NCBI RefSeq assembly: GCF_000737325.1
Contig: NZ_CP011125.1
Coordinates: 9,548,001 to 9,612,000, forward strand
Source of the DNA: Sandaracinus amylolyticus
Lineage (GTDB): Bacteria; Myxococcota_A; Polyangia; Polyangiales; Sandaracinaceae
Direction: 5' to 3'
DNA: 64,000 nucleotides
Below the pieces are notes generated by a model. It had not been told where the DNA came from and searched no databases. It saw nothing but the letters and a program-made list of their open reading frames with translations. This document shows, piece after piece, positions 1 to 64,000 of this stretch (positions are counted from its first letter, which is position 1; each line of letters opens with the position of its first letter). A program made the position numbers and the translations under genes.

Positions 1-1494
1 GTGTTCGACACGCTGATCGAGGCGCTTCCGCTCGCGCCGAGCACCTTCGATCCGGCGACGTTCGCGACGCAGCTCTACCTCGACGAGCTCGTGCGCAGCA
101 GCCTGCGCGTCACGATCGAGGGCACGCACGTCGACGCGAGCGCGAAGGTGCTGCGCCGCGTGCTCGAGACCCCACCGGCACGCGCGATCGACGGCGCGAC
201 GCGGCAGCGCGTGCTCGCGGAGCTCGTCGCGAAGCCCGCGATGCGCGGCGATCTCGAGCGCGTGTACCTCGCGATCCGGAGGCTGCGCGAGGCGCTCGAG
301 CTCTCGACCGGCACCGAGCCCAACCTGGTGCGGCGCAAGGTCGGCGTGCTGGTCGCGCTGCGTCGCTGCGTCGAGGCGATGGCCGACGGGTTCGAGGGCG
401 CGGAGAGCGTGCTCTCGCGGCTGCGCGATCTCGGTCAGCGAGTGCGCGGTCGCGAGGCGTGGTCGCGGCTCGTGCAGCTGGTCGACGTCGAGGGCAACCT
501 CGCGACGGTCGACGTGCGGCTGCGGCTCGGATCGGACGGAACGATTCGCGGCTTCGGCGTGCTCGCGATCCGCGAGAGCGAGACCTCGATCCTGCCCGGC
601 CCGTTCGGGCGCTTCGTCCAGCGCATGATCTCGTTCCTCCGCGGCTATCGCTACGGCGAGAGCGAGGTCGTGGTGCGCCTGCTCGAGGAGGTGTTCGCGC
701 CGCTCGCCGACGACGTCGTCGCGATCCTCGCGTGCACCGGCGCGATCGAGACGTACCTCGCGGCGCTCGGCTTCCGCGATCTCGCGCGCGGCAAGGGCCT
801 CGAGGTGTGCCTGCCCGAGATCGTCGAGGGCGCGGGCGAGCGCGCGATCGAAGGGCTCTTCAACCCGCTCTTGTTCCTCCAGGACGTGACGCCGATCCCG
901 TGCGACGTGCCGGTGCCGCGACACGACGCGCTCGTGGTGATCACCGGGCCGAATTCCGGAGGAAAGACGCGTCTCTTGCAGTCGCTCGCGCTGACGCAGC
1001 TGCTCGGTCAGGTCGGGCTCTTCGTGCCCGCGGCGCACGCGCGGATCGTTCGGGCTCCGAACTTGTTCCTCTCGCTCGTCACCGACGGAGACGCCGCGCA
1101 GATCGAGGGGCGCCTCGGCACCGAGCTGATGCGCATCCGCCAGCTCTTCGAGCAGCTCCAGCCGGGCAGCGTCGCGATCCTCGACGAGCTCTGCTCGGGC
1201 ACGAACCCCAACGAGGGCGAGGACATCTTCGCGATGGTCGTCTCGCTGCTGCCGCGGCTGCGCCCGCAGGTGTTCGTGAGCACGCACTTCCTCGGGCTCG
1301 CCGCGCGGCTCGAGCGAGAGCGCCCGGTCGAGAGCCTCGCGTTCCTCCAGGTCGAGCTCGATCCCGAGGAGAAGCCGACGTACCAGTTCGTGCCCGGCGT
1401 CGCGACGACGTCGCTCGCGCACAAGGTCGCGGCGCGCCTCGGCGTCACCGAGGCTGCGCTGGGCGAGCTCGTCGCGGCGAAGCTGCGCGGCTAG
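1..1494 (+). CDS. MutS-family ATPase-like protein (5' end at window edge)
   Basis: The C-terminal half is the ABC-type ATPase of the MutS family. The Walker A motif GPNSGGKT lies near residues 315-322 and a Walker B segment, VAILDELCSG, near 391-400, followed by the STHF switch. The upstream region (about residues 40-300) is helical and looks like the MutS core/lever region, but I see no N-terminal mismatch-binding domain. At 497 aa it is much shorter than MutS (about 850 aa), so this is a MutS-like ATPase of the kind seen in Myxococcota rather than the canonical repair protein. The frame is open from base 1 with a GTG there, so the true start may lie outside the window. Its stop codon overlaps the stop of the convergent acetyltransferase gene. 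Confidence 0.8.
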   Translation: MFDTLIEALPLAPSTFDPATFATQLYLDELVRSSLRVTIEGTHVDASAKVLRRVLETPPARAIDGATRQRVLAELVAKPAMRGDLERVYLAIRRLREALELSTGTEPNLVRRKVGVLVALRRCVEAMADGFEGAESVLSRLRDLGQRVRGREAWSRLVQLVDVEGNLATVDVRLRLGSDGTIRGFGVLAIRESETSILPGPFGRFVQRMISFLRGYRYGESEVVVRLLEEVFAPLADDVVAILACTGAIETYLAALGFRDLARGKGLEVCLPEIVEGAGERAIEGLFNPLLFLQDVTPIPCDVPVPRHDALVVITGPNSGGKTRLLQSLALTQLLGQVGLFVPAAHARIVRAPNLFLSLVTDGDAAQIEGRLGTELMRIRQLFEQLQPGSVAILDELCSGTNPNEGEDIFAMVVSLLPRLRPQVFVSTHFLGLAARLERERPVESLAFLQVELDPEEKPTYQFVPGVATTSLAHKVAARLGVTEAALGELVAAKLRG

Positions 1495-2474
1495 ACGAGC
1501 GCCTTGCGCATCTTGTGGCGCGCGACGCGCGCGCCGCGCGATGAGAGCGTCTCGATCCAGTCCTCGCGCGTCGACCACATCGTGATCGCGAGGCGCGCCG
1601 GACGTCGCGGCGCGAGCGCGACGCGCACCGCGTCGAGCAGCTCGCCGATCGCGCTCGGAGCGCGATCCGGCTCGACGTGCAGCACGCGCACGACGCACAC
1701 CAGCGCGCCATCGAGCGCCGAGGGCACGAGCTCGCACCACGCGAGGCCGAGCACGCCGCGCTCGTCCTCGAGCATCACGACGCGCTGATCCGGGCCGAGC
1801 GCGAGCAGACGACGACGGATCTCGTCGCGCGCGACGTGCGGATGGCGGAAGTCGCACGCGAGCCGGCGCGCCTCGACGAGCGTGAGCACCGGCTCGAGAT
1901 CGCGCGCCGCGTCGAAGATGCGCGCCGCGCGCGAGGGCTCGATCGCGAGCTCGGTGCGCGCGTCGAGATCCACGCCGACGCGCTCGAACCCGGCGCGCGC
2001 GTAGAGCGGCGCGACGCGCGGGTTGTCGTCCATGAAGTCGAGCGTGAGCGCGCACGCCGATGCGTCGCGCGCGGCGCGATCGAGCCGCGCGAGCACCTCG
2101 CTGCCGAGCCCGGCGCCGCGATGATCGGGGCGGATCACGATCTCGCGCACGTAGAGCTCGACGTGCGTCGCGGGCCCGTGCGCCTCGACCCAGAGGAACC
2201 CGACGATCGCATCGCCGCGCCGCATCGACGCGACGAGATCGCCGCGCAGGCGCCCGGCCGCGATCGCGCTCTCGAGCGCGACCAAGCTGACCGAGAAGCG
2301 CGGGCTCCGCTCGCGCACGCCCTGCAGCACCAGCTCGGCGCCCGCGAACCGATGCGACACGCTCTCGGCCGGCGCGAGCGAGATCTCCGCTCGATCGAGC
2401 GGCGCGAAGAACGAGGCGCGCAGTCGCCCGGGATCGAACGTCGCCACGCGCGTGATGATACGCGCGGCGATCAC
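1491..2474 (-). CDS. GNAT-family N-acetyltransferase, two tandem domains
   Basis: The first GNAT domain (about residues 30-155) carries the acetyl-CoA pyrophosphate-binding motif RPDHRGAGLG (about 115-124). It is followed by the usual ALTLDFMDDNPRVAPLYARAGF segment (split here as strand, helix and beta-bulge). The C-terminal half (about 160-327) resembles a second, degenerate GNAT fold without a clear Q/RxxGxG/A. The substrate cannot be read from the sequence. The chosen GTG start overlaps the stop of the upstream lipoprotein as GTGA (2471-2474), which suggests translational coupling. A second GTG at 2447 is an equally possible start and would give 318 aa. The stop shares the palindrome CTAG with the stop of the facing MutS-like gene. 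Confidence 0.8.
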   Translation of the reverse strand: MIAARIITRVATFDPGRLRASFFAPLDRAEISLAPAESVSHRFAGAELVLQGVRERSPRFSVSLVALESAIAAGRLRGDLVASMRRGDAIVGFLWVEAHGPATHVELYVREIVIRPDHRGAGLGSEVLARLDRAARDASACALTLDFMDDNPRVAPLYARAGFERVGVDLDARTELAIEPSRAARIFDAARDLEPVLTLVEARRLACDFRHPHVARDEIRRRLLALGPDQRVVMLEDERGVLGLAWCELVPSALDGALVCVVRVLHVEPDRAPSAIGELLDAVRVALAPRRPARLAITMWSTREDWIETLSSRGARVARHKMRKALV

Positions 2475-3895
2475 TCGCGCGGTGAGTACGTCCACCACGC
2501 GTCGGACCGAACGCGCGACGGGTCCGCGTCGTGGGTGTGCGTCAGCGGGCCGTTCTCGAGCCCTGCCGTCCACACGCGATCCTCGTCGATCGCGAGCGCG
2601 CGCAGCTCCGCGTGGCCGCCCGTCGCGGGCAGCAGGCCGTCGACGCGGACGACCTCGGCCTGCGCGATGCGCACCACGAACGGGTGCCCGTCGGTGAACA
2701 GGCTCAAGCCGTCGGGGTTCTGCGTCCAGCCCTCGGTGCCGCCGACCCAGAGCGCGCCCTCGGCGTCGAACGCCGCGGTCTGCGCGATCGCGGAGTCGAT
2801 CGCGTCCCACGTGATCGTGGGGCCCACCACCCCGTCGGACGAGAGCGGCGCGATCATGACGTGCAGCTCGGTGTTGTCGTGCCCCGGCTCGCGACGGCTG
2901 CGTCCGATCACCGCGACGCGCTCGCCCGACGCCGCGATGCCGAAGACGAGATCGTCGCGATCGACGGTGCCCACCACGCGCGACCACGCGTGGGTGCCGT
3001 CGCGATCGACGCGCACCACGAGCACGTCGCTCGGGCGGTAGGTCCCGGCCTCGGGCGTGCGGAGCAGCGCGTGCTCGGTGTCGAAGTACGCGTTGTGCGC
3101 GTCGAGCCGTGCGCGATCCGTGAAGCACGTCACGTACGTGCCGCCCTCGCCGTCGCTCGCCGAGAACACGAGGAATTGCGCCCACATGGCGTCGAAGGGG
3201 TCGTAGCTGCCGCCCATCGGCAGGGCCGGCAGCATGCCCGTCGCGGGCGTCACGAGCGTGCGCGCGACGCGCTCGAGCTCGTCGCCGTCGCGCCACCGCA
3301 CGCGATACGCGAGCACGGCATGCGAGTCGTTCATGAGCACCACGACCACGTCGTCGCCGTCGACGACGAGGCGCAACGAGGCCGCGCTCAGCGCGCCGAC
3401 ACGCAGCGCGTCGCGGTTCGCGCTCGGGAGCCACGCACCGGGCTCGTCCGCGAGCGTCGGATCGTCGAGCACCACGCGCCCCCGCAGCCCGTCGCGATCG
3501 CCGCGCGCGAGGAAGGGCCGCCACTCGTCGTCGATGCCCGACGCGGTCCACTCGCCCGACGCGTGCATCACCGCGTCGATCAGGACGTCGCTCGCCGCGG
3601 GCTGCCACACGACGATGCGCGCGCCGTCGCCCCCGGCGCGCGCGATCGCGCGCATCCCGGGATCGCGATCGCCACGCATCGCGGGGATCGGCGCGAGCCG
3701 CTCCTCGACCCACCACGTGTCGGAGGGATCGGTGCGCATCCAGGCGATCACCGCGCGATCCGCGATCCGCACGTCGCGCGTGATCGGCGGCGCCGACGCG
3801 TCGTCGTGCACACCGGCGTCGGCGACGACGTGCCTCGAGGGCTCGCCGCACGCGACGAGCAGGACGACCAGGGAGCAAGCGAAGAGCGATCGCAC
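2471..3895 (-). CDS. Secreted lipoprotein of unknown function
   Basis: The start at GTG 3895 gives a short type II signal peptide (MRSLF..LVVLLVAC) with the lipidated Cys near residue 16, then a low-complexity DAGVHDDASA linker typical of myxobacterial lipoproteins. A GAGG Shine-Dalgarno lies about 8 bases upstream, which favours this start over the longer open frame. The remaining roughly 450 residues are rich in beta strand and hold repeated short motifs such as WVGG, YVTCF and RVVGTVDRDD, suggesting a beta-propeller of the PQQ/YVTN kind. I cannot assign a family. It is divergent from the GST gene (88-bp gap) and precedes the GNAT gene with a 4-bp overlap. Confidence 0.75.
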   Translation of the reverse strand: MRSLFACSLVVLLVACGEPSRHVVADAGVHDDASAPPITRDVRIADRAVIAWMRTDPSDTWWVEERLAPIPAMRGDRDPGMRAIARAGGDGARIVVWQPAASDVLIDAVMHASGEWTASGIDDEWRPFLARGDRDGLRGRVVLDDPTLADEPGAWLPSANRDALRVGALSAASLRLVVDGDDVVVVLMNDSHAVLAYRVRWRDGDELERVARTLVTPATGMLPALPMGGSYDPFDAMWAQFLVFSASDGEGGTYVTCFTDRARLDAHNAYFDTEHALLRTPEAGTYRPSDVLVVRVDRDGTHAWSRVVGTVDRDDLVFGIAASGERVAVIGRSRREPGHDNTELHVMIAPLSSDGVVGPTITWDAIDSAIAQTAAFDAEGALWVGGTEGWTQNPDGLSLFTDGHPFVVRIAQAEVVRVDGLLPATGGHAELRALAIDEDRVWTAGLENGPLTHTHDADPSRVRSDAWWTYSPRE

Positions 3896-3983
3896 GTGAG
3901 CCTCGATCCGAGCTTGGAAGCCGTCCCGGGCATCCGTCACGCCGCGATATCCTCGGCGCGGGGGAAGAGGAGACACGAACACG

Positions 3984-4595
3984 ATGAAGCTCTACGACGC
4001 AGCCATGCCCGGGACCCGCGGGGCGCGAGTGCGCTGGATCCTCGAGGAGCTCGGGATCCCGTACGACGTGAAGACGCTCGACCTGCGCAAGGACGCGAAG
4101 CAGCCCGAGTACCTCGAGATCCACCCCCACGGGCGCGTGCCCGCGTTCGAGATCGAGGGCGAGGCGATCATCGAGTCCGCCGCGATCTGCATGCAGCTCG
4201 CGGATCTGCACGCCGATCGCGGCCTCGCGCCGAAGCTCGGCACGCCGGAGCGCGCGCGCTGGTACCAGTGGATCGTCTACGCGCCGGCCACGCTCGACGG
4301 ACCGATCGTCGAGCGGCTCTTCCACACCGCGCTGCTGCCGCCCGACAAGCGCCGGCCCGAGCTCGTCGAGCGCGCAGACGCGACGTGGAAGACCGCGGCG
4401 CCGTTCCTCACGAAGACGCTGTCGAAGCAGGACTGGCTCGTCGGCGACGCATTCACCGCAGCCGACGTCGTGGTCGGGTACGACGTCGCGCTCGCCGCGA
4501 ACATGGGGATGCTCGAGGGCCACCCCGCGCTCCAGGCGTACCTCGGGCGGCTCTCGTCGCGGCCCGCGTTCGTGAAGGCGTACGAGGGCGGCTGA
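3984..4595 (+). CDS. Glutathione S-transferase family protein
   Basis: This 203-aa protein has the standard two-domain GST layout. An N-terminal thioredoxin fold (about residues 1-80) carries the cis-Pro motif GRVPAFE and the glutathione-contacting ESAAI segment. An all-helical C-terminal domain (about 90-200) carries the N-capping-box-like segment WLVGDAFTAADVVVGY. The cytosolic role would be glutathione conjugation or reduction of an electrophile or peroxide; the substrate is unknown. A strong GAGGAG ribosome binding site lies upstream of the ATG. It is followed after 39 bp by a DsbA-type oxidoreductase gene on the same strand, so the two probably form a thiol-chemistry operon. Confidence 0.9.
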   Translation: MKLYDAAMPGTRGARVRWILEELGIPYDVKTLDLRKDAKQPEYLEIHPHGRVPAFEIEGEAIIESAAICMQLADLHADRGLAPKLGTPERARWYQWIVYAPATLDGPIVERLFHTALLPPDKRRPELVERADATWKTAAPFLTKTLSKQDWLVGDAFTAADVVVGYDVALAANMGMLEGHPALQAYLGRLSSRPAFVKAYEGG

Positions 4596-4634
4596 CCTGG
4601 ACGCCGGCGCGGCCGCGCCCCAGGAGAGACGCGA

Positions 4635-5270
4635 ATGCGCGAGCTCTCGATCGACGTGGTCAGCGACGTGGTGTGTCCCTGGTGCCTGATCGGAGTGGAA
4701 CGGCTCGAGCGCGCGCTCGAGTCGTTCCCCGACGTGCGCGCCGACGTGCGCTTCCATCCCTTCCTGCTCGATCCGAGCACGCCCGACGAAGGCGTCGATC
4801 TACGCGAGCGACTGCGCGCGAAGTACGGCGTCGCGCCGGAGCGCATGTTCGAGCGCGTCGAGAGCGCAGCGCGCGAGAGCGGCATCCCGCTCGACTTCAC
4901 GAAGGTCACGCGCAGCGTCGCGACGCCGCGCGCGCACACGCTGCTGCGCCATGCGGCAGCCAAGGGCACCCAGCGCGCGCTCAAGAAGGCGCTGCTCCAC
5001 GCGTACTTCCTCGAAGGGCGCGACGTCGGATCCATCGACGAGCTCGTCGCGATCGCGAGCGCGCACGGCTTCGAGGCCGACGAAGCGCGCGCGCTGCTGC
5101 GCGACGACGCGGAGCTGCGACGCACCCGCGACGAGGCCGCCGCGGTCGCCTCGCAAGGGATCTCGGGCGTGCCCTTCTTCGTGTTCGGGGAGCGACTGGC
5201 GTTCAGTGGTGCGCAGTCGGTGGACGTGATGAAGAGCGTGATCGCGCGAGCGCTCGACGAGCAGCGCTGA
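4635..5270 (+). CDS. DsbA-family oxidoreductase (FrnE-like)
   Basis: The CPWC active site at residues 14-17 lies on the first strand-helix junction, as in cytoplasmic FrnE/2-hydroxychromene-2-carboxylate isomerase-like DsbA proteins. The cis-Pro loop GISGVPFFVF is near residue 180. There is no signal peptide, so this is a cytosolic thiol-disulfide oxidoreductase rather than periplasmic DsbA. Its length of 211 aa fits FrnE (210-240 aa). The helical insertion at about 60-150 is present. It follows a GST gene by 39 bp on the same strand, and the pairing suggests a joint role in redox or electrophile stress (inference). Confidence 0.88.
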   Translation: MRELSIDVVSDVVCPWCLIGVERLERALESFPDVRADVRFHPFLLDPSTPDEGVDLRERLRAKYGVAPERMFERVESAARESGIPLDFTKVTRSVATPRAHTLLRHAAAKGTQRALKKALLHAYFLEGRDVGSIDELVAIASAHGFEADEARALLRDDAELRRTRDEAAAVASQGISGVPFFVFGERLAFSGAQSVDVMKSVIARALDEQR

Positions 5271-5313
5271 TCCGGCGCTCGCCGGCGGGTAACCTCGTCG
5301 GTGGAGACCATCG

Positions 5314-7941
5314 TTGCGCTCCACCCTCGCCCAACTCACGCCGGTGATCGCGTCGGCGTTGCTGGTCGCGCTGCTGGCGCGGGCGATGTGGCGAGATCGC
5401 AAGCACACCCCGGGCGCCGGCGCGTACGCGGTGGCGCTGGTCGCGCAGCTCGCATGGCTCGCCGGGTACACCGGCGAGCTCCTCGCGGCGGACCTCGATC
5501 GCAAGCTGCTCTGGGACGATCTCACGTGGCTGCCGACCGCGATCGTCGGCGGCGCGGCGCTGCGCTTCGCGGGGGAGCGCACCGGTCGCCGTCGCGCCGG
5601 CGACGCGCTCCTCCTCGCGTACGCGGTGGTGGTCGTGCCCGCGGCGCTGTGGATCGCGGCCGAGCGCTGGCACCGCACGCTGCGTGACGGCGCGTACGTC
5701 GCCGATGCGCCGCCCTTCGGCGCGCTCTTCTATCCGTTCCACGCGCTCGACGTCGCGCTCTCGCTCGCGGTGCTGCTCGCGGTGGTCGGCGCGTCGGGCC
5801 TCGTCGTCGCCGATGCCTGGGGTCATCGTGGTCGATCGCGCGTGGTGAGCGCGCTGCTCGCGATCGGCATCGCGGGGCCGATGGTGTTCGGCTACTTCGC
5901 GGTGATCGCCGGGATCACGTGGGCCGGACAGCGCGACATCGCGCCGCTCACGTTCGGCACGTTCGCGCTCGTCACCGCGCTCGCGGTGCGCTGGGGACGC
6001 GGCCTCGAGGTGGTGCCCGTCGCGCGCGAGCGCATCGTCGAGGGCCTGTCCGACGCGGTGCTCGTGGTCGACGCGCGCGACCGCGTGATCGACGCGAACG
6101 CCGCCGCGCGTGCGCTCCTCTCCCTCGACGCGAGCTCCACCGCCGAGCCCTCGACCGCGGTCCGCGCGGTGCTCGCGTCGATCCGCGACGGCGCGACGTC
6201 GATCGAGCTCGAGGGGCGTCGCTTCGACGTGCGCGTGTCGAGCATCGGCGAAGGGACGTTCGAGCGCGACGCGCGCTCGATCGTGCTGCACGACGTGAGC
6301 GCGCTGCACGCCGCGAACACCGAGCTGCGCGCGGTGCGCGACGATCTCGAGCGGCGCGTCGCGGAGCGCACCGCCGAGGTGGTCGAGCGCGAGCGAACGC
6401 TGCGCGCGATCTTCGAGCACAGCATCCAGCTGATGGGCCTGGTGTCCCGCGATGGTCGGATCCTGCGGGTGAACCCCGCGGTGCTCGCGCTCGCGGGCGT
6501 CGACGAGCAAGCGCTGCTCGGGCGCGCGCTGTGGGAGTCGCCCTTGTGGGGCAGCGACGCCGAGCAGATCGCGCGGGTGCGCGAGGGCCTCGCGCTCGCG
6601 GCGCGCGGCGAGCCGTTCCGCATGCTCGCGACCCACGCCGGCGCGGCAGGCCGCGTCCACCACGTGGACTTCTCGCTCAGCCCGGTGCTCGACGCGTCGG
6701 GCGCAGTGGCGCTGATCGTCGCGGAGGGCCGCGACGTGACCGAGCTGCGGCGCGCCGAGCAGGAGCGACGCACGCTCGAAGAGCGCCTCCATCACCTGCA
6801 GCGCCTCGAAGCGCTCGGCCGCCTCGCCGGCAGCGTCGCTCACGACTTCAACAACCTGCTCGCGGCGATCACCGCGAACGCCGAGCTCGCGCGCGCCGAG
6901 GCGCCAGAGGGCTCGCTCGGCGCGGATGCGCTGCGCGACGTGCTGCACGCGAGCGAGAGCGCGGCGACGCTCACGCGGCAGCTGCTCGCGCTCGGGCGCA
7001 AACAGCCCGCGGGCATCGGCGCGGTCGACGTCGGAGCGGCGCTCGAGAAGCTGCGCGGTCTGCTCGCGCCGCTGCTCGGGCCCGGCGTGCGCCTCGTGAC
7101 GTCGTGCGCGCCGGGGATCGGCGAGGTGCGCCTCGACGCCGGTCCCTTCGAGCAAGTCGTGATGAACCTCGCGCTCAACGCGCGCGACGCGATGCCGGGG
7201 GGCGGCACGCTCACGATCGCCGCCGAGCCGCGCGCCTTCGACGAGCACGAGGCGCGCGCGCGTGACGTCGCGCCCGGCGAGCACGTGCTCGTGACCGTGA
7301 CCGACACCGGCGCGGGCATGAGCGACGACGTGAAGGAGCGCGCGTTCGAGCCCTTCTTCACGACGAAGCCCGAGGGCAAGGGCACCGGGCTCGGCCTCGC
7401 GACGGTCTACGGCATCGTGCGCAACGCGGGCGGCGTGGTGGAGCTCGAGAGCGCGCCGGGCCAGGGCACGCGCTTCGAGATCGTGCTGCCGCGCGCCGCG
7501 CCGCGCGCGGCCTCGCACGCCGCCGCGCCGGTCTCGCGCGTCGTGCCGCGCGGTGGGCGCCAGGGGCGCATCCTCGTCGCCGAGGACCGCCCCGACGTGA
7601 GCGCGGTGATCCAGCGCGTGCTCACGCTCGCGGGCCACAGCGTGGTGCTCGCGGCGACGGGCGCGGAGGCGCTCGAGCTGCTCGCGCGAGGCCCGAAGCC
7701 CGATCTGCTGGTCACCGACGTGCGCATGCCGGGCATGGACGGACCGACGCTGGCGCGCGAAGCGCGGCGCCTCCATCCCGCGCTCGGCGTGCTCTTCCTC
7801 TCGGGGTACGCCGACAAGCCGCTCGACGTCGAGACCGGCGATCCGCTGCTCGCGAAGCCGTTCACGCCCGCCGCGCTCGCCGATGCGGTGCGCGAGCTGC
7901 TCGAGCGCAGCGGGACCGCCGGCACCGCGGCGACGCGCTGA
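5314..7941 (+). CDS. Membrane-bound hybrid sensor histidine kinase
   Basis: The TTG start follows a GGTGGAGA ribosome site. Residues 1-225 hold about seven hydrophobic helices, like the 7TM sensor region of some histidine kinases. Two PAS-like segments follow (about 235-330 and 355-480), joined by a coiled linker. The HisKA box SVAHDFNNLLA places the phospho-accepting His at residue 510. The ATPase domain has an N box near 612-625, DTGAGM near 661 and GKGTGLGL near 687. A C-terminal receiver has the acceptor Asp at 802 (VTDVRMPG) and conserved Lys near 847. The kinase class with HDFNN is common in Myxococcota. No DNA-binding response regulator is adjacent, so its output partner is elsewhere or is the fused receiver itself. 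The stop is back-to-back with that of the next, convergent gene (TGATCA). Confidence 0.93.
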   Translation: MRSTLAQLTPVIASALLVALLARAMWRDRKHTPGAGAYAVALVAQLAWLAGYTGELLAADLDRKLLWDDLTWLPTAIVGGAALRFAGERTGRRRAGDALLLAYAVVVVPAALWIAAERWHRTLRDGAYVADAPPFGALFYPFHALDVALSLAVLLAVVGASGLVVADAWGHRGRSRVVSALLAIGIAGPMVFGYFAVIAGITWAGQRDIAPLTFGTFALVTALAVRWGRGLEVVPVARERIVEGLSDAVLVVDARDRVIDANAAARALLSLDASSTAEPSTAVRAVLASIRDGATSIELEGRRFDVRVSSIGEGTFERDARSIVLHDVSALHAANTELRAVRDDLERRVAERTAEVVERERTLRAIFEHSIQLMGLVSRDGRILRVNPAVLALAGVDEQALLGRALWESPLWGSDAEQIARVREGLALAARGEPFRMLATHAGAAGRVHHVDFSLSPVLDASGAVALIVAEGRDVTELRRAEQERRTLEERLHHLQRLEALGRLAGSVAHDFNNLLAAITANAELARAEAPEGSLGADALRDVLHASESAATLTRQLLALGRKQPAGIGAVDVGAALEKLRGLLAPLLGPGVRLVTSCAPGIGEVRLDAGPFEQVVMNLALNARDAMPGGGTLTIAAEPRAFDEHEARARDVAPGEHVLVTVTDTGAGMSDDVKERAFEPFFTTKPEGKGTGLGLATVYGIVRNAGGVVELESAPGQGTRFEIVLPRAAPRAASHAAAPVSRVVPRGGRQGRILVAEDRPDVSAVIQRVLTLAGHSVVLAATGAEALELLARGPKPDLLVTDVRMPGMDGPTLAREARRLHPALGVLFLSGYADKPLDVETGDPLLAKPFTPAALADAVRELLERSGTAGTAATR

Positions 7942-8415
7942 TCACGCCCCGCGCACCAAGCGATGTGCGGGCACGAGATCGTCGTGCGGCCACGACGCGG
8001 CACGGATCGCGATCTCGCACACCTCGACGCCAGGCTCCGCCTGCGGGCGCAGCACCACGAAGCGCGCGCCGTGCTCGGCCATCAGCGCGCGGTCGTAGGC
8101 CATCAAGCGATGACACGCGGCGAGATCCCCGCTGCCGCGCAGCGGACAGCGCATGCGGATCTCGTGGTACGCGGTGCCGCCCTCGACGCGCGTGCTCGGC
8201 ACGAGGTGCGGGCTCGGCATGTAGCGCTGCCACGCGCGACCGAGCGACGCCGCGTCGCCCTCGTCGACCTCGGGGCGGCGGACACGCCGCGTGAGCGCGG
8301 CGAGCGCGCGCATGAACGACGGCACCGCGACGCGCACGACCGGAGCACGCGCGGCGCGCGCCGAGAGCCCGAGGAGCGCTCCGAACGCCTTCTTCTCCCA
8401 CCGGCGCAGCGTCAT
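7942..8415 (-). CDS. Hypothetical protein, possibly L-2-amino-thiazoline-4-carboxylate hydrolase-like
   Basis: The ATG at 8415 is preceded by AGGA at a suitable distance and gives 157 aa; the longer open frame upstream runs into a large inverted repeat and is not preferred. The protein has no signal peptide. Its C-terminal half has a conserved look: paired Cys in RCPL and AACHRLMAYD, then a GVEVCEIAIR strand. That layout is reminiscent of the ATC hydrolase family (PF14196), but this is a weak resemblance from memory. The function is unknown. It is a single gene ending against the stop of the histidine kinase. Confidence 0.6.
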   Translation of the reverse strand: MTLRRWEKKAFGALLGLSARAARAPVVRVAVPSFMRALAALTRRVRRPEVDEGDAASLGRAWQRYMPSPHLVPSTRVEGGTAYHEIRMRCPLRGSGDLAACHRLMAYDRALMAEHGARFVVLRPQAEPGVEVCEIAIRAASWPHDDLVPAHRLVRGA

Positions 8416-8435
8416 GCGCCGAGATCCTGGGCGCG

Positions 8436-8496
8436 GACGAGCCATGCATCCCATCGATGGATCCGATGCATCCATCGACGGCATGCATGGCTCGTC
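8436..8496. repeat. Long near-perfect inverted repeat (26-bp arms)
   Basis: The left arm 8436-8461 and right arm 8471-8496 are complementary at 24 of 26 positions, around a 9-base loop. Within the arms the hexamers ATGCAT and ATCGAT recur. It sits between two minus-strand genes, downstream of the coiled-coil lipoprotein gene. A transcript from that gene would fold into a very stable hairpin, but no T tract follows, so a Rho-independent terminator is only one option. Others are a processing or stability element, or a binding site. Confidence 0.8.
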
Positions 8497-8506
8497 GCGG
8501 CGCCGC

Positions 8507-9109
8507 TCACTGCTGCGGCGGCACCTCCTGGGGCTTCGCGCGCTCCTCGATGCGCTGCTCCGCCTGCTCGCCCTCGAGCTCCTCCTGCATCTCCGGCGCG
8601 CCGCGCTGCACCGCGCCGGACTCCGCCTCGTACTCCGCGCGCTCCGCCTCGAGTCGGCGCTGCTCGTCGGTCATCTGCTCCTGCCGCTGCTGCACGTGCG
8701 CCTCGGCCGCGGCTGCCTCGCGCTCCGCCTCCGCGGCCTCGCGCTGCGCGTCGAGCTGCGCCTGCTGCGCCTCGGCCTGACGCTCGACCGCCTCCTGCTG
8801 CGCGTCGACGCCCTGCTCGATCGCGTCGACGCTCTGATCGCGCCGCGCTTCGAGCGCCTGCTCGCGTTGCTCGATCTGCCCCTCGCGCTGCTCGAGTTGC
8901 TGGCGCTCCTGCTCCAGCGACGCGCGCTCCTGCTCGATCTCCTGCCGCTCCGGCGCGAGCGAGCGCTCGACCTCGTCGATGCGCTGCTCGCCCTGGGCTT
9001 CGATCTGCGCTGCCTCCTGCTCGATCCGCTCGTCCGCGGGCTGGCGTTCACATCCCACCGCTCCGCAGAGCAGCGCAGCGAGCCCCAGCGTGGTCCAGTT
9101 CCTCGACAC
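8507..9109 (-). CDS. Coiled-coil, Glu/Gln-rich lipoprotein
   Basis: The short signal peptide ends in a lipobox (LLCGAVGC) with the lipidated Cys near residue 20. Almost everything after it, about residues 25-185, is heptad-like and dominated by Glu, Gln, Arg and Ala (EQERASLEQERQQLEQ-type repeats), predicting one long parallel coiled coil anchored to a membrane. The tail is Pro/Gln-rich. The start is set by a perfect AGGAGGTGA ribosome site (9115-9123) placed for the GTG at 9109; the upstream in-frame GTG at 9118 overlaps that site and cannot be used. A periplasmic spacer or envelope-tether role is inferred from shape only. Confidence 0.78.
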   Translation of the reverse strand: MSRNWTTLGLAALLCGAVGCERQPADERIEQEAAQIEAQGEQRIDEVERSLAPERQEIEQERASLEQERQQLEQREGQIEQREQALEARRDQSVDAIEQGVDAQQEAVERQAEAQQAQLDAQREAAEAEREAAAAEAHVQQRQEQMTDEQRRLEAERAEYEAESGAVQRGAPEMQEELEGEQAEQRIEERAKPQEVPPQQ

Positions 9110-9114
9110 GATGG

Positions 9115-9123
9115 TCACCTCCT
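9115..9123 (-). promoter_or_regulatory. Full-length Shine-Dalgarno (AGGAGGTGA)
   Basis: This minus-strand nonamer is a full match to the anti-Shine-Dalgarno. It lies 5 bases before the GTG at 9109. It rules out the GTG at 9118 and implies strong translation of the coiled-coil lipoprotein. Most other genes in the window have only 4-6 matching bases. Confidence 0.8.
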
Positions 9124-9244
9124 CGTGCGCGGAGGCAACGCAATGGCCGTTCCCGCGCGAGGCGCGACGCGTCGCGCGGGAAGACGAGGCGGTGGGTCAC
9201 GATCTCGCGTGAGCCCGAGCGAACGCGGGGCGCATCGCCGCGTC

Positions 9245-11008
9245 TCAGGGGGCGCGGCGGAACGTGTATCGCGGCCAGAGCTGCGCGCCGGGCACGCTCT
9301 CGCTCACGAACCCGAGCGTCAGGAGGTCACCGTCGATGCCCCACTCGACGTCGACGTCGCCCGCGCCCGGACAGTCGAGCACGATCGTCGTCGGCGTGGC
9401 GCTCGCGTCGAACGCGCCCGCGAACCCGATGTCGTTCGGGCCGCCGAACGTCGGGCCCTCGACGCTCTGCACGAACGCGTGCGAGTCGACGTCCATCACG
9501 AGCCGGCCCGCGCTCGTGATCACCTGACCGCGCCCGAGCACGTACGTGCGCTCGACGTCGATGCGTCCGATCGGCGTCGTGACCGTCGACACGTAGTAGC
9601 TGATCCCCTCGAGCTCCCAGCGGGCGTCGGGCACCGTGCCCGCGCTCAGCGCGGGCGGCGTCGCGGCCTCGACCCATCCGCCGCGCACCAGCGCGACGTC
9701 GGTCGTCGTGCCCTCGGGCAGGCACGCGCTCGGCACGTAGCGCACGTCGCTCGGCATCTCGGCGTCGCCCTCGTCGCAGTAGCGCGACGCGGGCGGCGGC
9801 GTGACGTACATGAAGTCGAAGCACATCTCGTCGCTCGTGTCCTGGCCCGAGCTGACGTCCTCGCTCGTCGTGTTGTCGAACGTGCAGCTCGTGAGCAGCG
9901 CGTCGCCGGCGCGCAGCGTGACCGGGAGCGAGTAGAAGAGCTGCGTCTCGAACTCCCAGCCGTCGAGGTGGATCAGCGGCTCGGGATTGCGCGCCTCGGG
10001 CCGCGCGATCTCCTGATCGAACGTCGTTCCGATCTGGTGCATGTGCGGCATGCCCGCGAGCACGCGCGTCTCGCTCGCGAACGTGCAGCGGCTCGAGACG
10101 GTGCGCGACTCGCGCGCCGGGATCTCGAAGTCGAGCGGCCCGATCGCGACCATGCCGTACTCGGTCCCGGTCGGCGCATCGAGGTACAGGCGCACGCCCG
10201 AGCTGTCGCGCACGTCGGGGATCGCGGCGCCGTTGTTGTAGTGGATCTGCACGAGGAACCGATCGCCCGGCGAGACGCGCAGGCCGCCCTCGGGGAACTG
10301 GAACGCGCCGGTGCCGGGCGCCCACGCGTAGAGGTACTCGCTGCCCGCGGGCATGCCGCTGCCGTCGTAGCAGTCGAACTCGCCGAGCGGCGCGTTGTGC
10401 TCGCTGTCGCGCAGCAGCACGAGGTGATGCAGCACGCGCGTCTCGTCGTAGATCATCTCGAAGCGGCGCACGAAGCGATCCCCGTCGAGCGCGGGCTCGA
10501 AGGTGAAGCAGCGGTACTCGTCGCGGACCTCGGGCCCGACCGGGTGCTCGTTCGCGGCGAGATCGATCGTCGCGAGGCCGGGCGGCGCCTCGTCGGGCGA
10601 GAGGAACACCGGCGCGCTCGCACGGAGGCCCGTGCCCTGCGGCACGTCCGCGGCGCCGCAGCTCGCCCAGCGCGCGAGCGCATCGGCCTCGGCATCCGGC
10701 AGGCGCGGCATGCCGACCGGCGGCATCGTGCCGTCCATCAGTCGCGCGACCACGCGATCGGCGAGGCGCGTTCCGTCGGGGCGCACCGCGAGCAGCGCGT
10801 CGGCGTCGAGCAGCGACATCGGCGCGCCGTACTGCGGGGACGCGCCGTGGCACGAGCCGCAGTAGCGCTCGAGGCGTGGCAACGCCTGCGACGCGAACGC
10901 CGCGCGATCGGGCTCGCACGTGCCAGCGTCGGGATCGCTCGCGGGCGGATCGCCGTCACATGCGGTCAGCGAGAGGACGAGCAGCACGAGCAAGGAAGGG
11001 CGATGCAT
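9245..11008 (-). CDS. Secreted copper type II (PHM/DBM-like) monooxygenase with N-terminal haem c motif
   Basis: The signal peptide has a lipobox Cys near residue 17, then a DPDAG linker. A c-type haem site CGSCH lies at 50-54. The two-domain copper monooxygenase core follows. It has HH at 194-195 and an His at 256 in QIHYNN (CuH site), then HMH at 322-324 in MPHMHQIG and Met near 395 in the DEMCFDF segment (CuM site), matching the ligand order of peptidylglycine alpha-hydroxylating and dopamine beta-monooxygenases. About 180 further C-terminal residues form an extra beta-rich domain. At 587 aa it is longer than PHM (about 310 aa core). The start has a good GGAGG site. The haem could feed electrons to copper in place of ascorbate (inference). 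The substrate is unknown. Confidence 0.88.
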   Translation of the reverse strand: MHRPSLLVLLVLSLTACDGDPPASDPDAGTCEPDRAAFASQALPRLERYCGSCHGASPQYGAPMSLLDADALLAVRPDGTRLADRVVARLMDGTMPPVGMPRLPDAEADALARWASCGAADVPQGTGLRASAPVFLSPDEAPPGLATIDLAANEHPVGPEVRDEYRCFTFEPALDGDRFVRRFEMIYDETRVLHHLVLLRDSEHNAPLGEFDCYDGSGMPAGSEYLYAWAPGTGAFQFPEGGLRVSPGDRFLVQIHYNNGAAIPDVRDSSGVRLYLDAPTGTEYGMVAIGPLDFEIPARESRTVSSRCTFASETRVLAGMPHMHQIGTTFDQEIARPEARNPEPLIHLDGWEFETQLFYSLPVTLRAGDALLTSCTFDNTTSEDVSSGQDTSDEMCFDFMYVTPPPASRYCDEGDAEMPSDVRYVPSACLPEGTTTDVALVRGGWVEAATPPALSAGTVPDARWELEGISYYVSTVTTPIGRIDVERTYVLGRGQVITSAGRLVMDVDSHAFVQSVEGPTFGGPNDIGFAGAFDASATPTTIVLDCPGAGDVDVEWGIDGDLLTLGFVSESVPGAQLWPRYTFRRAP

Positions 11009-11074
11009 CCAGGCCTCCGAGGCGAGCGATGATGCCCGGAGTTCCCGGTCCCGCGGCGAGCGTTCAAACTTTCT

Positions 11075-12175
11075 TCACAACCTCGGTCCGCCGCGCGGCT
11101 CGAGCCAGCCCTCGCGCGCCAGCATGCGCGCCACCTCGCGGAAGCCCTCGTCGCGCCCGACCTGGAGCAGGTGCCCGCCGTCGAAGAGGTGCAGCCGCGC
11201 GTCGAGGTGCTTCGCGAGCTTCTCCGCGTGCGACTGCGGCGTGATGCGATCCCCCGAGCCCGCGATCACCAGCGCGCGCGCCGGATCGACCTTCGACGGG
11301 CGCGCGAGCGGGCTCACCGCGCAGTGTGCCTTCTCGAGCGCGTCGTACTGCTCGCGCCGTTGCGTCGCGGTGCCGACGAGGCGATCGCCGTCGCGCGCGA
11401 AGTCCGCGATCGACGCGAGCGGGATCATCGGCACCACGAAGTCGATCGGCTCGACGGTCGCGAGCAGCGCGCTCGTGTAGCCGCCGAGGCTCATGCCCAT
11501 CGCGCCCACGGCCGGCGCGCCGCGATCGCGCAGCACCGACACGAGCGTGCGCAGATCGACGATCGCGTGGCGGAAGCTCTCGATCGTGATGCGCGGATCG
11601 CTGTGCGGCAGCAGCGGGCGCCGACCGCGGATCCCGCGCGGCCCGTGGTGCGGGAGCACGCCGAGCACGACGTCGAGCCCGCGCTCGAACATCCAGCGCA
11701 CCGGGAACGCGACCTCTTCGATCGCGAACACGCCGCCGAGATAGCCGTGCAGCAGCACGATCGTCGGGCGCGGGCGATCGAGGTGCGCGTAGAGCCGCAC
11801 GATCGCGGTGTGGTTCACGTCCGCGCGCTCCTCGAGCCGCCGCACCACCTCGGGGTCGCTCGAGAGCGGCGCGAGCGCGCTGCGCCAGCGCAGATCGACG
11901 ATCGTGCCGTCCTGGCCGATCCGTCCGACGTGCTGCTCGCGGAGCCCGTCGGCCGCGATGCGCGGGAAGAACGAGTCGGGATCGCCGACGTGCTGCGCGG
12001 TGCCGTAGAACGCGCCGATCTCGTCGAGCCTGCGGTGTCGCTCGATCGGTCCGAGCGACTCCGCGGCCGAGCGCCGCTTGCTCTGCTCGCTGCGGCCGAA
12101 GATCACACGCGACGCTGCGCGATCGAACGTCGCCGTGATCGGAGTGACGATTCGCTTCTTGATGCTCGCGATCAT
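11075..12175 (-). CDS. Alpha/beta hydrolase
   Basis: This 366-aa protein has an alpha/beta hydrolase fold. LLHGYLGG (about residues 140-147) provides the oxyanion region, the nucleophile elbow is GMSLGG (about 228-233), the acid Asp lies in AGSGDRITP and the His in DGGHLLQVG near the C terminus. The N-terminal roughly 110 residues are a basic, helical extension with no signal peptide. The family resembles abhydrolase-domain proteins of the ABHD18 type (DUF2048), which share an N-terminal extension, but that is a tentative comparison. The substrate is unknown. The gene is transcribed alone and divergently from a small Cys-rich lipoprotein. Confidence 0.82.
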   Translation of the reverse strand: MIASIKKRIVTPITATFDRAASRVIFGRSEQSKRRSAAESLGPIERHRRLDEIGAFYGTAQHVGDPDSFFPRIAADGLREQHVGRIGQDGTIVDLRWRSALAPLSSDPEVVRRLEERADVNHTAIVRLYAHLDRPRPTIVLLHGYLGGVFAIEEVAFPVRWMFERGLDVVLGVLPHHGPRGIRGRRPLLPHSDPRITIESFRHAIVDLRTLVSVLRDRGAPAVGAMGMSLGGYTSALLATVEPIDFVVPMIPLASIADFARDGDRLVGTATQRREQYDALEKAHCAVSPLARPSKVDPARALVIAGSGDRITPQSHAEKLAKHLDARLHLFDGGHLLQVGRDEGFREVARMLAREGWLEPRGGPRL

Positions 12176-12247
12176 CGATCGGAGAGCATAGCCCCCGATC
12201 GCGCGCGCCGCGCTGCCGTATCATCGCGCGGAGCGGGGAGGACGAAC

Positions 12248-12607
12248 ATGAAGCTGGCTCGAGTCGCAGTGCTGATCGCGCTCCTGGTCACGGCGTGCAG
12301 CGAGTCTCGCGACGCAGGCGGCGAGCCCGACGCGGGCCCGACCTGCGGGTCGCTCGGCCAGGCGTGCACCGCGACGCTCGACTGCGACGAGGGCATGCAG
12401 TGCGTGATCGTCGGCGAGCAGGGCTTCTGCGCGCGCTCCGACGCGCGGCGCGAGTGCGTCGCCGACGACGACTGCGACGCCGACGAGCTCTGCGAGACCG
12501 GGCGCGGGATCGTGTCCGACGGGCACTGCATCACACGCACGGACCTGGCGTGCCTCTGCGCGATGCCCGACGCCGCGAGCACGCTCGCGCGCTGCGCGGA
12601 TCTCTGA
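12248..12607 (+). CDS. Small Cys-rich lipoprotein
   Basis: A strong GGGGAGGA ribosome site precedes the ATG. The protein is 119 aa: a signal peptide to the lipobox Cys near residue 17 (LLVTAC), an Asp/Gly/Ala/Pro linker, then about 85 residues with at least 11 Cys in CxxxxDCDEGMQC and DDDCDADELC patterns. Such spaced-Cys repeats are common in exported proteins of Myxococcota and probably form small disulfide-stapled knots. The function is unknown. It ends 5 bp from the stop of the facing gene. Confidence 0.75.
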   Translation: MKLARVAVLIALLVTACSESRDAGGEPDAGPTCGSLGQACTATLDCDEGMQCVIVGEQGFCARSDARRECVADDDCDADELCETGRGIVSDGHCITRTDLACLCAMPDAASTLARCADL

Positions 12608-12612
12608 CACGA

Positions 12613-13299
12613 TCAGCCGGGGAGCAGCGCGCGGATCCGCTGGATCCCGGGGCGCACGAGGTGGCGACGGATCGCGCTCGCGGCGGGACGCAGACCCTCG
12701 GGCAGCGGGCGGAACATCACCTCGAGGTGATCGTCGTCGGTCTCGAGGCCGTACGCGGTCACCACCGGCGTGACGAGCGGCAGGATGCGCTGGACCATCG
12801 GGTTGTCCGCGATCTTCGGGTCCTTCATGAGGTCGACGACGATGCGGTTCTCGCGCGCCTCCACCACGGTCGGCGGCAGCGGCATGTACTTGGCGAGGTT
12901 GCCCGGCTTGCTGAGGTCGAGCGCGCCGCTCTTGATGAGCGCGGCGACGGGCGACTGCACCTCGCCCTGGACCTCCATCCAGATCTCCTCGAGGCGCGTC
13001 TCGATGCGCAGCTGCGCCGGCGTGAGGACCATGCGATCGATGTAGACGACCGCGCTCGCGCGCACCGGCGTCTTCATCAGATCGACCGTCGCGGTGATGC
13101 GGATCCCGGGTGGCACCTCGGTCAGCACCGGGTCCTTCACCTTGCCGCTCTTCGCGACGCGCTCGAGCAGCCACCGCAGCGCGTCGATCGGCACACCGAC
13201 GCGCAGGCCGAGCAGGTTCCACACGACACGGCTCAGCTCCTGCGGATTGCGGCGCAGGTACTGACTGGCGGCTTCGAACGCTTGCTTCCCGAGAGACAT
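12613..13299 (-). CDS. Hypothetical protein, possible lipid-binding fold
   Basis: The ATG at 13299 gives 228 aa without a signal peptide. The middle (about residues 55-190) is a run of amphipathic beta strands with repeated VDLMK segments (TVDLMKTP and VVDLMKDP), suggesting two related halves. A basic, helical C terminus ends in RPGIQRIRALLPG. The pattern of long alternating strands faintly recalls DUF2993/LmeA lipid-binding proteins, but I cannot support that call. It is a stand-alone gene with a weak ribosome site. Confidence 0.6.
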   Translation of the reverse strand: MSLGKQAFEAASQYLRRNPQELSRVVWNLLGLRVGVPIDALRWLLERVAKSGKVKDPVLTEVPPGIRITATVDLMKTPVRASAVVYIDRMVLTPAQLRIETRLEEIWMEVQGEVQSPVAALIKSGALDLSKPGNLAKYMPLPPTVVEARENRIVVDLMKDPKIADNPMVQRILPLVTPVVTAYGLETDDDHLEVMFRPLPEGLRPAASAIRRHLVRPGIQRIRALLPG

Positions 13300-13425
13300 C
13301 GCGCGGGAGCATACCTCAACTCTCGACGAGGAGCGGTCGCGCGAGATCGCCGTTTCGGTCGCGATGCCGGACACCTACGCGTCACGACCGAACGGCCGTT
13401 CAGGACGAGGAGCGCCGGAGGCGAA

Positions 13426-13582
13426 GCCGCTCGGGAGAGCAGGAGCGTAAGCCGCTGAGGAGCGCAGGAGCGACGAGGAGAGCAGGAGGATGTGCCGCTG
13501 AGGAGAGCAGGAGTTGCAGGAGGGAAGATGCGATCGCGACAATCACGAATGCTCCTGCCCTCTCCTGCCTTCCTGCTCTCCT
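13426..13582. repeat. GAG/CAGGAG-rich repeats with inverted partner in a 296-bp gap
   Basis: The space between two minus-strand genes (13300-13595) holds three near-identical 20-bp units beginning GCCGCT and ending GCAGGAG (13426-13445, 13451-13470, 13494-13513), plus scattered GCAGGAG copies. A purine-to-pyrimidine switch follows: 13562-13582 is an imperfect inverted partner of 13502-13522 with a 39-base loop. In the transcript of the gene ending at 13596 the hairpin would begin 14 bases after the stop, so it may serve as 3'-end structure. No convincing gene is present in the gap. Confidence 0.7.
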
Positions 13583-13595
13583 TGGCGGAATCTCC

Positions 13596-14684
13596 TCAGA
13601 GGCGGGGCGCGATGCGGAGCACGCGCTGGCCCGCGATGTCCGTCACGAAGAGGCGGCCCTCCTGATCGAAGTCGATGCCGCCGAGACCGCCGGGCGGGAC
13701 GACGTCCTGCAGGCCGATCCAGTCGACGAGCGCGCCGGTGACGAGATCGAACGCCGCGATCACCGACGTCGCGTGATCGCTGACGAACAGGTATCCGTCG
13801 TGCAGCGCGATGCCGCTCGGCTGCACGAGGTTCATCACCGTGCCGTCGACGAACGTCGTGAGCGTCGCGTCGTTCATCACGAACATCTCGCAGCCGTCGT
13901 AGTTCGGGCCCATCTCGGCGCCGCGCGTGCCGCTCGCGATGTCGAGCGCGACGACGCGGTGATTGCCGGGGTCCGCCACGTAGAGCAGGCCGGTCGCGTG
14001 ATCGAGCTCGGCGTGCGCGGGCACGCCCTCGACGTAGCCGATCTGGCCCTCTGCGTAGCGCGAGATGATGCCGTCGCTGTGGTCGTGCTGGCCCGGGCCG
14101 TGATCCGCGACGAAGTCGTAGCGCGTGATCGAGCCGTGCTGGCCGTCGACGATCCAGTACACGTTGCCCTGCTCCCACGCGATGCCGATGCCGTTCGGCG
14201 TGTTGTGGAGCATGTCCATGTGCGACGCGTGACCGCCGTCGAAGAGACCGCGGTCGGTCGGCCAGAGCGTCGGGCCCATGAAGTCCCACGGCGTCTCGCG
14301 CTGGGTGGGCACGTCGATCTCGTGGATCGTCGCGAGGCGATCCGCGGTGCCGAACGCGAGCGCCGACGGCGCCGGCAGGAAGTGCGTGTTGCCGAGCGCC
14401 GCGTACTCCATCGAGCGCTGCGCCGGGGTGCCGGGCTCGTCGATGACGAGGATCGCGTTCGCGGTGCGCATCGTGACCCAGAGCTCGTTCGGCGCGTCGG
14501 GGCGGAACGCGAGGTCGGTCGGCGAGTGCAGGACATCCGGTCCCACGACCGTGAGGATCTCGACGGCGGCCGAGGTGTGCTCGCCGGCGCCGAGGACCGG
14601 CAGTCCGGACGGACCCTCGTTTCCGCAGCCGAATAGCGCGAGGACGATGGAGAGCAGTGTCAATCGAGTGACGGTGGAAATCAT
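13596..14684 (-). CDS. NHL/SMP-30-like beta-propeller lipoprotein
   Basis: The signal peptide ends at a lipobox Cys near residue 20 (VLALFGC). The rest of the 362-aa protein is a beta-propeller made of repeats with the pattern hydrophobic-strand, DxxxG, RV(V/L)xLD, seen in TGLLYVADPGNHRVVALD, NGIGIAWEQGNVYWIVD and GGIDFDQEGRLFVTD. These are NHL/SMP-30-type blades. An acidic/His-rich loop (ADHGPGQHDHSDG) could bind metal. It may be a scaffold or secreted hydrolase-like protein; no catalytic set is evident. It is separated from the aminotransferase gene by 19 bp, so co-transcription is likely. Confidence 0.8.
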   Translation of the reverse strand: MISTVTRLTLLSIVLALFGCGNEGPSGLPVLGAGEHTSAAVEILTVVGPDVLHSPTDLAFRPDAPNELWVTMRTANAILVIDEPGTPAQRSMEYAALGNTHFLPAPSALAFGTADRLATIHEIDVPTQRETPWDFMGPTLWPTDRGLFDGGHASHMDMLHNTPNGIGIAWEQGNVYWIVDGQHGSITRYDFVADHGPGQHDHSDGIISRYAEGQIGYVEGVPAHAELDHATGLLYVADPGNHRVVALDIASGTRGAEMGPNYDGCEMFVMNDATLTTFVDGTVMNLVQPSGIALHDGYLFVSDHATSVIAAFDLVTGALVDWIGLQDVVPPGGLGGIDFDQEGRLFVTDIAGQRVLRIAPRL

Positions 14685-14703
14685 CGCGCGCGACGTTCAG
14701 CAA

Positions 14704-15876
14704 TCACCGCGCCAGCTCGTTGCGCAGCGCATCGCACAGTCGCTCGACATCGGCGCGCTCGACGTAGATCTGGCACGCGATGCGGATCAGACGGGCGGGC
14801 GGCGCGGGATGGGGGAAGACCGGGATCTCGATCTGGTGCCGGGTGAAGAGCGCGTCCTGGAGCGGATCGATCTCGAACGCCGACGCGGGCGGCGGCGCGC
14901 TCGAGGTGGGCAGCGGCACCGCGGCGAGCGAGCCGATCATGTCGTCGGGCGCGGGCGCGGCGACGCCGAGCGTCTCGCACAGGCGATCGCGCGCGAAGAG
15001 GGCGAGCGAGCGATTGCGCGCGCGGAGCGCGTCGATGCCGCCGGGGAGGAACGAGGAGATCGCGTCGAGCGCGTCGGGCGCGCAGATCCACGGGCTCGGA
15101 TCGTCGGTGCCGACCCAGTCGAACTCCTCCCACAAGCGCGGGCGAGCGCGCTTGCTGCGCGCGCCGTGGCTGATCGTCGAGGGATGGAGATCGCTCTGGC
15201 GATCGCGACGGACGTGGAGGATCGCGCAGCCCTTCGGCGCGCAGAGCCACTTGTGCAGGTTGCCCGTGTAATACGCAGCGCCGAGGCGATCGAGCGCGAG
15301 CGGGAGCATCCCGGGCGCGTGCGCTCCGTCGACCAGCGTCTCGACGCCGCGCTCGCGCAGCGCCGCGACGATGTCGGCGATCGGGAAGACGAGGCCGGTG
15401 GGGCTCGTCACGTGATCGATCAGCGCGACGCGGGTGCGCGGCGTGACCGCGGCGAGGATCGCGTCGGTGACCTGCGACGCATGGGTGATCGGGAACGGCA
15501 CGTGCGCGACCACGACGCGCGCGCCGCGCTTCTGCGCGAAGAAGTCGAGGGCGTTCTTGCACGCGCCGTAGGCGTGATCGGTCGTGAGCAGCTCGTCGCC
15601 GGGCTCGAGCGGGAGCGACGCGAGCACGGCGCTGACCGCCTGCGTCGCGTTGCGCACGAAGACGAGGTCCTCGGGGTGCGCGCCGACGAACGCGGCGATG
15701 CGCTCGCGCGCGGCGTCGATCAGCGCGGGCGCTTCGCGCGTGAAGAAGCGCACCGGCTCGGCCTCCATGCGGTCTCGGATCGCGCGCTGCGCGTCGAGCA
15801 CGACGCGCGGGCACGCGCCGAACGAGCCGTGGTTGAGGAACGTGATCGAGGGATCGAGCGCGAAGTGGTGACGCAT
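14704..15876 (-). CDS. Class V aminotransferase, isopenicillin-N-epimerase-like
   Basis: This is a 390-aa PLP enzyme of fold type I. The N-terminal LNHGSFG motif is typical of the isopenicillin N epimerase/cysteine desulfurase-like branch. FVRNATQAV binds the cofactor phosphate, VDGAHAPG holds the PLP-ring Asp, and the Schiff-base Lys lies in YTGNLHKWLCAPKG. The length matches the family (about 390-430 aa). The start at ATG 15876 is preferred over an upstream frame with an Arg/Ser-rich, non-conserved N terminus. The likely reaction is epimerisation or desulfuration of an amino acid; the substrate is not set by sequence. It is divergent from the dehydrogenase gene with a 122-bp gap. Confidence 0.88.
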   Translation of the reverse strand: MRHHFALDPSITFLNHGSFGACPRVVLDAQRAIRDRMEAEPVRFFTREAPALIDAARERIAAFVGAHPEDLVFVRNATQAVSAVLASLPLEPGDELLTTDHAYGACKNALDFFAQKRGARVVVAHVPFPITHASQVTDAILAAVTPRTRVALIDHVTSPTGLVFPIADIVAALRERGVETLVDGAHAPGMLPLALDRLGAAYYTGNLHKWLCAPKGCAILHVRRDRQSDLHPSTISHGARSKRARPRLWEEFDWVGTDDPSPWICAPDALDAISSFLPGGIDALRARNRSLALFARDRLCETLGVAAPAPDDMIGSLAAVPLPTSSAPPPASAFEIDPLQDALFTRHQIEIPVFPHPAPPARLIRIACQIYVERADVERLCDALRNELAR

Positions 15877-15998
15877 GGCGGTGCGCGCGGAGCGTGCGCC
15901 GTGCGCGGTGTGGTGGCGAGAGCGTGAGTGAGATCGCGATGGAGCGTTCGTCGCCCCCGGGCGTGACACGCGCCCCGCGGGGCGCAGATGCTTGCGTC

Positions 15999-16907
15999 AT
16001 GCGCGTCGGGATCATCGGCATGGGCTGGGTGGGGTCGAGCGTCGCGATCTCGACGCTCCACGAAGGGCTCGCGCGCGAGCTCTGGCTCCACGACCGTCGG
16101 CCCGATCTGGCCGACGGTGAGGCGATGGACCTCGCACAAGGCGCGTCGTTCTATCCGAGCGCCGACGTGCGCTGCGCCGAGATCGAGGAGATGCGCGACT
16201 GCGACGTGGTCGTGATCGCCGCGGGCAAGGGCGGGCGGCCCGAGCAGTCGCGGCTCGACCTGCTGCGCGAGAACGCGAGCATCGTGCGCGACATCGCGAC
16301 CGAGCTGCGCGGTGGGCGCGCGACGATCGTCGTCGTGACCAACCCGGTCGACGTGCTCACGCACGTGGTGTGGCGCGCGTCGGGGCTCCCGCCCGAGCGC
16401 GTGATCGGCACCGGGACGATGCTCGACACCGCGCGGCTGCGTCAGATGATCGGGCGCGAGCTCGCGATCGATCCGCGCTCGGTGCACGCGCACGTGCTCG
16501 GCGAGCACGGCGACTCCGAGGTCGTCGCGTGGTCGGCCGCGAACGTCGGCGGTGTTTCGCTGCGCTCCGCGCCGGGCTGGGCGAGCGAGCGCGAGACCGC
16601 GATCGCGGCCGAGGTGCGCACCGCGGCGTACGAGATCATCCGGCGCAAGGGCGCGACCAACCACGCGATCGGGCTCGTCACCGCGCACCTGCTCGGATCG
16701 CTGCTGCGCGACGAGCGTCGCGTGCTCACCGCGAGCCGAGTGCACGACGGCAGCGTCGGTCTGGGCGGCGAGGTCGCGCTCTCGTTGCCGGTGGTGGTCG
16801 GCCGCGAAGGCGCGACGCGCGTGCTCTCGCCCTCGTTGGACGCGAAGGAGCGCGCCGGCCTCGAGCGCTCGGCCGAGGTCCTGCGCGCCGCGATCGCATC
16901 GCTGTGA
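15999..16907 (+). CDS. L-lactate/L-2-hydroxyacid dehydrogenase family protein
   Basis: The Rossmann motif GMGWVG lies at residues 7-12 and the catalytic His at about 170 in GEHGDSEV. Substrate Arg residues sit in QSRLDLL and in TGTMLDTARLR. The overall signature is LDH rather than MDH. However, the specificity loop reads AGKGGRPEQSR, with Gly where LDH has Gln-102 and MDH has Arg, so the physiological 2-oxoacid may be bulkier than pyruvate. The 302-aa length is normal. No strong ribosome site is seen. The stop overlaps the GTG start of the Smr-domain gene (GTGA), so the two are translationally coupled. Confidence 0.85.
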   Translation: MRVGIIGMGWVGSSVAISTLHEGLARELWLHDRRPDLADGEAMDLAQGASFYPSADVRCAEIEEMRDCDVVVIAAGKGGRPEQSRLDLLRENASIVRDIATELRGGRATIVVVTNPVDVLTHVVWRASGLPPERVIGTGTMLDTARLRQMIGRELAIDPRSVHAHVLGEHGDSEVVAWSAANVGGVSLRSAPGWASERETAIAAEVRTAAYEIIRRKGATNHAIGLVTAHLLGSLLRDERRVLTASRVHDGSVGLGGEVALSLPVVVGREGATRVLSPSLDAKERAGLERSAEVLRAAIASL

Positions 16908-17203
16908 GCGACGACGACGACGACTTCCGTCCCGACGCGGTCGTCGCGCTGCCGATCGACGGGGTGCTCGACCTGCACACGTTCGATCCGCGCGAGCTCG
17001 GCGATCTGTTGCCGACGTGGATCGACGAGTGCCGCGCGCACGGGCTCTTCGAGCTGCGCATCGTGCACGGCAAGGGCACCGGCGCGCTGCGCCGCAGCGT
17101 GCACGCGATCCTCGCGCGGCGTGACGACGTGCTCGAGTATCGCCTCGCGCCGCCGGAGCGCGGCGGGTGGGGCGCGACCCTCGTGACGCTACGGAAACTG
17201 TAG
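16904..17203 (+). CDS. Smr domain protein
   Basis: This 99-aa protein is essentially one Smr domain. It has the N-terminal LDLHTFDP motif (family consensus LDLHG) and the IVHGKGTGALR loop (family consensus HGxGxG), separated by the usual helix. Stand-alone Smr domains are DNA or RNA nicking endonucleases or nucleic-acid binders. An acidic N terminus (SDDDDDFRPD) precedes the domain. Its GTG start overlaps the stop of the upstream dehydrogenase by 4 bp, and the large regulator gene begins 44 bp downstream, so the three are probably one transcript. Confidence 0.85.
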   Translation: MSDDDDDFRPDAVVALPIDGVLDLHTFDPRELGDLLPTWIDECRAHGLFELRIVHGKGTGALRRSVHAILARRDDVLEYRLAPPERGGWGATLVTLRKL

Positions 17204-17247
17204 CGAACGTGACGACCGGGCGGGCCGCGTGGTACGTCGGCCGGTCG

Positions 17248-19986
17248 ATGGCGAGCCGCCGTGCAGCGGGGGGTGTGGCACGCCCGCGACGGGCCGCAGC
17301 AGGCTCGGGCGGGCCCGAGCTCCGCGTTCCCGATCCGCCCGATCGCTTCGTCGGACGGCGCGCCGAGATCGACGCGCTCACGGCGCGGATCGAGGGTGGC
17401 GCGCGCGTGCTCACGCTCCTCGGCCCGCCCGGCACCGGCAAGACGCGCCTCTCGATCGCGCTCGCGCGCGAGAGCGCATCGCGCGGCATCGTCGAGGGCG
17501 CGATCTTCGTCGACCTCTCGGCCGCGACCTCGCTCGACGACGTCGTGCGCGACGTCGCGGGCGCGATCGATCTACGGCTCGGCGGCAGCGTCGACGCGGC
17601 GAGCGGCGCGGCGCGCATCGGCGAGGCGTTGGCGGCGCGCGGGCGCACGCTGCTCGTGCTCGACAACTTCGAGCAGATCACCGCGCACGCCGTCGCGACC
17701 GTCGCGCCGTGGAGCGCGAAGTCGAGCGCGCTGACGATCGTCGTGACCTCGCGCGAGGTGATGCGGGTGCGCGGCGAGGACGTCGTCGAGATCCCTCCGC
17801 TCGCGGTGCCCGACGAGGGCGCAGCGGGCGCCGCGATCGCGACGACCGACGCGGTGCTGCTCCTGCTCGCGCGCGCGCCGGGGTACGTGCCGCAGGGCGA
17901 CGACGAGCTCGCCGCGATCGCCGAGATCGCGCGACGCCTCGAGGGCATCCCGCTCGCGCTCGAGCTCGCCGCGTCACGCCTCGCGCTGATGGGCGCGATC
18001 GAGCTGCGCGATCGGCTCGCCGAGGGATCGCTCGAGACGGGGCGCCTCAGCGGGCTCGACGTGCTCGCGCACGGTCGTCGCGATGCGCCCGCGCGACAAG
18101 CGACGCTGCGCGGTGCGATCGACTGGTCGTGGGATCTCTTGAGCGACGAGGAGCGCCGCGCGCTCACGTGCCTCGCGCTCCATCGCGGCACGTTCTCGGT
18201 CGACGCCGCGGTCGCGACCATCGCGCGCGACTCGCGCGAAGAGCGCGGCGCGCTCGAGATCCTGCAGTCGCTGCGCGAGAAGTCGCTCGTGGCGCGCGCC
18301 CATCAAGGGCGGGTGCGCCTGCTCGAGAGCGTGCGCGAGTACGGCCTCGAGAAGCTCGAGGATCGCGAGGCCGGGCTGCGCATGGCGCGCTTCTTCGGGC
18401 GCGAGGGCGCGAAGCGCCTCGGCGAGCTGCGAGGACGCCATGCGCGCGCCGCGCTCGCGTGGCTCGCGGTCGAGCGCGAGCCCATGCTCGCCGCGCACGA
18501 CGCGATCGCGACGCGCGACGATGCCGAATCCGTCGCGCTCCGCGTCGACCTGCTGCTCGCGATCGACGCGGTGGTCGCGCGGCTCGGCCCGGGCGGAGCC
18601 CACCTCGAGCGCCTCGATGCGGTGATCGCCTCGCCTGCCCTCGCCTCGGACGCGACGCGCGCGACCCGAGCGCTGGTCGCGCGTGCGCGCGTGCTGCGCG
18701 ATCGCGGTGAGATGGACGCGTGCGTGCGCGATCTCGAGTCCGCGCGCGATCGGCTGAGCGGTGGCGCGGTGCGCGTGGAGCTCGGCGAGGCGTGGCTCGC
18801 GCAAGGGCGCTTCGAGGACGCGACGACCGAGCTCGAGCTCGCGCTCTCCGAGGCACGACGTGATCGTGACCGCCGCGCCGAGCAGCGCGCGCACGCCGCG
18901 CTCGGCCTGGTGCACCACGGGCGCGGCAAGCTCGACGTCGCGCAGGAGCACTACGCGCTCGCGCTCGATCTCGCGATCTCGCTCGGAGACGCCCACGCCG
19001 AGGCCCAGGCGCGGCGCGATCTCGGCAACCTGTGCTTGATGCGCGGCGAGCACGACCGCGCGCGCGCCCACTACGAAGAAGCGCTCGCGCGATCGCCGGG
19101 CGACGATCTGCGCCTCGAGGGCCTGGTGCGCGGGAACCTCGCGATCCTCGACCAGGAGCAGGGCCACCTCGACGAAGCGCACGCGCACCTCGAGCGCGCG
19201 CTCGCGTGCCTGCGCACGGTGGGCGATCGCCCGTTCGAGGCGCACCTGCTCGGCTACCTCGGCGCGGTGCACCACGAGCGCGGTCAGCTCGTCGCGGCGC
19301 GCGCGGCGTACTCGCGCGCGCTCGAGGTGCTCTCGGAGGTGCGCGACGTGCGGCTCGAGGGCGTGTTCCTCGCAGCACGCGCGGCCGCGCTCGCATCGAG
19401 CGGACGCGCGGGCGCTGCGCAGAACGATCTCGAGCTCGCGGAGCGCAGGCTGCGCGAGGTGGGCGATCCCGCGCTGATCGCGACGCTCGACCTGCATCGC
19501 GCACAGGTCGCGATCGCGGCGGCGATCGAGCGCGGGGTGCGCGGCGAGAGCGAAGCCGCGATCGCGCGCGCGAGAGAGGTGATCACCGCCGCCGAGACGT
19601 TCGCGGCGCAGAGCGACGACGTGCGCTTCGCGATGCGAATGCTCCGTCGCGCGCTCCCGGCGGACGAGCTCGAGATCGCCGACGGCGCGGCGTGGTTCCG
19701 CGTGCCGGGCCGCGAGGTCGTCGATCTCGGATCACGCCCGACGATCGCGCGGGTGCTCGATGCGCTCGCGAGCGCGCGGCTGCGCGCGCCGGGCGAGCCG
19801 GTGGGCATCGACGAGCTCGTCGCGGCGGGATGGCCCGGCGAGAAGGTCATGCCGCTCGCGGCGCAGAACCGCGTGCGCGTCGCGGTGACCACGCTGCGCA
19901 ACCTCGGGCTGCGCGGCGTCGTCGTGTTCAAGGAGGGCGGGCACCTCCTCGATGCATCGGTGCCGCTCCGTCGCGTCCCCGCGTGA
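17248..19986 (+). CDS. AfsR/SARP-like NB-ARC-type ATPase, TPR and C-terminal winged-helix regulator
   Basis: The ATG at 17248 gives 912 aa. The Arg/Ala-rich N terminus is followed by a P-loop ATPase with FVGRRAEI (about 34-41), Walker A GPPGTGKT (59-66), Walker B LLVLDNFEQ (about 135) and a GIPLALELAASRL helix, as in AfsR/MalT-like NTPases. Residues about 530-800 are tetratricopeptide repeats (ALGLVHHGRGKLDVAQEHY and similar). The last 100 residues contain NRVRVAVTTLRNLGL, a recognition-helix-like motif of OmpR-type winged helices in this phylum. Unlike SARPs, the DNA-binding part is C-terminal. The ligand is unknown. An NADAR gene follows 75 bp downstream on the same strand. Confidence 0.88.
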   Translation: MASRRAAGGVARPRRAAAGSGGPELRVPDPPDRFVGRRAEIDALTARIEGGARVLTLLGPPGTGKTRLSIALARESASRGIVEGAIFVDLSAATSLDDVVRDVAGAIDLRLGGSVDAASGAARIGEALAARGRTLLVLDNFEQITAHAVATVAPWSAKSSALTIVVTSREVMRVRGEDVVEIPPLAVPDEGAAGAAIATTDAVLLLLARAPGYVPQGDDELAAIAEIARRLEGIPLALELAASRLALMGAIELRDRLAEGSLETGRLSGLDVLAHGRRDAPARQATLRGAIDWSWDLLSDEERRALTCLALHRGTFSVDAAVATIARDSREERGALEILQSLREKSLVARAHQGRVRLLESVREYGLEKLEDREAGLRMARFFGREGAKRLGELRGRHARAALAWLAVEREPMLAAHDAIATRDDAESVALRVDLLLAIDAVVARLGPGGAHLERLDAVIASPALASDATRATRALVARARVLRDRGEMDACVRDLESARDRLSGGAVRVELGEAWLAQGRFEDATTELELALSEARRDRDRRAEQRAHAALGLVHHGRGKLDVAQEHYALALDLAISLGDAHAEAQARRDLGNLCLMRGEHDRARAHYEEALARSPGDDLRLEGLVRGNLAILDQEQGHLDEAHAHLERALACLRTVGDRPFEAHLLGYLGAVHHERGQLVAARAAYSRALEVLSEVRDVRLEGVFLAARAAALASSGRAGAAQNDLELAERRLREVGDPALIATLDLHRAQVAIAAAIERGVRGESEAAIARAREVITAAETFAAQSDDVRFAMRMLRRALPADELEIADGAAWFRVPGREVVDLGSRPTIARVLDALASARLRAPGEPVGIDELVAAGWPGEKVMPLAAQNRVRVAVTTLRNLGLRGVVVFKEGGHLLDASVPLRRVPA

Positions 19987-20061
19987 GTGGCGCGCCGCGG
20001 ACTTTGCTGCATAGTGCATCGAACCTTCGATGCGCGACGCATCGAAGCCGAGGTGATCACG

Positions 20062-20625
20062 ATGCTGTCGCGCGGACGAGACCCGGACACGGGCGAGGAA
20101 TTCGTCTTCTTCTACGGCCACGAGGTGCTCTTCTCGCAGTGGCACCCCGCGCCGTTCACGCTCGCGGGCGCGCCCTTCCCCACGGCGGAGCACTGGATGA
20201 TGGCGGCCAAGGCGCTGCTCTTCCGCGACGTGGAGATGCTCGGCGCGATCCTCGTCGCGCCGCATCCGCGCGAGGCGAAGGCGCTCGGTCGCAAGGTGCG
20301 CAATTTCGACGACGCGATCTGGAAGGCGCGCTCCGCGGACCTCGTCTACGCCGGCAACGACGCGAAGCTCGCAGCGCCGGAGCGCCGCGACGTGCTCCTC
20401 GCGACGAAGGGCGCGACGCTGGTCGAGGCGAGCCCGCGTGATCGCATCTGGGGCATCGGCCTCGGCGCGAGCCATCCCGACGCGTGCCGTCGTGCCCGAT
20501 GGCGCGGCCAGAATCGCCTCGGCCGAGTGCTCACCGAGCTGCGCGACGACTGGCTCGCCGAGCGCGCCGACGCGCGCGCCGCGCGCGCGCTCGAGGGGCT
20601 CGAGCTCGCGTGGCTCGCGAGGTGA
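20062..20625 (+). CDS. NADAR domain protein (YbiA-like)
   Basis: The 187-aa product is a NADAR/DUF1768 domain from end to end. The signature features are the FYGHEVLFSQWHPAPF start, AEHWMMAAKALLF, AKALGRKVRNFD, LVEASPRDRIWGIG and the WRGQNRLG end. Known members are N-glycosidases acting on ADP-ribosyl or riboflavin-pathway intermediates, and some reverse guanine ADP-ribosylation by DarT1 toxins. Here no DarT-like partner is seen. The ATG at 20062 is chosen because a GAGGTGAT site lies 6-13 bases upstream; an open frame extends to 19987 without support. It is probably co-transcribed with the upstream regulator. Confidence 0.88.
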   Translation: MLSRGRDPDTGEEFVFFYGHEVLFSQWHPAPFTLAGAPFPTAEHWMMAAKALLFRDVEMLGAILVAPHPREAKALGRKVRNFDDAIWKARSADLVYAGNDAKLAAPERRDVLLATKGATLVEASPRDRIWGIGLGASHPDACRRARWRGQNRLGRVLTELRDDWLAERADARAARALEGLELAWLAR

Positions 20626-20636
20626 CGAACGCCGCC

Positions 20637-20741
20637 GCACGCAGGACGAGCGGCTCGATCGATCTTCGCGCGCTGGGGACGGGGTGGGAGGAGGAGGCTG
20701 CCCCCGTCGCGCGTCGATCGTGTCCGGCTCGTCCTGCGTGC
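20637..20741. terminator. Long inverted repeat in the only spacious convergent gap (likely bidirectional terminator)
   Basis: A 15-bp perfect outer stem (20637-20651 with 20727-20741) encloses an imperfect inner stem in which CGATCG, CGCGCG and GGGGAC on the left face their complements on the right. The whole 105-bp element fills the gap between the convergent NADAR and two-haem lipoprotein genes. No T tract is present on either strand, so termination is inferred from position. Confidence 0.6.
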
Positions 20742-20767
20742 TCGCGTCGGTGAGTCGTTTCAGCGCA

Positions 20768-23425
20768 TCAGAATGCGTCGGGGCAGAGCGTCGCGTCGTA
20801 GCCGAGCTGCGCTTCGCTCGGCACGTCGACCGGCGCCGTGCCCTCGTCGATCGAGAGCAGGAACGCGACGATCTGACGGATCTCCTGATCACGCGTGCCG
20901 CCGATCAGGAAGTTCACCGACATCGCGGTGTGGTGGGCGCGGAACGTCGTCGCGAACACCTCTTCGAGGGTGCGCGCGTTGCCCGCGTGGAAGTAGGGCG
21001 CGCCGGTCGCCATGCCGAGCAGCGAGGGCGGGTTGTAGCCGCTCGCGCCCTGCGCGATCGTCGTCATGTCCTGGCGCACCTCGCTCGTGACCACGCCCTC
21101 GGGCGCGACCGGGAGGCTGCCGGTCCCGGGGAACGTGCCGACGTTGCGGAGCACGCACTGGATCTGATCGTTCGCCGCCGCGGTCGGGCCCGCCGGGAAG
21201 CGCAGGCTCGCGGTGCGTCCCGCGCCCGCGGTCGCCGGGTTGAGCGCCGCGGGGAACGCCGCGTCGGCCGTGTACGTCGTCGTGCGGAGCAGGCCGGTGA
21301 CCGGATGGTTGTTGGCCTCGCTCGGCGTGTAGAACACGCGCGAGATCGTCCACATCGACGTGCCGTGGCAGCCGGCGCAGTTGTTCGCCTCGAAGAGCGC
21401 GCGGCCCGCGGCGACGTCCGCGGCGTTCAGCGAGGTCGGCGCGTGCGGCGAGCGGACGGTGCGCACGTACGCGTCGATGCGATCCCAGTCGGGCAGCACG
21501 GAGCGCTGCGCGCCCGCCGCGCCCGGCATCATGCCCTGCGTCGATCCGTTGAGGCCCGCTTGCGGCGTCGCGGTCGCGACCTGACCGTCGGGCACCGGCG
21601 TGCTGCCGTCGAAGTGGAGGCGATCGGCGGCCACGGGGGGCGTGCTCGTCGCGTGCACGATCGCGCCCACGCCGCCCGAGTTGCCGCGCGTGTTGAGCTC
21701 GAAGTCGTGCATCTCGTCGAAGATGCCGGTCCAGTTGAAGACGCGGCGCTCGGTGGGATCCGCGGAGTCGTAGCTGCCGTCGAGCGACGTGCTCTGGCGC
21801 GGGCCGCGCGCGAAGAACCACGTGACGTTGTCGGTGAGCCCGTCACCGTGGCAGCTCTCGCACGAGTTCCACGACTGGCCGTTCAGCGACCAGCGCCCGA
21901 GCCCGGTCACGAAGAGACGGCGGCCCTCGAGCGCGTGCGCCTCGTCCGAGCCCTCCGAGGGCATCGCGGTCACCTGCACCGCGCTCACCACCGACTGCGT
22001 CTGGAACGCGAGGATCGACACGTTTCGCGTCGCCTCGTTGAGCACGAGCGCCTGCACCGTCGCGCCGCGCGCGATCGCGATGCCCAGCGGCAGGCGACCG
22101 CCCGGCGCGAGGTTGATGAACGAGTTCGCCGCGGAGCCGACCTCGGTCACGCGCCCGTCGTCGCCGTAGACGAAGCGGAACACGGCGTCCGAGCCGTACG
22201 CCGTGACGTAGCCGACGCGCCCCGCGCGGATGAACGCGAGATCGGTCGCGATGAGCGGGATGCGGCGCGAGGCGTCCTCGGGCGTGCTCGCGGCGTCGTA
22301 GCGATCGGTGAACGCGCGCGTGAGCAGGAGACGGCTCTCGGGCAGCTCGGTGCCGGTCGCGACGTCGATCGCGAAGATCGCGGTGTGCACCTCGGTCTTG
22401 AAGTTCGGCACCGCACCGCCGGTCGGGCCGCGCGGCGACGCGCAGAGCGCACCGACGTGCAGGCGCCCCGAGTCGAGCGCGACGGTCTGGAGCTGGTTCG
22501 GGAAGCAGCCGGTCGTGTTGCCCACGCTGTCGACGAACCCGGTGTCGGCGACCGGCGAGAGCGTGATCGTCGACACCACGCTCGGCGCGCTCAGCGCGGC
22601 GCGATAGACGATGCCCTGCTTCGCGACGTCGAAGCGCGACTCGTCGGCGGGCAGCGTCGCGCCCACACGATCCTGCGCGAAGTACTCGGTGACGAAGAGC
22701 TGCTCGTCGTCGTCCTCGGTGTCGCCGTCGTTCGTGATCACGAGCGCGCGCGGATGCGCGAGCCCGGCGCGCGCGACCGCGGTCGGGCCGAGCGCGCCGG
22801 TCGCGACCAGCGCTGCGTTCAGATCGATCGACGACGTGCGCGACATCGTCGCGGTGTCGATCACGCTGACGCGGCCCTCGGCCCACTCCGCGACGTAGAG
22901 CGCGCGCCCCGTCGGCGAGATCGCGATGCCCGTGGGCTCGCTGCCGGTCGCCGCGCGCGACGCGGCGAGCGCGGGCGTGCCGCGAAGATCGTCGATGCGG
23001 ACGACCTGCTGCGCCTCGCGCAGGATCACGTACGCGGTGTCGTCGTCGTTGCCGATCACGACCGACCACGGCTCCGACGCGCCGACGTCGAAGTCCGCGA
23101 CCACCTCGAGCAGCGGCGTCGGCCCCGGCGTGAAGCGCAGCACCGTGATCGTGCCCGCCTGACGGTTCGCGGCGACCGCGTACGCGTCGTCGCTCGTCAG
23201 CGCGATCGCCGAGCCGTTCGTCGGCAGCACGCGCGCGGTGAGCGGCAGTGAGCCGCCGTCGAGATCGTCGATCGGCCCGCCGTCCTGGCCGGGCCCTGCG
23301 TCCTCGCCGGGCGCGATCGGGCCGGCATCGTTTCCGTCGCCCGCTCCGCCGTCGTCGCCGCACGCCGTCGTCACCAGCGCGGCGCCCATCCAGCCGAGGA
23401 GAATCCCCCACGTCCTCCAGCGCAT
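20768..23425 (-). CDS. Large two-haem c-type lipoprotein with beta-propeller (MauG/peroxidase-like C terminus)
   Basis: A GGAGGG site precedes the ATG. The signal peptide ends in a lipobox Cys near residue 22 (LVTTAC), then a long Asp/Gly/Pro linker. Residues about 80-500 form a YVTN/SMP-30-like propeller (GIAISPTGRALYVAEWAEG is one blade). The C-terminal third has two haem c sites, CESCH near 521 and CAGCH near 682, with a PYFHAGNARTLEEVF segment typical of di-haem cytochrome c peroxidase/MauG relatives. At 885 aa it is a propeller-cytochrome fusion, anchored outside the cytoplasm. The likely role is extracytoplasmic electron transfer or peroxide chemistry. It is divergent from the SPFH lipoprotein (186-bp gap). 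Confidence 0.85.
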   Translation of the reverse strand: MRWRTWGILLGWMGAALVTTACGDDGGAGDGNDAGPIAPGEDAGPGQDGGPIDDLDGGSLPLTARVLPTNGSAIALTSDDAYAVAANRQAGTITVLRFTPGPTPLLEVVADFDVGASEPWSVVIGNDDDTAYVILREAQQVVRIDDLRGTPALAASRAATGSEPTGIAISPTGRALYVAEWAEGRVSVIDTATMSRTSSIDLNAALVATGALGPTAVARAGLAHPRALVITNDGDTEDDDEQLFVTEYFAQDRVGATLPADESRFDVAKQGIVYRAALSAPSVVSTITLSPVADTGFVDSVGNTTGCFPNQLQTVALDSGRLHVGALCASPRGPTGGAVPNFKTEVHTAIFAIDVATGTELPESRLLLTRAFTDRYDAASTPEDASRRIPLIATDLAFIRAGRVGYVTAYGSDAVFRFVYGDDGRVTEVGSAANSFINLAPGGRLPLGIAIARGATVQALVLNEATRNVSILAFQTQSVVSAVQVTAMPSEGSDEAHALEGRRLFVTGLGRWSLNGQSWNSCESCHGDGLTDNVTWFFARGPRQSTSLDGSYDSADPTERRVFNWTGIFDEMHDFELNTRGNSGGVGAIVHATSTPPVAADRLHFDGSTPVPDGQVATATPQAGLNGSTQGMMPGAAGAQRSVLPDWDRIDAYVRTVRSPHAPTSLNAADVAAGRALFEANNCAGCHGTSMWTISRVFYTPSEANNHPVTGLLRTTTYTADAAFPAALNPATAGAGRTASLRFPAGPTAAANDQIQCVLRNVGTFPGTGSLPVAPEGVVTSEVRQDMTTIAQGASGYNPPSLLGMATGAPYFHAGNARTLEEVFATTFRAHHTAMSVNFLIGGTRDQEIRQIVAFLLSIDEGTAPVDVPSEAQLGYDATLCPDAF

Positions 23426-23611
23426 GTCGTCCCTCCAAGCCGAGCTCGCAGTCCACGCGAGGCTCTGAGTGAGGGGTGCGCCATCCCCCTGCATCGCTCG
23501 AATTAAGGCGGATTAAACGCGAATCCGAGGAACGCGGGACGTGCGACGCTCGGGCGCGTCCGGAACGCCGGGGGCGCGGCGCGGGTTCGTCCGCGCGCAG
23601 GAGGTCGATCG
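23426..23611. promoter_or_regulatory. Divergent promoter region with an AT-rich patch
   Basis: This 186-bp gap separates two divergent lipoprotein genes. It contains one of the few AT-rich patches in the window, about 23499-23525, with two ATTAA words 10 bp apart (GAATTAAGG and GGATTAAAC). I cannot fix -10/-35 boxes, but this is where promoters for one or both genes are expected. The SPFH gene has an AGGAGG ribosome site next to its start. Confidence 0.4.
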
Positions 23612-24487
23612 ATGATCCGTGGTGCGGGGCTCGCGCTCGTTCTCGTGGTGCTCGCGGGGTGCAACTCGACGGTCCCGCCGGGGCACGTCGGCGTCGCTGC
23701 GAACTGGGGGCGCGTGGAGCCGTGGACCTATCCCGAAGGCTTCCACTTCATCAGCCCGTTCACCGACGTCTCGCCGCTGAGCATCCAGAACCAGACCTAT
23801 CAGATGGGCGAGTCGGGCGAGGCGACGACGCCGCACGACGCCGACGTCGACGCGCTCACGCGCGATCAGCTGAGCGTCTCGCTCGGCGTGAGCGTGCAGT
23901 TCCATCTCAATCCGGGCGCGGCGGTGCCGGTGTATCGACTGCTCGGCGAGCAGTACGCGACGAGCGTGATCCATCCGATCGTGCGCACCGCGGTGCGCGA
24001 CGCGGCCGCGGGCTTCACCGCGATCGAGCTCGTCGACGATCGCACGACGTTCCAGACGCGCATGGAGGCGCTCGTGCACGGCGGCATCCGCTCGCTGCTG
24101 CGCAGCCGCGGCATCCGCGAGGACGCGATCCTCATCGACAACGTGCTGCTGCTGAACATCGACCTGCCCGACACGCTCGACGAGGCGATCGCGGACGTGC
24201 AGCGCCAGAGGCAGGCCACCGCGCAGCGCCAGCAAGCGCTGATGACCGCGGAGGCCGAGGCCGCACGCCTGCGCACCGAGGCCGAAGGACAAGCCGCGGC
24301 GCAGCTGATCCGCGCGCGCGCCGAAGCCGAGGCGAACCGCACGATCGCGCAGTCGCTCACGCCTCCGGTGCTGCGCCTGCGCGAGATCGAGGCGACGCGC
24401 GCGCTGCTCGAGAACCCCGGCTCGCGCGTGATGGTCGTGCCCGCGGGACAGCCCATCTCGCTGCTCACCGGAGTGCCGACCGAATGA
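23612..24487 (+). CDS. SPFH/band 7 (prohibitin-like) lipoprotein
   Basis: The signal peptide has a lipobox Cys at about residue 17 (VVLAGC) followed by the typical prohibitin opening VPPGHVGVAANWG. The SPFH domain spans about residues 20-190, and a charged Ala/Glu/Gln-rich coiled coil follows at 195-255 (RQRQATAQRQQALMTAEAEA type). At 291 aa it matches prohibitin-family proteins. Bacterial SPFH proteins oligomerise into membrane rings; being a lipoprotein places this one on the periplasmic side, which is less usual than a TM anchor. Its stop overlaps a possible ATG of the next gene. Confidence 0.87.
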   Translation: MIRGAGLALVLVVLAGCNSTVPPGHVGVAANWGRVEPWTYPEGFHFISPFTDVSPLSIQNQTYQMGESGEATTPHDADVDALTRDQLSVSLGVSVQFHLNPGAAVPVYRLLGEQYATSVIHPIVRTAVRDAAAGFTAIELVDDRTTFQTRMEALVHGGIRSLLRSRGIREDAILIDNVLLLNIDLPDTLDEAIADVQRQRQATAQRQQALMTAEAEAARLRTEAEGQAAAQLIRARAEAEANRTIAQSLTPPVLRLREIEATRALLENPGSRVMVVPAGQPISLLTGVPTE

Positions 24488-24540
24488 CGCCTCGGACCGT
24501 GGGGCTCGCGCGCGGCCTGGGTCGTGGCACGCTTTCGGGC

Positions 24541-25788
24541 ATGACTTCCCTTCGCGGCAGGTTCGCGGCGCGCGTGCTCGTGGTGGCGCTCGCGCTGCTC
24601 GGCGGATGCGGCGACGACGGAGCGAGCGCGCCGGACGGGCCGTTCGCGCCAGGGATCTCGGGCGAGGCGCTCTCGGGCCGCATCGAGGTCATCGTGATCG
24701 GCGAGGACTCGCGCGCGCCGATCGACGGAGCCGTCATCGAGGTGCGCGCGGGGTCGGCGTCGATCGCGGAGTCGATGACGCCGGGCTACGCGACGTTCGA
24801 GGACGCGCGGCTCGAAGGCGCGGTGACGATCGCGGTGCGCACCGAGGGCCGCTACGCGGGCACCACCACGTGGGCCGGCGTGGCCGCGGATCGTGTGGTG
24901 ATCCCGGTCGCGCGCGCGAGCGCGGAGCAATCGATCGAGGGCCGCGTCGTCGGCGCCGACACGCTGGGGGCGGCGAGCGTGCTCGCCGGGCCGCTCGTCC
25001 AGCCGCACCTCTCGCGTCCGAGCGCGATCGACGACGCGACGCCCGGCGCGTGCGTCGACGAGGGCAGCGGCGCGTGCCGCTTCCGCGCGAGCGCGCCGGT
25101 CGAGGTCGATCACGTCGCGGCGATCCTGCGCGACGCATCGGGCGAGGCGATCGGGTTCGGCATCGGCGAGATCGGCGAAGGCGGGAGCGTCGAGGTCTCG
25201 GTGCTCGATCCCGCGTCGCGCGTCGCCGCGATCCCGCTCGCGATGGAGGGCCCGCTGCCCTTGCCGCCGGTCGGGCTCGACGCGGTCGTCGGCGTGCCCG
25301 GGATCGCGACGTCGCACGGCATCTCGCTGCTCCCGCAGACCGCGGGCGAAGGCGGCGTGCTCGCGGTGCCCGAGCTCTCGGGCGCGCTCGCGGACGCGAC
25401 GTGGTGGGTGATGGCCCAGGCGTACGACAGCGCGAACGACGGCGGCGCGCGCAGCGTGGTGCTGCTGCGGCACCTGACGAGCCCCGACGCGGTGGGTCGC
25501 TTGCCCGCGTTCCTCGCGCTGCCCGAGGTGACGGTCGCGCGCGACACCGGCATCACGGTCGGCGCGGTCGCGGGCGCGGCGATGATCGTGATCGAGTGCG
25601 AGGACGCGTCGGGCGATCGCGCGATCACGACGGTGCTCGGCGGCGCGAGCGGGCCGCTCGCGAGCGAGTGCGTCGGCGCGGTGCGGGTGCGCGCGGTGGA
25701 CGCGACCGGGGCGACCGGGAGCGCGCTCGATCTCGACGGAGTCGAGCGCGTCGCGATGCGCTTCTCCGAGGTCGTGGTGACGCGATGA
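24541..25788 (+). CDS. Lipoprotein with carboxypeptidase-regulatory-like N-terminal domain
   Basis: ATG 24541 gives a good signal peptide ending in LLGGC (Cys near 22). After a short Asp/Gly/Pro linker, residues about 40-120 look like a carboxypeptidase regulatory-like/prealbumin beta-sandwich (SGRIEVIVIGEDSRAPIDGAVIEV). The rest is beta-rich and Ala/Gly-rich with a few Cys pairs and no recognised enzyme motif. An alternative ATG at 24484 overlaps the upstream stop and has GGAG before it, but would place 42 residues ahead of the lipobox. The stop overlaps the start of the FMN reductase gene as ATGA, so these genes form an operon. Confidence 0.75.
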   Translation: MTSLRGRFAARVLVVALALLGGCGDDGASAPDGPFAPGISGEALSGRIEVIVIGEDSRAPIDGAVIEVRAGSASIAESMTPGYATFEDARLEGAVTIAVRTEGRYAGTTTWAGVAADRVVIPVARASAEQSIEGRVVGADTLGAASVLAGPLVQPHLSRPSAIDDATPGACVDEGSGACRFRASAPVEVDHVAAILRDASGEAIGFGIGEIGEGGSVEVSVLDPASRVAAIPLAMEGPLPLPPVGLDAVVGVPGIATSHGISLLPQTAGEGGVLAVPELSGALADATWWVMAQAYDSANDGGARSVVLLRHLTSPDAVGRLPAFLALPEVTVARDTGITVGAVAGAAMIVIECEDASGDRAITTVLGGASGPLASECVGAVRVRAVDATGATGSALDLDGVERVAMRFSEVVVTR

Positions 25789-26303
25789 AGCACGTGATCG
25801 CGATCTCGGGCAGCGTGCGCGCGGTGTCGTCGACGACCGCGCTCTTGCGCGCGGTCGCGCACGTCGCGCGCGATCACGACGTGCGCGTCACGTTCTACGA
25901 CGGCATGCGCGAGCTGCCGTGGTTCGATCCCGACGTCGCCGACGACGACGCGAGCGACGCGGTGAAGCAGATGCGCGCGACGCTGCGCGACTGCGACGCG
26001 GTGCTCTTCTCCACGCCCGAGTACGCCCACGGCGTGCCCGGCGTGCTCAAGAACGCGCTCGACTGGCTGGTCGGCAGCGGCGAGCTCTACGCGAAGCGCG
26101 TCGCGGTGCTCAACGCGTCGAACCGCGCGAAGCTCGCGCACGAGTCGCTGGTCGAGTCGCTCACCGTGATGGGCGCGACGATCGTGGTCGACGCCGCGAT
26201 GACGGTGCCGCTCGCGGGCAAGGCGCTCGACGCAGACGCGCTCGCGCGCGACGCCGACGTCGCGCCGGTGCTCGAGCGCGTGGTGAGCGCGCTGCGCGGT
26301 TAG
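25785..26303 (+). CDS. NAD(P)H-dependent FMN reductase
   Basis: This 172-aa flavodoxin-fold protein has the FMN-phosphate loop ISGSVRAVSSTTALLRA (GSxRxxS motif) at residues 7-20. TPEYAHGVPGVLKNALDWL (about 80-98) is the hallmark segment of the chromate/azo/quinone reductase family. It is cytosolic and would reduce FMN, quinones or azo dyes with NAD(P)H. The start overlaps the preceding stop (ATGA, 25785-25788). Its own stop overlaps the stop of the convergent desaturase gene within TTAG. Confidence 0.9.
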   Translation: MKHVIAISGSVRAVSSTTALLRAVAHVARDHDVRVTFYDGMRELPWFDPDVADDDASDAVKQMRATLRDCDAVLFSTPEYAHGVPGVLKNALDWLVGSGELYAKRVAVLNASNRAKLAHESLVESLTVMGATIVVDAAMTVPLAGKALDADALARDADVAPVLERVVSALRG

Positions 26304-27274
26304 GCGGCCGCGCCGTACTCGCCGTCGCCCGCGAGCTCGGCGTCACCGCCGCCCTGCTTCACCGCGGTCTGCACCCACGGCTCGTCGGGCACCACGGGAC
26401 CGAGCACGACCGGCGTGCCGTCGTAGCGCACGCGCTTGCCCGGCCAGACGTACATGCGGAACGCGTAGAGCAGGATCGACGGCTGATCGAGTCGGGGATC
26501 GATGTGCGGCGCGTACTCCTTCGCGTGCGCCTCGGGCGCGAGCGACCAGTGCAGCGCGGGGTGCTCGTGGTGGATCCCGTGATAGCCGTTGTTGAACGTG
26601 AACCAGTTCTCGACCTTGCTCGTGAAGTTGCGGCTGTGGTTGTAGGGGTGCCCCACGTCGCAGCCGTCGTGCTGCACGAAGTTCACGCCCATGATCCCCC
26701 ACGCCGCGTACTGGTGCGGGAGCACCACGAACACGAGGAAGCGCCAGGGGAAGCCGTCCATCCAGATCGAGAGCGCGAGCGTGCCCACGAGGAACGCGAC
26801 GTACACCGTCATCTCGAGCAGGAACTGGCGGTACCACGGCGAGCGCTTCGCCTTCATGACCGCGACGTACTCGGCGTTGTCCTTGAAGATCGCGCCGCCG
26901 ATCACGAACATGAAGAAGAGCTGGTTCAGCAGGTTCCAGCGGAAGCGCAGCTTGTCGGTGCGCATCCGGTCCTTCGGCGTCTGAAGGTACTTGTGGTGGC
27001 TGAGGTTGTGCCCCGGCACGAACATCGAGACCGGGTGCCCGTACGTCAGCGAGAGCGCCACCTGGAACAGGCGGTTCAGCGAGCGCTTCTTGAACACCGG
27101 CGTGTGCACGGTGTTGTGCGTCGCGACCGCGCAGAAGAACGAGAGCAGGCAGAGCGCCACGACGAGCGGCACCGCGGCCCACCACGGAAGATCGACGGCG
27201 AAGGGGAGCGCGACGAGCGCGAAGTACGTCGCGACGAACCCGATGGTGCGCCTGTCGGCCTTGTAACGAAGCAT
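26300..27274 (-). CDS. Membrane fatty acid desaturase family protein
   Basis: This 324-aa integral membrane protein has the three His boxes of the desaturase/hydroxylase superfamily: HNTVH (53-57), HNLSHH (89-94) and HGIHHEHP (232-239). An extra His lies in VQHDGCDVGHP (about 200-210). Hydrophobic helices lie near 10-50, 115-130 and 155-195. The protein would use a diiron centre and O2 to desaturate or hydroxylate a lipid chain. The C-terminal roughly 40 residues are hydrophilic. The TTAG overlap with the FMN reductase stop leaves no terminator between the two convergent genes. Electron donors for desaturases are often ferredoxin or cytochrome, and none is adjacent. Confidence 0.9.
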   Translation of the reverse strand: MLRYKADRRTIGFVATYFALVALPFAVDLPWWAAVPLVVALCLLSFFCAVATHNTVHTPVFKKRSLNRLFQVALSLTYGHPVSMFVPGHNLSHHKYLQTPKDRMRTDKLRFRWNLLNQLFFMFVIGGAIFKDNAEYVAVMKAKRSPWYRQFLLEMTVYVAFLVGTLALSIWMDGFPWRFLVFVVLPHQYAAWGIMGVNFVQHDGCDVGHPYNHSRNFTSKVENWFTFNNGYHGIHHEHPALHWSLAPEAHAKEYAPHIDPRLDQPSILLYAFRMYVWPGKRVRYDGTPVVLGPVVPDEPWVQTAVKQGGGDAELAGDGEYGAAA

Positions 27275-27378
27275 CCGAGCAGTCCCTCTCTCGTTCGGCC
27301 GCCGCGGAGTCTGAGGCGGCTACTCGCATCTGTCCACGATCCGCGGGGCGGCCGAGAGGGTCGTCACTGCGTAGGAAT

Positions 27379-29418
27379 TCACGCACCGCGCGAACGAAGC
27401 TTCGCACCGAGCCCGGTCGTTCGGGCAGTCGGTCGCGCGATGGCGCGCGCCAGCAGATCCGCCGATCCGACGAGCAGCACCGAGCGTCGCGCGCGTGTGA
27501 TCGCGGTGTAGACGATCTCGCGCGTCAGCAGGCGCGGCACGTCTTCGTCGGGCAGGACCAGCGCGACGGCGTCGTGCTCCGAGCCCTGCGCCTTGTGCAC
27601 CGTCGTCGCGTACGCGCGCTCGAGCAGCGGGCGCACCGTCTCGAGCGGGAACGCGACGAAGCGCTCGCCGCGACGCACCACGAGCGACGGCCGCGCGCTC
27701 GTGCCTGCTCGCTCCGCGACCCACAACACGAGGCCCTGATCGCCGTTGAAGAGGCCGCGGTCGTAGTCGTTGCGCACGACCATCACCGGCTCGCCCACCA
27801 GCAGCAGCGGACCGACGGGCAGGCGTCGCTCGCGCGCGAGGCGCGCGCCCATCCACGCGTTGATCGCGTCGGCGCCGGTCGCGCGACCACGCGTCACGCA
27901 GAGCAGGCGCGACGCATCGAGGCGATCGAAGAGCGCCTTGAGCGGCGCGTGATCGTGGGGCGCGTCGATCACGAAGGTGCGATCGACCGACGCGACCACG
28001 CGCTCGCGGTACCACCACGAGAGCAGCGCCTCGCGCGCGCCGGCATCGCGCGGCGAGAGGATCGAGACGCCCTCGCCCGCATCGCTCGGCGCGCGCACCC
28101 GCCGGATCACGCCGCTCGCGAGCGGGCCTTCCTCGGCGCGCGGCGCGGTCCCCGCGTTCACCGCCTGCGCGATGCCCAGGATGTGCGAGCCCGCGGGATC
28201 GCGCGGATCCATGCGGTGGCTCTGGGTCAGCCGCGTGATCGTGATCGTGCTCGCGCCGCCGCTGCCCACGAGATCGCTCAGCACCGCGCCGGGCTCGACC
28301 GAGGGCAGCTGATCCGCGTCCCCGAGCAGCACGAGCCGCGCCTCCGGGCGCAGCGCCGCGACGAGGCGCTCCATCAGCGCGAGATCGATCATCGACGCTT
28401 CGTCGACGATCACGACGCGCTCCGCGAGCGGGCTGTCCTCGTCGTGGCGGAACGTCTCCGCGCTCGGCGACCACCCGAGCAAGCGATGCAGCGTGCGCGC
28501 CTCCGAGAGCGCATCGCGCAGCGCGAGATCGATCGGATCACGGCACGCCGCGAGCGCGTCGCGGATCGACGACGCCAAGCGATCCGCGGCTTTGCCGGTC
28601 GGCGCCGCGAGCGCGACGTCGCGCGCGGCGACCTCGGGCGACGCGAGGCGCGCGAGCGCGCGGAGCATCGACACCACGATCGACGTCTTGCCGGTGCCCG
28701 GCCCACCCGAGATCACCGCGACCGGCTCCGAGAGCGCGGCGTGCACCGCCGCGGTCTGCTCGCTCGTGAGCACGATCGGACCGCGCTTTCCGACCACCGG
28801 GCTCGCGAGCACCGCGCGCAGCGCGGTCGCGATCGCGTCGGGATGCGCGCGCGGCGGCGCGCGATCGAGCAAGCGCGACGCGAGCCGTCCCTCGGTCGCG
28901 CTCAGGCGCTGCGGCACCAGCGCGCCCGACTCGACGATCACCGGGCGATACGCGCCGGGCTCGCCGACCAGCGGCTCGTACGGCGAGCGCGCGCCCGCGG
29001 GCGCCGCGAAGAGCATCGAGAGCTGACCGCGCGTGTCGCTCGACTTGCCGCCGAGCCCGACGAGGATCGTGTCGGCGCACGACTCGGCGCGCTTGAGATC
29101 GGCGCGCGACAGACCGAGCGCCGCGGCGCGCGCGCGCAGCACCGCGCGATCGCTCGGCGAGATCGGCAAGCGCGTCGAGCCCTGCGCGATCGCCTCGAAC
29201 AGCAGCACCAAGAGCACCACGAGCGCGCGCTGATCTTCGGCAGCGAGCTGAGGCACCGCGCGCACGAGCTCCCACGCGACGTGCACCCGCTCCTCGCCGA
29301 GATCGGCGTTGCGCGCGAGCGCCGCGAGATCTTCGGGGAACGCCGGGAGATCCCCCGCCGGCGCAGCCCCGATCGCATGGCGCGCGGCGCCGAGCGGCGT
29401 GAGCGGCGGGCGCGTCAC
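27379..29418 (-). CDS. recD: Exodeoxyribonuclease V subunit alpha, RecD
   Basis: This superfamily 1B helicase of 679 aa (E. coli RecD 608 aa) is the fast 5'-to-3' motor of RecBCD. Visible motifs are Q-motif LTSEQTAAVHAAL, Walker A GGPGTGKTS, Walker B VVIVDEASMIDL, motif III LGDADQLPSVEPG and the C-terminal UvrD_C_2 segment TVHKAQGSEHDAV with YTAITRARR. The N-terminal 180 residues match the RecB-contact domain. The GTG start lies in GTGA with the stop of recB (29415-29418) and follows a GAGGAGG site inside the recB tail, so it is translationally coupled. It is the third gene of the recCBD operon. Confidence 0.95.
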   Translation of the reverse strand: MTRPPLTPLGAARHAIGAAPAGDLPAFPEDLAALARNADLGEERVHVAWELVRAVPQLAAEDQRALVVLLVLLFEAIAQGSTRLPISPSDRAVLRARAAALGLSRADLKRAESCADTILVGLGGKSSDTRGQLSMLFAAPAGARSPYEPLVGEPGAYRPVIVESGALVPQRLSATEGRLASRLLDRAPPRAHPDAIATALRAVLASPVVGKRGPIVLTSEQTAAVHAALSEPVAVISGGPGTGKTSIVVSMLRALARLASPEVAARDVALAAPTGKAADRLASSIRDALAACRDPIDLALRDALSEARTLHRLLGWSPSAETFRHDEDSPLAERVVIVDEASMIDLALMERLVAALRPEARLVLLGDADQLPSVEPGAVLSDLVGSGGASTITITRLTQSHRMDPRDPAGSHILGIAQAVNAGTAPRAEEGPLASGVIRRVRAPSDAGEGVSILSPRDAGAREALLSWWYRERVVASVDRTFVIDAPHDHAPLKALFDRLDASRLLCVTRGRATGADAINAWMGARLARERRLPVGPLLLVGEPVMVVRNDYDRGLFNGDQGLVLWVAERAGTSARPSLVVRRGERFVAFPLETVRPLLERAYATTVHKAQGSEHDAVALVLPDEDVPRLLTREIVYTAITRARRSVLLVGSADLLARAIARPTARTTGLGAKLRSRGA

Positions 29419-32400
29419 GAGCGTGCCTCCTCGCGCCGCGGGCGCGGCGGCAGCGGGTGGCCCCACGGCGCGTCCTCGTCGCGCAGCGCGCGGTCCCACT
29501 CCGCGAGCGTGTCGAACGTCGGTCGCGCGAACGTCACGCCCTCGGTCGGCCCGCGCTTGTTCGCCTTCATGCCGCGCACGAAGCAGTAGACGATCCCGCC
29601 GAAGCGCGCGTCGTGCTCGCTCGCGCTCGCGATGCGCAGCATGCGCGCGACGCCGAGCGCGTAGAGCCGCGCCTGGATCTCGTAGTGCGCGGCGACGTGC
29701 GCCTCGAGCGACGCCGCGTCGTAGGTCGGCAGTCGATCGGTCTTCCAGTCGAGCACGTAGATGCGGCCCGCGTGCTCGAAGATCAGATCGATCACGCCGC
29801 GCACGAAGCCGCGCTCGATCGTGAGCGGCGCGCGATCCGGGCTCTGCCAGTCGCCGAAGAGCGGGTGCGCGCGCTCGGGGATCGGATGGAGGAACGACAT
29901 CTCCGCGACGGTCTTGGTCAGCGACGCGAAGCCCTCGGGCAGCGCGAGCGTGCCCGCGCGGATCGGCGTCTTCAGCGTGCGCATCACGAGCTCGGCGCTC
30001 GGCGGGATCACCCGGGGATCGATGCCGTTGCGCTCGGCCGACGCCGCGAACAGCGCGCTCGTCGGCTCGTGCGCGAGCAGCGCGTCGCGATCCGCGCTCG
30101 CGATCACGTGCTGCACGTCGACGTGCTCGAGGATCTCGTGGACGAACACGCCGAACGCCGCGCCCGCGGGCAGCGGATCGTCGGCCTCGATCGGCACCAC
30201 CGCGGCGGTCGCGTCGCTCGCGAGCTCCTCGATCCACGCGGTCTGATCGTCGTGGGTGCGATCGAGCCCGAGCCGCGCGCGCCCCGCCTTCATGCGGGTG
30301 TACGACGTGACCTCGATGCCCCGCGCCGCGCCGCGCAGCGTGGTGAAGCGCTCGGGCGGATCGAGCGCCGGGATCGTCAGCGCCGCGCTGGTGGTGGTCG
30401 CGTCGATCGCGGGCAGCGGCGCGGGGATCGCGATGCGACGCCGCGCGCCGGTGACCTTCACCATCGAGCGCGCGAAGAGCGCGGGATCGAGCTGATCGCG
30501 ATCGACGAGCTGCACCAGTCGATCGGCGAGCACGCGATACGCGCCCGCGAGCCGCGCGAACGTCGAGCCGGTGCCCGCCGGCAGCGCATCGCGCGCCGGC
30601 GCGGGCCCGATGTACGGCAGGTACGAGCGCGAGCGCGCGCGGGTGAGCGCGACGTAGAGCAGTCGCTCGTGCTCGTGGCGCTCTTCTTCGTGCACTTGCG
30701 CGCCGAGCTCGCCGCCGGGATCGCCGATCCACGCGACGCGCTGGCCGTCCTCGTGGAACACGTGGGGCTCGTGCGCGCCCGCCGGGCGCTGGGTCATGCC
30801 GCCGAACAGGAAGACGACCTCCGCCTCGAGGCCCTTGCTCTTGTGCATCGTGAGGAGCTGCACCGCGGCGCGCTCGCTCTCGAGGCGCTGCACGTCCTCG
30901 TCGTCGCCCGCGACCTTGCGCCGGGTGTCGACCAGCTCGCCGAGCTCGGTCGTGATCTCGCGCAGCGCGAGGCGTCCCTGGCTCGCGCGCGCCAGCAGGA
31001 TCTCGAGCACGTGCTGGTAGTTCACCAGCTCGCGCTCGCCCTCGCGCAGGAAGAGGAGGCGACGCGCGAGCCCGCTCTCGTCGAGCATCGACTGGAACAG
31101 CGCGGCGAAGCGGTGATCGCGCGCGAGCTGCGTCCAGCGCGCGATGCGCAGCGCGAATGGGTGATCGCCCGGCAATGCGCGGCACGCATCGAGCTCGTCC
31201 TGGGTCACCGCGAAGAACGGCGTCATCCACGCGCGGAGGCGCAGCGCGCGCGAGCCGGGATCTTCGAGCGCGCGCAGCACGTCGAGCACGTCGCGCGCCT
31301 CGCGGGTGTCGAAGAGCCCTTCTTGCGACGAGAGCGCGTGCGGGATCCCTCTGCGACGCAGCGCCTCCGCGACCTCCTGCGCCTCTTTGCCGGTGCGCGT
31401 GAGCACGAAGACGTCGCTCGGCTGCAGCGGACGCAGCGCCCCGTCGTCGCGCGATCGATCGGTGACCTGCATGCCGCCGTCGATCAGCCGCGCGATCTCG
31501 TCGGCGATCGCGTTCGCGAGCGCGAAGCGCATCGGCTTGGCGCGCAGCTCGTCGTCGGCGTGGAGATGCAAGAGCACGATCGGCGCGCTCGTGGTCGCGT
31601 CCTCGGCGACCAGCGCGGGGCGACCGCAGCGCACCGGGTGGTCGTAGCGATTCGGGCCGGTGAAGAACGTCTCGCGCAGCACGAGGTTCACCGCGTCGAT
31701 CATCGGCTGCGTCGAGCGGTAGCAGTCGACCAGCGGCACCTTCACGCCGCCCGCGGCGACGACCTCGTCGCACACCGCGAGGTACGTGTGCACGTCGGCG
31801 CTGCGGAACGCGTAGATCGACTGCTTGGGATCGCCGATCAGCACCAGCGCGCCACCATCCTCGCGATCGAAGAAGACGCGGCGGAAGATCGCCCACTGCA
31901 CCGGATCGGTGTCCTGGAACTCGTCGACCAGCGCGTAGCGATAGCGCGCGCGCAGCGCCGCGGTGACGTCGTCGCCGCGCGGTCCGTGCAGCGCCTCGTG
32001 CACCAGGCGCAGCATGTCGTCGAAGTCGAAGCGCCCGTTCTTGCGCTTGTCCTCGTCGAGGCGCTTCACGATCGCCGGGAGCACGCGACCGATCAGCACC
32101 GGCAGCGCGCTCGACGCGTGGGCCGCGAGGGTGCGCACGTGCGCGCCGATCACCGGGTGCGCGCCGAGGTGGATCGCGAGGTAGTCGACGTTGCGCTCGG
32201 CCGCGCGGTTCGGCGCGTCGTTGGCCCACGCGAGCAACGACGGAAGCCACGCGTCGACGGGCTCCGCCGCGCGCGCCTTGGCCACGAAGGGCGCGAGCGT
32301 CGCGAACGTCTCGCGCGCCCGCGCCCGCACCGCGTGGTGACCGACCGAGTGCAGCAACGTGCGGCCCAGCGCGCCCTCGAGCTCCGCCGCATCGGGCATC

Positions 32401-32999
32401 GCCGCGATCGCCGCGACCAGCGACTCGGCATCGAAGCGCGGCCGCACCTCACCGCGCTCGAGCGACCAGCGCCACAGCACGTCCTCGAGCTTCGATGCGC
32501 CCATCGCCGCGATCGCCTGCTCGAGCAGCGGACGCTCCGGCGCATTCGCCGCGAGCCCTCGTCGCAGCGCATCGCGGAAGCTCTTCGCGAACGCCTCGCG
32601 CGGATCCAATCGTTGCTGCTCCAACAATCGTCCGCTCGCGAACGCCTGCTCCGCGAGCACCCGCTGGCAGAACGCGTGGATGGTCGAGATCGGCGCGCGA
32701 TCGAAGTCGAGCAGCGCCGCGCGCAGCCGCTCGTTCTCGACCGGCGAGAGCGCGGTGACGAGCGACGCGATGCGCGCGCGGATGCGGGCGCGCATCTCGA
32801 GCGTCGCCTTCTCGGTGAACGTCACGACGAGGATGCGCTCGATCGGCGTCCCCTCGCGGAGCAGATCGATGACGAGGTGCTCGAGCGTGTGGGTCTTGCC
32901 CGTCCCGGCCGAGGCCTCGATCACGGCGTGCGGGCGCGATCCATCCGCGCGCCGCAGCGCATCGAGCAGCGCAGGACGATCGGTGAGCACGTCGGTCAC
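29415..32999 (-). CDS. recB: Exodeoxyribonuclease V subunit beta, RecB
   Basis: The 1194-aa protein (E. coli RecB 1180 aa) combines a UvrD-like 3'-to-5' helicase with a nuclease. It has Walker A ASAGTGKT (29-36), motif Ia FTEKATLEMRAR, Walker B ALVDEFQDTD, motif III GDPKQSIYAFR, motif V LLTMHKSKGLEAEVVF and motif VI YVALTRARSR. The C-terminal nuclease keeps GVIDLIFEHAG and VLDWKTD (catalytic Asp and Lys) and the QARLY motif. Presence of both activities argues for a working enzyme. The GTG start at 32999 overlaps the recC stop (GTGA). Confidence 0.95.
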   Translation of the reverse strand: MTDVLTDRPALLDALRRADGSRPHAVIEASAGTGKTHTLEHLVIDLLREGTPIERILVVTFTEKATLEMRARIRARIASLVTALSPVENERLRAALLDFDRAPISTIHAFCQRVLAEQAFASGRLLEQQRLDPREAFAKSFRDALRRGLAANAPERPLLEQAIAAMGASKLEDVLWRWSLERGEVRPRFDAESLVAAIAAMPDAAELEGALGRTLLHSVGHHAVRARARETFATLAPFVAKARAAEPVDAWLPSLLAWANDAPNRAAERNVDYLAIHLGAHPVIGAHVRTLAAHASSALPVLIGRVLPAIVKRLDEDKRKNGRFDFDDMLRLVHEALHGPRGDDVTAALRARYRYALVDEFQDTDPVQWAIFRRVFFDREDGGALVLIGDPKQSIYAFRSADVHTYLAVCDEVVAAGGVKVPLVDCYRSTQPMIDAVNLVLRETFFTGPNRYDHPVRCGRPALVAEDATTSAPIVLLHLHADDELRAKPMRFALANAIADEIARLIDGGMQVTDRSRDDGALRPLQPSDVFVLTRTGKEAQEVAEALRRRGIPHALSSQEGLFDTREARDVLDVLRALEDPGSRALRLRAWMTPFFAVTQDELDACRALPGDHPFALRIARWTQLARDHRFAALFQSMLDESGLARRLLFLREGERELVNYQHVLEILLARASQGRLALREITTELGELVDTRRKVAGDDEDVQRLESERAAVQLLTMHKSKGLEAEVVFLFGGMTQRPAGAHEPHVFHEDGQRVAWIGDPGGELGAQVHEEERHEHERLLYVALTRARSRSYLPYIGPAPARDALPAGTGSTFARLAGAYRVLADRLVQLVDRDQLDPALFARSMVKVTGARRRIAIPAPLPAIDATTTSAALTIPALDPPERFTTLRGAARGIEVTSYTRMKAGRARLGLDRTHDDQTAWIEELASDATAAVVPIEADDPLPAGAAFGVFVHEILEHVDVQHVIASADRDALLAHEPTSALFAASAERNGIDPRVIPPSAELVMRTLKTPIRAGTLALPEGFASLTKTVAEMSFLHPIPERAHPLFGDWQSPDRAPLTIERGFVRGVIDLIFEHAGRIYVLDWKTDRLPTYDAASLEAHVAAHYEIQARLYALGVARMLRIASASEHDARFGGIVYCFVRGMKANKRGPTEGVTFARPTFDTLAEWDRALRDEDAPWGHPLPPRPRREEARS

Positions 33000-35900
33000 G
33001 GCGCCCTCTTGATGCCGCGGAGGTGATCGAAGAACGCGCGGAACCTCCGGCTCGCCAAGGCCAGCGCGCTCTTGGGCTCGGGCGCGGGGTGCAGCGCGGC
33101 GTCGCGCACCGGGCCGTACTTCGACGAGCCTCCGTCCCACTTGGTGCGCACTTGCTCGATCGAGCGCGCCAGCTCTTCGCTCGGATGGTCGTGGCCGCGC
33201 GTGAAGAGCGCCTCGCTGCGCAGCACCGCTTCGCACGGCAGGAACACGCCGTGCGGCCCTTCGCGCAGATCGTCGAGCACGCCCGCGAGCCAGCGCGCCG
33301 CCGCCTCTTTGCGCATCGGCGCGAGCTGCACGACCAGCGGGCCTCCATCACAACGATCGAGCACCCACGCCCGACGCGTGTTGCCGCTCGAGATCCCCGA
33401 CGCCGCGAGCACCGCGTGATCGACGAACGCGCGCAGCGCGTACCGCAGCTGCTCGACGCGCGCCCGCTCGCCCTGCCCCTCGAGCCTCGTCGACGTCGTC
33501 GTGCGCAGCGAGTCGCCGGTCGAGAGCAGCCACCGCGTCGCGCCGATCACCTCGACGTGATCCGACCCGAGCGGCACCAGCACCGGCTCGTGCGGCCGCT
33601 CGATCACCACCTCGCCGCGCGCCACCGTCGCCCCGAAGCGCACCCGATGGATGCGCGTGCCCGCAGGAAACCGCGCATATCCGCGCCGCCACGCGAGCAG
33701 GTCGCGACGATCCTCCTCGCGCCGCAGCGTCGCGAGCACGCCGATCGGCCACGCGCCCCGCGCCGCGCTCTGCGCGATCCGCGTGCGATAGATCGCATCG
33801 ATCTCGGCGTCGTCGCGCTCCAGCGCCGCGAGGAACACCTCCTCGAGCACGCGATCGCGCTCGGTGCGCGCGACCTCGAACGGCTCGTCCTCCGCTGCCG
33901 CGTCGACGTCGTCCTGGTCCTGACCGATCACCAGCCGTGCGTGCCCTTGGATCGGGCACTCGAGGAACCGGCGGATCGCCTCGATCGACACTCGCTCGCG
34001 CGGCTCGTCCTCGCTGTCCCGCGCGCGCGGCGGGACCCGCGGCATCGCGAGCAGCGCGCGGCGCGGATCACTCTCGGGCAGGAGCGCGAGGGCCGCCTCG
34101 GGGAAGCGCGCATCGGCGAGCGCACGACGGTGCGGCGCGCCCTCGATGCGCGCCCGCGCCTCGTCCGCCGCGGCGGGCAGCGCGTGGGCGCGGATCGCGT
34201 CGTCGGCGAGCTCGTCGTGGCGCCGCAACGTCGGGGTGCGTCGCGGCACCGGCGCGCCGATCGCCTCTTCGATCGCGCTCACCACCGACGAGGGCTGACG
34301 CGCTTCGCCGCTCTGCTCGTCGCGCGCGATCCACGAGAGCACCAGGCGATCGCGCGCACACAGCAGCGTCTCGAGGAACGTGTAGCGATCGCGCTCGTCG
34401 ATCGACACGTCGCCCGGCTTGCGCCCCGCCGCGCGCAGATCGAGCCCGGTCTCCAGCTCGCGCGCCGGGAACCGCCCTTCGCCGAGCCCGAGCACGAAGA
34501 TCGCGCGGAACGGGATCGCCCGCATCGGCAGGAGCGACGCGACCACCACACCATCGCCCAGCGGCACACCACGCGCCGCGGGCAGCGACTCGAGCTCCGC
34601 GCGTGCGAGCTCCGCCGCGACCGAGTACCCGACGCGCACGCCCGCATCGCGCTTCGCGAGCTCGGCGAGCGCGGTCAGACAGCGACGCAGCTCGCTCTCC
34701 TCGGGGCCTTCGCCGACCACGAGATAGCTGCGCAGCAGCGCCTCGAAGAAGCGCGCCCACTCGCTCGGCAGCATCGCCGCGCCGCGCGCGAACCGCGCGT
34801 CCGACGCCAGCGATCGCACCAACAATCCCAGCCCGCCGCCGAGCTCGTCGGAGCCCGCGATCGGCTCGGGCGCGAGCGGCACCGCGTCGATGTCGAAGCT
34901 GCCGCCGCCCTCCATCACCACGCCGAGCGCCAGCCGCCGCACCGCCTGATCCCAGTGCACGAGCCCGCTGCCCTCGAGGTACGTCCCGCGGTGATCACGG
35001 GCGTCGATCCCGTGGAACACCCCGAGGCGATCACACAACGCGGCGACCCGCGCGGGGTCGGCGTCGGACCAGCGCGCGAGCACGAGCGGGTGCGCGAGGA
35101 TCTCGAGCAGCGCCGCGCGCGTGAAGCTCGACGCGGGCAGATCGATCAATCGCAGCGCGCAGTCCGCCACCCGCGAGCGCGCCGCGAGCGCGAGATCCGC
35201 CGCGTTCCACGGCAGATCGTGGGCCTCCGCGAACACCGCCTCGAGGTGCGGCAGGTAGCGATCCCGATCGGGCCCGTTCACGAGCACCGCGATCTCGTGG
35301 AAGCGATAGGGCCGCTCGCTCGCCTGCGAGCCGTCGATCAGCGACCAGATCTCGGTCGCGACCGTCTCGAGCTCGCGGCGGATCGACGGGCACGCGAGCA
35401 GCTGCACGCTGCCGTCCGCGATCGTCTCGCCCGCCTCGATCGGCGCGCGCCGCAGGATCGCCGACTGGATGCGCGAGAGCAGCGTCGCGTCGCCCGGATC
35501 GTCGAACGACGCGTGGGCGTCGAACCCGGTGAGCTCGTCGAGCATCGCGACGTGCTCGCGCCCCGGGCGCCCCCACGCGCGCAGGAGCGCGTTGTCGACG
35601 TCGCTCTCGAGCGCGTAGGGATCGTGCTCGCCGCGCGCCCTCGCGCGACGCTTCGCGCGACGCGCCTCGGCGTCGCTGATCGCGTCCTCCCAGAACTCCT
35701 CGCACGGGTTGAGCGCGTAGACGTGCAGCGCGGTCTTCGCGCCGAGCGCCGCGATCGCCTGCTGGAAGATGCGCGCGACGTACGACACGCCGAACACGTG
35801 CGCCTCGCTCGCCGCGCTCTCGGGCGCCGCGGCGGACAGCGCATCCGCGAGCGTCATTGCCTCGAGCTGCGCGTCACCGCGCCCGCGCACCGCGAGGAAG

Positions 35901-36412
35901 AGCGCGCGCTGCCAGCGCTCGGTCGCGGCGAACGACGTCCCCTCGAGCTCGAGCGCCCCCTTGCTCCACGCCTCGATCATCTTCGCGCGCGAGAAGCCGT
36001 ACTCCTCGAACGAGCGCGCGAGGCGCCGCGCGAGCTGCACCGCGCGGCGCGAGATCGCGTCGCCGTCGTCCCCCGCGGCGCGCAGATAGGAGCGCACCGG
36101 CTCGAGCTCGGGATCGCCCGCGCCCAGCTCGAGCAGCGTCGCGAGCAGGCGCCCTTCGATCGCCGCGCCCTCGAGCACCTTCGGCGCGCCCTCGCGCGCG
36201 AGGCGCTCGGAGACGAAGCGCTCGAGCCGCACGAAGCGCAGGTTCGCCGCGATGCCGAGCCGCGACGCGAGCTGCATCTCGACCCAGCGCTCCATCGGGC
36301 GGTTGGGCACGACGATCGTGACCGCGTCGAGTGGGTCGGCGCGCTCGGCGATCCGCGCCGCGAGCGCGCGCACCAGGTGCTCGGTGCGGTTCGAGTAGAC
36401 CAGCCGGATCAT
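32996..36412 (-). CDS. recC: Exodeoxyribonuclease V subunit gamma, RecC
   Basis: This 1138-aa protein (E. coli RecC 1122 aa) opens with the conserved MIRLVYSNRTEHLVRAL segment and VVPNRPMERWVEMQLASRLGIAANLRF, the family's defining N-terminal motifs. FVLGLGEGRFPARE and VSIEAIRRFLECPIQGHARL mark the inactive helicase and inactive nuclease-like parts that recognise Chi in the enterobacterial enzyme. It is the first gene of the operon, and its stop overlaps recB. The ATG at 36412 is the only sensible start. Upstream lies a 500-bp repeat-bearing gap that must contain the operon promoter. Confidence 0.95.
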   Translation of the reverse strand: MIRLVYSNRTEHLVRALAARIAERADPLDAVTIVVPNRPMERWVEMQLASRLGIAANLRFVRLERFVSERLAREGAPKVLEGAAIEGRLLATLLELGAGDPELEPVRSYLRAAGDDGDAISRRAVQLARRLARSFEEYGFSRAKMIEAWSKGALELEGTSFAATERWQRALFLAVRGRGDAQLEAMTLADALSAAAPESAASEAHVFGVSYVARIFQQAIAALGAKTALHVYALNPCEEFWEDAISDAEARRAKRRARARGEHDPYALESDVDNALLRAWGRPGREHVAMLDELTGFDAHASFDDPGDATLLSRIQSAILRRAPIEAGETIADGSVQLLACPSIRRELETVATEIWSLIDGSQASERPYRFHEIAVLVNGPDRDRYLPHLEAVFAEAHDLPWNAADLALAARSRVADCALRLIDLPASSFTRAALLEILAHPLVLARWSDADPARVAALCDRLGVFHGIDARDHRGTYLEGSGLVHWDQAVRRLALGVVMEGGGSFDIDAVPLAPEPIAGSDELGGGLGLLVRSLASDARFARGAAMLPSEWARFFEALLRSYLVVGEGPEESELRRCLTALAELAKRDAGVRVGYSVAAELARAELESLPAARGVPLGDGVVVASLLPMRAIPFRAIFVLGLGEGRFPARELETGLDLRAAGRKPGDVSIDERDRYTFLETLLCARDRLVLSWIARDEQSGEARQPSSVVSAIEEAIGAPVPRRTPTLRRHDELADDAIRAHALPAAADEARARIEGAPHRRALADARFPEAALALLPESDPRRALLAMPRVPPRARDSEDEPRERVSIEAIRRFLECPIQGHARLVIGQDQDDVDAAAEDEPFEVARTERDRVLEEVFLAALERDDAEIDAIYRTRIAQSAARGAWPIGVLATLRREEDRRDLLAWRRGYARFPAGTRIHRVRFGATVARGEVVIERPHEPVLVPLGSDHVEVIGATRWLLSTGDSLRTTTSTRLEGQGERARVEQLRYALRAFVDHAVLAASGISSGNTRRAWVLDRCDGGPLVVQLAPMRKEAAARWLAGVLDDLREGPHGVFLPCEAVLRSEALFTRGHDHPSEELARSIEQVRTKWDGGSSKYGPVRDAALHPAPEPKSALALASRRFRAFFDHLRGIKRAP

Positions 36413-36913
36413 CGCGCGGTGCTCGCTGCCTCGCGGATCGATCGCCGCGAGGAGCGCGACGATAGCGCGCCGGGCGGACGACTGGACGCAGGATCAGGTG
36501 CGCCGCCGCCGGAGACGCGATCGGGCGTCCCTCGATCGGGATTTTTTCGCGCTGGGTCCCAATCGACGGTCCCTGAATCGAGATTTTCGGGCGTGGATCG
36601 CGTCCGACCGCGCCAACAAGGCGCACTCGCGGTCGGCGATCGGCTCCGACCGTGCTGCGAAGCGCCTCCACCGGCGTGGATCGCGATCGACGGCTCGCCG
36701 ATCGTCTTCCGCCGGCGTGGATCGCGATCGACGGCTCGCCGATCGGCTTCCGCCGCGGTGGATCGCGATCGACGGCGCGTCGGACGCGTTCGTCCGGTGG
36801 AGAACGCGTCCGACGGCGCGTCGGGAGGGCTTCGGCGGCAGGAACGGCCGACCACGACCAGGACCACGACCACGACCACGTGGTTCGCGACGATCGGTCA
36901 GCGTGCGATCGGA
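36413..36913. other. 501-bp gap upstream of recCBD with no gene
   Basis: No frame on either strand looks coding. Local content includes a 41-bp tandem repeat (36671-36833), diverged relatives of it back to about 36520, two AT-rich spots (36541-36548, six T in a row, and 36581-36588), and a GACCAC-type simple repeat at 36850-36882. One of the AT-rich spots could be a recC promoter element, but they are 125 bp or more upstream of the start. Confidence 0.6.
36671..36833. repeat. 41-bp tandem repeat, about four units
   Basis: Unit 1 (36671-36711) and unit 2 (36712-36752) differ at one base. Unit 3 (36753-36793) keeps the first half and diverges after GATCGACGGC. Unit 4 (36794-36833) is strongly diverged and a base shorter. 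The core is GTGGATCGCGATCGACGGC, which is rich in overlapping GATCG and CGATCG words. Because 41 is not a multiple of three, the repeat cannot encode a regular peptide repeat, so it is a noncoding minisatellite. Looser relatives occur at about 36520-36600. Confidence 0.85.
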
Positions 36914-37828
36914 TCAGCGGAGGTACGCGCCGCAGCGCGGGTCGCCGTCGGGGACGTCGTCGGAGCTGGCCTCGCCGCGCGGGAAGCGCTGGCGATCGCA
37001 CAGCGCCGCGAGGAGGTCGAGGATCTCCTGGCGCATCTCGGCCGCGGTCTCGCCGCGCACCTGGCGGCCCATCGGGGAGCCGGGCTGGCCGTTCAGGATC
37101 TTGAGCCAGTCCTCGTACGCCTTCTGTCGCGCGTGCGAGCCGAGCGAGTACGCGCCCTCGTCGAACAGGATCGCGGTGCCGTCGTCGCCGTGACAGCTCG
37201 CGCAGCGCTCGGCGTAGAGCCGCGCGCCGCGCGTCGCGTCGCCGCCCTCGCGCAGCGCGTAGTGACCGGCGTCGGGGCTCGTGAGCGCGAGCACGTCGGT
37301 CGCGCGCGGGAGCTCGCCGTCGCGCATGCGCACCACGAACGCGGCGATCTCCTCGAGCTCGTGGCGCGCGAGCACATCGCCGTACGCCGGGAGGTCCCCC
37401 TCGCCGCGCTCGAGGCGATCCGCGATCTCGCGCACCGAGCCCGGCCACGCGAGCGCGTCGGTCTCGAGCGCGTACGGCTTGTTCATGAGCGACGGGCCGT
37501 AGAGGCCGGCGCGGCCGCGGAGATCCCAGCCGAGCAGGTTCTTGAGCCGGTAGTCGTGGCCGCCGTCGTTGAGCAGCACGCGGCCGTCGGGAAGGCGCAG
37601 CGTTCCGTCGCTCGTCGGGCCGCCCTGTCCGTCGGCGGCGCCGGCGGTGGCGCGCGCGTCGGGCACGAAGTCGGTGCGGCCGAGCTCGCGCGCCCAGTGA
37701 TCGAACAGGCGACCGCCGCGCGCGTCGTCGAGCGCGGTGACCGGGGCTGGCGTCTCGGGGACCGACGCCGCGCCGCCGCAGCCGGCGAGCGCGATCATCA
37801 CGAAGAACGTCGATGCAGCTCTCTTCAT
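36914..37828 (-). CDS. Cytochrome c lipoprotein
   Basis: The 304-aa protein has a signal peptide with lipobox Cys near residue 17 (IALAGC). One canonical haem c motif, CASCH, sits near residue 210, with GSPMGRQ (about 250) a likely region for the distal Met ligand. Before it, residues 70-190 resemble a first cytochrome-like domain without CxxCH: GWDLRGRAGLYGPSLMNKPY and PAYGDVLARHELEEIAAFVV. A role in extracytoplasmic electron transfer is expected. The gene lies between the collagen-like lipoprotein gene (22-bp gap) and the repeat region, on the same strand as both neighbours. Confidence 0.85.
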   Translation of the reverse strand: MKRAASTFFVMIALAGCGGAASVPETPAPVTALDDARGGRLFDHWARELGRTDFVPDARATAGAADGQGGPTSDGTLRLPDGRVLLNDGGHDYRLKNLLGWDLRGRAGLYGPSLMNKPYALETDALAWPGSVREIADRLERGEGDLPAYGDVLARHELEEIAAFVVRMRDGELPRATDVLALTSPDAGHYALREGGDATRGARLYAERCASCHGDDGTAILFDEGAYSLGSHARQKAYEDWLKILNGQPGSPMGRQVRGETAAEMRQEILDLLAALCDRQRFPRGEASSDDVPDGDPRCGAYLR

Positions 37829-37850
37829 GGGGCGCGCGTCGTAGCACGCG

Positions 37851-39173
37851 TCAGAACAAGAGGAGCTCGGGCTGCGCGGCGCGGATCGTCACGACGTGAC
37901 CTTGGCTCCCGCTCTCCGCCGCGCCCGCGGCCGTGGTGAAGCGGGTGCCGTCGCCTCCGTCGCCGCCCGACGCGCCGCCTCCTCCGCCCTGCACGAGCGA
38001 GGCGCCCGTGCCCGCGGCCGTGCCGGCGTTGCCTCCGGTGACCACGAGGTTCGCGAGGTTCGGGATGACCGGCGCGCTCGGCGAGATCAGCTGGATGATC
38101 CCGCCGCCTCCGCCGCCGCCCGCGCCGTAGACGACGCCCGCCGCGCCCGCGGCGCCGTTCCCTCCGTGGCCGCCGCGCGCGCGGATCGTGCCGTTCGCGC
38201 CGAACGTGATGTCGCCGCGCGAGACGATCGTGATGACGCCGCCGCCTCCGCCGCCCCCGCCGGCGGTCGCGGTGGCCGACTGCGTGTTCGCGTTGCGGCC
38301 CTCGAGCTCGATCGTTCCATTGATCGTCACGCCGCCGCGCGCGGCGAGGATGATGCGCCCGCCGCCCTCGCCGCCGACGACCAGCGGGTTGTTCCCGGGA
38401 CGACTGCCGCCGCCACCGCCGACCACGTCGACGCGCGAGAGGATCGACGCGCGCCCGAGCCCGGTGCCGCGGCCGCCTTCGGCGCCGCCGGCCGCCGACT
38501 GCGCGATTCCGCGATCGGGCACGTTGTCGCCGGCGTCGGTGAGCTGCTGCTGCACCGCGAGGATCGCGCCGGTGCCGATCACGATCGTGCCGGTCGCGCG
38601 GAGCACCATGCCGCTCGGCACGACGACGAGCCCGTCGATCTGCACGTTGCGGAACATCAGGTTCGCGCCGTTGGGCAGCGAGCCGAAGCCGATCGTGAAG
38701 AAGCGCGCGGGATCGGTGGAGCGCACGATCAGATCGCCCGCCGAGCCGTCGCCGTAGATCGCGAGCGCGCCGGGGTCGCCCTGAGGACCGGTCGCGCCGG
38801 TGGCGCCGGTCGCGCCCTGCGGGCCTTCGGCGCCCGGCTCGCCTCGGGGGCCTTCGGGGCCCTGGGGACCTTCGGGACCCTGCGGGCCTTCGGGACCCTG
38901 CGGGCCGATCGGGCCGATCGGGCCCATCACGCCCATCGCGCCTTCGGGGCCCTGCGGGCCGATCGGGCCCTGCGCGCCCTGCGGGCCTTGGGGGCCCTGC
39001 GGACCTTGCGGGCCCTCGGGACCCTGCGCGCCGATCGGACCGATCGGGCCCTGTGGACCTTCGGGCCCTTCCGGGCCTTCGGGACCGGGCGGTCCGTCGG
39101 CTCCGTCGCCGCCGCCGCCGCACGCGACGAGCAAGGTGAGCCATGTCGCGACCCAGAGAGAGGAGGAACGCAT
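37851..39173 (-). CDS. Collagen-like (Gly-X-Y) lipoprotein with Gly-rich beta domain
   Basis: The signal peptide ends at the lipobox Cys near residue 18 (TLLVAC). It is followed directly by about 37 uninterrupted Gly-X-Y triplets (about residues 24-135), mostly GPQ, GPE and GPI, which should form a collagen-like triple-helical stalk. The C-terminal roughly 300 residues are beta-rich with long Gly runs ([20 protein letters not shown]), repeated I-x-I strands and GHGGNGAAG turns, suggesting a parallel beta-helix or surface-exposed head. Length is 440 aa. The ATG at 39173 gives the best signal peptide. A trimeric surface fibre is inferred. Confidence 0.85.
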
Positions 39174-39243
39174 GCGCGCCCATTCTCGGTGGCATCGCGC
39201 GTCCGATCCAACGGTTGGATTCCGCGCAGAGAAGAAACTGTAT

Positions 39244-39879
39244 TCAGGCGAACTCGGCCGCGATCGCGTGGGCATCGGCGCGCGTCACGAGCGCGATCTG
39301 GTTCTTCTGGATGCGGCGGATCACCAGGATCGCGAGCGTCGCCGCGACGAGCGCAGACGCGACCCAGGCAAAGAACCAGAGGCCCATCGCTCGACGGTCC
39401 ACCGCGGTCGCGAGTCGTCCGATCGCGAAGTGCATCGCAAGGTACGCGACCCACCACCCGCCGAGCAGCCACGGCGAGCCGCCGCGCGTGGGGTCGCTCT
39501 TGCGATCGACCTCGCGCACGACCGTCAGCGGCAGCCAGCAGTTGGCGCACGGGATGAGCCACACGGCAATCGCGAAGGCAGAGCCATGCGCCGGTGGCTC
39601 GCCGGTGAGCGCGTGGGCGTTGCTCCTCGCGCGCTGCAACCACGCGAAGAACGCGACCGCGGTCGCGAGCATCAGCAGCATCGCGACGACGAACGAGACC
39701 TGGCTCAGCAGGAGCGTGGAGATCGGTGGCGTGCCGGTGACCTCCTCGAGCACCGGCAGACCCAGCGCCAGGCAACACGTGGCGACCAGAGACAGCGGGT
39801 TGAGCGCGAGCGCCACCTGCGCGATCAGCGCGCGCCTGCACGCGTCGACGTACTCGGGTCGTCGGGCGCCGTCATCCAT
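39244..39879 (-). CDS. DUF4328 membrane protein
   Basis: This 211-aa protein has about six hydrophobic helices and the DUF4328 signatures: [11 protein letters not shown] between the second and third helix, [23 protein letters not shown], and [15 protein letters not shown]. The function is unknown; relatives sit in many Gram-positive and myxobacterial genomes. ATG 39879 is used; a GTG at 39894 would add five residues. It is divergent from the helicase gene with 62 bp between starts. Confidence 0.8.
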
Positions 39880-39941
39880 CACCTGGTCGGCCACTGTAGC
39901 GCTGGACGGGCGATCAGCGCTCGGTTAACCCTGGCCCGCTC

Positions 39942-41993
<2,052 letters not shown>

Positions 41994-41996
41994 GCG

Positions 41997-43013
41997 TCAC
42001 GCGAGCGCGGCCGCGAGCGAGTTGCGCACCGCGGGGTTCGACGTGTGGTCGTGCAGCGCGCGCGCGGCTCCGGGATCGGCGAGCACCAGCGCGGCGACGA
42101 AGGTCTTGCGCGCCGGCGCGCCCCGCGGGAGCTCGAGCAACGCGGCGAGCGGGCCGGCTGCGCGTGCGCCGAGCACGTCGACCATGTCGAACGCGTAGCC
42201 CGCCGCGAGGTGGCCCCACTGCGGGCCGGCCGCCTCGGCGAGCTGCTGCGCGAGGTCGGCGTCGTCGAGCGACGCGAGGATCGCCCACGAGTCGGGCGCC
42301 CACGGGAGCGCGCCGTGCTGCACGCGAGAGAGCCACTCGTGGGCATCGGCCGCGGCCCACTCGGGCTCGCGCGGGAACGCGAGCGCGCACCCGGCGCGCG
42401 TCGCCGCGTCGGCGGTCGCGCGCACGGTCTCGGCCGCAGCGCGCGCGGCGACGTATGCCTCGCTGCGCGGATCGAGCGCGACGACGTAGGGCCGCAGCGT
42501 CGACCACCACGACGCATCGCGCAGCGAGAACGTCCGCAGGCCCGCGCTCGGCAGCACGAGCTCGAGCTCGAAGTACGTCATCGGCGAGTACACGCCGCCG
42601 GTCAGGAAGCCGCTCTCGCGCGCGAGCAGCTCGACGGTGAACGCGGCGCCCGCCGTCTGCGCCCAGAGCCCGACGAGCGCGCTCTGGATCCTGGCGTCGT
42701 GGAGGTCGGGGTGCTCGCGATCGACGAGCGCGATCGCGGCGCGCGCCATCTCGTCGGCGTGATCGAACGACGCGGGCAGCGCGTCCGACTCGAAGCTCGC
42801 GTAGACGCGCGCGATCGACTCGCGCAGCGCGGGCATCGCGCCCGCGGCGGGTCGTCGTCGCAGGCGCGCGCCCGCGCGGAACCACTCGACCAGCGTGCGC
42901 CAGCTCGCGTCGAGCGTCGGCGTGCGATCCTTCGGGTCGAGCGGGTGCGGGTGGAGCGGACCGCGCAGCTTCTTGCGCTGGGCGCGGGTCCAGGCGAGGC
43001 GTTCGGAGCTCAT
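41997..43013 (-). CDS. Hypothetical protein (HEAT-like helical)
   Basis: This 338-aa protein has no signal peptide or TM helix, is strongly Ala-rich and looks all-helical. The N terminus is basic (LAWTRAQRKKLRGPLHPHPLDPKDR). The C-terminal third (LAQQLAEAAGPQWGHLAAGYAFDMVDVLG and LVLADPGAARALHDHTSNPAVRNSLAAAL) resembles HEAT-type repeats. I do not recognise the family. Coding potential is supported by frame length, sensible composition and a tight fit between the helicase stop and the next divergent gene. Confidence 0.65.
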   Translation of the reverse strand: MSSERLAWTRAQRKKLRGPLHPHPLDPKDRTPTLDASWRTLVEWFRAGARLRRRPAAGAMPALRESIARVYASFESDALPASFDHADEMARAAIALVDREHPDLHDARIQSALVGLWAQTAGAAFTVELLARESGFLTGGVYSPMTYFELELVLPSAGLRTFSLRDASWWSTLRPYVVALDPRSEAYVAARAAAETVRATADAATRAGCALAFPREPEWAAADAHEWLSRVQHGALPWAPDSWAILASLDDADLAQQLAEAAGPQWGHLAAGYAFDMVDVLGARAAGPLAALLELPRGAPARKTFVAALVLADPGAARALHDHTSNPAVRNSLAAALA

Positions 43014-43147
43014 CGGCGAGGCATCGTACGCGCCGACGTCGCACGGCTGCCCCGCGTTCGCCGCGCGACGGCTACTTGCGCGCGCAACGACACCGCGGCG
43101 ACGCTTCGAGCGCGGCGCTCGGGTCTGCGTCGCGCGGGGAGTGGGGC

Positions 43148-44524
43148 ATGCATTCGCTTCGATTCGTCTCTTCGGCCGCGGCCGCGGTCGTGATCGCGAC
43201 GGCGCCGGCCATCGCGTCCGCGCACGGCCTCCACGGTCACGTGCACGTGACCGGCTGGGCCATCTCGAACCTTCCACCGGGCGAGCTGCGCGACGTGTTC
43301 GAGGATCCCGACGTGCGCGAGGCCGCGCTCGCCGGCGCGATGTTCCCCGACACCGGCTACGCGCTCGGCAGCGACGCGGCGCGCGCGTACGGCGAGCACG
43401 CGCACTGGGAGCCGTTCATCGAGGACTTCGTGCAGCGCGTGCGCACGACGTACGGCCCGACCTACGACACGAAGGAAGAGCGGATGCTCGTCGCGTTCCT
43501 GATGGGCTGCGCCGCGCACGGCCTGCAGGACGAGCTCTTCGACTCGACGTTCCTCTACGAAGCGGAGCAGCGCGACGGGCACGGACAGGACGCCACCGAT
43601 CCCGGCACCGACGGCTTCCTGGTGCAGGACGGCTACTTCTGGATGACGCCCAGCGAGTACCTGCCGATCGCCGATCTGCTCCCGCTCTACGCGTCGCTGC
43701 CGCAGAGCGCGGAGATCGACGAGGACCTCATCCGCTCGCAGGTGCGCCGGGTGCGCGGCGCGTACGTGAACGACACGATCGGCCCCACGATTGCCGAGGG
43801 GAACGGCGAGCGATACCGCCCGCAGATCCCGTGGACCGCGGAGCACTACATGGACCCCGCGGTCGCGGGGAGCCTCTACGCGGAGATCACGCCCACCGCG
43901 CGCTACATGCTCGCGCTCTGGGAGCGGCTGCACGATCGCTTCGAGGAGAGCGAGCTCGTGATCCACGCGTGGCCCGACGCGCCGCGCCGGCTGCGCGAGG
44001 CCGACCACACGAGCGTCGCGAGCTGGGTCACGCTGGTGCTCGGCAAGGGCGTACAGCAGGACGGCGCGAGCGCGACGCTCGTCGACTCGCTGGGCGCGCC
44101 GCACGGGCTCGAGCTGCGCTACACGCGCTGGGGCGGCGTCTCGCGCCTCGTGCGCGTCGTGGCCAGCGCGGACTACACGCCGGGCGAGACGTACACCGCG
44201 ACGCTCGCGAGCGGCGCGATGCTCGTCGACGGATCGAGCACGACGAGCGCGCACGAGCACACGTTCCAGGTCGCGTGCGCGACCGAGGACGATCCGCGCT
44301 GTCCGCCGCTCGGCGAGATCGAAGATCCCGTGATCCCGCCGGCGCCCGAGATGCCCGACGCCGGCCCGCCTCCGCGGATCGACGCGGGCGTCGCGCCGAT
44401 GCCCGAGCCCTCGCCGAGCAGCTCGTGCGCGGTGTCCGCGGCGGCGACACGAGCGCGCGCCGAGTGGCTCGCGCTCGTGGTGATCGCCCTCGTCGCGGTG
44501 CGCGTCAGTCGCAGATCCCGCTGA
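43148..44524 (+). CDS. Secreted zinc-dependent phospholipase C-like protein with MYXO-CTERM-like tail
   Basis: A GGGGAG site precedes the ATG. The Sec signal peptide ends near ASAHG, exposing an N-terminal His-rich segment (HGLHGHVHVTGWA). MFPDTGYALGSD, the GEHAHWE segment and CAAHGLQDELFD look like metal ligands of the zinc-dependent phospholipase C/S1-P1 superfamily (PF00882-like). The last 35 residues are SSSCAV..., a hydrophobic stretch and a VSRRSR tail, matching the MYXO-CTERM sorting layout (Cys, TM, basic end). A Pro-rich linker with PDAGPPP precedes it. The likely role is a surface phospholipase or related hydrolase. The 3' end overlaps the convergent Cys-rich gene by 20 bp. Confidence 0.8.
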   Translation: MHSLRFVSSAAAAVVIATAPAIASAHGLHGHVHVTGWAISNLPPGELRDVFEDPDVREAALAGAMFPDTGYALGSDAARAYGEHAHWEPFIEDFVQRVRTTYGPTYDTKEERMLVAFLMGCAAHGLQDELFDSTFLYEAEQRDGHGQDATDPGTDGFLVQDGYFWMTPSEYLPIADLLPLYASLPQSAEIDEDLIRSQVRRVRGAYVNDTIGPTIAEGNGERYRPQIPWTAEHYMDPAVAGSLYAEITPTARYMLALWERLHDRFEESELVIHAWPDAPRRLREADHTSVASWVTLVLGKGVQQDGASATLVDSLGAPHGLELRYTRWGGVSRLVRVVASADYTPGETYTATLASGAMLVDGSSTTSAHEHTFQVACATEDDPRCPPLGEIEDPVIPPAPEMPDAGPPPRIDAGVAPMPEPSPSSSCAVSAAATRARAEWLALVVIALVAVRVSRRSR

Positions 44525-45803
44525 CGCAGGTCCCGACGCTGCAGTCGAACGGCGTCGAGCACGGATCGCCGCGCAGCGAGGTGCCGCGGCACGTGCTCGA
44601 CTGACAGTTGCCCGACGCGCAGTCGCTCGGCGCGGCGCACGGCGAGCCGTTCGACGCTCCGCCGCTCGCGGTGCAGCGCCCCTGGCTCGAGCAGGCGCCG
44701 GTCGTGCAGTCGTCGCCCGAGCGACAACGCTCGCCCTCCGAGTTCCTCGGATCGCACACCGACACGGCGGTGCCCGAGACGCCCGGCAGCGAACGACAAT
44801 CCGCGTCGCCGAGCACGTTGCAGGCGAGCGAGCTGCCGCCGCACGCCGGCAGGCAGCGCGGCCCGCACTCGCTGGTGTCGGTGCCCGAGCACGGCAGATC
44901 GACGCAGCGGCCCGCGGCGCCGCAGTCGGCGTCCGAGGCGCACACGTCGGAGCAGAACCCGCGGCTGCCACTGCACTCCGCCGATCGAGAGTCGCAGGAG
45001 GGAGTCGAGACACACGTGCCCCCGGCGCACTCCGAGTCGATGCGACAGGGCTCGAGCTCCCGACGCGGCTCGCTCTCCATCGCGAAGTCGCCGATGCGCG
45101 GCTCGCAGAATCGGATGCTCGAGTCCGAGGTGAACTGGCACTCCCCGGGACAGGAAGCGCCGCAATCGGCGCGACACCAGAACATGTTCAGTGCGGTGCG
45201 GCCGACGCAGCGCTCGCTGCCGTTGCAGTCGTCTCCGAACGTGCAATCGCGACTGCAGAAGCTCCACCCGCTCTCGTCGGTGAGGCAGAGATCGCAGTTG
45301 GTCTCGTCGCACGCCGCCCCGAGCGGCACGCGGCAGACGCCGCGGTATCGGCTGCAATTGCCGGTGCGGCAGTCGGAGTCGCCTTCGCACTGCTCACCGA
45401 CGTCGGCGAGCGGCGCACAGCCCACCTCGGGCACGCACCGCTGTCCGGGGCACTTGGTGTCGCAGAGGTCGCAGTAGCTGTCGTCGAGCGCGGCGCACGA
45501 GACCTGATTGCCGTCGACGCAGATCAGCCCGGAGCCCACCTCCGAGCGCTCGGGCGAGCAGGTCTCGACGCACAGGCCGAGCGGGCTGCAGCGATCGAGC
45601 GCGCCGAGCGCCGCGCAGTCGGCGTCGCTGGTGCACGTGTCGGTGCACTGCCATTGGTCGCACACGCCGGTCGTGCACTCGCCGGGGCCGGTGCAGTACT
45701 CGCCGGGTCCGCGCGGCGAGTCGCCACCGCCACCGCCGCCGTCGCACGCGCCGAGCAGCAAGAGAGTCAGGGCGAACAACCGATTGATGGAACGCGATGG
45801 CAC
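44505..45803 (-). CDS. Cys-rich lipoprotein with repeated DC..G.C motifs
   Basis: The GTG start follows GGAGGACT. The signal peptide ends at the lipobox Cys near 20 (LLLLGAC). The rest of the 432-aa protein is packed with about 60 Cys in repeated units such as DCxxGxC, CxxDADCGAAGRC and GEQCEGDSDCRTGNC, similar to the disulfide-rich exported proteins typical of myxobacteria. No enzyme motif is present. It may be a surface protein with many small disulfide domains. Its 3' end overlaps the phospholipase gene by 20 bp on the opposite strand. Confidence 0.85.
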   Translation of the reverse strand: MPSRSINRLFALTLLLLGACDGGGGGGDSPRGPGEYCTGPGECTTGVCDQWQCTDTCTSDADCAALGALDRCSPLGLCVETCSPERSEVGSGLICVDGNQVSCAALDDSYCDLCDTKCPGQRCVPEVGCAPLADVGEQCEGDSDCRTGNCSRYRGVCRVPLGAACDETNCDLCLTDESGWSFCSRDCTFGDDCNGSERCVGRTALNMFWCRADCGASCPGECQFTSDSSIRFCEPRIGDFAMESEPRRELEPCRIDSECAGGTCVSTPSCDSRSAECSGSRGFCSDVCASDADCGAAGRCVDLPCSGTDTSECGPRCLPACGGSSLACNVLGDADCRSLPGVSGTAVSVCDPRNSEGERCRSGDDCTTGACSSQGRCTASGGASNGSPCAAPSDCASGNCQSSTCRGTSLRGDPCSTPFDCSVGTCVSGICD

Positions 45804-45933
45804 GAGCAGTCCTCCACGAGATGACCGAGCTCGAGTGCTCGGCGCGCGGAGGATAGGCCAGGCGATCGACTCGTCTAGCGCGAAAAATGCTGACTCACGC
45901 GAATCTACATGCGCTCACGATGTCGGATTCGAG

Positions 45934-47067
45934 TCAGGGCGCATACAGCGCGCGGAGCGCGTCGTACGCGGGGCGCGTGTGTCGATCGATGTCGACGACG
46001 CCCCACCACTCCTCGTTGAACGTGCGATCGGGGTGCGGCCCGCCGCCCGGCGCGATGCCGCCGACGTCGTGCACGTCGGGGCTGCCCGACTGGTCCTTCC
46101 ACCACTCGTCGGACCACTCGAAGATCGTCCCGCCGAGCACGATGCCGTCTGCGCGCCGCGCGGTCGACGACGCGAGGATCTCCTCGGTGAGCAGGCGCGT
46201 CGCCTCGGCCTGCGCGGCGAGGTTCTCGCGGCCTCCGTCGCGCGCGTCCCACGCGTCGGCGCCGTACTCCGAGACGAACATCGGCGCATCGCTCAGCGCG
46301 GCCCAGCGCGCGAAGAGATCGCCGAACGTCGCGCCGCGGTAGACGTTGAGGCCCCACATGTCGATCGAGGGCATCGCCGCGATCGTGTCGGCGCTCGGCA
46401 CCTCGCCGTAGATCGTGATCACCGGGCGCGACGGATCGAGCGCGTGGATCATCGCGGCGATGCGCTCGAGGCGATCGCGCGTCTGGTCGAAGGGCAGCCC
46501 GGTGTAGAGGCCGTTGTAGTTCCACTCGTTGCCGACGATCCATCCGAGCACGGCGCGATGGCCGATCGTCGCGCGCACGCGATCGAGCGCTGCGCTCTCG
46601 GCGTCGCCGCCCCACGCGTAGACCGTCTGGAACACGCCGATCCCGTGCGCGTCGAGCACGTCGAGCACGCGCGTGTCGGTGATCGCGTCGTAGGTCCGGA
46701 TCGCGTTGATGCCCGCGGCGCGCATGAGCGGCGCGTCGGTGTCGACGAAGCCCGCGAAGTCGGCGGGCTGGGTGCGGCCGCGCGCGACCGGGTTCCAGCA
46801 CACGCCCCGGATCTCGTAGGGCGCGCCGTCGACCAGCAGACGCCGACCGTCGACACGCACCGTGCGCGGGCCCGGCGTGCCGGAGTCCGGCGCAGGCGTG
46901 CTCGCGTCGTCGTCGTCGATCGGGCGCGCGGCGTCCTCGTCGTCCTCGAGCGCGGCGTCGGCGCGCGAGGAGGCGTCGGTGCGGGGGATCGCAGCGTCGC
47001 GATCGTCGGCGAGCGTTCCGTCGCAGCCAGCGAGCACGAGCACGAGCATCGAGAGGATGCGCCGCAT
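45934..47067 (-). CDS. TIM-barrel glycoside hydrolase-like lipoprotein (GH2/GH5-type)
   Basis: The lipobox Cys is near residue 15 (LVLAGC), then an Asp/Ala linker of about 50 residues. The domain begins GRRLLVDGAPYEIRGVCWNP, the start of GH2 (beta-galactosidase/glucuronidase) TIM barrels. The acid/base Glu is predicted at about 181 in IVGNEWN and the nucleophile Glu at about 267 in MFVSEYGAD. TIFEWSDEWWK near the C terminus fits the substrate-binding Trp strand. The substrate is not clear. It directly follows the DUF1552 gene with no gap, at the end of a three-gene operon. Confidence 0.85.
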   Translation of the reverse strand: MRRILSMLVLVLAGCDGTLADDRDAAIPRTDASSRADAALEDDEDAARPIDDDDASTPAPDSGTPGPRTVRVDGRRLLVDGAPYEIRGVCWNPVARGRTQPADFAGFVDTDAPLMRAAGINAIRTYDAITDTRVLDVLDAHGIGVFQTVYAWGGDAESAALDRVRATIGHRAVLGWIVGNEWNYNGLYTGLPFDQTRDRLERIAAMIHALDPSRPVITIYGEVPSADTIAAMPSIDMWGLNVYRGATFGDLFARWAALSDAPMFVSEYGADAWDARDGGRENLAAQAEATRLLTEEILASSTARRADGIVLGGTIFEWSDEWWKDQSGSPDVHDVGGIAPGGGPHPDRTFNEEWWGVVDIDRHTRPAYDALRALYAP

Positions 47068-48510
47068 TTACCGCAGAATCTCCGAGACGATCTGGTTCGG
47101 GATGCCGCCGACGTGCGAGCCGAAGCCCGTCACCGGCAGCTCGAAGGTCTGCGTGAGCAGCGTGTAGTAGAGGTCGCGCAGCGGACGATCCCCGGGCGTC
47201 GCGGGGAACACGATGTGCTGATCGCCACGCAGCGTCCCGCCGCCGCCGCCGATCAGGACGATCGGCAGCTCGTTCGCGTCGTGGTTGCTGCCGTGCATCC
47301 CGCTCCCGAAGACGACGACGGTGTTGTCGAGCACCGTGCCCTCGCCCTCGGGGATCGCGTCGAGCCGCTGGCAGAGATCGGCGACCTTCTGGGTGAGCCA
47401 CCAGTTGATCGTCGCGTAACCGTCGTTGCTGTCGCCCGCGTGCTGCAGCCCGTGGTAGCCGCCCACCGAGCCGCTGCCCGCGACCGAGCCGGTGTCGCTG
47501 AACGTGCGGTTCGTGAGATGGCTGTAGACGAAGTCGCTGCGCGCGTCGTCGAGCATGTACGAGATCACGCGCGTCGAGTCGCACTGCAGCGCCATCGTGA
47601 CGAGCGCGTTCATCACGTCGGCGTGCTCGCCGCGATCGTAGTCGGCGGGCACGGCGTCGACGCCGTACGCCTCGCCGTGGCGCTCGACGGGCTCGCACAT
47701 CGCGCGCGTCACGCCGTCGCCGATCGACGCGACGCGCCGCTCGAGCTCGCGCACCGACGTGAGGTACTGATCGAGCGCCGCGCGATCCGCGACCGAAAGA
47801 CGGCGCTGCACGCGCTCGGTCGCGTCGCCGAGGAAGTCGAGCGCGCTGCGGCGCAGCATGCGACGGCGCGTCGCCGCGGCCTGCGCCTCGGGATCGAGCC
47901 CGCCGTCGCCCGCGCCCGCGGCCACCAGCCGATCGAACACCGACTGCGGGTTCACGTCCTTGTAGAGCGGCTCGGTCTCCGAGGCCCACGACACGCTGCG
48001 CGAGAGCGATCCGTGGCGCCCGTCGGTGAACGAGTTGAGCGTCGAGAGCCCGACCTGCAGCGACGGGATCGGCGTGAGCCGACCGAGCTCGCTCTGCGCA
48101 ATCACCTGATCGACCGAGATGCCGTTCGCGACCTCGACGTCGAGCGCGTCGCGCAGCGCGTCGGAGTCCGCGCACGTGAGGAACGCGCCGGTGCAGCGCG
48201 CGTGGCTCGGCTCGACGAAGGGATCACCCTGCATCGCCGTGTAATTCTCGAGGTTCGTGAGGACCGTCGTCTTCGCCTTGAGCGGCGCGAGCGGCTCGAG
48301 GATCGGCGAGAGCTGCCACGAGTCGCCGCTGCCCGCGCCGCGCGACGGCCAGTACTGCGCGGCCGCGCCGTTCGGGAAGTACACCGCGACGAAGCGCTTG
48401 GGCGCGGTGGTGGTCTGCGCGCGCGCGCGACCGGCGAGGCTCTCCATCCACGGCAGCGCGAGGCTCACACCGGCGCCGGCGAGGAACACGCGACGAGAGA
48501 AGCGCGACAT
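47068..48510 (-). CDS. DUF1552 secreted protein (Tat signal)
   Basis: The 480-aa protein starts SRRVFLAGAGVSLALPW, a Tat-type twin-Arg leader. The DUF1552 body follows: RFVAVYFPNGAA near the start, LTNLENYTAMQGDPFVEPSHARC (split as two segments), LDQYLTSVRELERRV and VVVFGSGMHGSNHDANELPIVL near the end. It has no assigned biochemical activity; the fold is related to alkaline-phosphatase-like DUF1501/DUF1552 proteins. It is always found next to DUF1592-type cytochromes in Planctomycetes and Myxococcota, as here (14-bp gap upstream). A GGAGG site precedes the ATG. Confidence 0.9.
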   Translation of the reverse strand: MSRFSRRVFLAGAGVSLALPWMESLAGRARAQTTTAPKRFVAVYFPNGAAAQYWPSRGAGSGDSWQLSPILEPLAPLKAKTTVLTNLENYTAMQGDPFVEPSHARCTGAFLTCADSDALRDALDVEVANGISVDQVIAQSELGRLTPIPSLQVGLSTLNSFTDGRHGSLSRSVSWASETEPLYKDVNPQSVFDRLVAAGAGDGGLDPEAQAAATRRRMLRRSALDFLGDATERVQRRLSVADRAALDQYLTSVRELERRVASIGDGVTRAMCEPVERHGEAYGVDAVPADYDRGEHADVMNALVTMALQCDSTRVISYMLDDARSDFVYSHLTNRTFSDTGSVAGSGSVGGYHGLQHAGDSNDGYATINWWLTQKVADLCQRLDAIPEGEGTVLDNTVVVFGSGMHGSNHDANELPIVLIGGGGGTLRGDQHIVFPATPGDRPLRDLYYTLLTQTFELPVTGFGSHVGGIPNQIVSEILR

Positions 48511-48524
48511 CGGAGCGACCTCCT

Positions 48525-50159
48525 TCAGCGATCGGCGCGCGGCTCGGCGCGGCGGGTGCGGAACGCGTTGGACGAGACGATCGCGTGCACGAGCGCGCGC
48601 ATCGAGGTGCCGTGGGCGCGCCAGCGCGTCTCGATCGCGCGGAGCTGCGCGGGATCGGTCGACTGCTCGCGACGACCGAGCGCGTACACGTACATCGTGC
48701 GCGCGACGCAGGGCTCGAACCGCGGATCGTCGGCGATCACCTGCGCGAGCTGGCCGAGGCCGTCGAACGACACGCCGTTCGGCAGCGTGCCGCGCGCGTC
48801 GATCGCATCGCCGTTGGGGTAGCTCGCGCGCAGCGCGCCGATCGCGTCGAAGCGCTCCAGGCCGAGCCCGATCGGGTCCATGATCGCGTGGCACCCCGCG
48901 CACTGCGGGTTGCTGCGGTGGAGCTCGAGGCGCTCGCGCACGTTGTCGAGCGCGGCCGCTTCGTTCGCGGCCTCGTCGCCGTCGAGGTCGGGGATCTCGA
49001 GCAGCGGCGGAGGCGGCGGCGGCTCGTCGCAGAGGAGCGTGCCCAGCACGTACTTCGCGCGCAGCGTCGGCGAGGTGCGGTGCGCGTACGAGGTGACCGT
49101 GAGCACCGCCGCGAGGCCGAGCACGCCGCGGCGCTCGGGATCCGCGATCGTGATGCGCTCGAGCGCGTCACCGAAGTCGCCGTCGATCCCGTAGTGATCG
49201 GCGAGCCGCGCGTCGACGAAGTGCGCGTCGCTCGTGAGCATCTGCGTGATCGGCGCGGCGTCGTCGCGGAGCAGCTCGAGGAAGAACGCGTCCGCTTCGG
49301 CGCTCATCGCGGCGCGCAGCGGCTCGTCGAACTGCGGGTAGATCTCCGCGAGCACACGATGGCTGCGCAGCCGCCCGGTGCGCAGCCACTGGCCGGCGAA
49401 GCCCTGCACGAACGCGACCGCGCGCTCGTCGTCGAGCATGCGATCGACCTCGGCCGCGAGGATCTCGGGCTCGAGCAGCGCGCCGCTCTCCGCGAGCTCG
49501 AAGAGCCGCGCGTCGGGCATCGTCGACCACAGGAAGTACGAGAGGCGCGACGCGAGCTCCCATCCATCGAGCGGCTGCGGCGAAGTCTCTCCCGGCGCGT
49601 GATCGAGCTCGAGGCGATACAGGAACTGCGGCGCGGCGAGCATCGTCGCGACGACGTGCTGCAGCGCCTCGTCCTGGCCGAGGCCGAGCGCGACCGCGTC
49701 GGTGTGGAGGTTCACGAGCGCCTGCACGTCGTCGTCCTCGAGCGGACGGCGCCACGCGCGCAGACCGAAGTCGCGCAGCACGCGCTGGAGGCACGCCGCG
49801 CCCTCCGCGGCGACGTCGCACGTGACGATGCGCGCGCGCAGCTCGGGGCGCGCGAACACGTCGGCCGCGAGCGTCTCGCCCGCGTCGAGGTAGCTCTCGA
49901 CCTGCGTCGGCGTCGCGCCGAGCGCCTCCGCGATGTGGTCGAAGCCGTGCTCTTCTTCCGCGACGAACGTCGCGCCGGGGCGGAGCGTCGTGCCCAGCAG
50001 ATCGTGGACCGTCTGGTCGTACTCGCGGTTGCTGAGGCGCTGCGGTGGGCGGTGCCCCGGGTCGACCGGTGCGGGACCGCGCGGCCCGGCCGCGCTCGAG
50101 TCGAGCGAGCCGACGCACGACGCGAGCAGGAGAGAGATCGAGACGAGACAGCGACGCAT
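48525..50159 (-). CDS. DUF1592/DUF1588/DUF1595/DUF1585 c-type cytochrome-like protein
   Basis: AAGGAGG precedes the ATG. The signal peptide has a lipobox Cys near 15 (SLLLASC). Domains in order are DUF1587-like RLSNREYDQTVHDLLG, DUF1595 (about 90-160, DFGLRAWRRPL), DUF1592 (160-290, WELASRLSYFLWSTMPD), DUF1588 (300-400, RRGVLGLAAVLTVTSYAHRTSP) and DUF1585 at the C terminus. CAGCH with IMDPIGLGLERFDAIG is the single haem c site. At 544 aa it is the short form of the planctomycetal cytochrome family. It heads the operon with DUF1552 and the glycosidase-like lipoprotein. Confidence 0.9.
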   Translation of the reverse strand: MRRCLVSISLLLASCVGSLDSSAAGPRGPAPVDPGHRPPQRLSNREYDQTVHDLLGTTLRPGATFVAEEEHGFDHIAEALGATPTQVESYLDAGETLAADVFARPELRARIVTCDVAAEGAACLQRVLRDFGLRAWRRPLEDDDVQALVNLHTDAVALGLGQDEALQHVVATMLAAPQFLYRLELDHAPGETSPQPLDGWELASRLSYFLWSTMPDARLFELAESGALLEPEILAAEVDRMLDDERAVAFVQGFAGQWLRTGRLRSHRVLAEIYPQFDEPLRAAMSAEADAFFLELLRDDAAPITQMLTSDAHFVDARLADHYGIDGDFGDALERITIADPERRGVLGLAAVLTVTSYAHRTSPTLRAKYVLGTLLCDEPPPPPPLLEIPDLDGDEAANEAAALDNVRERLELHRSNPQCAGCHAIMDPIGLGLERFDAIGALRASYPNGDAIDARGTLPNGVSFDGLGQLAQVIADDPRFEPCVARTMYVYALGRREQSTDPAQLRAIETRWRAHGTSMRALVHAIVSSNAFRTRRAEPRADR

Positions 50160-50189
50160 CCGCGCCTCCTTGGAGAGCGAGCGCACGCG

Positions 50190-50251
50190 AGATCGAGCTG
50201 GGACCGGCGAGCGCGTGGAGGCGCGTGTGCTCGCCGATCCCAGCTCGATCT
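50190..50251. repeat. Inverted repeat with 23-bp arms
   Basis: The arms 50190-50212 and 50229-50251 pair at 22 of 23 positions (the mismatch can be a G-T wobble) around a 16-base loop. It lies between two minus-strand operons: downstream of the gene ending at 50307 and upstream of the DUF1592-type gene starting at 50159. No T tract follows. It may end or stabilise the upstream mRNA. Confidence 0.75.
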
Positions 50252-50306
50252 GCGCTTCGACGGGTGAGTGGAGCGGCGCGCGCCGGCTGGTTGCGAAAAA
50301 GATCGA

Positions 50307-51290
50307 TCAGGGACTGAACGCGACGCCGAGCGCGCCGTTCGCGACGATCTCGCCGACGCGATGCACGGGGCCGAGCCCCGTGATGTCGAAGCGCGGTCGC
50401 GTGGTGCTCCACTCGAGGCCGCCGATCAGCCGCAGCTCCACGCTGCCGATCATCACCGCGACGCCGAGCGCGCCGCGCAGCGCGACCACCGGCGCCCACA
50501 CCTCGCGATCGTCGATCGTGCCGTTCGCGCTTCCGTTCACCGCGCGCGTGACCGCGCCGAGGCACACCTCGCCGCGCAGCACGTCGACCGGCGCGCCGGC
50601 GCAGCCCTCGAGGCCGATCCCGAGCGCGTGGAAGGTCGCGTCGGTCGTGTCGTTCACCGCCTCGGGCGCGCCCGGGCTCGCGGCGGCGCGCACTCGGACG
50701 CGCCACCACGGCTCGCCGATCTCCACGGTGAGCGCGCCCTCGAACGATGCCTGCGGGAGCACGCCCCACGACGCGCCGAGCTCGAGGCCCGCGGTGAAGC
50801 GCACGCCGCCCTCGGGCGCCGGTGCGACGGGCGGCGGAGGCGGCGGCGGAGGTGGCGGCGGAGGTGGCGGCGGCGGAGGTGGTGGCGGTGGAGGAGGCTC
50901 GGGCTCGGGCTCGTCGGTGCGCAGGGCGACACCTTCTCCGTATGCCAGCGCGAGCACGAGCGTCGCCGCGCGCAGGAGATCACTGCACGTCTCGGCGACC
51001 AACGTGCGGCGGCCCTCTTCGCCGTCGCGCTCGGTGGTCATCGCGAGGCGGAACCCGTCGCGACCCTCGGTGATCGTGCCCCGCGCCCGCAGCGTCGTCG
51101 GCGCGCGGCCGGGCTCGATCACGACGATGCGCGCGAGCTCCGCGCGCACCGCGCCGGCGTCGGGGCACGCCTCGGGCGCGCTCCACTCGAGCTCGAGCGG
51201 AAGCTCCTGCGCGCTCGCAGGAAACGCGACGAGCACGGTTGCGCACGCAACCGTGAGAGTTGCACACGCAACCGTGCGCAGCCCGCTCAC
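50307..51290 (-). CDS. Exported protein with Pro-rich linker and beta-barrel-like C terminus
   Basis: The GTG start overlaps the upstream stop (GTGA, 51287-51290). A Sec signal peptide cleaves after ASAQE. Residues about 28-120 form a small domain (LELEWSAPEACPDAG..., with a matched second Cys in AETCSD). A run of about 23 consecutive prolines follows (near 130-153). The C-terminal roughly 170 residues have alternating strands (FTAGLELGASWGVLPQ, ALRGALGVAVMIGSVELRLIGGL) like a small outer-membrane barrel. It is the third gene of an ECF sigma/TPR operon. It could span the periplasm, but this is inference. Confidence 0.75.
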   Translation of the reverse strand: MSGLRTVACATLTVACATVLVAFPASAQELPLELEWSAPEACPDAGAVRAELARIVVIEPGRAPTTLRARGTITEGRDGFRLAMTTERDGEEGRRTLVAETCSDLLRAATLVLALAYGEGVALRTDEPEPEPPPPPPPPPPPPPPPPPPPPPPPVAPAPEGGVRFTAGLELGASWGVLPQASFEGALTVEIGEPWWRVRVRAAASPGAPEAVNDTTDATFHALGIGLEGCAGAPVDVLRGEVCLGAVTRAVNGSANGTIDDREVWAPVVALRGALGVAVMIGSVELRLIGGLEWSTTRPRFDITGLGPVHRVGEIVANGALGVAFSP

Positions 51291-52009
51291 CGCGCCGCGC
51301 AGCTCTCCTCGACCGAGCGCCGCAGCGGCGACTGGCGTGCGGTGCGCAAGAAGCGCGTCGCGAGACGTCGCGCCTCGGCCTCGCGCCCGACGTCGCACAG
51401 CGCGAGGATGCGCAGCGCGGTGCGCTCGGGCGCCATCTGGCTGCGCGCGAAGCGGTCCTCGTGCTCGCTCACCAGCGCGAGCGTGCGCGCGCCGTCGCCG
51501 GAGCGCCACGCACGCTGCGCGGAGTGCAGCAGCTCGAGCTCCTCCGCGAGATCCTCCGAGGACGACGACGCGCTGGCACGACGGCGCGCGCGCCGCGGCG
51601 CCTCGGGCTCGTCGACCACCGGCGCTTCTGCGGCCGCGATCTCCTGCGGCGGTGCCTCGACGGGCACCTCTTCGATCACGGCGTGCTCCGGCGGTGTGAC
51701 CACGACCGGCGCGGGCTCTTGCGGCGGCGGTGTGCTGCTGCGCGTCACGACGACCGCGCCCGCGCCGAGGACGCCGACCACCAACATCGCGCCGAGCCCC
51801 TTCACGACCCACGCGCCCGCGCCCGCCGCGGCCGCGCCGGCACCGCTCGCCGCCGCGCTCCCCGCAGCCCCGCCGACCGCCGCGCCCGCGCCGATCGCGA
51901 CGGCCGCCGCGAGCTTGCGCTCGATGCGCGCGCGGTCCTCCGCGCTCGGCGTCCTCGCGTCGCGCGCGACCCGCAGCACGTCCCGCGCGTTCGGCCCGAG
52001 CTCATCCAT
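51287..52009 (-). CDS. Membrane protein with C-terminal TPR-like region, sigma-factor partner
   Basis: The N terminus NARDVLRVARDARTPSAEDRARIERKL is a short helical segment seen beside ECF sigma factors in Polyangia. Residues 35-90 are very Ala/Gly-rich and hydrophobic, giving one TM helix. A Pro/Glu/Val-rich periplasmic stretch follows. The last 75 residues (ELELLHSAQRAWRSGDGART, ALRILALCDVGREAEARRLA) look like two TPR helices. It lacks the zinc anti-sigma motif HxxxCxxC, so an anti-sigma role is inferred only from position (8-bp overlap with the sigma gene). A strong GGGGGAAGG site precedes the ATG. Confidence 0.75.
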   Translation of the reverse strand: MDELGPNARDVLRVARDARTPSAEDRARIERKLAAAVAIGAGAAVGGAAGSAAASGAGAAAAGAGAWVVKGLGAMLVVGVLGAGAVVVTRSSTPPPQEPAPVVVTPPEHAVIEEVPVEAPPQEIAAAEAPVVDEPEAPRRARRRASASSSSEDLAEELELLHSAQRAWRSGDGARTLALVSEHEDRFARSQMAPERTALRILALCDVGREAEARRLATRFLRTARQSPLRRSVEESCAAR

Positions 52010-52559
52010 GGCCTTCCCCCCACCGCTGCTTCGCGCGGAAGCGCGTCACGGCCGCTGCGAAGATCGCGCGCGCCGCACGCACGCGCGTGCGCACCGTGTT
52101 GTCGTTCGTCTCGAGCATCTCCGCGGCTTCGCGGCTCGTCATCTGCTCGACCTCCATCAGGAGGAACGCCTCGCGCTGATCCTCGGTCATCTTCTCGAGC
52201 GCCTCGTCGAGCACCGCGAGCGCCTGCTTGCGCGCCAGCGCGTCCGACGGCGACTCGCCCTCGCCCGCCGGCTCCTCCTCGAGCGGCGCGCCGATCGGAC
52301 GGTGACCGTGGTGCCTGACGTAGTCGCGCACCACCCATCGCACGATGCCGTAGAGCCACGTGCGCACGCTCGAGCGCCCCTCGAAGTCGGGCAGCTTGCG
52401 GTGCACGACGAGGAAGACCTCCTGCACCACGTCGTCGAGCGCAGCGGCGGGCACACGGCTCGCCGCGAGCCGCCACACCATGTCGAAGTGCGCGGCGTAG
52501 ACCTCCTGGAACGTCGGGCGCACGAAGGCCTCGGGCATCACCGTCGCCGTCGCGCTCAT
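52002..52559 (-). CDS. ECF RNA polymerase sigma factor
   Basis: This 185-aa protein has sigma region 2 (FQEVYAAHFDMVWRLAASRV, ALDDVVQEVFLVVHRKLPDFEG, VRTWLYGIVRWVVRDYVRHH) and region 4 (LEKMTEDQREAFLLMEVEQMTSREAAEMLETNDNTVRTRVRAARAIF, quoted in pieces by family: EDQREAF, MTSREAAEML and NTVRTRV). There is no region 3 or extension, so it is a minimal ECF sigma. It heads a three-gene operon whose second member is a membrane protein. It likely responds to an envelope signal. The ATG has GAGG upstream. Confidence 0.92.
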   Translation of the reverse strand: MSATATVMPEAFVRPTFQEVYAAHFDMVWRLAASRVPAAALDDVVQEVFLVVHRKLPDFEGRSSVRTWLYGIVRWVVRDYVRHHGHRPIGAPLEEEPAGEGESPSDALARKQALAVLDEALEKMTEDQREAFLLMEVEQMTSREAAEMLETNDNTVRTRVRAARAIFAAAVTRFRAKQRWGEGHG

Positions 52560-52635
52560 CTCGTGCCTCGGCGCATCCTGCCCGGTGAGTGGGGCGGGCG
52601 GCGCGCCCTGGTTGCGAAAAGCGTCGCTCACGCGA

Positions 52636-54549
52636 TCACGGCCCGATCCCGATCGCGCCGACGAGCCCGTCGAAGGGCCCGCTGGTGCTCCCGGTGAACC
52701 CGATCGCGAGCCGATCGTAGCGGCCCGACGCGATGCTCGTGTCGACACCGCGCGTGTCGTCGACGCCGCCCATCACGAGCCGCGCGCTCTCCGCGTCCCA
52801 CGACGCCTCGACGTCGAACGCGCGACCGTCGACGTCCACCATGCTCGGGATGAGCCAGCGGATCACGTCGTCCTGCGAGGCCGCGAAGATCACGCTGCCG
52901 GGGATCGTCACGTAGAGGTTGATCTGATCGCCCGGGCTCGCGCCCTCGCTGATGTTGAGCATCGCCTGGTCGTGCAGGCGCGCGACCGGCGCGGTCAGGG
53001 CGCGCGCGCGGATGCGGCCCGACGTCGCGCTCGGCACGTTGTCGGTCGCCGCGAACACGAGCTCGTCGTCGCCGTGCACGTCGAAGACGAGGCTGCTCGG
53101 TGAGATCCGATTGCCCTCGCGCTGCAGGCCCGCGACCTCGAAGAGCGTCGAGTCGTCGCCGACGAATTCGGTGCTCCCGCCGACCACCGCGACGATCTCC
53201 GCGCGATGCTGCCCATCCGCGAGATCACGTGCGACGAGCGCGACGCGCGTCACGCCCGCGCCCCAGTCGTCGAGCTGCACCTCGATCGCGGGGTCGTTCG
53301 AGACGACGAGCTGCGCGTCGAGATCCACACGCGCCACACCCGCGCCCTCGATGCTCGCCTCGACCATGCCCGCGCCGGCCGCACGCGCGAAGAACGAGAA
53401 CGTCGTGGTGCCGCCGTGCTCGAGCACCACCGCGACACCGTGGCGGCCGCTCACCGGCGCGCCGCGCACCGCGCCCATCGGGACGACCTCGCCGATCGAT
53501 CGCGCCTCGTCGACGTGCACCACGCTCGCGCCGATCGTCTCGAACGCGATCGGATCGAACGGAACGTACGTACCGCGCCGCGCGCGCGCCTCGGCGAGAT
53601 AGCCGCAGAAGATCTCGCCTGCGGCATCGGGGCGGCACGCGATGCGCGGCCAGTCCTCGCCGACGAGGTGCAAGCGTCGCGCGCCCGCGTCCTCGACGAG
53701 ATCGACGAAGGCCTCGCCCTCGCGCGCCATCACGATCGGGAGCGGGCCTCCACCGGCCAGCGAAGGGAGCACGCCGGTGAGCGCAGCGAAGCGCTCGCGC
53801 AGCGCGCCCGCCTCGAGCACCGCGTCGCCGAGCGGCACGATCGCGAGCCACGCGACGCGCGCGCTCCCCGCGCCTCCCACCACGATCGCGTGGGGCTCCT
53901 CGCGCCCGCCGGGCATCGCGATCGCGTCGGTCGCGACGCCGTTCACGTGCACCACCGACGCGCGATCGTCGTGGAGCTCGAACACGACGTGGTACCAGGC
54001 GCCCTCGACGAGCGGTCGCGTCGCGATCACGAGCTCGCCGTGCTGCAGCGTGAGCACGCGCTCCGCGTCGCTGCGCACGACGATCGATCGCGACGCGCTC
54101 TCCGCGCGCAGCACCTCGCTCGATGCGGCCGCGCGCAACACCAGCTCGATCACGAGATCGCTCGCGCCGACCCGCGCCAGCGTGCCTTCGCTGGTGAACG
54201 CGGGATCGATCGCCACAGCGCGCGTCGCGTCGGTGAACGGCCCACGACGCGCCACGATCGCGCCTTCGCTCACCAACGACCCGCCGGTGCGCGCGGGCCA
54301 TCGCGTGCTCGTCGCGTCCTCGCCGCGCAAGAGCAGCGCGGGCGCGCGGCTGGTGGTGCCCGCGGTCCACCCATCGCCCCACACGCCGGTCCCCGAGCGC
54401 CCGAGCGGCAGCTCGAAGCGCCCGCGACAATCGGTGCCCGCCGGGCAGTACCGAGCGGGCGGAAGGCCTTGCTCGCCGATCACGTAGGGCCCTTCCGAGC
54501 ACGCGATCGACGTCACGAGCGCCAGCGCGAGCGAGGCTCTTCGCAGCAA
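52636..54549 (-). CDS. Lipoprotein with LamG/concanavalin-like domain
   Basis: The TTG start gives a signal peptide with lipobox Cys near 17 (VTSIAC). Residues about 70-260 resemble a LamG/concanavalin-like lectin domain: WYHVVFELHDDRASVVHVNGV is the typical strand pair. The remaining roughly 370 residues are beta-rich and end with a second lectin-like or jelly-roll segment (FDVEASWDAESARLVMGGVDD). No catalytic motif is recognised. It may bind extracellular polysaccharide. A TTG start is rare in this window and should be checked. Confidence 0.75.
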   Translation of the reverse strand: MLRRASLALALVTSIACSEGPYVIGEQGLPPARYCPAGTDCRGRFELPLGRSGTGVWGDGWTAGTTSRAPALLLRGEDATSTRWPARTGGSLVSEGAIVARRGPFTDATRAVAIDPAFTSEGTLARVGASDLVIELVLRAAASSEVLRAESASRSIVVRSDAERVLTLQHGELVIATRPLVEGAWYHVVFELHDDRASVVHVNGVATDAIAMPGGREEPHAIVVGGAGSARVAWLAIVPLGDAVLEAGALRERFAALTGVLPSLAGGGPLPIVMAREGEAFVDLVEDAGARRLHLVGEDWPRIACRPDAAGEIFCGYLAEARARRGTYVPFDPIAFETIGASVVHVDEARSIGEVVPMGAVRGAPVSGRHGVAVVLEHGGTTTFSFFARAAGAGMVEASIEGAGVARVDLDAQLVVSNDPAIEVQLDDWGAGVTRVALVARDLADGQHRAEIVAVVGGSTEFVGDDSTLFEVAGLQREGNRISPSSLVFDVHGDDELVFAATDNVPSATSGRIRARALTAPVARLHDQAMLNISEGASPGDQINLYVTIPGSVIFAASQDDVIRWLIPSMVDVDGRAFDVEASWDAESARLVMGGVDDTRGVDTSIASGRYDRLAIGFTGSTSGPFDGLVGAIGIGP

Positions 54550-54594
54550 TCGCGACGAGTGTGCGCGAGCGGCCTCGCCGCGCCAAGCGACAGA

Positions 54595-55506
54595 TCAGAA
54601 CGAGAGACCGAGCTCGCGCTTGTATCGCTCGAACGTCCGGCGTCCCGCCTCGAGCCGCATCAGCGCGCCCTCTGCGATCCACCGCCCGAGGCGCGCGTCC
54701 TTCGCGACCAGCGGCTTGATCACGTCGCGATCCCAGCGCTCCGAGTGCTTGCGATCGATCACCGCGTGCAGCGCGTAGTAGCGACGCGCCGCGCCGCTGA
54801 GACCGAGCCGCGCGAGCCCGCGCTCGACGAGCACGCAGCGACCCGGCGCCGTCAGCTCCACCGCGCCGAGCGCACCGACCGAGTGGTACGCGTAGCGCCG
54901 GTTGTACGCGAGGCCCATCAGCAGGTTCCCGAGCGCGATCGACTCCCACACGATCGGGTGCTTCACCGGGTCGAGCTCGAGCTCCTGCGCGAGACGGCCG
55001 AGCATCGGGCCGTGCATCCCGTCCTCGTGCCCGACGCCCATCTCGTCCCAGTAGTTGCGCGCGAGCTCGAGCTTCGGCGTGACGTCCATCTTGCGCTGCG
55101 TGAGCGCGACGAGATCGTCGAAGCCCGCTTCGCCCGCGAGCTCCTGCTCGAGGAACCAGCGCATCGACGGAAGGTCGGCGTCGTTCGCGAGCCAGTCGAA
55201 GAGCGGATCGTGCTGGCCCGGGCCCGACTCCTCGAGCGACTCGAACCACGCGACGAACTCGTCGGCGTTCGTCGGCGCCTGTCGCGCGCGCTCGGCGATC
55301 ACCGCGCGCTCGCGCTGCAGGAAGCGCTCTTCGATTTCGGCGAGGCGATGATCGCGCTCGAAGAAGGGCGGCGTGTCGGGCGTCGCGGGGCGCAGGCGCC
55401 GCGCGTTCAGCTCCGAGAGCAGCTTGTGGAGCGCATCGGGCGAGAGCTCGTCGCGGCTCGTACGAGCGTCGGCGGAGGTCTCGCGTCGGTGCTCGGTGAC
55501 GTGCAT
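54595..55506 (-). CDS. Haem-oxygenase-like (HDO-type) iron-containing redox protein
   Basis: The 303-aa protein has the signature of the iron-containing redox / Haem_oxygenas_2 family: FLEQELAGEAGFDDLVALT, then ARNYWDEMGVGHEDGMHGPML, WESIALGNLLMGLAYN and RYYALHAVIDRKHSERWDRDVI. These Glu/Asp/His helices fit a diiron centre in a haem-oxygenase fold. Related enzymes include oxygenases that modify amino-acid or fatty-acid substrates. The start ATG 55506 is preferred; a GTG at 55515 adds three residues. It is divergent from a DDAH-like gene (122 bp between starts). Confidence 0.83.
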   Translation of the reverse strand: MHVTEHRRETSADARTSRDELSPDALHKLLSELNARRLRPATPDTPPFFERDHRLAEIEERFLQRERAVIAERARQAPTNADEFVAWFESLEESGPGQHDPLFDWLANDADLPSMRWFLEQELAGEAGFDDLVALTQRKMDVTPKLELARNYWDEMGVGHEDGMHGPMLGRLAQELELDPVKHPIVWESIALGNLLMGLAYNRRYAYHSVGALGAVELTAPGRCVLVERGLARLGLSGAARRYYALHAVIDRKHSERWDRDVIKPLVAKDARLGRWIAEGALMRLEAGRRTFERYKRELGLSF

Positions 55507-55628
55507 GAGCGCCACGAGTCAGCAAGCTCGATGCCGCCGCGAAATCGCGGAGAAACTCGCGCGAACCGAGGCACATCGCCCCGCCATGCGCGCCGTGCGC
55601 GGGCATGGAAGCTGATGGAGCGCGTCGC

Positions 55629-56492
55629 ATGCAGCGCTTCTTCGTCAGCGACGTCCACGACGCGAGCGCGCCTCCGGACGACCCGCGCGCCGCGTACTGC
55701 GTCGCCTGGAAGATCAACCCGCACATGCAGGTGGGCAGCACCTCGCTCGATCGCGCGCGCGTCCAGCACGACTCGCTGGTGCGCGCCCTCGTCGCGAGCG
55801 GGGCAGACGTGCGACGACACCCGTTCGTGCGCGGCTGTTTCGATTGTGTGTTCGCGAAGGACAACGCCGTCCTCGCACGTACTGCGCGTGGCCGCCGCGC
55901 GCTCTTGTGCCGTCCGCGCCACGCCGTGCGCGCGCGCGAGCAGGCTGCGCGCGCCCAGTCGCTGGCGCGCCACGGCTACCACGTCGATCGCGCGCGCCAT
56001 CACCTCGAGGGCGGCGACGTCGTGCGCGCGGGCGGGGCGCTGGTGCTCGGCCACGGGTTCCGCAGCGAGCCGGGCGCGGCGCGCGAGCTCGCGGCGTGGA
56101 GCGGGCTCGAGGTGCTCGCGCTCGAGCTCGTCGACGCGCACCTCTATCACCTCGACACCGCGCTCGCGGCGCTGCCCGACGGGACGGTGCTGGTGTGCCC
56201 CGACGCGCTCGCGCCGGCGAGCCTCCGCGCGCTGCATCGATGGCGGCGCGCGCGGCGCGTGATCGAGGTCGCGCGCGACGAGGCGCTGCGCTTCGGGCTC
56301 AACCTCGTGACGATCGGCCGGCGCGTGATCCTCTCGAAGGGCGCGCCGGGCGTGGAGCGGGCGCTCGCGTCGCTCGGGTACGAGCCGCTCTCGCTGGAGC
56401 TCGACGAATTCCATCGCGCGGGCGGCAGCGCCGCGTGCCTCGTCGCCGAGGAGCATCGCTTCGAGGCCGCGCGCTCCTCCGACGCCGCGTGA
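55629..56492 (+). CDS. Amidinohydrolase/amidinotransferase-family (DDAH-like) protein
   Basis: This 287-aa protein matches the arginine deiminase/dimethylargininase fold. Motifs are CVAWKINPHM near the start, CVFAKDNAVL (FxxDN motif), HHLEGGDVV, catalytic His near 174 in HLYHLDTAL and the nucleophile Cys near 270 in GGSAACLV. The layout is the DDAH/AgDI branch, probably hydrolysing a guanidino group (Nw-methylarginine, arginine or agmatine). It is divergent from a haem-oxygenase-like iron enzyme. The ATG has GGAG upstream; an ATG at 55605 would add eight residues. Confidence 0.85.
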   Translation: MQRFFVSDVHDASAPPDDPRAAYCVAWKINPHMQVGSTSLDRARVQHDSLVRALVASGADVRRHPFVRGCFDCVFAKDNAVLARTARGRRALLCRPRHAVRAREQAARAQSLARHGYHVDRARHHLEGGDVVRAGGALVLGHGFRSEPGAARELAAWSGLEVLALELVDAHLYHLDTALAALPDGTVLVCPDALAPASLRALHRWRRARRVIEVARDEALRFGLNLVTIGRRVILSKGAPGVERALASLGYEPLSLELDEFHRAGGSAACLVAEEHRFEAARSSDAA

Positions 56493-56885
56493 TCACGGCG
56501 CGGCGCGGCGCCACGCGAGCCACGCCGGCACGAGCCCGAGCCAGAAGCCCGACACCGGCATCAGCACGATCCCGAGCGCGCACAGCGCGGCGAGGCCGAC
56601 CGCGAACGAGCGCGGCAGCGCGATGCCGCGCCGTTCGATCGAGCGCGCGAGCGCGCCGGCGAGCGCGAGCGCGAAGCCGAAGAGCAGGAACCACGCGATC
56701 GAGACCCGCGCGAAGTCGCCCTCGACCGCGTCGAGCACGCCTCCGCGCGCGATGTCCAGCAGCGGCGCGGCGCCCAGCACGACGCCGACGATCTGGTGGA
56801 CCGCGGAGATCGCGAGGAGCAGACCGCCGACGGTGACGCGGGGTGGAGCAGCGACGTTCGTTCCGTACGGTAGCGTATGGTCCAT
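56493..56885 (-). CDS. DUF6463-like small membrane protein
   Basis: The 130-aa protein has four predicted hydrophobic helices: LLLAISAVHQIVGVVLGAA, IAWFLLFGFALALAGALA, FAVGLAALCALGIVL and PVSGFWLGLVPAWLAW. The order and HQIVG motif fit DUF6463. Its ATG (56885) lies inside the right-hand of two operator-like dyads shared with the divergent tetR gene, so binding of the regulator would block its transcription. GTG codons at 56855 and 56837 are alternative starts beyond the operator. The stop is back-to-back with that of the amidinohydrolase gene. Confidence 0.75.
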   Translation of the reverse strand: MDHTLPYGTNVAAPPRVTVGGLLLAISAVHQIVGVVLGAAPLLDIARGGVLDAVEGDFARVSIAWFLLFGFALALAGALARSIERRGIALPRSFAVGLAALCALGIVLMPVSGFWLGLVPAWLAWRRAAP

Positions 56886-56899
56886 ACGGTGGCGTATGG
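56863..56899. promoter_or_regulatory. Two tandem 18-bp TetR-type operators (CCRTACG-N4-CGTATGG)
   Basis: Operator 1 (56863-56880) and operator 2 (56882-56899) are each dyads of the form CCRTACG-N4-CGTATGG. Operator 2 is perfect in both arms and operator 1 has one mismatch. They repeat with a 19-bp period and one base between them. The pair lies between the divergent TetR gene (start 56915) and the DUF6463 gene (start 56885). This is the expected place and size for binding of two TetR-family dimers. Confidence 0.8.
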
Positions 56900-56914
56900 A
56901 TCCACCCGAGCGCG

Positions 56915-57484
56915 ATGTCGAGCAGCAGGACGATCCTCGGGAAGCAGCAGTGGGCGGAGGCGGCGCTCCGGGCGGTCGCGCGGGGTGGCATCGCCGCGGT
57001 CGCGGTCGAGCCGCTCGCGCGCGAGCTCGGCGTGACGAAGGGCAGCTTCTACTGGCACTTCGAGAACGTCGACGCGCTGGTGCGCGAGACGATCGCGCAC
57101 TGGGAAGAGCTCGCGACGACGCGGGTGATCGAGGAGCTCGAGCGGATCGACGATCCCGCCGAGCGCCTCCGCACGCTGCTCCGCGTCGCGCTCGATCGCA
57201 CCGAGCACCTCCAGGCCGAGGCCGCGATCGCTGCCGCGGCAGGCTCCGGCGATGCGCGCGTGCAGCCCGGCTACGCGCGGGTGAGCGAGCGACGTCTCGC
57301 CTACGTCGAGCGGTCGATGCGCGAGCTCGGGCTGCGCGGCGCCGATGCGAAGCAGCGCGCGTTCGCGCTCTTCGCGCTCTACGTCGGCACGGCGAGCCTG
57401 GTGGGAGCGGGCGTCGGACCGATCGAGAGCGAGCGCGCGCTGCGCGCCTACGTGCGCGGGGTCTCGGCGCTGCTCCTGCCCTGA
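56915..57484 (+). CDS. TetR-family transcriptional regulator
   Basis: The ATG at 56915 gives 189 aa. The N-terminal HTH is WAEAALRAVARGGIAAVAVEPLARELGVTKGSFYWHF, a canonical TetR helix-turn-helix with the recognition helix ending in SFYWHF. The C-terminal domain is Ala/Leu/Arg-rich and all-helical, as needed for dimerisation and ligand binding. It is divergent from a small membrane protein, with two tandem operators between them, so it probably represses that gene and itself. The ligand is unknown. Confidence 0.9.
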   Translation: MSSSRTILGKQQWAEAALRAVARGGIAAVAVEPLARELGVTKGSFYWHFENVDALVRETIAHWEELATTRVIEELERIDDPAERLRTLLRVALDRTEHLQAEAAIAAAAGSGDARVQPGYARVSERRLAYVERSMRELGLRGADAKQRAFALFALYVGTASLVGAGVGPIESERALRAYVRGVSALLLP

Positions 57485-57584
57485 GTTATCCGCTCGTATC
57501 GTCGGCGCGCCTGGGTTCTCAGCCTGGCCCTCGTGAAAACAAGGCAAATCGCGTGGCACTCTCCGTGCGTAGCGTCCAGGCATC

Positions 57585-58814
<1,230 letters not shown>

Positions 58815-58817
58815 TCG

Positions 58818-59108
58818 TCAGAGCCAGCGACAGCCCTGCTGCGACTCGCACGTCGTGCGCGTGGCGAGCGATCCGCACGAGGTCGCCTCACCACCGCACG
58901 TCGTGCCCTCGAGCGCGCAGCCGCCCTGCATCGCGCACGTCGCTTCGTTCAGCGCGGAGCACGGGGTCGCGCGACCACCGCACCCCGAGGGCGGCGGGCC
59001 CGAGTCGACGCGCGTCGTGCTTCCGGCGTCGGGCATCGGCGCGGGCGCGTCGTCGTCGCCGCACGCGACGAGCAGCGTGATCGCGAGCGCGAGGAGTGTG
59101 CTTCTCAT
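58818..59108 (-). CDS. Small Cys-rich lipoprotein
   Basis: This 96-aa protein has a signal peptide to lipobox Cys near 16 (LLVACG), a PMPDAGSTTR linker, then about 55 residues with ten Cys in a CxxLNEATC/CALEGTTC-type pattern, which probably forms a small disulfide knot. It resembles the small lipoprotein at 12248 in build, not in sequence. The function is unknown. The terminator of the next minus-strand gene lies just before its start, so it needs its own promoter. Confidence 0.68.
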   Translation of the reverse strand: MRSTLLALAITLLVACGDDDAPAPMPDAGSTTRVDSGPPPSGCGGRATPCSALNEATCAMQGGCALEGTTCGGEATSCGSLATRTTCESQQGCRWL

Positions 59109-59123
59109 CGTCGCGAGCATAAA

Positions 59124-59165
59124 ACGACGCGAGGCCGGTGACCCGAAGGTCACCGGCCTCGTCGT
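59124..59165 (-). terminator. Rho-independent terminator with UUCG tetraloop
   Basis: A perfect 12-bp stem (59131-59142 with 59149-59160) encloses, on the minus strand, CTTCGG, which is a C(UUCG)G tetraloop. A further CGTCGT/ACGAC pairing with a two-base bulge extends it, and TTTT follows (59121-59124). It ends the large lipoprotein gene (stop at 59187), 26 bases downstream. It is the only textbook terminator in the window. Confidence 0.85.
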
Positions 59166-59186
59166 GTGTGGAGATCGCGAGAGCGA

Positions 59187-61844
59187 TCAGTTCGGCGTGA
59201 AGCGCATCGCGGAGCCCGCGATGGCGCGCGTCGCATCGCCGCCGATGACGACGCCCGGCGTCGGCGCCTCGAGGCCGATCGCGGTCGGCCGCGCTTCCGC
59301 GCCGTGACCGGGGCCGTACACGAACTCGATCGCGCCGCTCTGGAGCAGGATGGCCTGCATCTCGATCGTCTCGATCGGGATGATCGGCGGGAAGCCGAAG
59401 GTCTCGCCCGACCACTGGATGATCGTCTCGGCCGCCGCCTGCCGCACACAGACGCGCGTGACGAGGTCGCCCGCGAACGGCGCGACCACCGCGCTCGGTG
59501 CGCTCGTCGCGCCCAACGTGATCCTCGAGTTGCCGGCGTACGTTCCGTCGAACGTGATCCAGCCGTTCGTCGAAACGACCATCTCGGTCACCTCTTCGCC
59601 GAAGTACTGGAAGCCCGTGAACGTGCTGAGCGCGATCGCGTCGGTCAGCGCGTCGTCCTCGTCGAGAACGGTCGTCTCGTCGGTGCAGATGTCCGCGAAC
59701 GTGCGGGTCGACTCGCCGACGCTGTAGGGCGGCAGCACGTTCGTGATCTCGATGTCGAGCACGTCACCCTCGGACGCGATGATCGCGTACGCGAGCCAGC
59801 CCGACGACGGGACGACGCTCTCGAGCGTCTCGACGCCGCCTTCGCCCGTCGCGTCCGCGACCTCGACGGCGTCGTCCTCGCGCGAGAGCTGCGCGATCGC
59901 GACGTCGGCGGTGCCGGCGCCCGTGACCTCGACGGTCACGGTGCCCGCGGCGGGCGCGCGCACGAGGTAGTAGAGCAGCTCGCTCGCGGGAACGGTCACG
60001 TCCGCGCGGGTCTCGGTCGTGCCCGTCGTGAAGGTGATGTCCTCGCGCACGCGCTCGCGGAACGTGAGCGCCGCGGTCTCGTCGCCGTCGAAGCCGGCGG
60101 CGTCGCGCACGGCGACCAGCACCTGACCGGGCTGGCTCGGAAGCCAGATGCGCGCGAGCGACGTCGTCTCCGTCGCCTCTTCGATCGGCGACACGAAGCC
60201 GTCGAAATCGACGAGCGCGAGCGAGCCCTCCTCGTCGCGCGCGAAGATCTGCACGTCGGCCTCGGTGAACCCGGCACCCGTGAGATCACCGAGCTCGAGC
60301 TCGCCCCACTCGACACCCGCGGTCTCGATCGTCGCGAACGCCCAGCCGTCGGCGAGCGTCAGCGTCGCCGGCGTGCCCGCGGCGGCCGCGGTCGGGACGA
60401 TGCGCTCGGCCGCGAACGTCACGTCGTACGTGTCGCCCGCAGTGCCCTCGGGATTGTAGACGCGGACGATGTTGCGGCCGGTCTGGGTGAGCTGGATCCA
60501 GGTCTCCGAATCCGCGCACGGCGCGCCGATGCTGCACGTCTGCGCGAGGAACAGCGTCACGTCGGAGTTGATCGCCTCGATCGCGATCGGCGTCTCGCCC
60601 GCGTGCGTTAGGTGCACGATCTCGCCGGCCGCGCCCTCGAAGAACAGGTACGAGTACTGCTCGTTGCGGTGCGTGATCGTGACGTCGCCGTTTGCCTCGC
60701 CGTTCGCGGTGACGATCAGCGTGTGCTCGACGGGCTCGATGGCGTAGTTGTAGGAGTGGTCGACGACGATGGTCACCGCCTCGCCCGACTCGACGACCTC
60801 CGAGAAGCCCTGCACGCCGGGGCTGAGCGCAGTCGCCGCGTGGACGTCGCCATCCTCCTGGATGACGATCGCGGGCTGGGCCGACGCGCTCGGCGCCTCG
60901 AGCAGCGCGTCGAAGAACGTCTTCTCCGTCGCGGCGATGCGGAAGAACTGCGGATCACCGAGCGTGCCCATGCGCGTGCCGGGCTCGATCGTCGTCGGCG
61001 CGGGCGTCTCGAGCGCCTCGACCGACACGAAGTAGCAGGTGTCCTCGCCGCCGACCGGGCGGGCGAAAGCGGGGCCCTCGTCGGCGAGCGCGTCGAGCGC
61101 GAGCGAGCGGCTGTCGAGCACCGAGATGATGTACGTGCCCGCCGTCGGCAGCCAGATCTGGCGCTGCGCGCTGTCGTTCGTGAGGTCGATGCCGAGGCGG
61201 TACCAACCGCCGAGCGACTCGGCCGTGCCGAACACGAGGAACGCGGCGCTGAGGCCGTTCAGCCCTTCGGCGCGCACGTCGTAGAGGCCAGGCGCGGTCA
61301 CCTGGAAGGCGAAGGTGTCGACGTCGACGTCGGCGACGTCGTCCTCGTCGAAGTCGGCGGGCGTGATGCAGCCGCCGAGCGTGCGCGTCTCGCCGGTCGC
61401 GGGCGTCTCGAAGAGCGTCGGATCGCCCTCGAAGAACAGCGCGTCGTTGGGCTCCGCGCCCTCGCTGACGTCGGGCGTGAGCGAGTCGTCGTACGCGACG
61501 CACTCGCCCTCGACGAGCACGGTGCCCTCGGCGCACGCGCTGGGATCGAGCACGCACGTACCGCTCGTCGCATCGAAAGTCGTGTTGCCCGTGCAGATCA
61601 CGCTGCCATCGGGCACGCACTCGCCATCGCGCGGGACGGTGCCCGTCGCGCACTGCACGTCGGCCACGCACTCGCCGGTCTCCTCGTCGAGCGTCGTGCC
61701 TTCGCCACAGGTGATCGTGGACGCGGGCACGCATGTGTCGCCCATCGCGACGGTGCCCTCGCCGCACTCCTTGCCACCGCAGCCGATCAGCGCGCTCGAC
61801 GCGCCGAGGAGGGCGGCGATCGCCCAAACAACTCTGCCTCTCAT
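59187..61844 (-). CDS. Large multidomain lipoprotein with Cys-rich N terminus
   Basis: A GGGAGGTT site precedes the ATG. The lipobox Cys is near residue 22 (SSALIGCGG). Residues about 25-120 hold repeated GEGT/GTV...C units with about 12 Cys (TCGEGTTLDEETGEC, CATGTVPRDGEC), a pattern of short Cys-stapled hairpins. The remaining about 760 residues are strand-rich and acidic, with several similar beta-sandwich modules (DVDTFAFQVTAPGLYDV, RIWLPSQPGQVLVAV, WLPTAGTYIISVLDS) like bacterial pre-peptidase C-terminal (PPC) domains. No enzyme motif is visible. It ends at a strong terminator. Confidence 0.8.
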   Translation of the reverse strand: MRGRVVWAIAALLGASSALIGCGGKECGEGTVAMGDTCVPASTITCGEGTTLDEETGECVADVQCATGTVPRDGECVPDGSVICTGNTTFDATSGTCVLDPSACAEGTVLVEGECVAYDDSLTPDVSEGAEPNDALFFEGDPTLFETPATGETRTLGGCITPADFDEDDVADVDVDTFAFQVTAPGLYDVRAEGLNGLSAAFLVFGTAESLGGWYRLGIDLTNDSAQRQIWLPTAGTYIISVLDSRSLALDALADEGPAFARPVGGEDTCYFVSVEALETPAPTTIEPGTRMGTLGDPQFFRIAATEKTFFDALLEAPSASAQPAIVIQEDGDVHAATALSPGVQGFSEVVESGEAVTIVVDHSYNYAIEPVEHTLIVTANGEANGDVTITHRNEQYSYLFFEGAAGEIVHLTHAGETPIAIEAINSDVTLFLAQTCSIGAPCADSETWIQLTQTGRNIVRVYNPEGTAGDTYDVTFAAERIVPTAAAAGTPATLTLADGWAFATIETAGVEWGELELGDLTGAGFTEADVQIFARDEEGSLALVDFDGFVSPIEEATETTSLARIWLPSQPGQVLVAVRDAAGFDGDETAALTFRERVREDITFTTGTTETRADVTVPASELLYYLVRAPAAGTVTVEVTGAGTADVAIAQLSREDDAVEVADATGEGGVETLESVVPSSGWLAYAIIASEGDVLDIEITNVLPPYSVGESTRTFADICTDETTVLDEDDALTDAIALSTFTGFQYFGEEVTEMVVSTNGWITFDGTYAGNSRITLGATSAPSAVVAPFAGDLVTRVCVRQAAAETIIQWSGETFGFPPIIPIETIEMQAILLQSGAIEFVYGPGHGAEARPTAIGLEAPTPGVVIGGDATRAIAGSAMRFTPN

Positions 61845-62222
61845 ACAACCTCCCGAACGGGTTCGCGCAGGAGAGGCTCCCGATGGCGCGACGAAGCGCG
61901 CGCCCACCCCCGCGCAAGAAAGCGGCCTTCGTAGCGCGGCGGAGGATGTCGCACAACGTACTCTCAGTACTCACCCGAGCAAGTGCTCGGAATCGCCGGA
62001 AGAAACGGCGACTGCTTGCGGTGCACACCGAACACGCACGCGGTGGGCGTCGCGACGTTTGCGCGTGTCGACGCTTTCCGATCCGCTGCGTTCGAATCGA
62101 CGAAACGCCCTGCTGCACGCGCCGATGAGCGTTGCCGCCGCGCGGCTCCGCAGGCCCGTCACGACGCATCGTGCCGGGGCCGTCGGTGTCCGCGCGCGTC
62201 AACTCTCGAAGGAGCGGGAACA
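61845..62222. promoter_or_regulatory. 378-bp divergent gap with three clustered dyads
   Basis: There is no convincing gene; open frames crossing it are shadows. Within 54 bp lie three dyads in a row: GTACT-CTC-AGTAC (61958-61970), CCGAGCA-AG-TGCTCGG (61975-61990) and TCGCCG-N7-CGGCGA (61993-62011). Their tight array between two divergent lipoprotein genes suggests operator sites or a structured leader. The gap is visibly less GC-rich than the coding flanks. Confidence 0.5.
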
Positions 62223-64000
62223 ATGCAGCGGGTCGAGTGGAGAAGACGAGCAGCGTGCATCGTCGCGTGCGTCGCGGCGCTCGTCGGCGGGTGTGCGACA
62301 GGAGCGTCGTCGAGTGAGCCCGACGCGGGCGCAATCGCGAGCGGCGACGCGAGCGCGACGGATCTCGGCACGAACGGAGGTCGTTCGTTCGAGCCCGTCC
62401 GCGGCGGCTTCGCGGTGGTCGACGGAACGACGATGCTGGAGGTGCGTGACGGCACGGTCTCGTTGCGTCCTGTCGGCGAGGACGAGGCGGCGCTGCTGCT
62501 GGGAGCGACGCGCATCGAGGGGCTGCACGGCGACATCGCGCGCTTGACGACGCAGGATCCGCAGCGCGTCGAATGGGAGCACGGCGGCTGGGTCGAGCGC
62601 TTCGACATCGTGCCGGATGGGCTCGAGCAGACGTGGGTGCTGCGAGACGAGAGCGCATCGGGCTCGTCGGTCCACGTCGAAGTGCCGCTCGAGAGCGGGA
62701 CGCGAGTGCTCGGAACGTCTGATTCGGAGATCTGGCTCGCCAACGATCAGCACGTGGTGCGCTACGGCGCACTTCACGCGTTCGACGCGGCGGGGCGCAC
62801 GCTGCCCGCCGTGATGAGCGCGAGCGCCGATCATCTGAGCATCGATGTCGACGCGAGTGATGCCGTGTACCCGGTGACAATCGATCCGCTGATCGCAATC
62901 GTCGGCGAGGTGCTCGCGCCCGCAGTGGCAGGCGGCAATGGCTCGACGTTCGGCGCCTCCGTGGCCGTCAGCGCGGGTCGCATCGCCGTCGGCGATCCTG
63001 GGTTCGAGCTTCGGACCACGCAGCCCGGAGGCTTCGTCCATCTCTATCAGCGAGATGCGCGGCGGATTCTGGGTGAATGCTCCGGCATCGCACTCCCGAG
63101 CAGCAGCGGGATCGTTGCGGGCGATCAGCTCGGGCACGCCGTGGCGCTCGAGAGCGACCTGCTCGTCGTGAGCACGCCGCGGGCGGGAGGCGGACGCGGC
63201 GGTGTGTGGGTCATCGATCTGTCGGGAGGGTTCGCGCCGGCGGAACGAGCGGCCGGTGAGGCCGTCGCGGCCGCGTGCTCCTATGTGCCGAACCGGTTCG
63301 TGCTCCTCAAGACTCCGGTCGGAGTGCGCGGGTTCGGTCGTCGCGTCGCGATCTCGGGCCGGCGCGTCGCGGTGAGCAGCGACACCGGCAGCGCCGTGTG
63401 GACGTTCGCGGCGAGCGATGGCCGTTGGCAGCCGGAGGCGACGCTCGCGGCGCCCGCGGGCGCCGGCGACTTCGGCGCGTCGCTGTCCCTGCACGACGGT
63501 GTCCTGGCGGTCGGTGCGCCGACGACTGCGGGCGGTGGGAGTGCGTACGTGTTCACGCACGACGGGACCAACTGGAGCGCTCCTGTCCGGATTGCTTCTG
63601 TTGCAGGGGATTCGAGCACTGGACGCGCGGTCGCGGTGGCGTCTCGCGATGTCTGGGTATCGAGCGTCCGGAGCGGCGTGCCCGTGATGGGCCTGTATCG
63701 CATGAAGCCGGTGGGGCTCGGCCGAGTCGCGGAGCTGAGTGGCGTCGCGCAGGGTGCCGTGGCGTCGGCGAGCGCGAGCGCAGGGATGATGATCGCGGGC
63801 GCGCCGAGCGCGAGCAGCGGCGAGCTCCTCGGAAATCGTACGGTGAACGTTCCGAGCGCGGCCGTGCAGCTCGGATCCGCTGTCGCGACGGATGGCGAGC
63901 TCGCCGTGGTGTCGTACCGGACGACCGGAAGCGCGCGTATCACCGGTTCGAGCACGACCGTCGGACGGGTGCTTCTGATGCGCGTGCTGAGCGACCGCGG
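62223..64000 (+). CDS. FG-GAP beta-propeller lipoprotein, 3' end outside the window
   Basis: AAGGAG precedes the ATG, and the frame stays open to the last base (592 codons, partial). The signal peptide ends with lipobox Cys near 24 (LVGGC). After an Ala/Ser/Asp linker, residues about 60-225 form an N-terminal beta domain. From about 240 onward there are FG-GAP-type repeats: FGASVAVSAGRIAVGDPG, LGHAVALESDLLVVSTP, FGRRVAISGRRVAVSSD and FGASLSLHDGVLAVGAP, each followed by a VYVF/VWTF strand. This predicts an integrin-like propeller on the cell surface. Codon use is less GC-biased at third positions than its neighbours (many GAT, GGT, CGT, GCA, TCT). Confidence 0.82.
   Translation, partial: MQRVEWRRRAACIVACVAALVGGCATGASSSEPDAGAIASGDASATDLGTNGGRSFEPVRGGFAVVDGTTMLEVRDGTVSLRPVGEDEAALLLGATRIEGLHGDIARLTTQDPQRVEWEHGGWVERFDIVPDGLEQTWVLRDESASGSSVHVEVPLESGTRVLGTSDSEIWLANDQHVVRYGALHAFDAAGRTLPAVMSASADHLSIDVDASDAVYPVTIDPLIAIVGEVLAPAVAGGNGSTFGASVAVSAGRIAVGDPGFELRTTQPGGFVHLYQRDARRILGECSGIALPSSSGIVAGDQLGHAVALESDLLVVSTPRAGGGRGGVWVIDLSGGFAPAERAAGEAVAAACSYVPNRFVLLKTPVGVRGFGRRVAISGRRVAVSSDTGSAVWTFAASDGRWQPEATLAAPAGAGDFGASLSLHDGVLAVGAPTTAGGGSAYVFTHDGTNWSAPVRIASVAGDSSTGRAVAVASRDVWVSSVRSGVPVMGLYRMKPVGLGRVAELSGVAQGAVASASASAGMMIAGAPSASSGELLGNRTVNVPSAAVQLGSAVATDGELAVVSYRTTGSARITGSSTTVGRVLLMRVLSDR

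Follow-up and report, generated by a model that had tools for sequence, protein, structure and literature searches.

How a signal crosses two membranes to reach an ECF sigma factor is understood in detail chiefly in the case of iron-transport receptors and of RseA in Escherichia coli, and the locus described here raises the question of whether a sigma factor of the myxobacterium Sandaracinus amylolyticus may be reached by a route built from other parts. The original prediction for the window (the whole 64,000-nucleotide stretch analysed, positions 9,548,001 to 9,612,000 of contig NZ_CP011125.1) was a three-gene envelope-sensing module; conservation and predicted structures lend good support to such a module, and the prediction had missed a lipoprotein, promoter-like sites and a downstream operon. 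The analysis covered which genes are present and in what order, how often they recur, the folds they are predicted to have, cysteine pairing, promoter footprint and lipoprotein tag, and we consider it rather probable that the trio in the window represents an ECF signalling module of trans-envelope type that is widespread in myxobacteria.

Gene layout and recurrence of the trio

The three genes of the window are as follows.

52002..52559, minus strand: ECF sigma factor gene, 185 aa, limited to regions 2 and 4 (Pfam, TIGR02937, orthologues)
51287..52009, minus strand: gene of a single-pass membrane protein, 240 aa, candidate anti-sigma factor
50307..51290, minus strand: gene of an exported protein, 327 aa, GTG start, candidate outer-membrane sensor or transducer

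The genes are as tightly coupled as had been reported, down to their coordinates: the sigma factor and membrane-protein genes overlap by 8 bp (52002-52009), and the start of the exported-protein gene overlaps the stop of the membrane-protein gene as GTGA. The description of the first product as a minimal ECF sigma factor is likewise borne out by profile searches, Sigma70_r2 and Sigma70_r4_2 both scoring above the Pfam cut-off and TIGR02937 matching at 85.5 bits (cut-off 42.9), which places it in the sigma-70 family with regions 2 and 4 only. It is the sole member of the trio to be recognised, the membrane and exported proteins having no match to a curated family in Pfam or NCBIfam. The membrane protein matches the NCBIfam model GltJ far below its cut-off, no known anti-sigma domain was recognised in it with either collection, and the HxxxCxxC motif of zinc anti-sigma (ZAS) proteins occurs in 0 of the 71 membrane-protein relatives scanned, in keeping with the earlier statement that this motif is missing. 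We note that the exported-protein gene contains, in the codons for its signal peptide, a near-perfect tandem repeat, GTTGC[AG]CACGCAACCGT in two copies (51239-51283), each of which includes GCAACC.

Seeding a public genome collection with the sigma factor alignment yielded 476 relatives, the best 80 of which were analysed. The trio that was to be sought in other genomes recurs there, being complete in 67 of these 80 loci; its order in the window, sigma-membrane-exported, is the rarer one (4/80 versus 63/80 for exported-sigma-membrane), such that the gene set is shared and the arrangement is that of a minority. The other loci among the best 80 of 476 comprise seven without a recognised exported-protein gene, five without a recognised membrane-protein gene, which end less than 400 nt from the sigma factor gene, and one with the sigma factor gene alone. 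Within the same best 80, the sigma factor and membrane-protein genes are directly adjacent in nearly all loci. Searches seeded with the other two families and extended by flanks of 1.5 kb gave a similar picture, the trio being complete in 22/30 membrane-protein-seeded and 23/30 exported-protein-seeded loci, with a sigma factor gene present in 25/30 and 27/30, respectively. Relatives of the membrane protein that have no sigma factor gene within 1.5 kb thus number 5/30, and the notion that its homologues might always be found apart from such a gene, which would have counted against the original prediction, does not hold. The recurrence of the trio is more than chance.

All three families meet at six loci of the organism's own genome, the window included, and the five further loci have the order exported protein-sigma-membrane protein. 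Across 56 relatives searched, the membrane-protein family was found in 42 and the exported-protein family in 39, often in several copies, and the trio locus lies in full synteny in the sister species. Some variants of the arrangement were seen along the way. Two paralogous trios of the own genome (L014 6660-7753 and L011 6553-7322) have a membrane-protein gene split over two frames, the frameshift falling in the Ala/Gly-rich spacer, transmembrane (TM) or linker region, which reflects either sequencing error or decay. Orphan membrane TPR proteins with no sigma factor or barrel genes nearby are encoded in the own genome (L015 7287-7835) and in the sister species (L105 4450-5001), and a further own-genome locus (L013 7019-9761) carries a divergent pair of sigma factor and TPR membrane protein followed by a lipoprotein, with no recognised barrel gene.

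Predicted architecture of the two envelope proteins

From N- to C-terminus, the membrane protein comprises two helices, an Ala/Gly spacer, a TM segment, a Pro-rich linker and a BamD-like TPR tail. AlphaFold2 places the N-terminal helices at residues 6-19 and 23-43 (pLDDT about 80), models the middle region with low confidence, and resolves a five-helix tail at residues 147-235 (pLDDT about 96). When this protein was compared with the four-helix (class I) anti-sigma domain, it was found to have two predicted N-terminal helices, with no Pfam or NCBIfam match. Conservation of the two-helix stretch (1.15 bits) exceeds that of the spacer (0.60) and of the linker (0.71). The tail resembles BamD both in fold (Z 12.2 over 88 residues, 2.0 A) and in sequence (profile match, E 2.6e-6); since Z values near 12 are common among helical repeats, the sequence match carries more weight. 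Foldseek returned no match to the tail below E 0.001. The window protein itself has no Pfam match, the TPR models matching its relatives: YfiO and TPR_14 match 24 and 27 of the 71 members (E up to 0.1), and none of these 71 matches FecR, the matches being to TPR models instead.

The TPR-like nature of the tail, as put forward originally, therefore has both fold and profile matches behind it; the periplasmic location claimed along with it draws on a pair of conserved cysteines. C205 and C237 of the tail are both present in 49, both missing in 9 and singly present in 2 of the 60 members scored (out of 71, the 11 without a clear TM segment having been left out). Cysteine pairs that are present or absent together point to disulphides, and their co-occurrence in the TPR tail supports, and suggests to us, a periplasmic position for this domain. 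Charge-based topology leaves the orientation ambiguous, with 28 members predicted out, 13 in and 17 tied among the 58 that have a single segment, and so does the net charge across the TM segment (inward in 35, outward in 15 and tied in 10 of 60 members). In four orthologues, the N-terminal ARTPSA and C-terminal SVEESC stretches of the membrane protein are invariant, as expected if this protein binds a partner at each of its ends.

The exported protein is predicted to consist of a signal peptide, a Cys-paired alpha/beta domain, a 23-proline linker and an 8-stranded OmpA-like barrel. Its AlphaFold2 model, built from 61 aligned sequences (mean pLDDT 88.5), shows the alpha/beta domain at residues 32-123 (pLDDT mostly 90-97) and an antiparallel barrel of 8 long strands at residues 164-325 (pLDDT about 97), with the intervening proline linker disordered. 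In fold searches, the matches of the barrel include OmpA (Z 18.2, 155 residues, 2.5 A) and the barrel domain of OprF (Z 17.6), which agrees, at the level of prediction, with the barrel-like domain proposed before; compared with the sequences of solved structures, the barrel family gave weak matches, the best being MinC at E 0.0012. The long proline run noticed ahead of the barrel is indeed 23 residues, an extreme among the 61 members, in which the next longest run is 10 and the linker (median 50 residues) is 24% proline. Cysteines C42 and C102 of the alpha/beta domain are both present in 60/61 members, and C230 and C243 of the barrel are both present in 48, both missing in 13 and never found singly (61 members). 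No match to TonB-dependent receptors was found in the 61 members and the model contains no plug; a C-terminal peptidoglycan-binding OmpA domain is absent, the protein ending with the barrel and having no Pfam match there. Both ends of an 8-stranded outer-membrane barrel face the periplasm, and the alpha/beta domain attached to one of them is therefore presumably periplasmic.

Co-variation between the parts of the module, computed over 54 trios and compared with the maximum obtained by permutation, is modest. It is clearest between the alpha/beta domain and the TPR tail (0.41, permutation maximum 0.20); region 4 of the sigma factor and the N-terminus of the membrane protein lie slightly above the permutation maximum (0.29 versus 0.23), and region 2 and the same N-terminus do not reach significance (0.23 versus 0.27).

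The tagged lipoprotein, the promoter-like elements and the downstream operon

The surroundings of the trio contain further features.

52636..54549, minus strand: lipoprotein gene, tag CSEGPYVIGEQ after the lipobox, weak LamG-like region; predicted fourth component
52584..52620, minus strand: putative ECF-like promoter P1, TTTTCGCAACCAG-N15-CCACTCACC, upstream of the sigma factor gene
50263..50299, minus strand: putative ECF-like promoter P2, boxes and spacing as in P1, upstream of the DUF1592 operon
50185..50255, minus strand: long hairpin that follows P2 and precedes the DUF1592 gene
48525..50159, minus strand: DUF1592/1587/1588/1585/1595 lipoprotein, haem motif CXXCH (CAGCH); gene predicted to be a target
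47068..48510, minus strand: DUF1552 (HXXSHH) exported protein; predicted target operon
45934..47067, minus strand: TIM-barrel lipoprotein, glycoside hydrolase 2-like; predicted target operon

Among the 67 complete loci, 62 had room for a scan of the adjacent gene, and the gene directly 3' of the trio (same strand, less than 400 nt away) encodes a lipoprotein in 41 of the 44 loci where such a gene exists, compared with 79/402 other genes of these loci. Many of these lipoproteins share a tag right behind the lipidated cysteine; its pattern, C-x(n)-[hydrophobic]-x-[VILF]-G, was found in 28/41 adjacent lipoproteins versus 13/79 others, several of the latter near the module (p 3e-8, an optimistic value, as these loci had already been inspected when the pattern was drawn up). 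The counts rest on a scan of called genes in place of a strict lipobox scan; the strict version finds the tag in 19/67 loci (20/41 adjacent versus 9/78 other candidates), and a partly overlapping second set of lipoproteins gave 7/12 versus 6/23. The domains behind the tag vary between loci, some being LamG-like and others, as judged by eye, vWA-like or Cys-rich. The lipoprotein of the window, whose LamG region scores below the Pfam cut-off, lies upstream of the trio, unlike the downstream ones counted above, and is missing from the tag list because the gene caller trimmed its start; 2/15 other lipoproteins in the window fit the tag pattern by chance. Its relatives occur in 5/317 genomes of the class; four of these have the gene immediately upstream of a trio in the order sigma-membrane-exported, the fifth (G200) having no module on its 10.6-kb piece. 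Two paralogous loci of the own genome also have a tagged lipoprotein alongside. Directly upstream of the tagged lipoprotein gene, at 54595-55506, is a gene for a haem-oxygenase-like iron redox enzyme (PF14518) that may be on the same transcript.

P1 stands 24 nt ahead of the ATG of the sigma factor gene, and P2 separates the exported-protein gene from that of DUF1592. Exact matches to CGCAACC-N18-CACTCACC number two in the whole genome (10,327,335 bases, one contig), both at this locus; none is added at one mismatch, and 23 more appear at two mismatches, compared with 15 in a reversed control. The sister species has an identical P1 and retains the boxes of P2, the 15-nt spacer of which is changed at most positions. 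A search of 317 genomes of the class for GCAACCAG-N15-CCACTCA gave six matches: five belong to this locus, in three species, and the sixth lies in an unrelated place (the reversed control gives four). One of the more distant orthologous loci (G113, sigma factor 67% identical) has the promoter site ahead of its sigma factor gene. In the genome of another, from a different family (G061, 54% identical), GGCAACGG-N16-CCACT[CG]TC occurs exactly twice, with none more at one mismatch, before the sigma factor gene and before the gene of a 711-aa di-haem oxidoreductase. All seven of seven sites fit GCAAC-N18-CCACT, and the stretch of the sigma recognition helix reads NTVRTR in the four orthologues versus NT[VT]YSR in three own-genome paralogues. 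Most simply, this footprint can be read as that of a sigma factor that regulates its own gene and controls one more operon, P1 and P2 being putative promoters of this sigma factor. The idea of one promoter for the whole trio family was rejected, as no shared two-box element is enriched upstream of 73 trio operons. Nor is a double promoter apparent in the other trio loci, repeated AAC dyads lying upstream in 3/91 loci versus 4/91 in a control stretch.

The DUF1592 match of the predicted target gene was obtained on a reading frame with the same stop and a longer start. A 105-nt stretch containing the hairpin ahead of it folds at -68.6 kcal/mol (z -6.8); in the sister species 37/41 pairs are unchanged, one C-G is A-T, two pairs change on one side yet stay paired, and one outer pair breaks. 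Weaker matches to the hairpin number ten genome-wide, its own reverse strand included, and hint at a palindrome family. Haem proteins were also considered as general targets of the module and discarded: CXXCH motifs occur in 4/118 nearest neighbours of the trios versus 6/315 further ones and are thus not enriched beside them, limiting the haem link to the subgroup of the window. At the G113 locus (L212 1784-2758, 7124-9278), the trio is followed directly by a thaumatin-family gene and has Tos1-like and GH64 beta-1,3-glucanase genes on its other side, perhaps a fungal-cell-wall theme.

A proposed trans-envelope relay and its alternatives

The best reading of the module is that it works like Fec-type surface signalling, built from other parts. 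That the genes form a unit is argued from their conservation, and the geometry of the relay from the predicted folds; each binding step, the direction of regulation and the signal itself we infer. The two N-terminal helices of the membrane protein would hold the sigma factor at the inner membrane, in the manner of CnrY or FecR, while its BamD-like TPR tail would extend into the periplasm on the proline-rich linker and contact the exported protein at its Cys-stapled alpha/beta domain, itself suspended by a presumably rigid proline linker from the 8-stranded barrel in the outer membrane. The lipoprotein, with its conserved tag and exchangeable domain, would provide specificity and may dock on the barrel or on its periplasmic domain. 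A change in the state of this outer part would free the sigma factor, which would then use P1 to transcribe its own operon and, in this lineage, P2 to transcribe the adjacent exported-protein operon.

Known systems resemble the proposed relay in part. In Fec/Fox-type signalling, a signalling domain contacts the anti-sigma factor, according to a published account (PMC11637429). Shared with that design are an outer-membrane barrel with a periplasmic N-terminal domain, a single-pass membrane protein and an ECF sigma factor. In contrast, Fec requires a 22-stranded barrel with a plug, whereas the window protein is an 8-stranded OmpA-like barrel without a TonB-dependent plug, a BamD-like TPR tail takes the place of a FecR domain, and a tagged lipoprotein is added; no Pfam match to the Fec families was found in the window proteins or their relatives (61 exported, 71 membrane members). 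SigX of Pseudomonas aeruginosa (ECF102) has been proposed to act with the outer-membrane porin OprF, as described in a paper (PMC8999054) that likewise pairs an ECF sigma factor with an outer-membrane barrel, that of OprF being among our fold matches. In the SigX-CfrX-OprF system, the anti-sigma factor is a small soluble protein, unlike the single-pass membrane protein with a TPR tail found here, and an ion channel is involved. CnrY, the anti-sigma factor of CnrH, belongs to class II, in which two helices wrap around the sigma factor, and is a short two-helix segment according to another study (PMC7406223); the membrane protein of the window has two helices predicted ahead of its TM segment, a likeness of predicted helices rather than of sequence, and differs from CnrY by its long linker and TPR tail. 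OmpA shares the predicted 8-stranded barrel, but the window protein has an alpha/beta domain before it and no C-terminal OmpA domain. BamD is a lipoprotein of five TPRs, whereas the tail, which belongs to the YfiO-type TPR proteins by way of its relatives, has five helices only and is membrane-anchored.

The BamD likeness also feeds two other explanations. The membrane and barrel proteins could be effectors, forming a structural bridge or assisting outer-membrane assembly, that are switched on by a sigma factor controlled in some other way (transcription, phosphorylation). The BamD fold serves barrel assembly and the tail is BamD-like in fold and sequence; the weak co-variation of the sigma factor with the N-terminus of the membrane protein and the lack of a recognised anti-sigma domain in the latter fit this explanation too. 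We nonetheless regard it as unlikely, given the direct adjacency of the two genes in nearly all loci and the conservation of the predicted two-helix stretch before the TM segment relative to spacer and linker. Alternatively, the tail may bind the C-terminal strand of unfolded outer-membrane proteins, the co-encoded 8-stranded barrel acting as a sentinel of envelope stress. DegS-RseA of E. coli senses unassembled barrels by another route. Both the BamD homology and the presence of a barrel gene are consistent with such a sensor, but it would leave the Cys-paired alpha/beta domain and the tagged lipoprotein unexplained, and a genome with six copies in parallel looks more like a set of specific inputs than a response to a single general stress, so that we consider this sensor quite improbable.

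A different doubt concerns the two-box element, which might be the operator of another local regulator instead of a promoter of the sigma factor, as its confinement to one orthologous subgroup would allow. ECF promoters carry an AAC-containing upstream box, however, and the element resembles them in having such a box, a second box and a fixed spacing; it is also found 24 nt ahead of the sigma factor ATG, and the boxes change together with the sigma lineage. An operator therefore appears very unlikely.

Returning to the Fec-like relay, we tentatively put forward, as plausible rather than probable, a plug-in family in which lipoproteins with exchangeable outer domains and a short docking tag would feed a common set of barrel, anti-sigma factor with TPR tail and ECF sigma factor. 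A genome could carry several such sets, each with its private promoter, and the regulon here would comprise two sites (the sigma operon and the adjacent exported-protein operon). No description of the trio or of the tag was found in the open-access literature searched; the trio may be named in subscription papers or in the main classification of ECF sigma factors, which may also give this sigma factor a group number. The two-site promoter footprint makes the module readily testable, with one sigma factor, two promoters and one suspected anti-sigma factor. If true, this second trans-envelope design would offer myxobacteria a general way of linking surface lipoproteins to gene expression.
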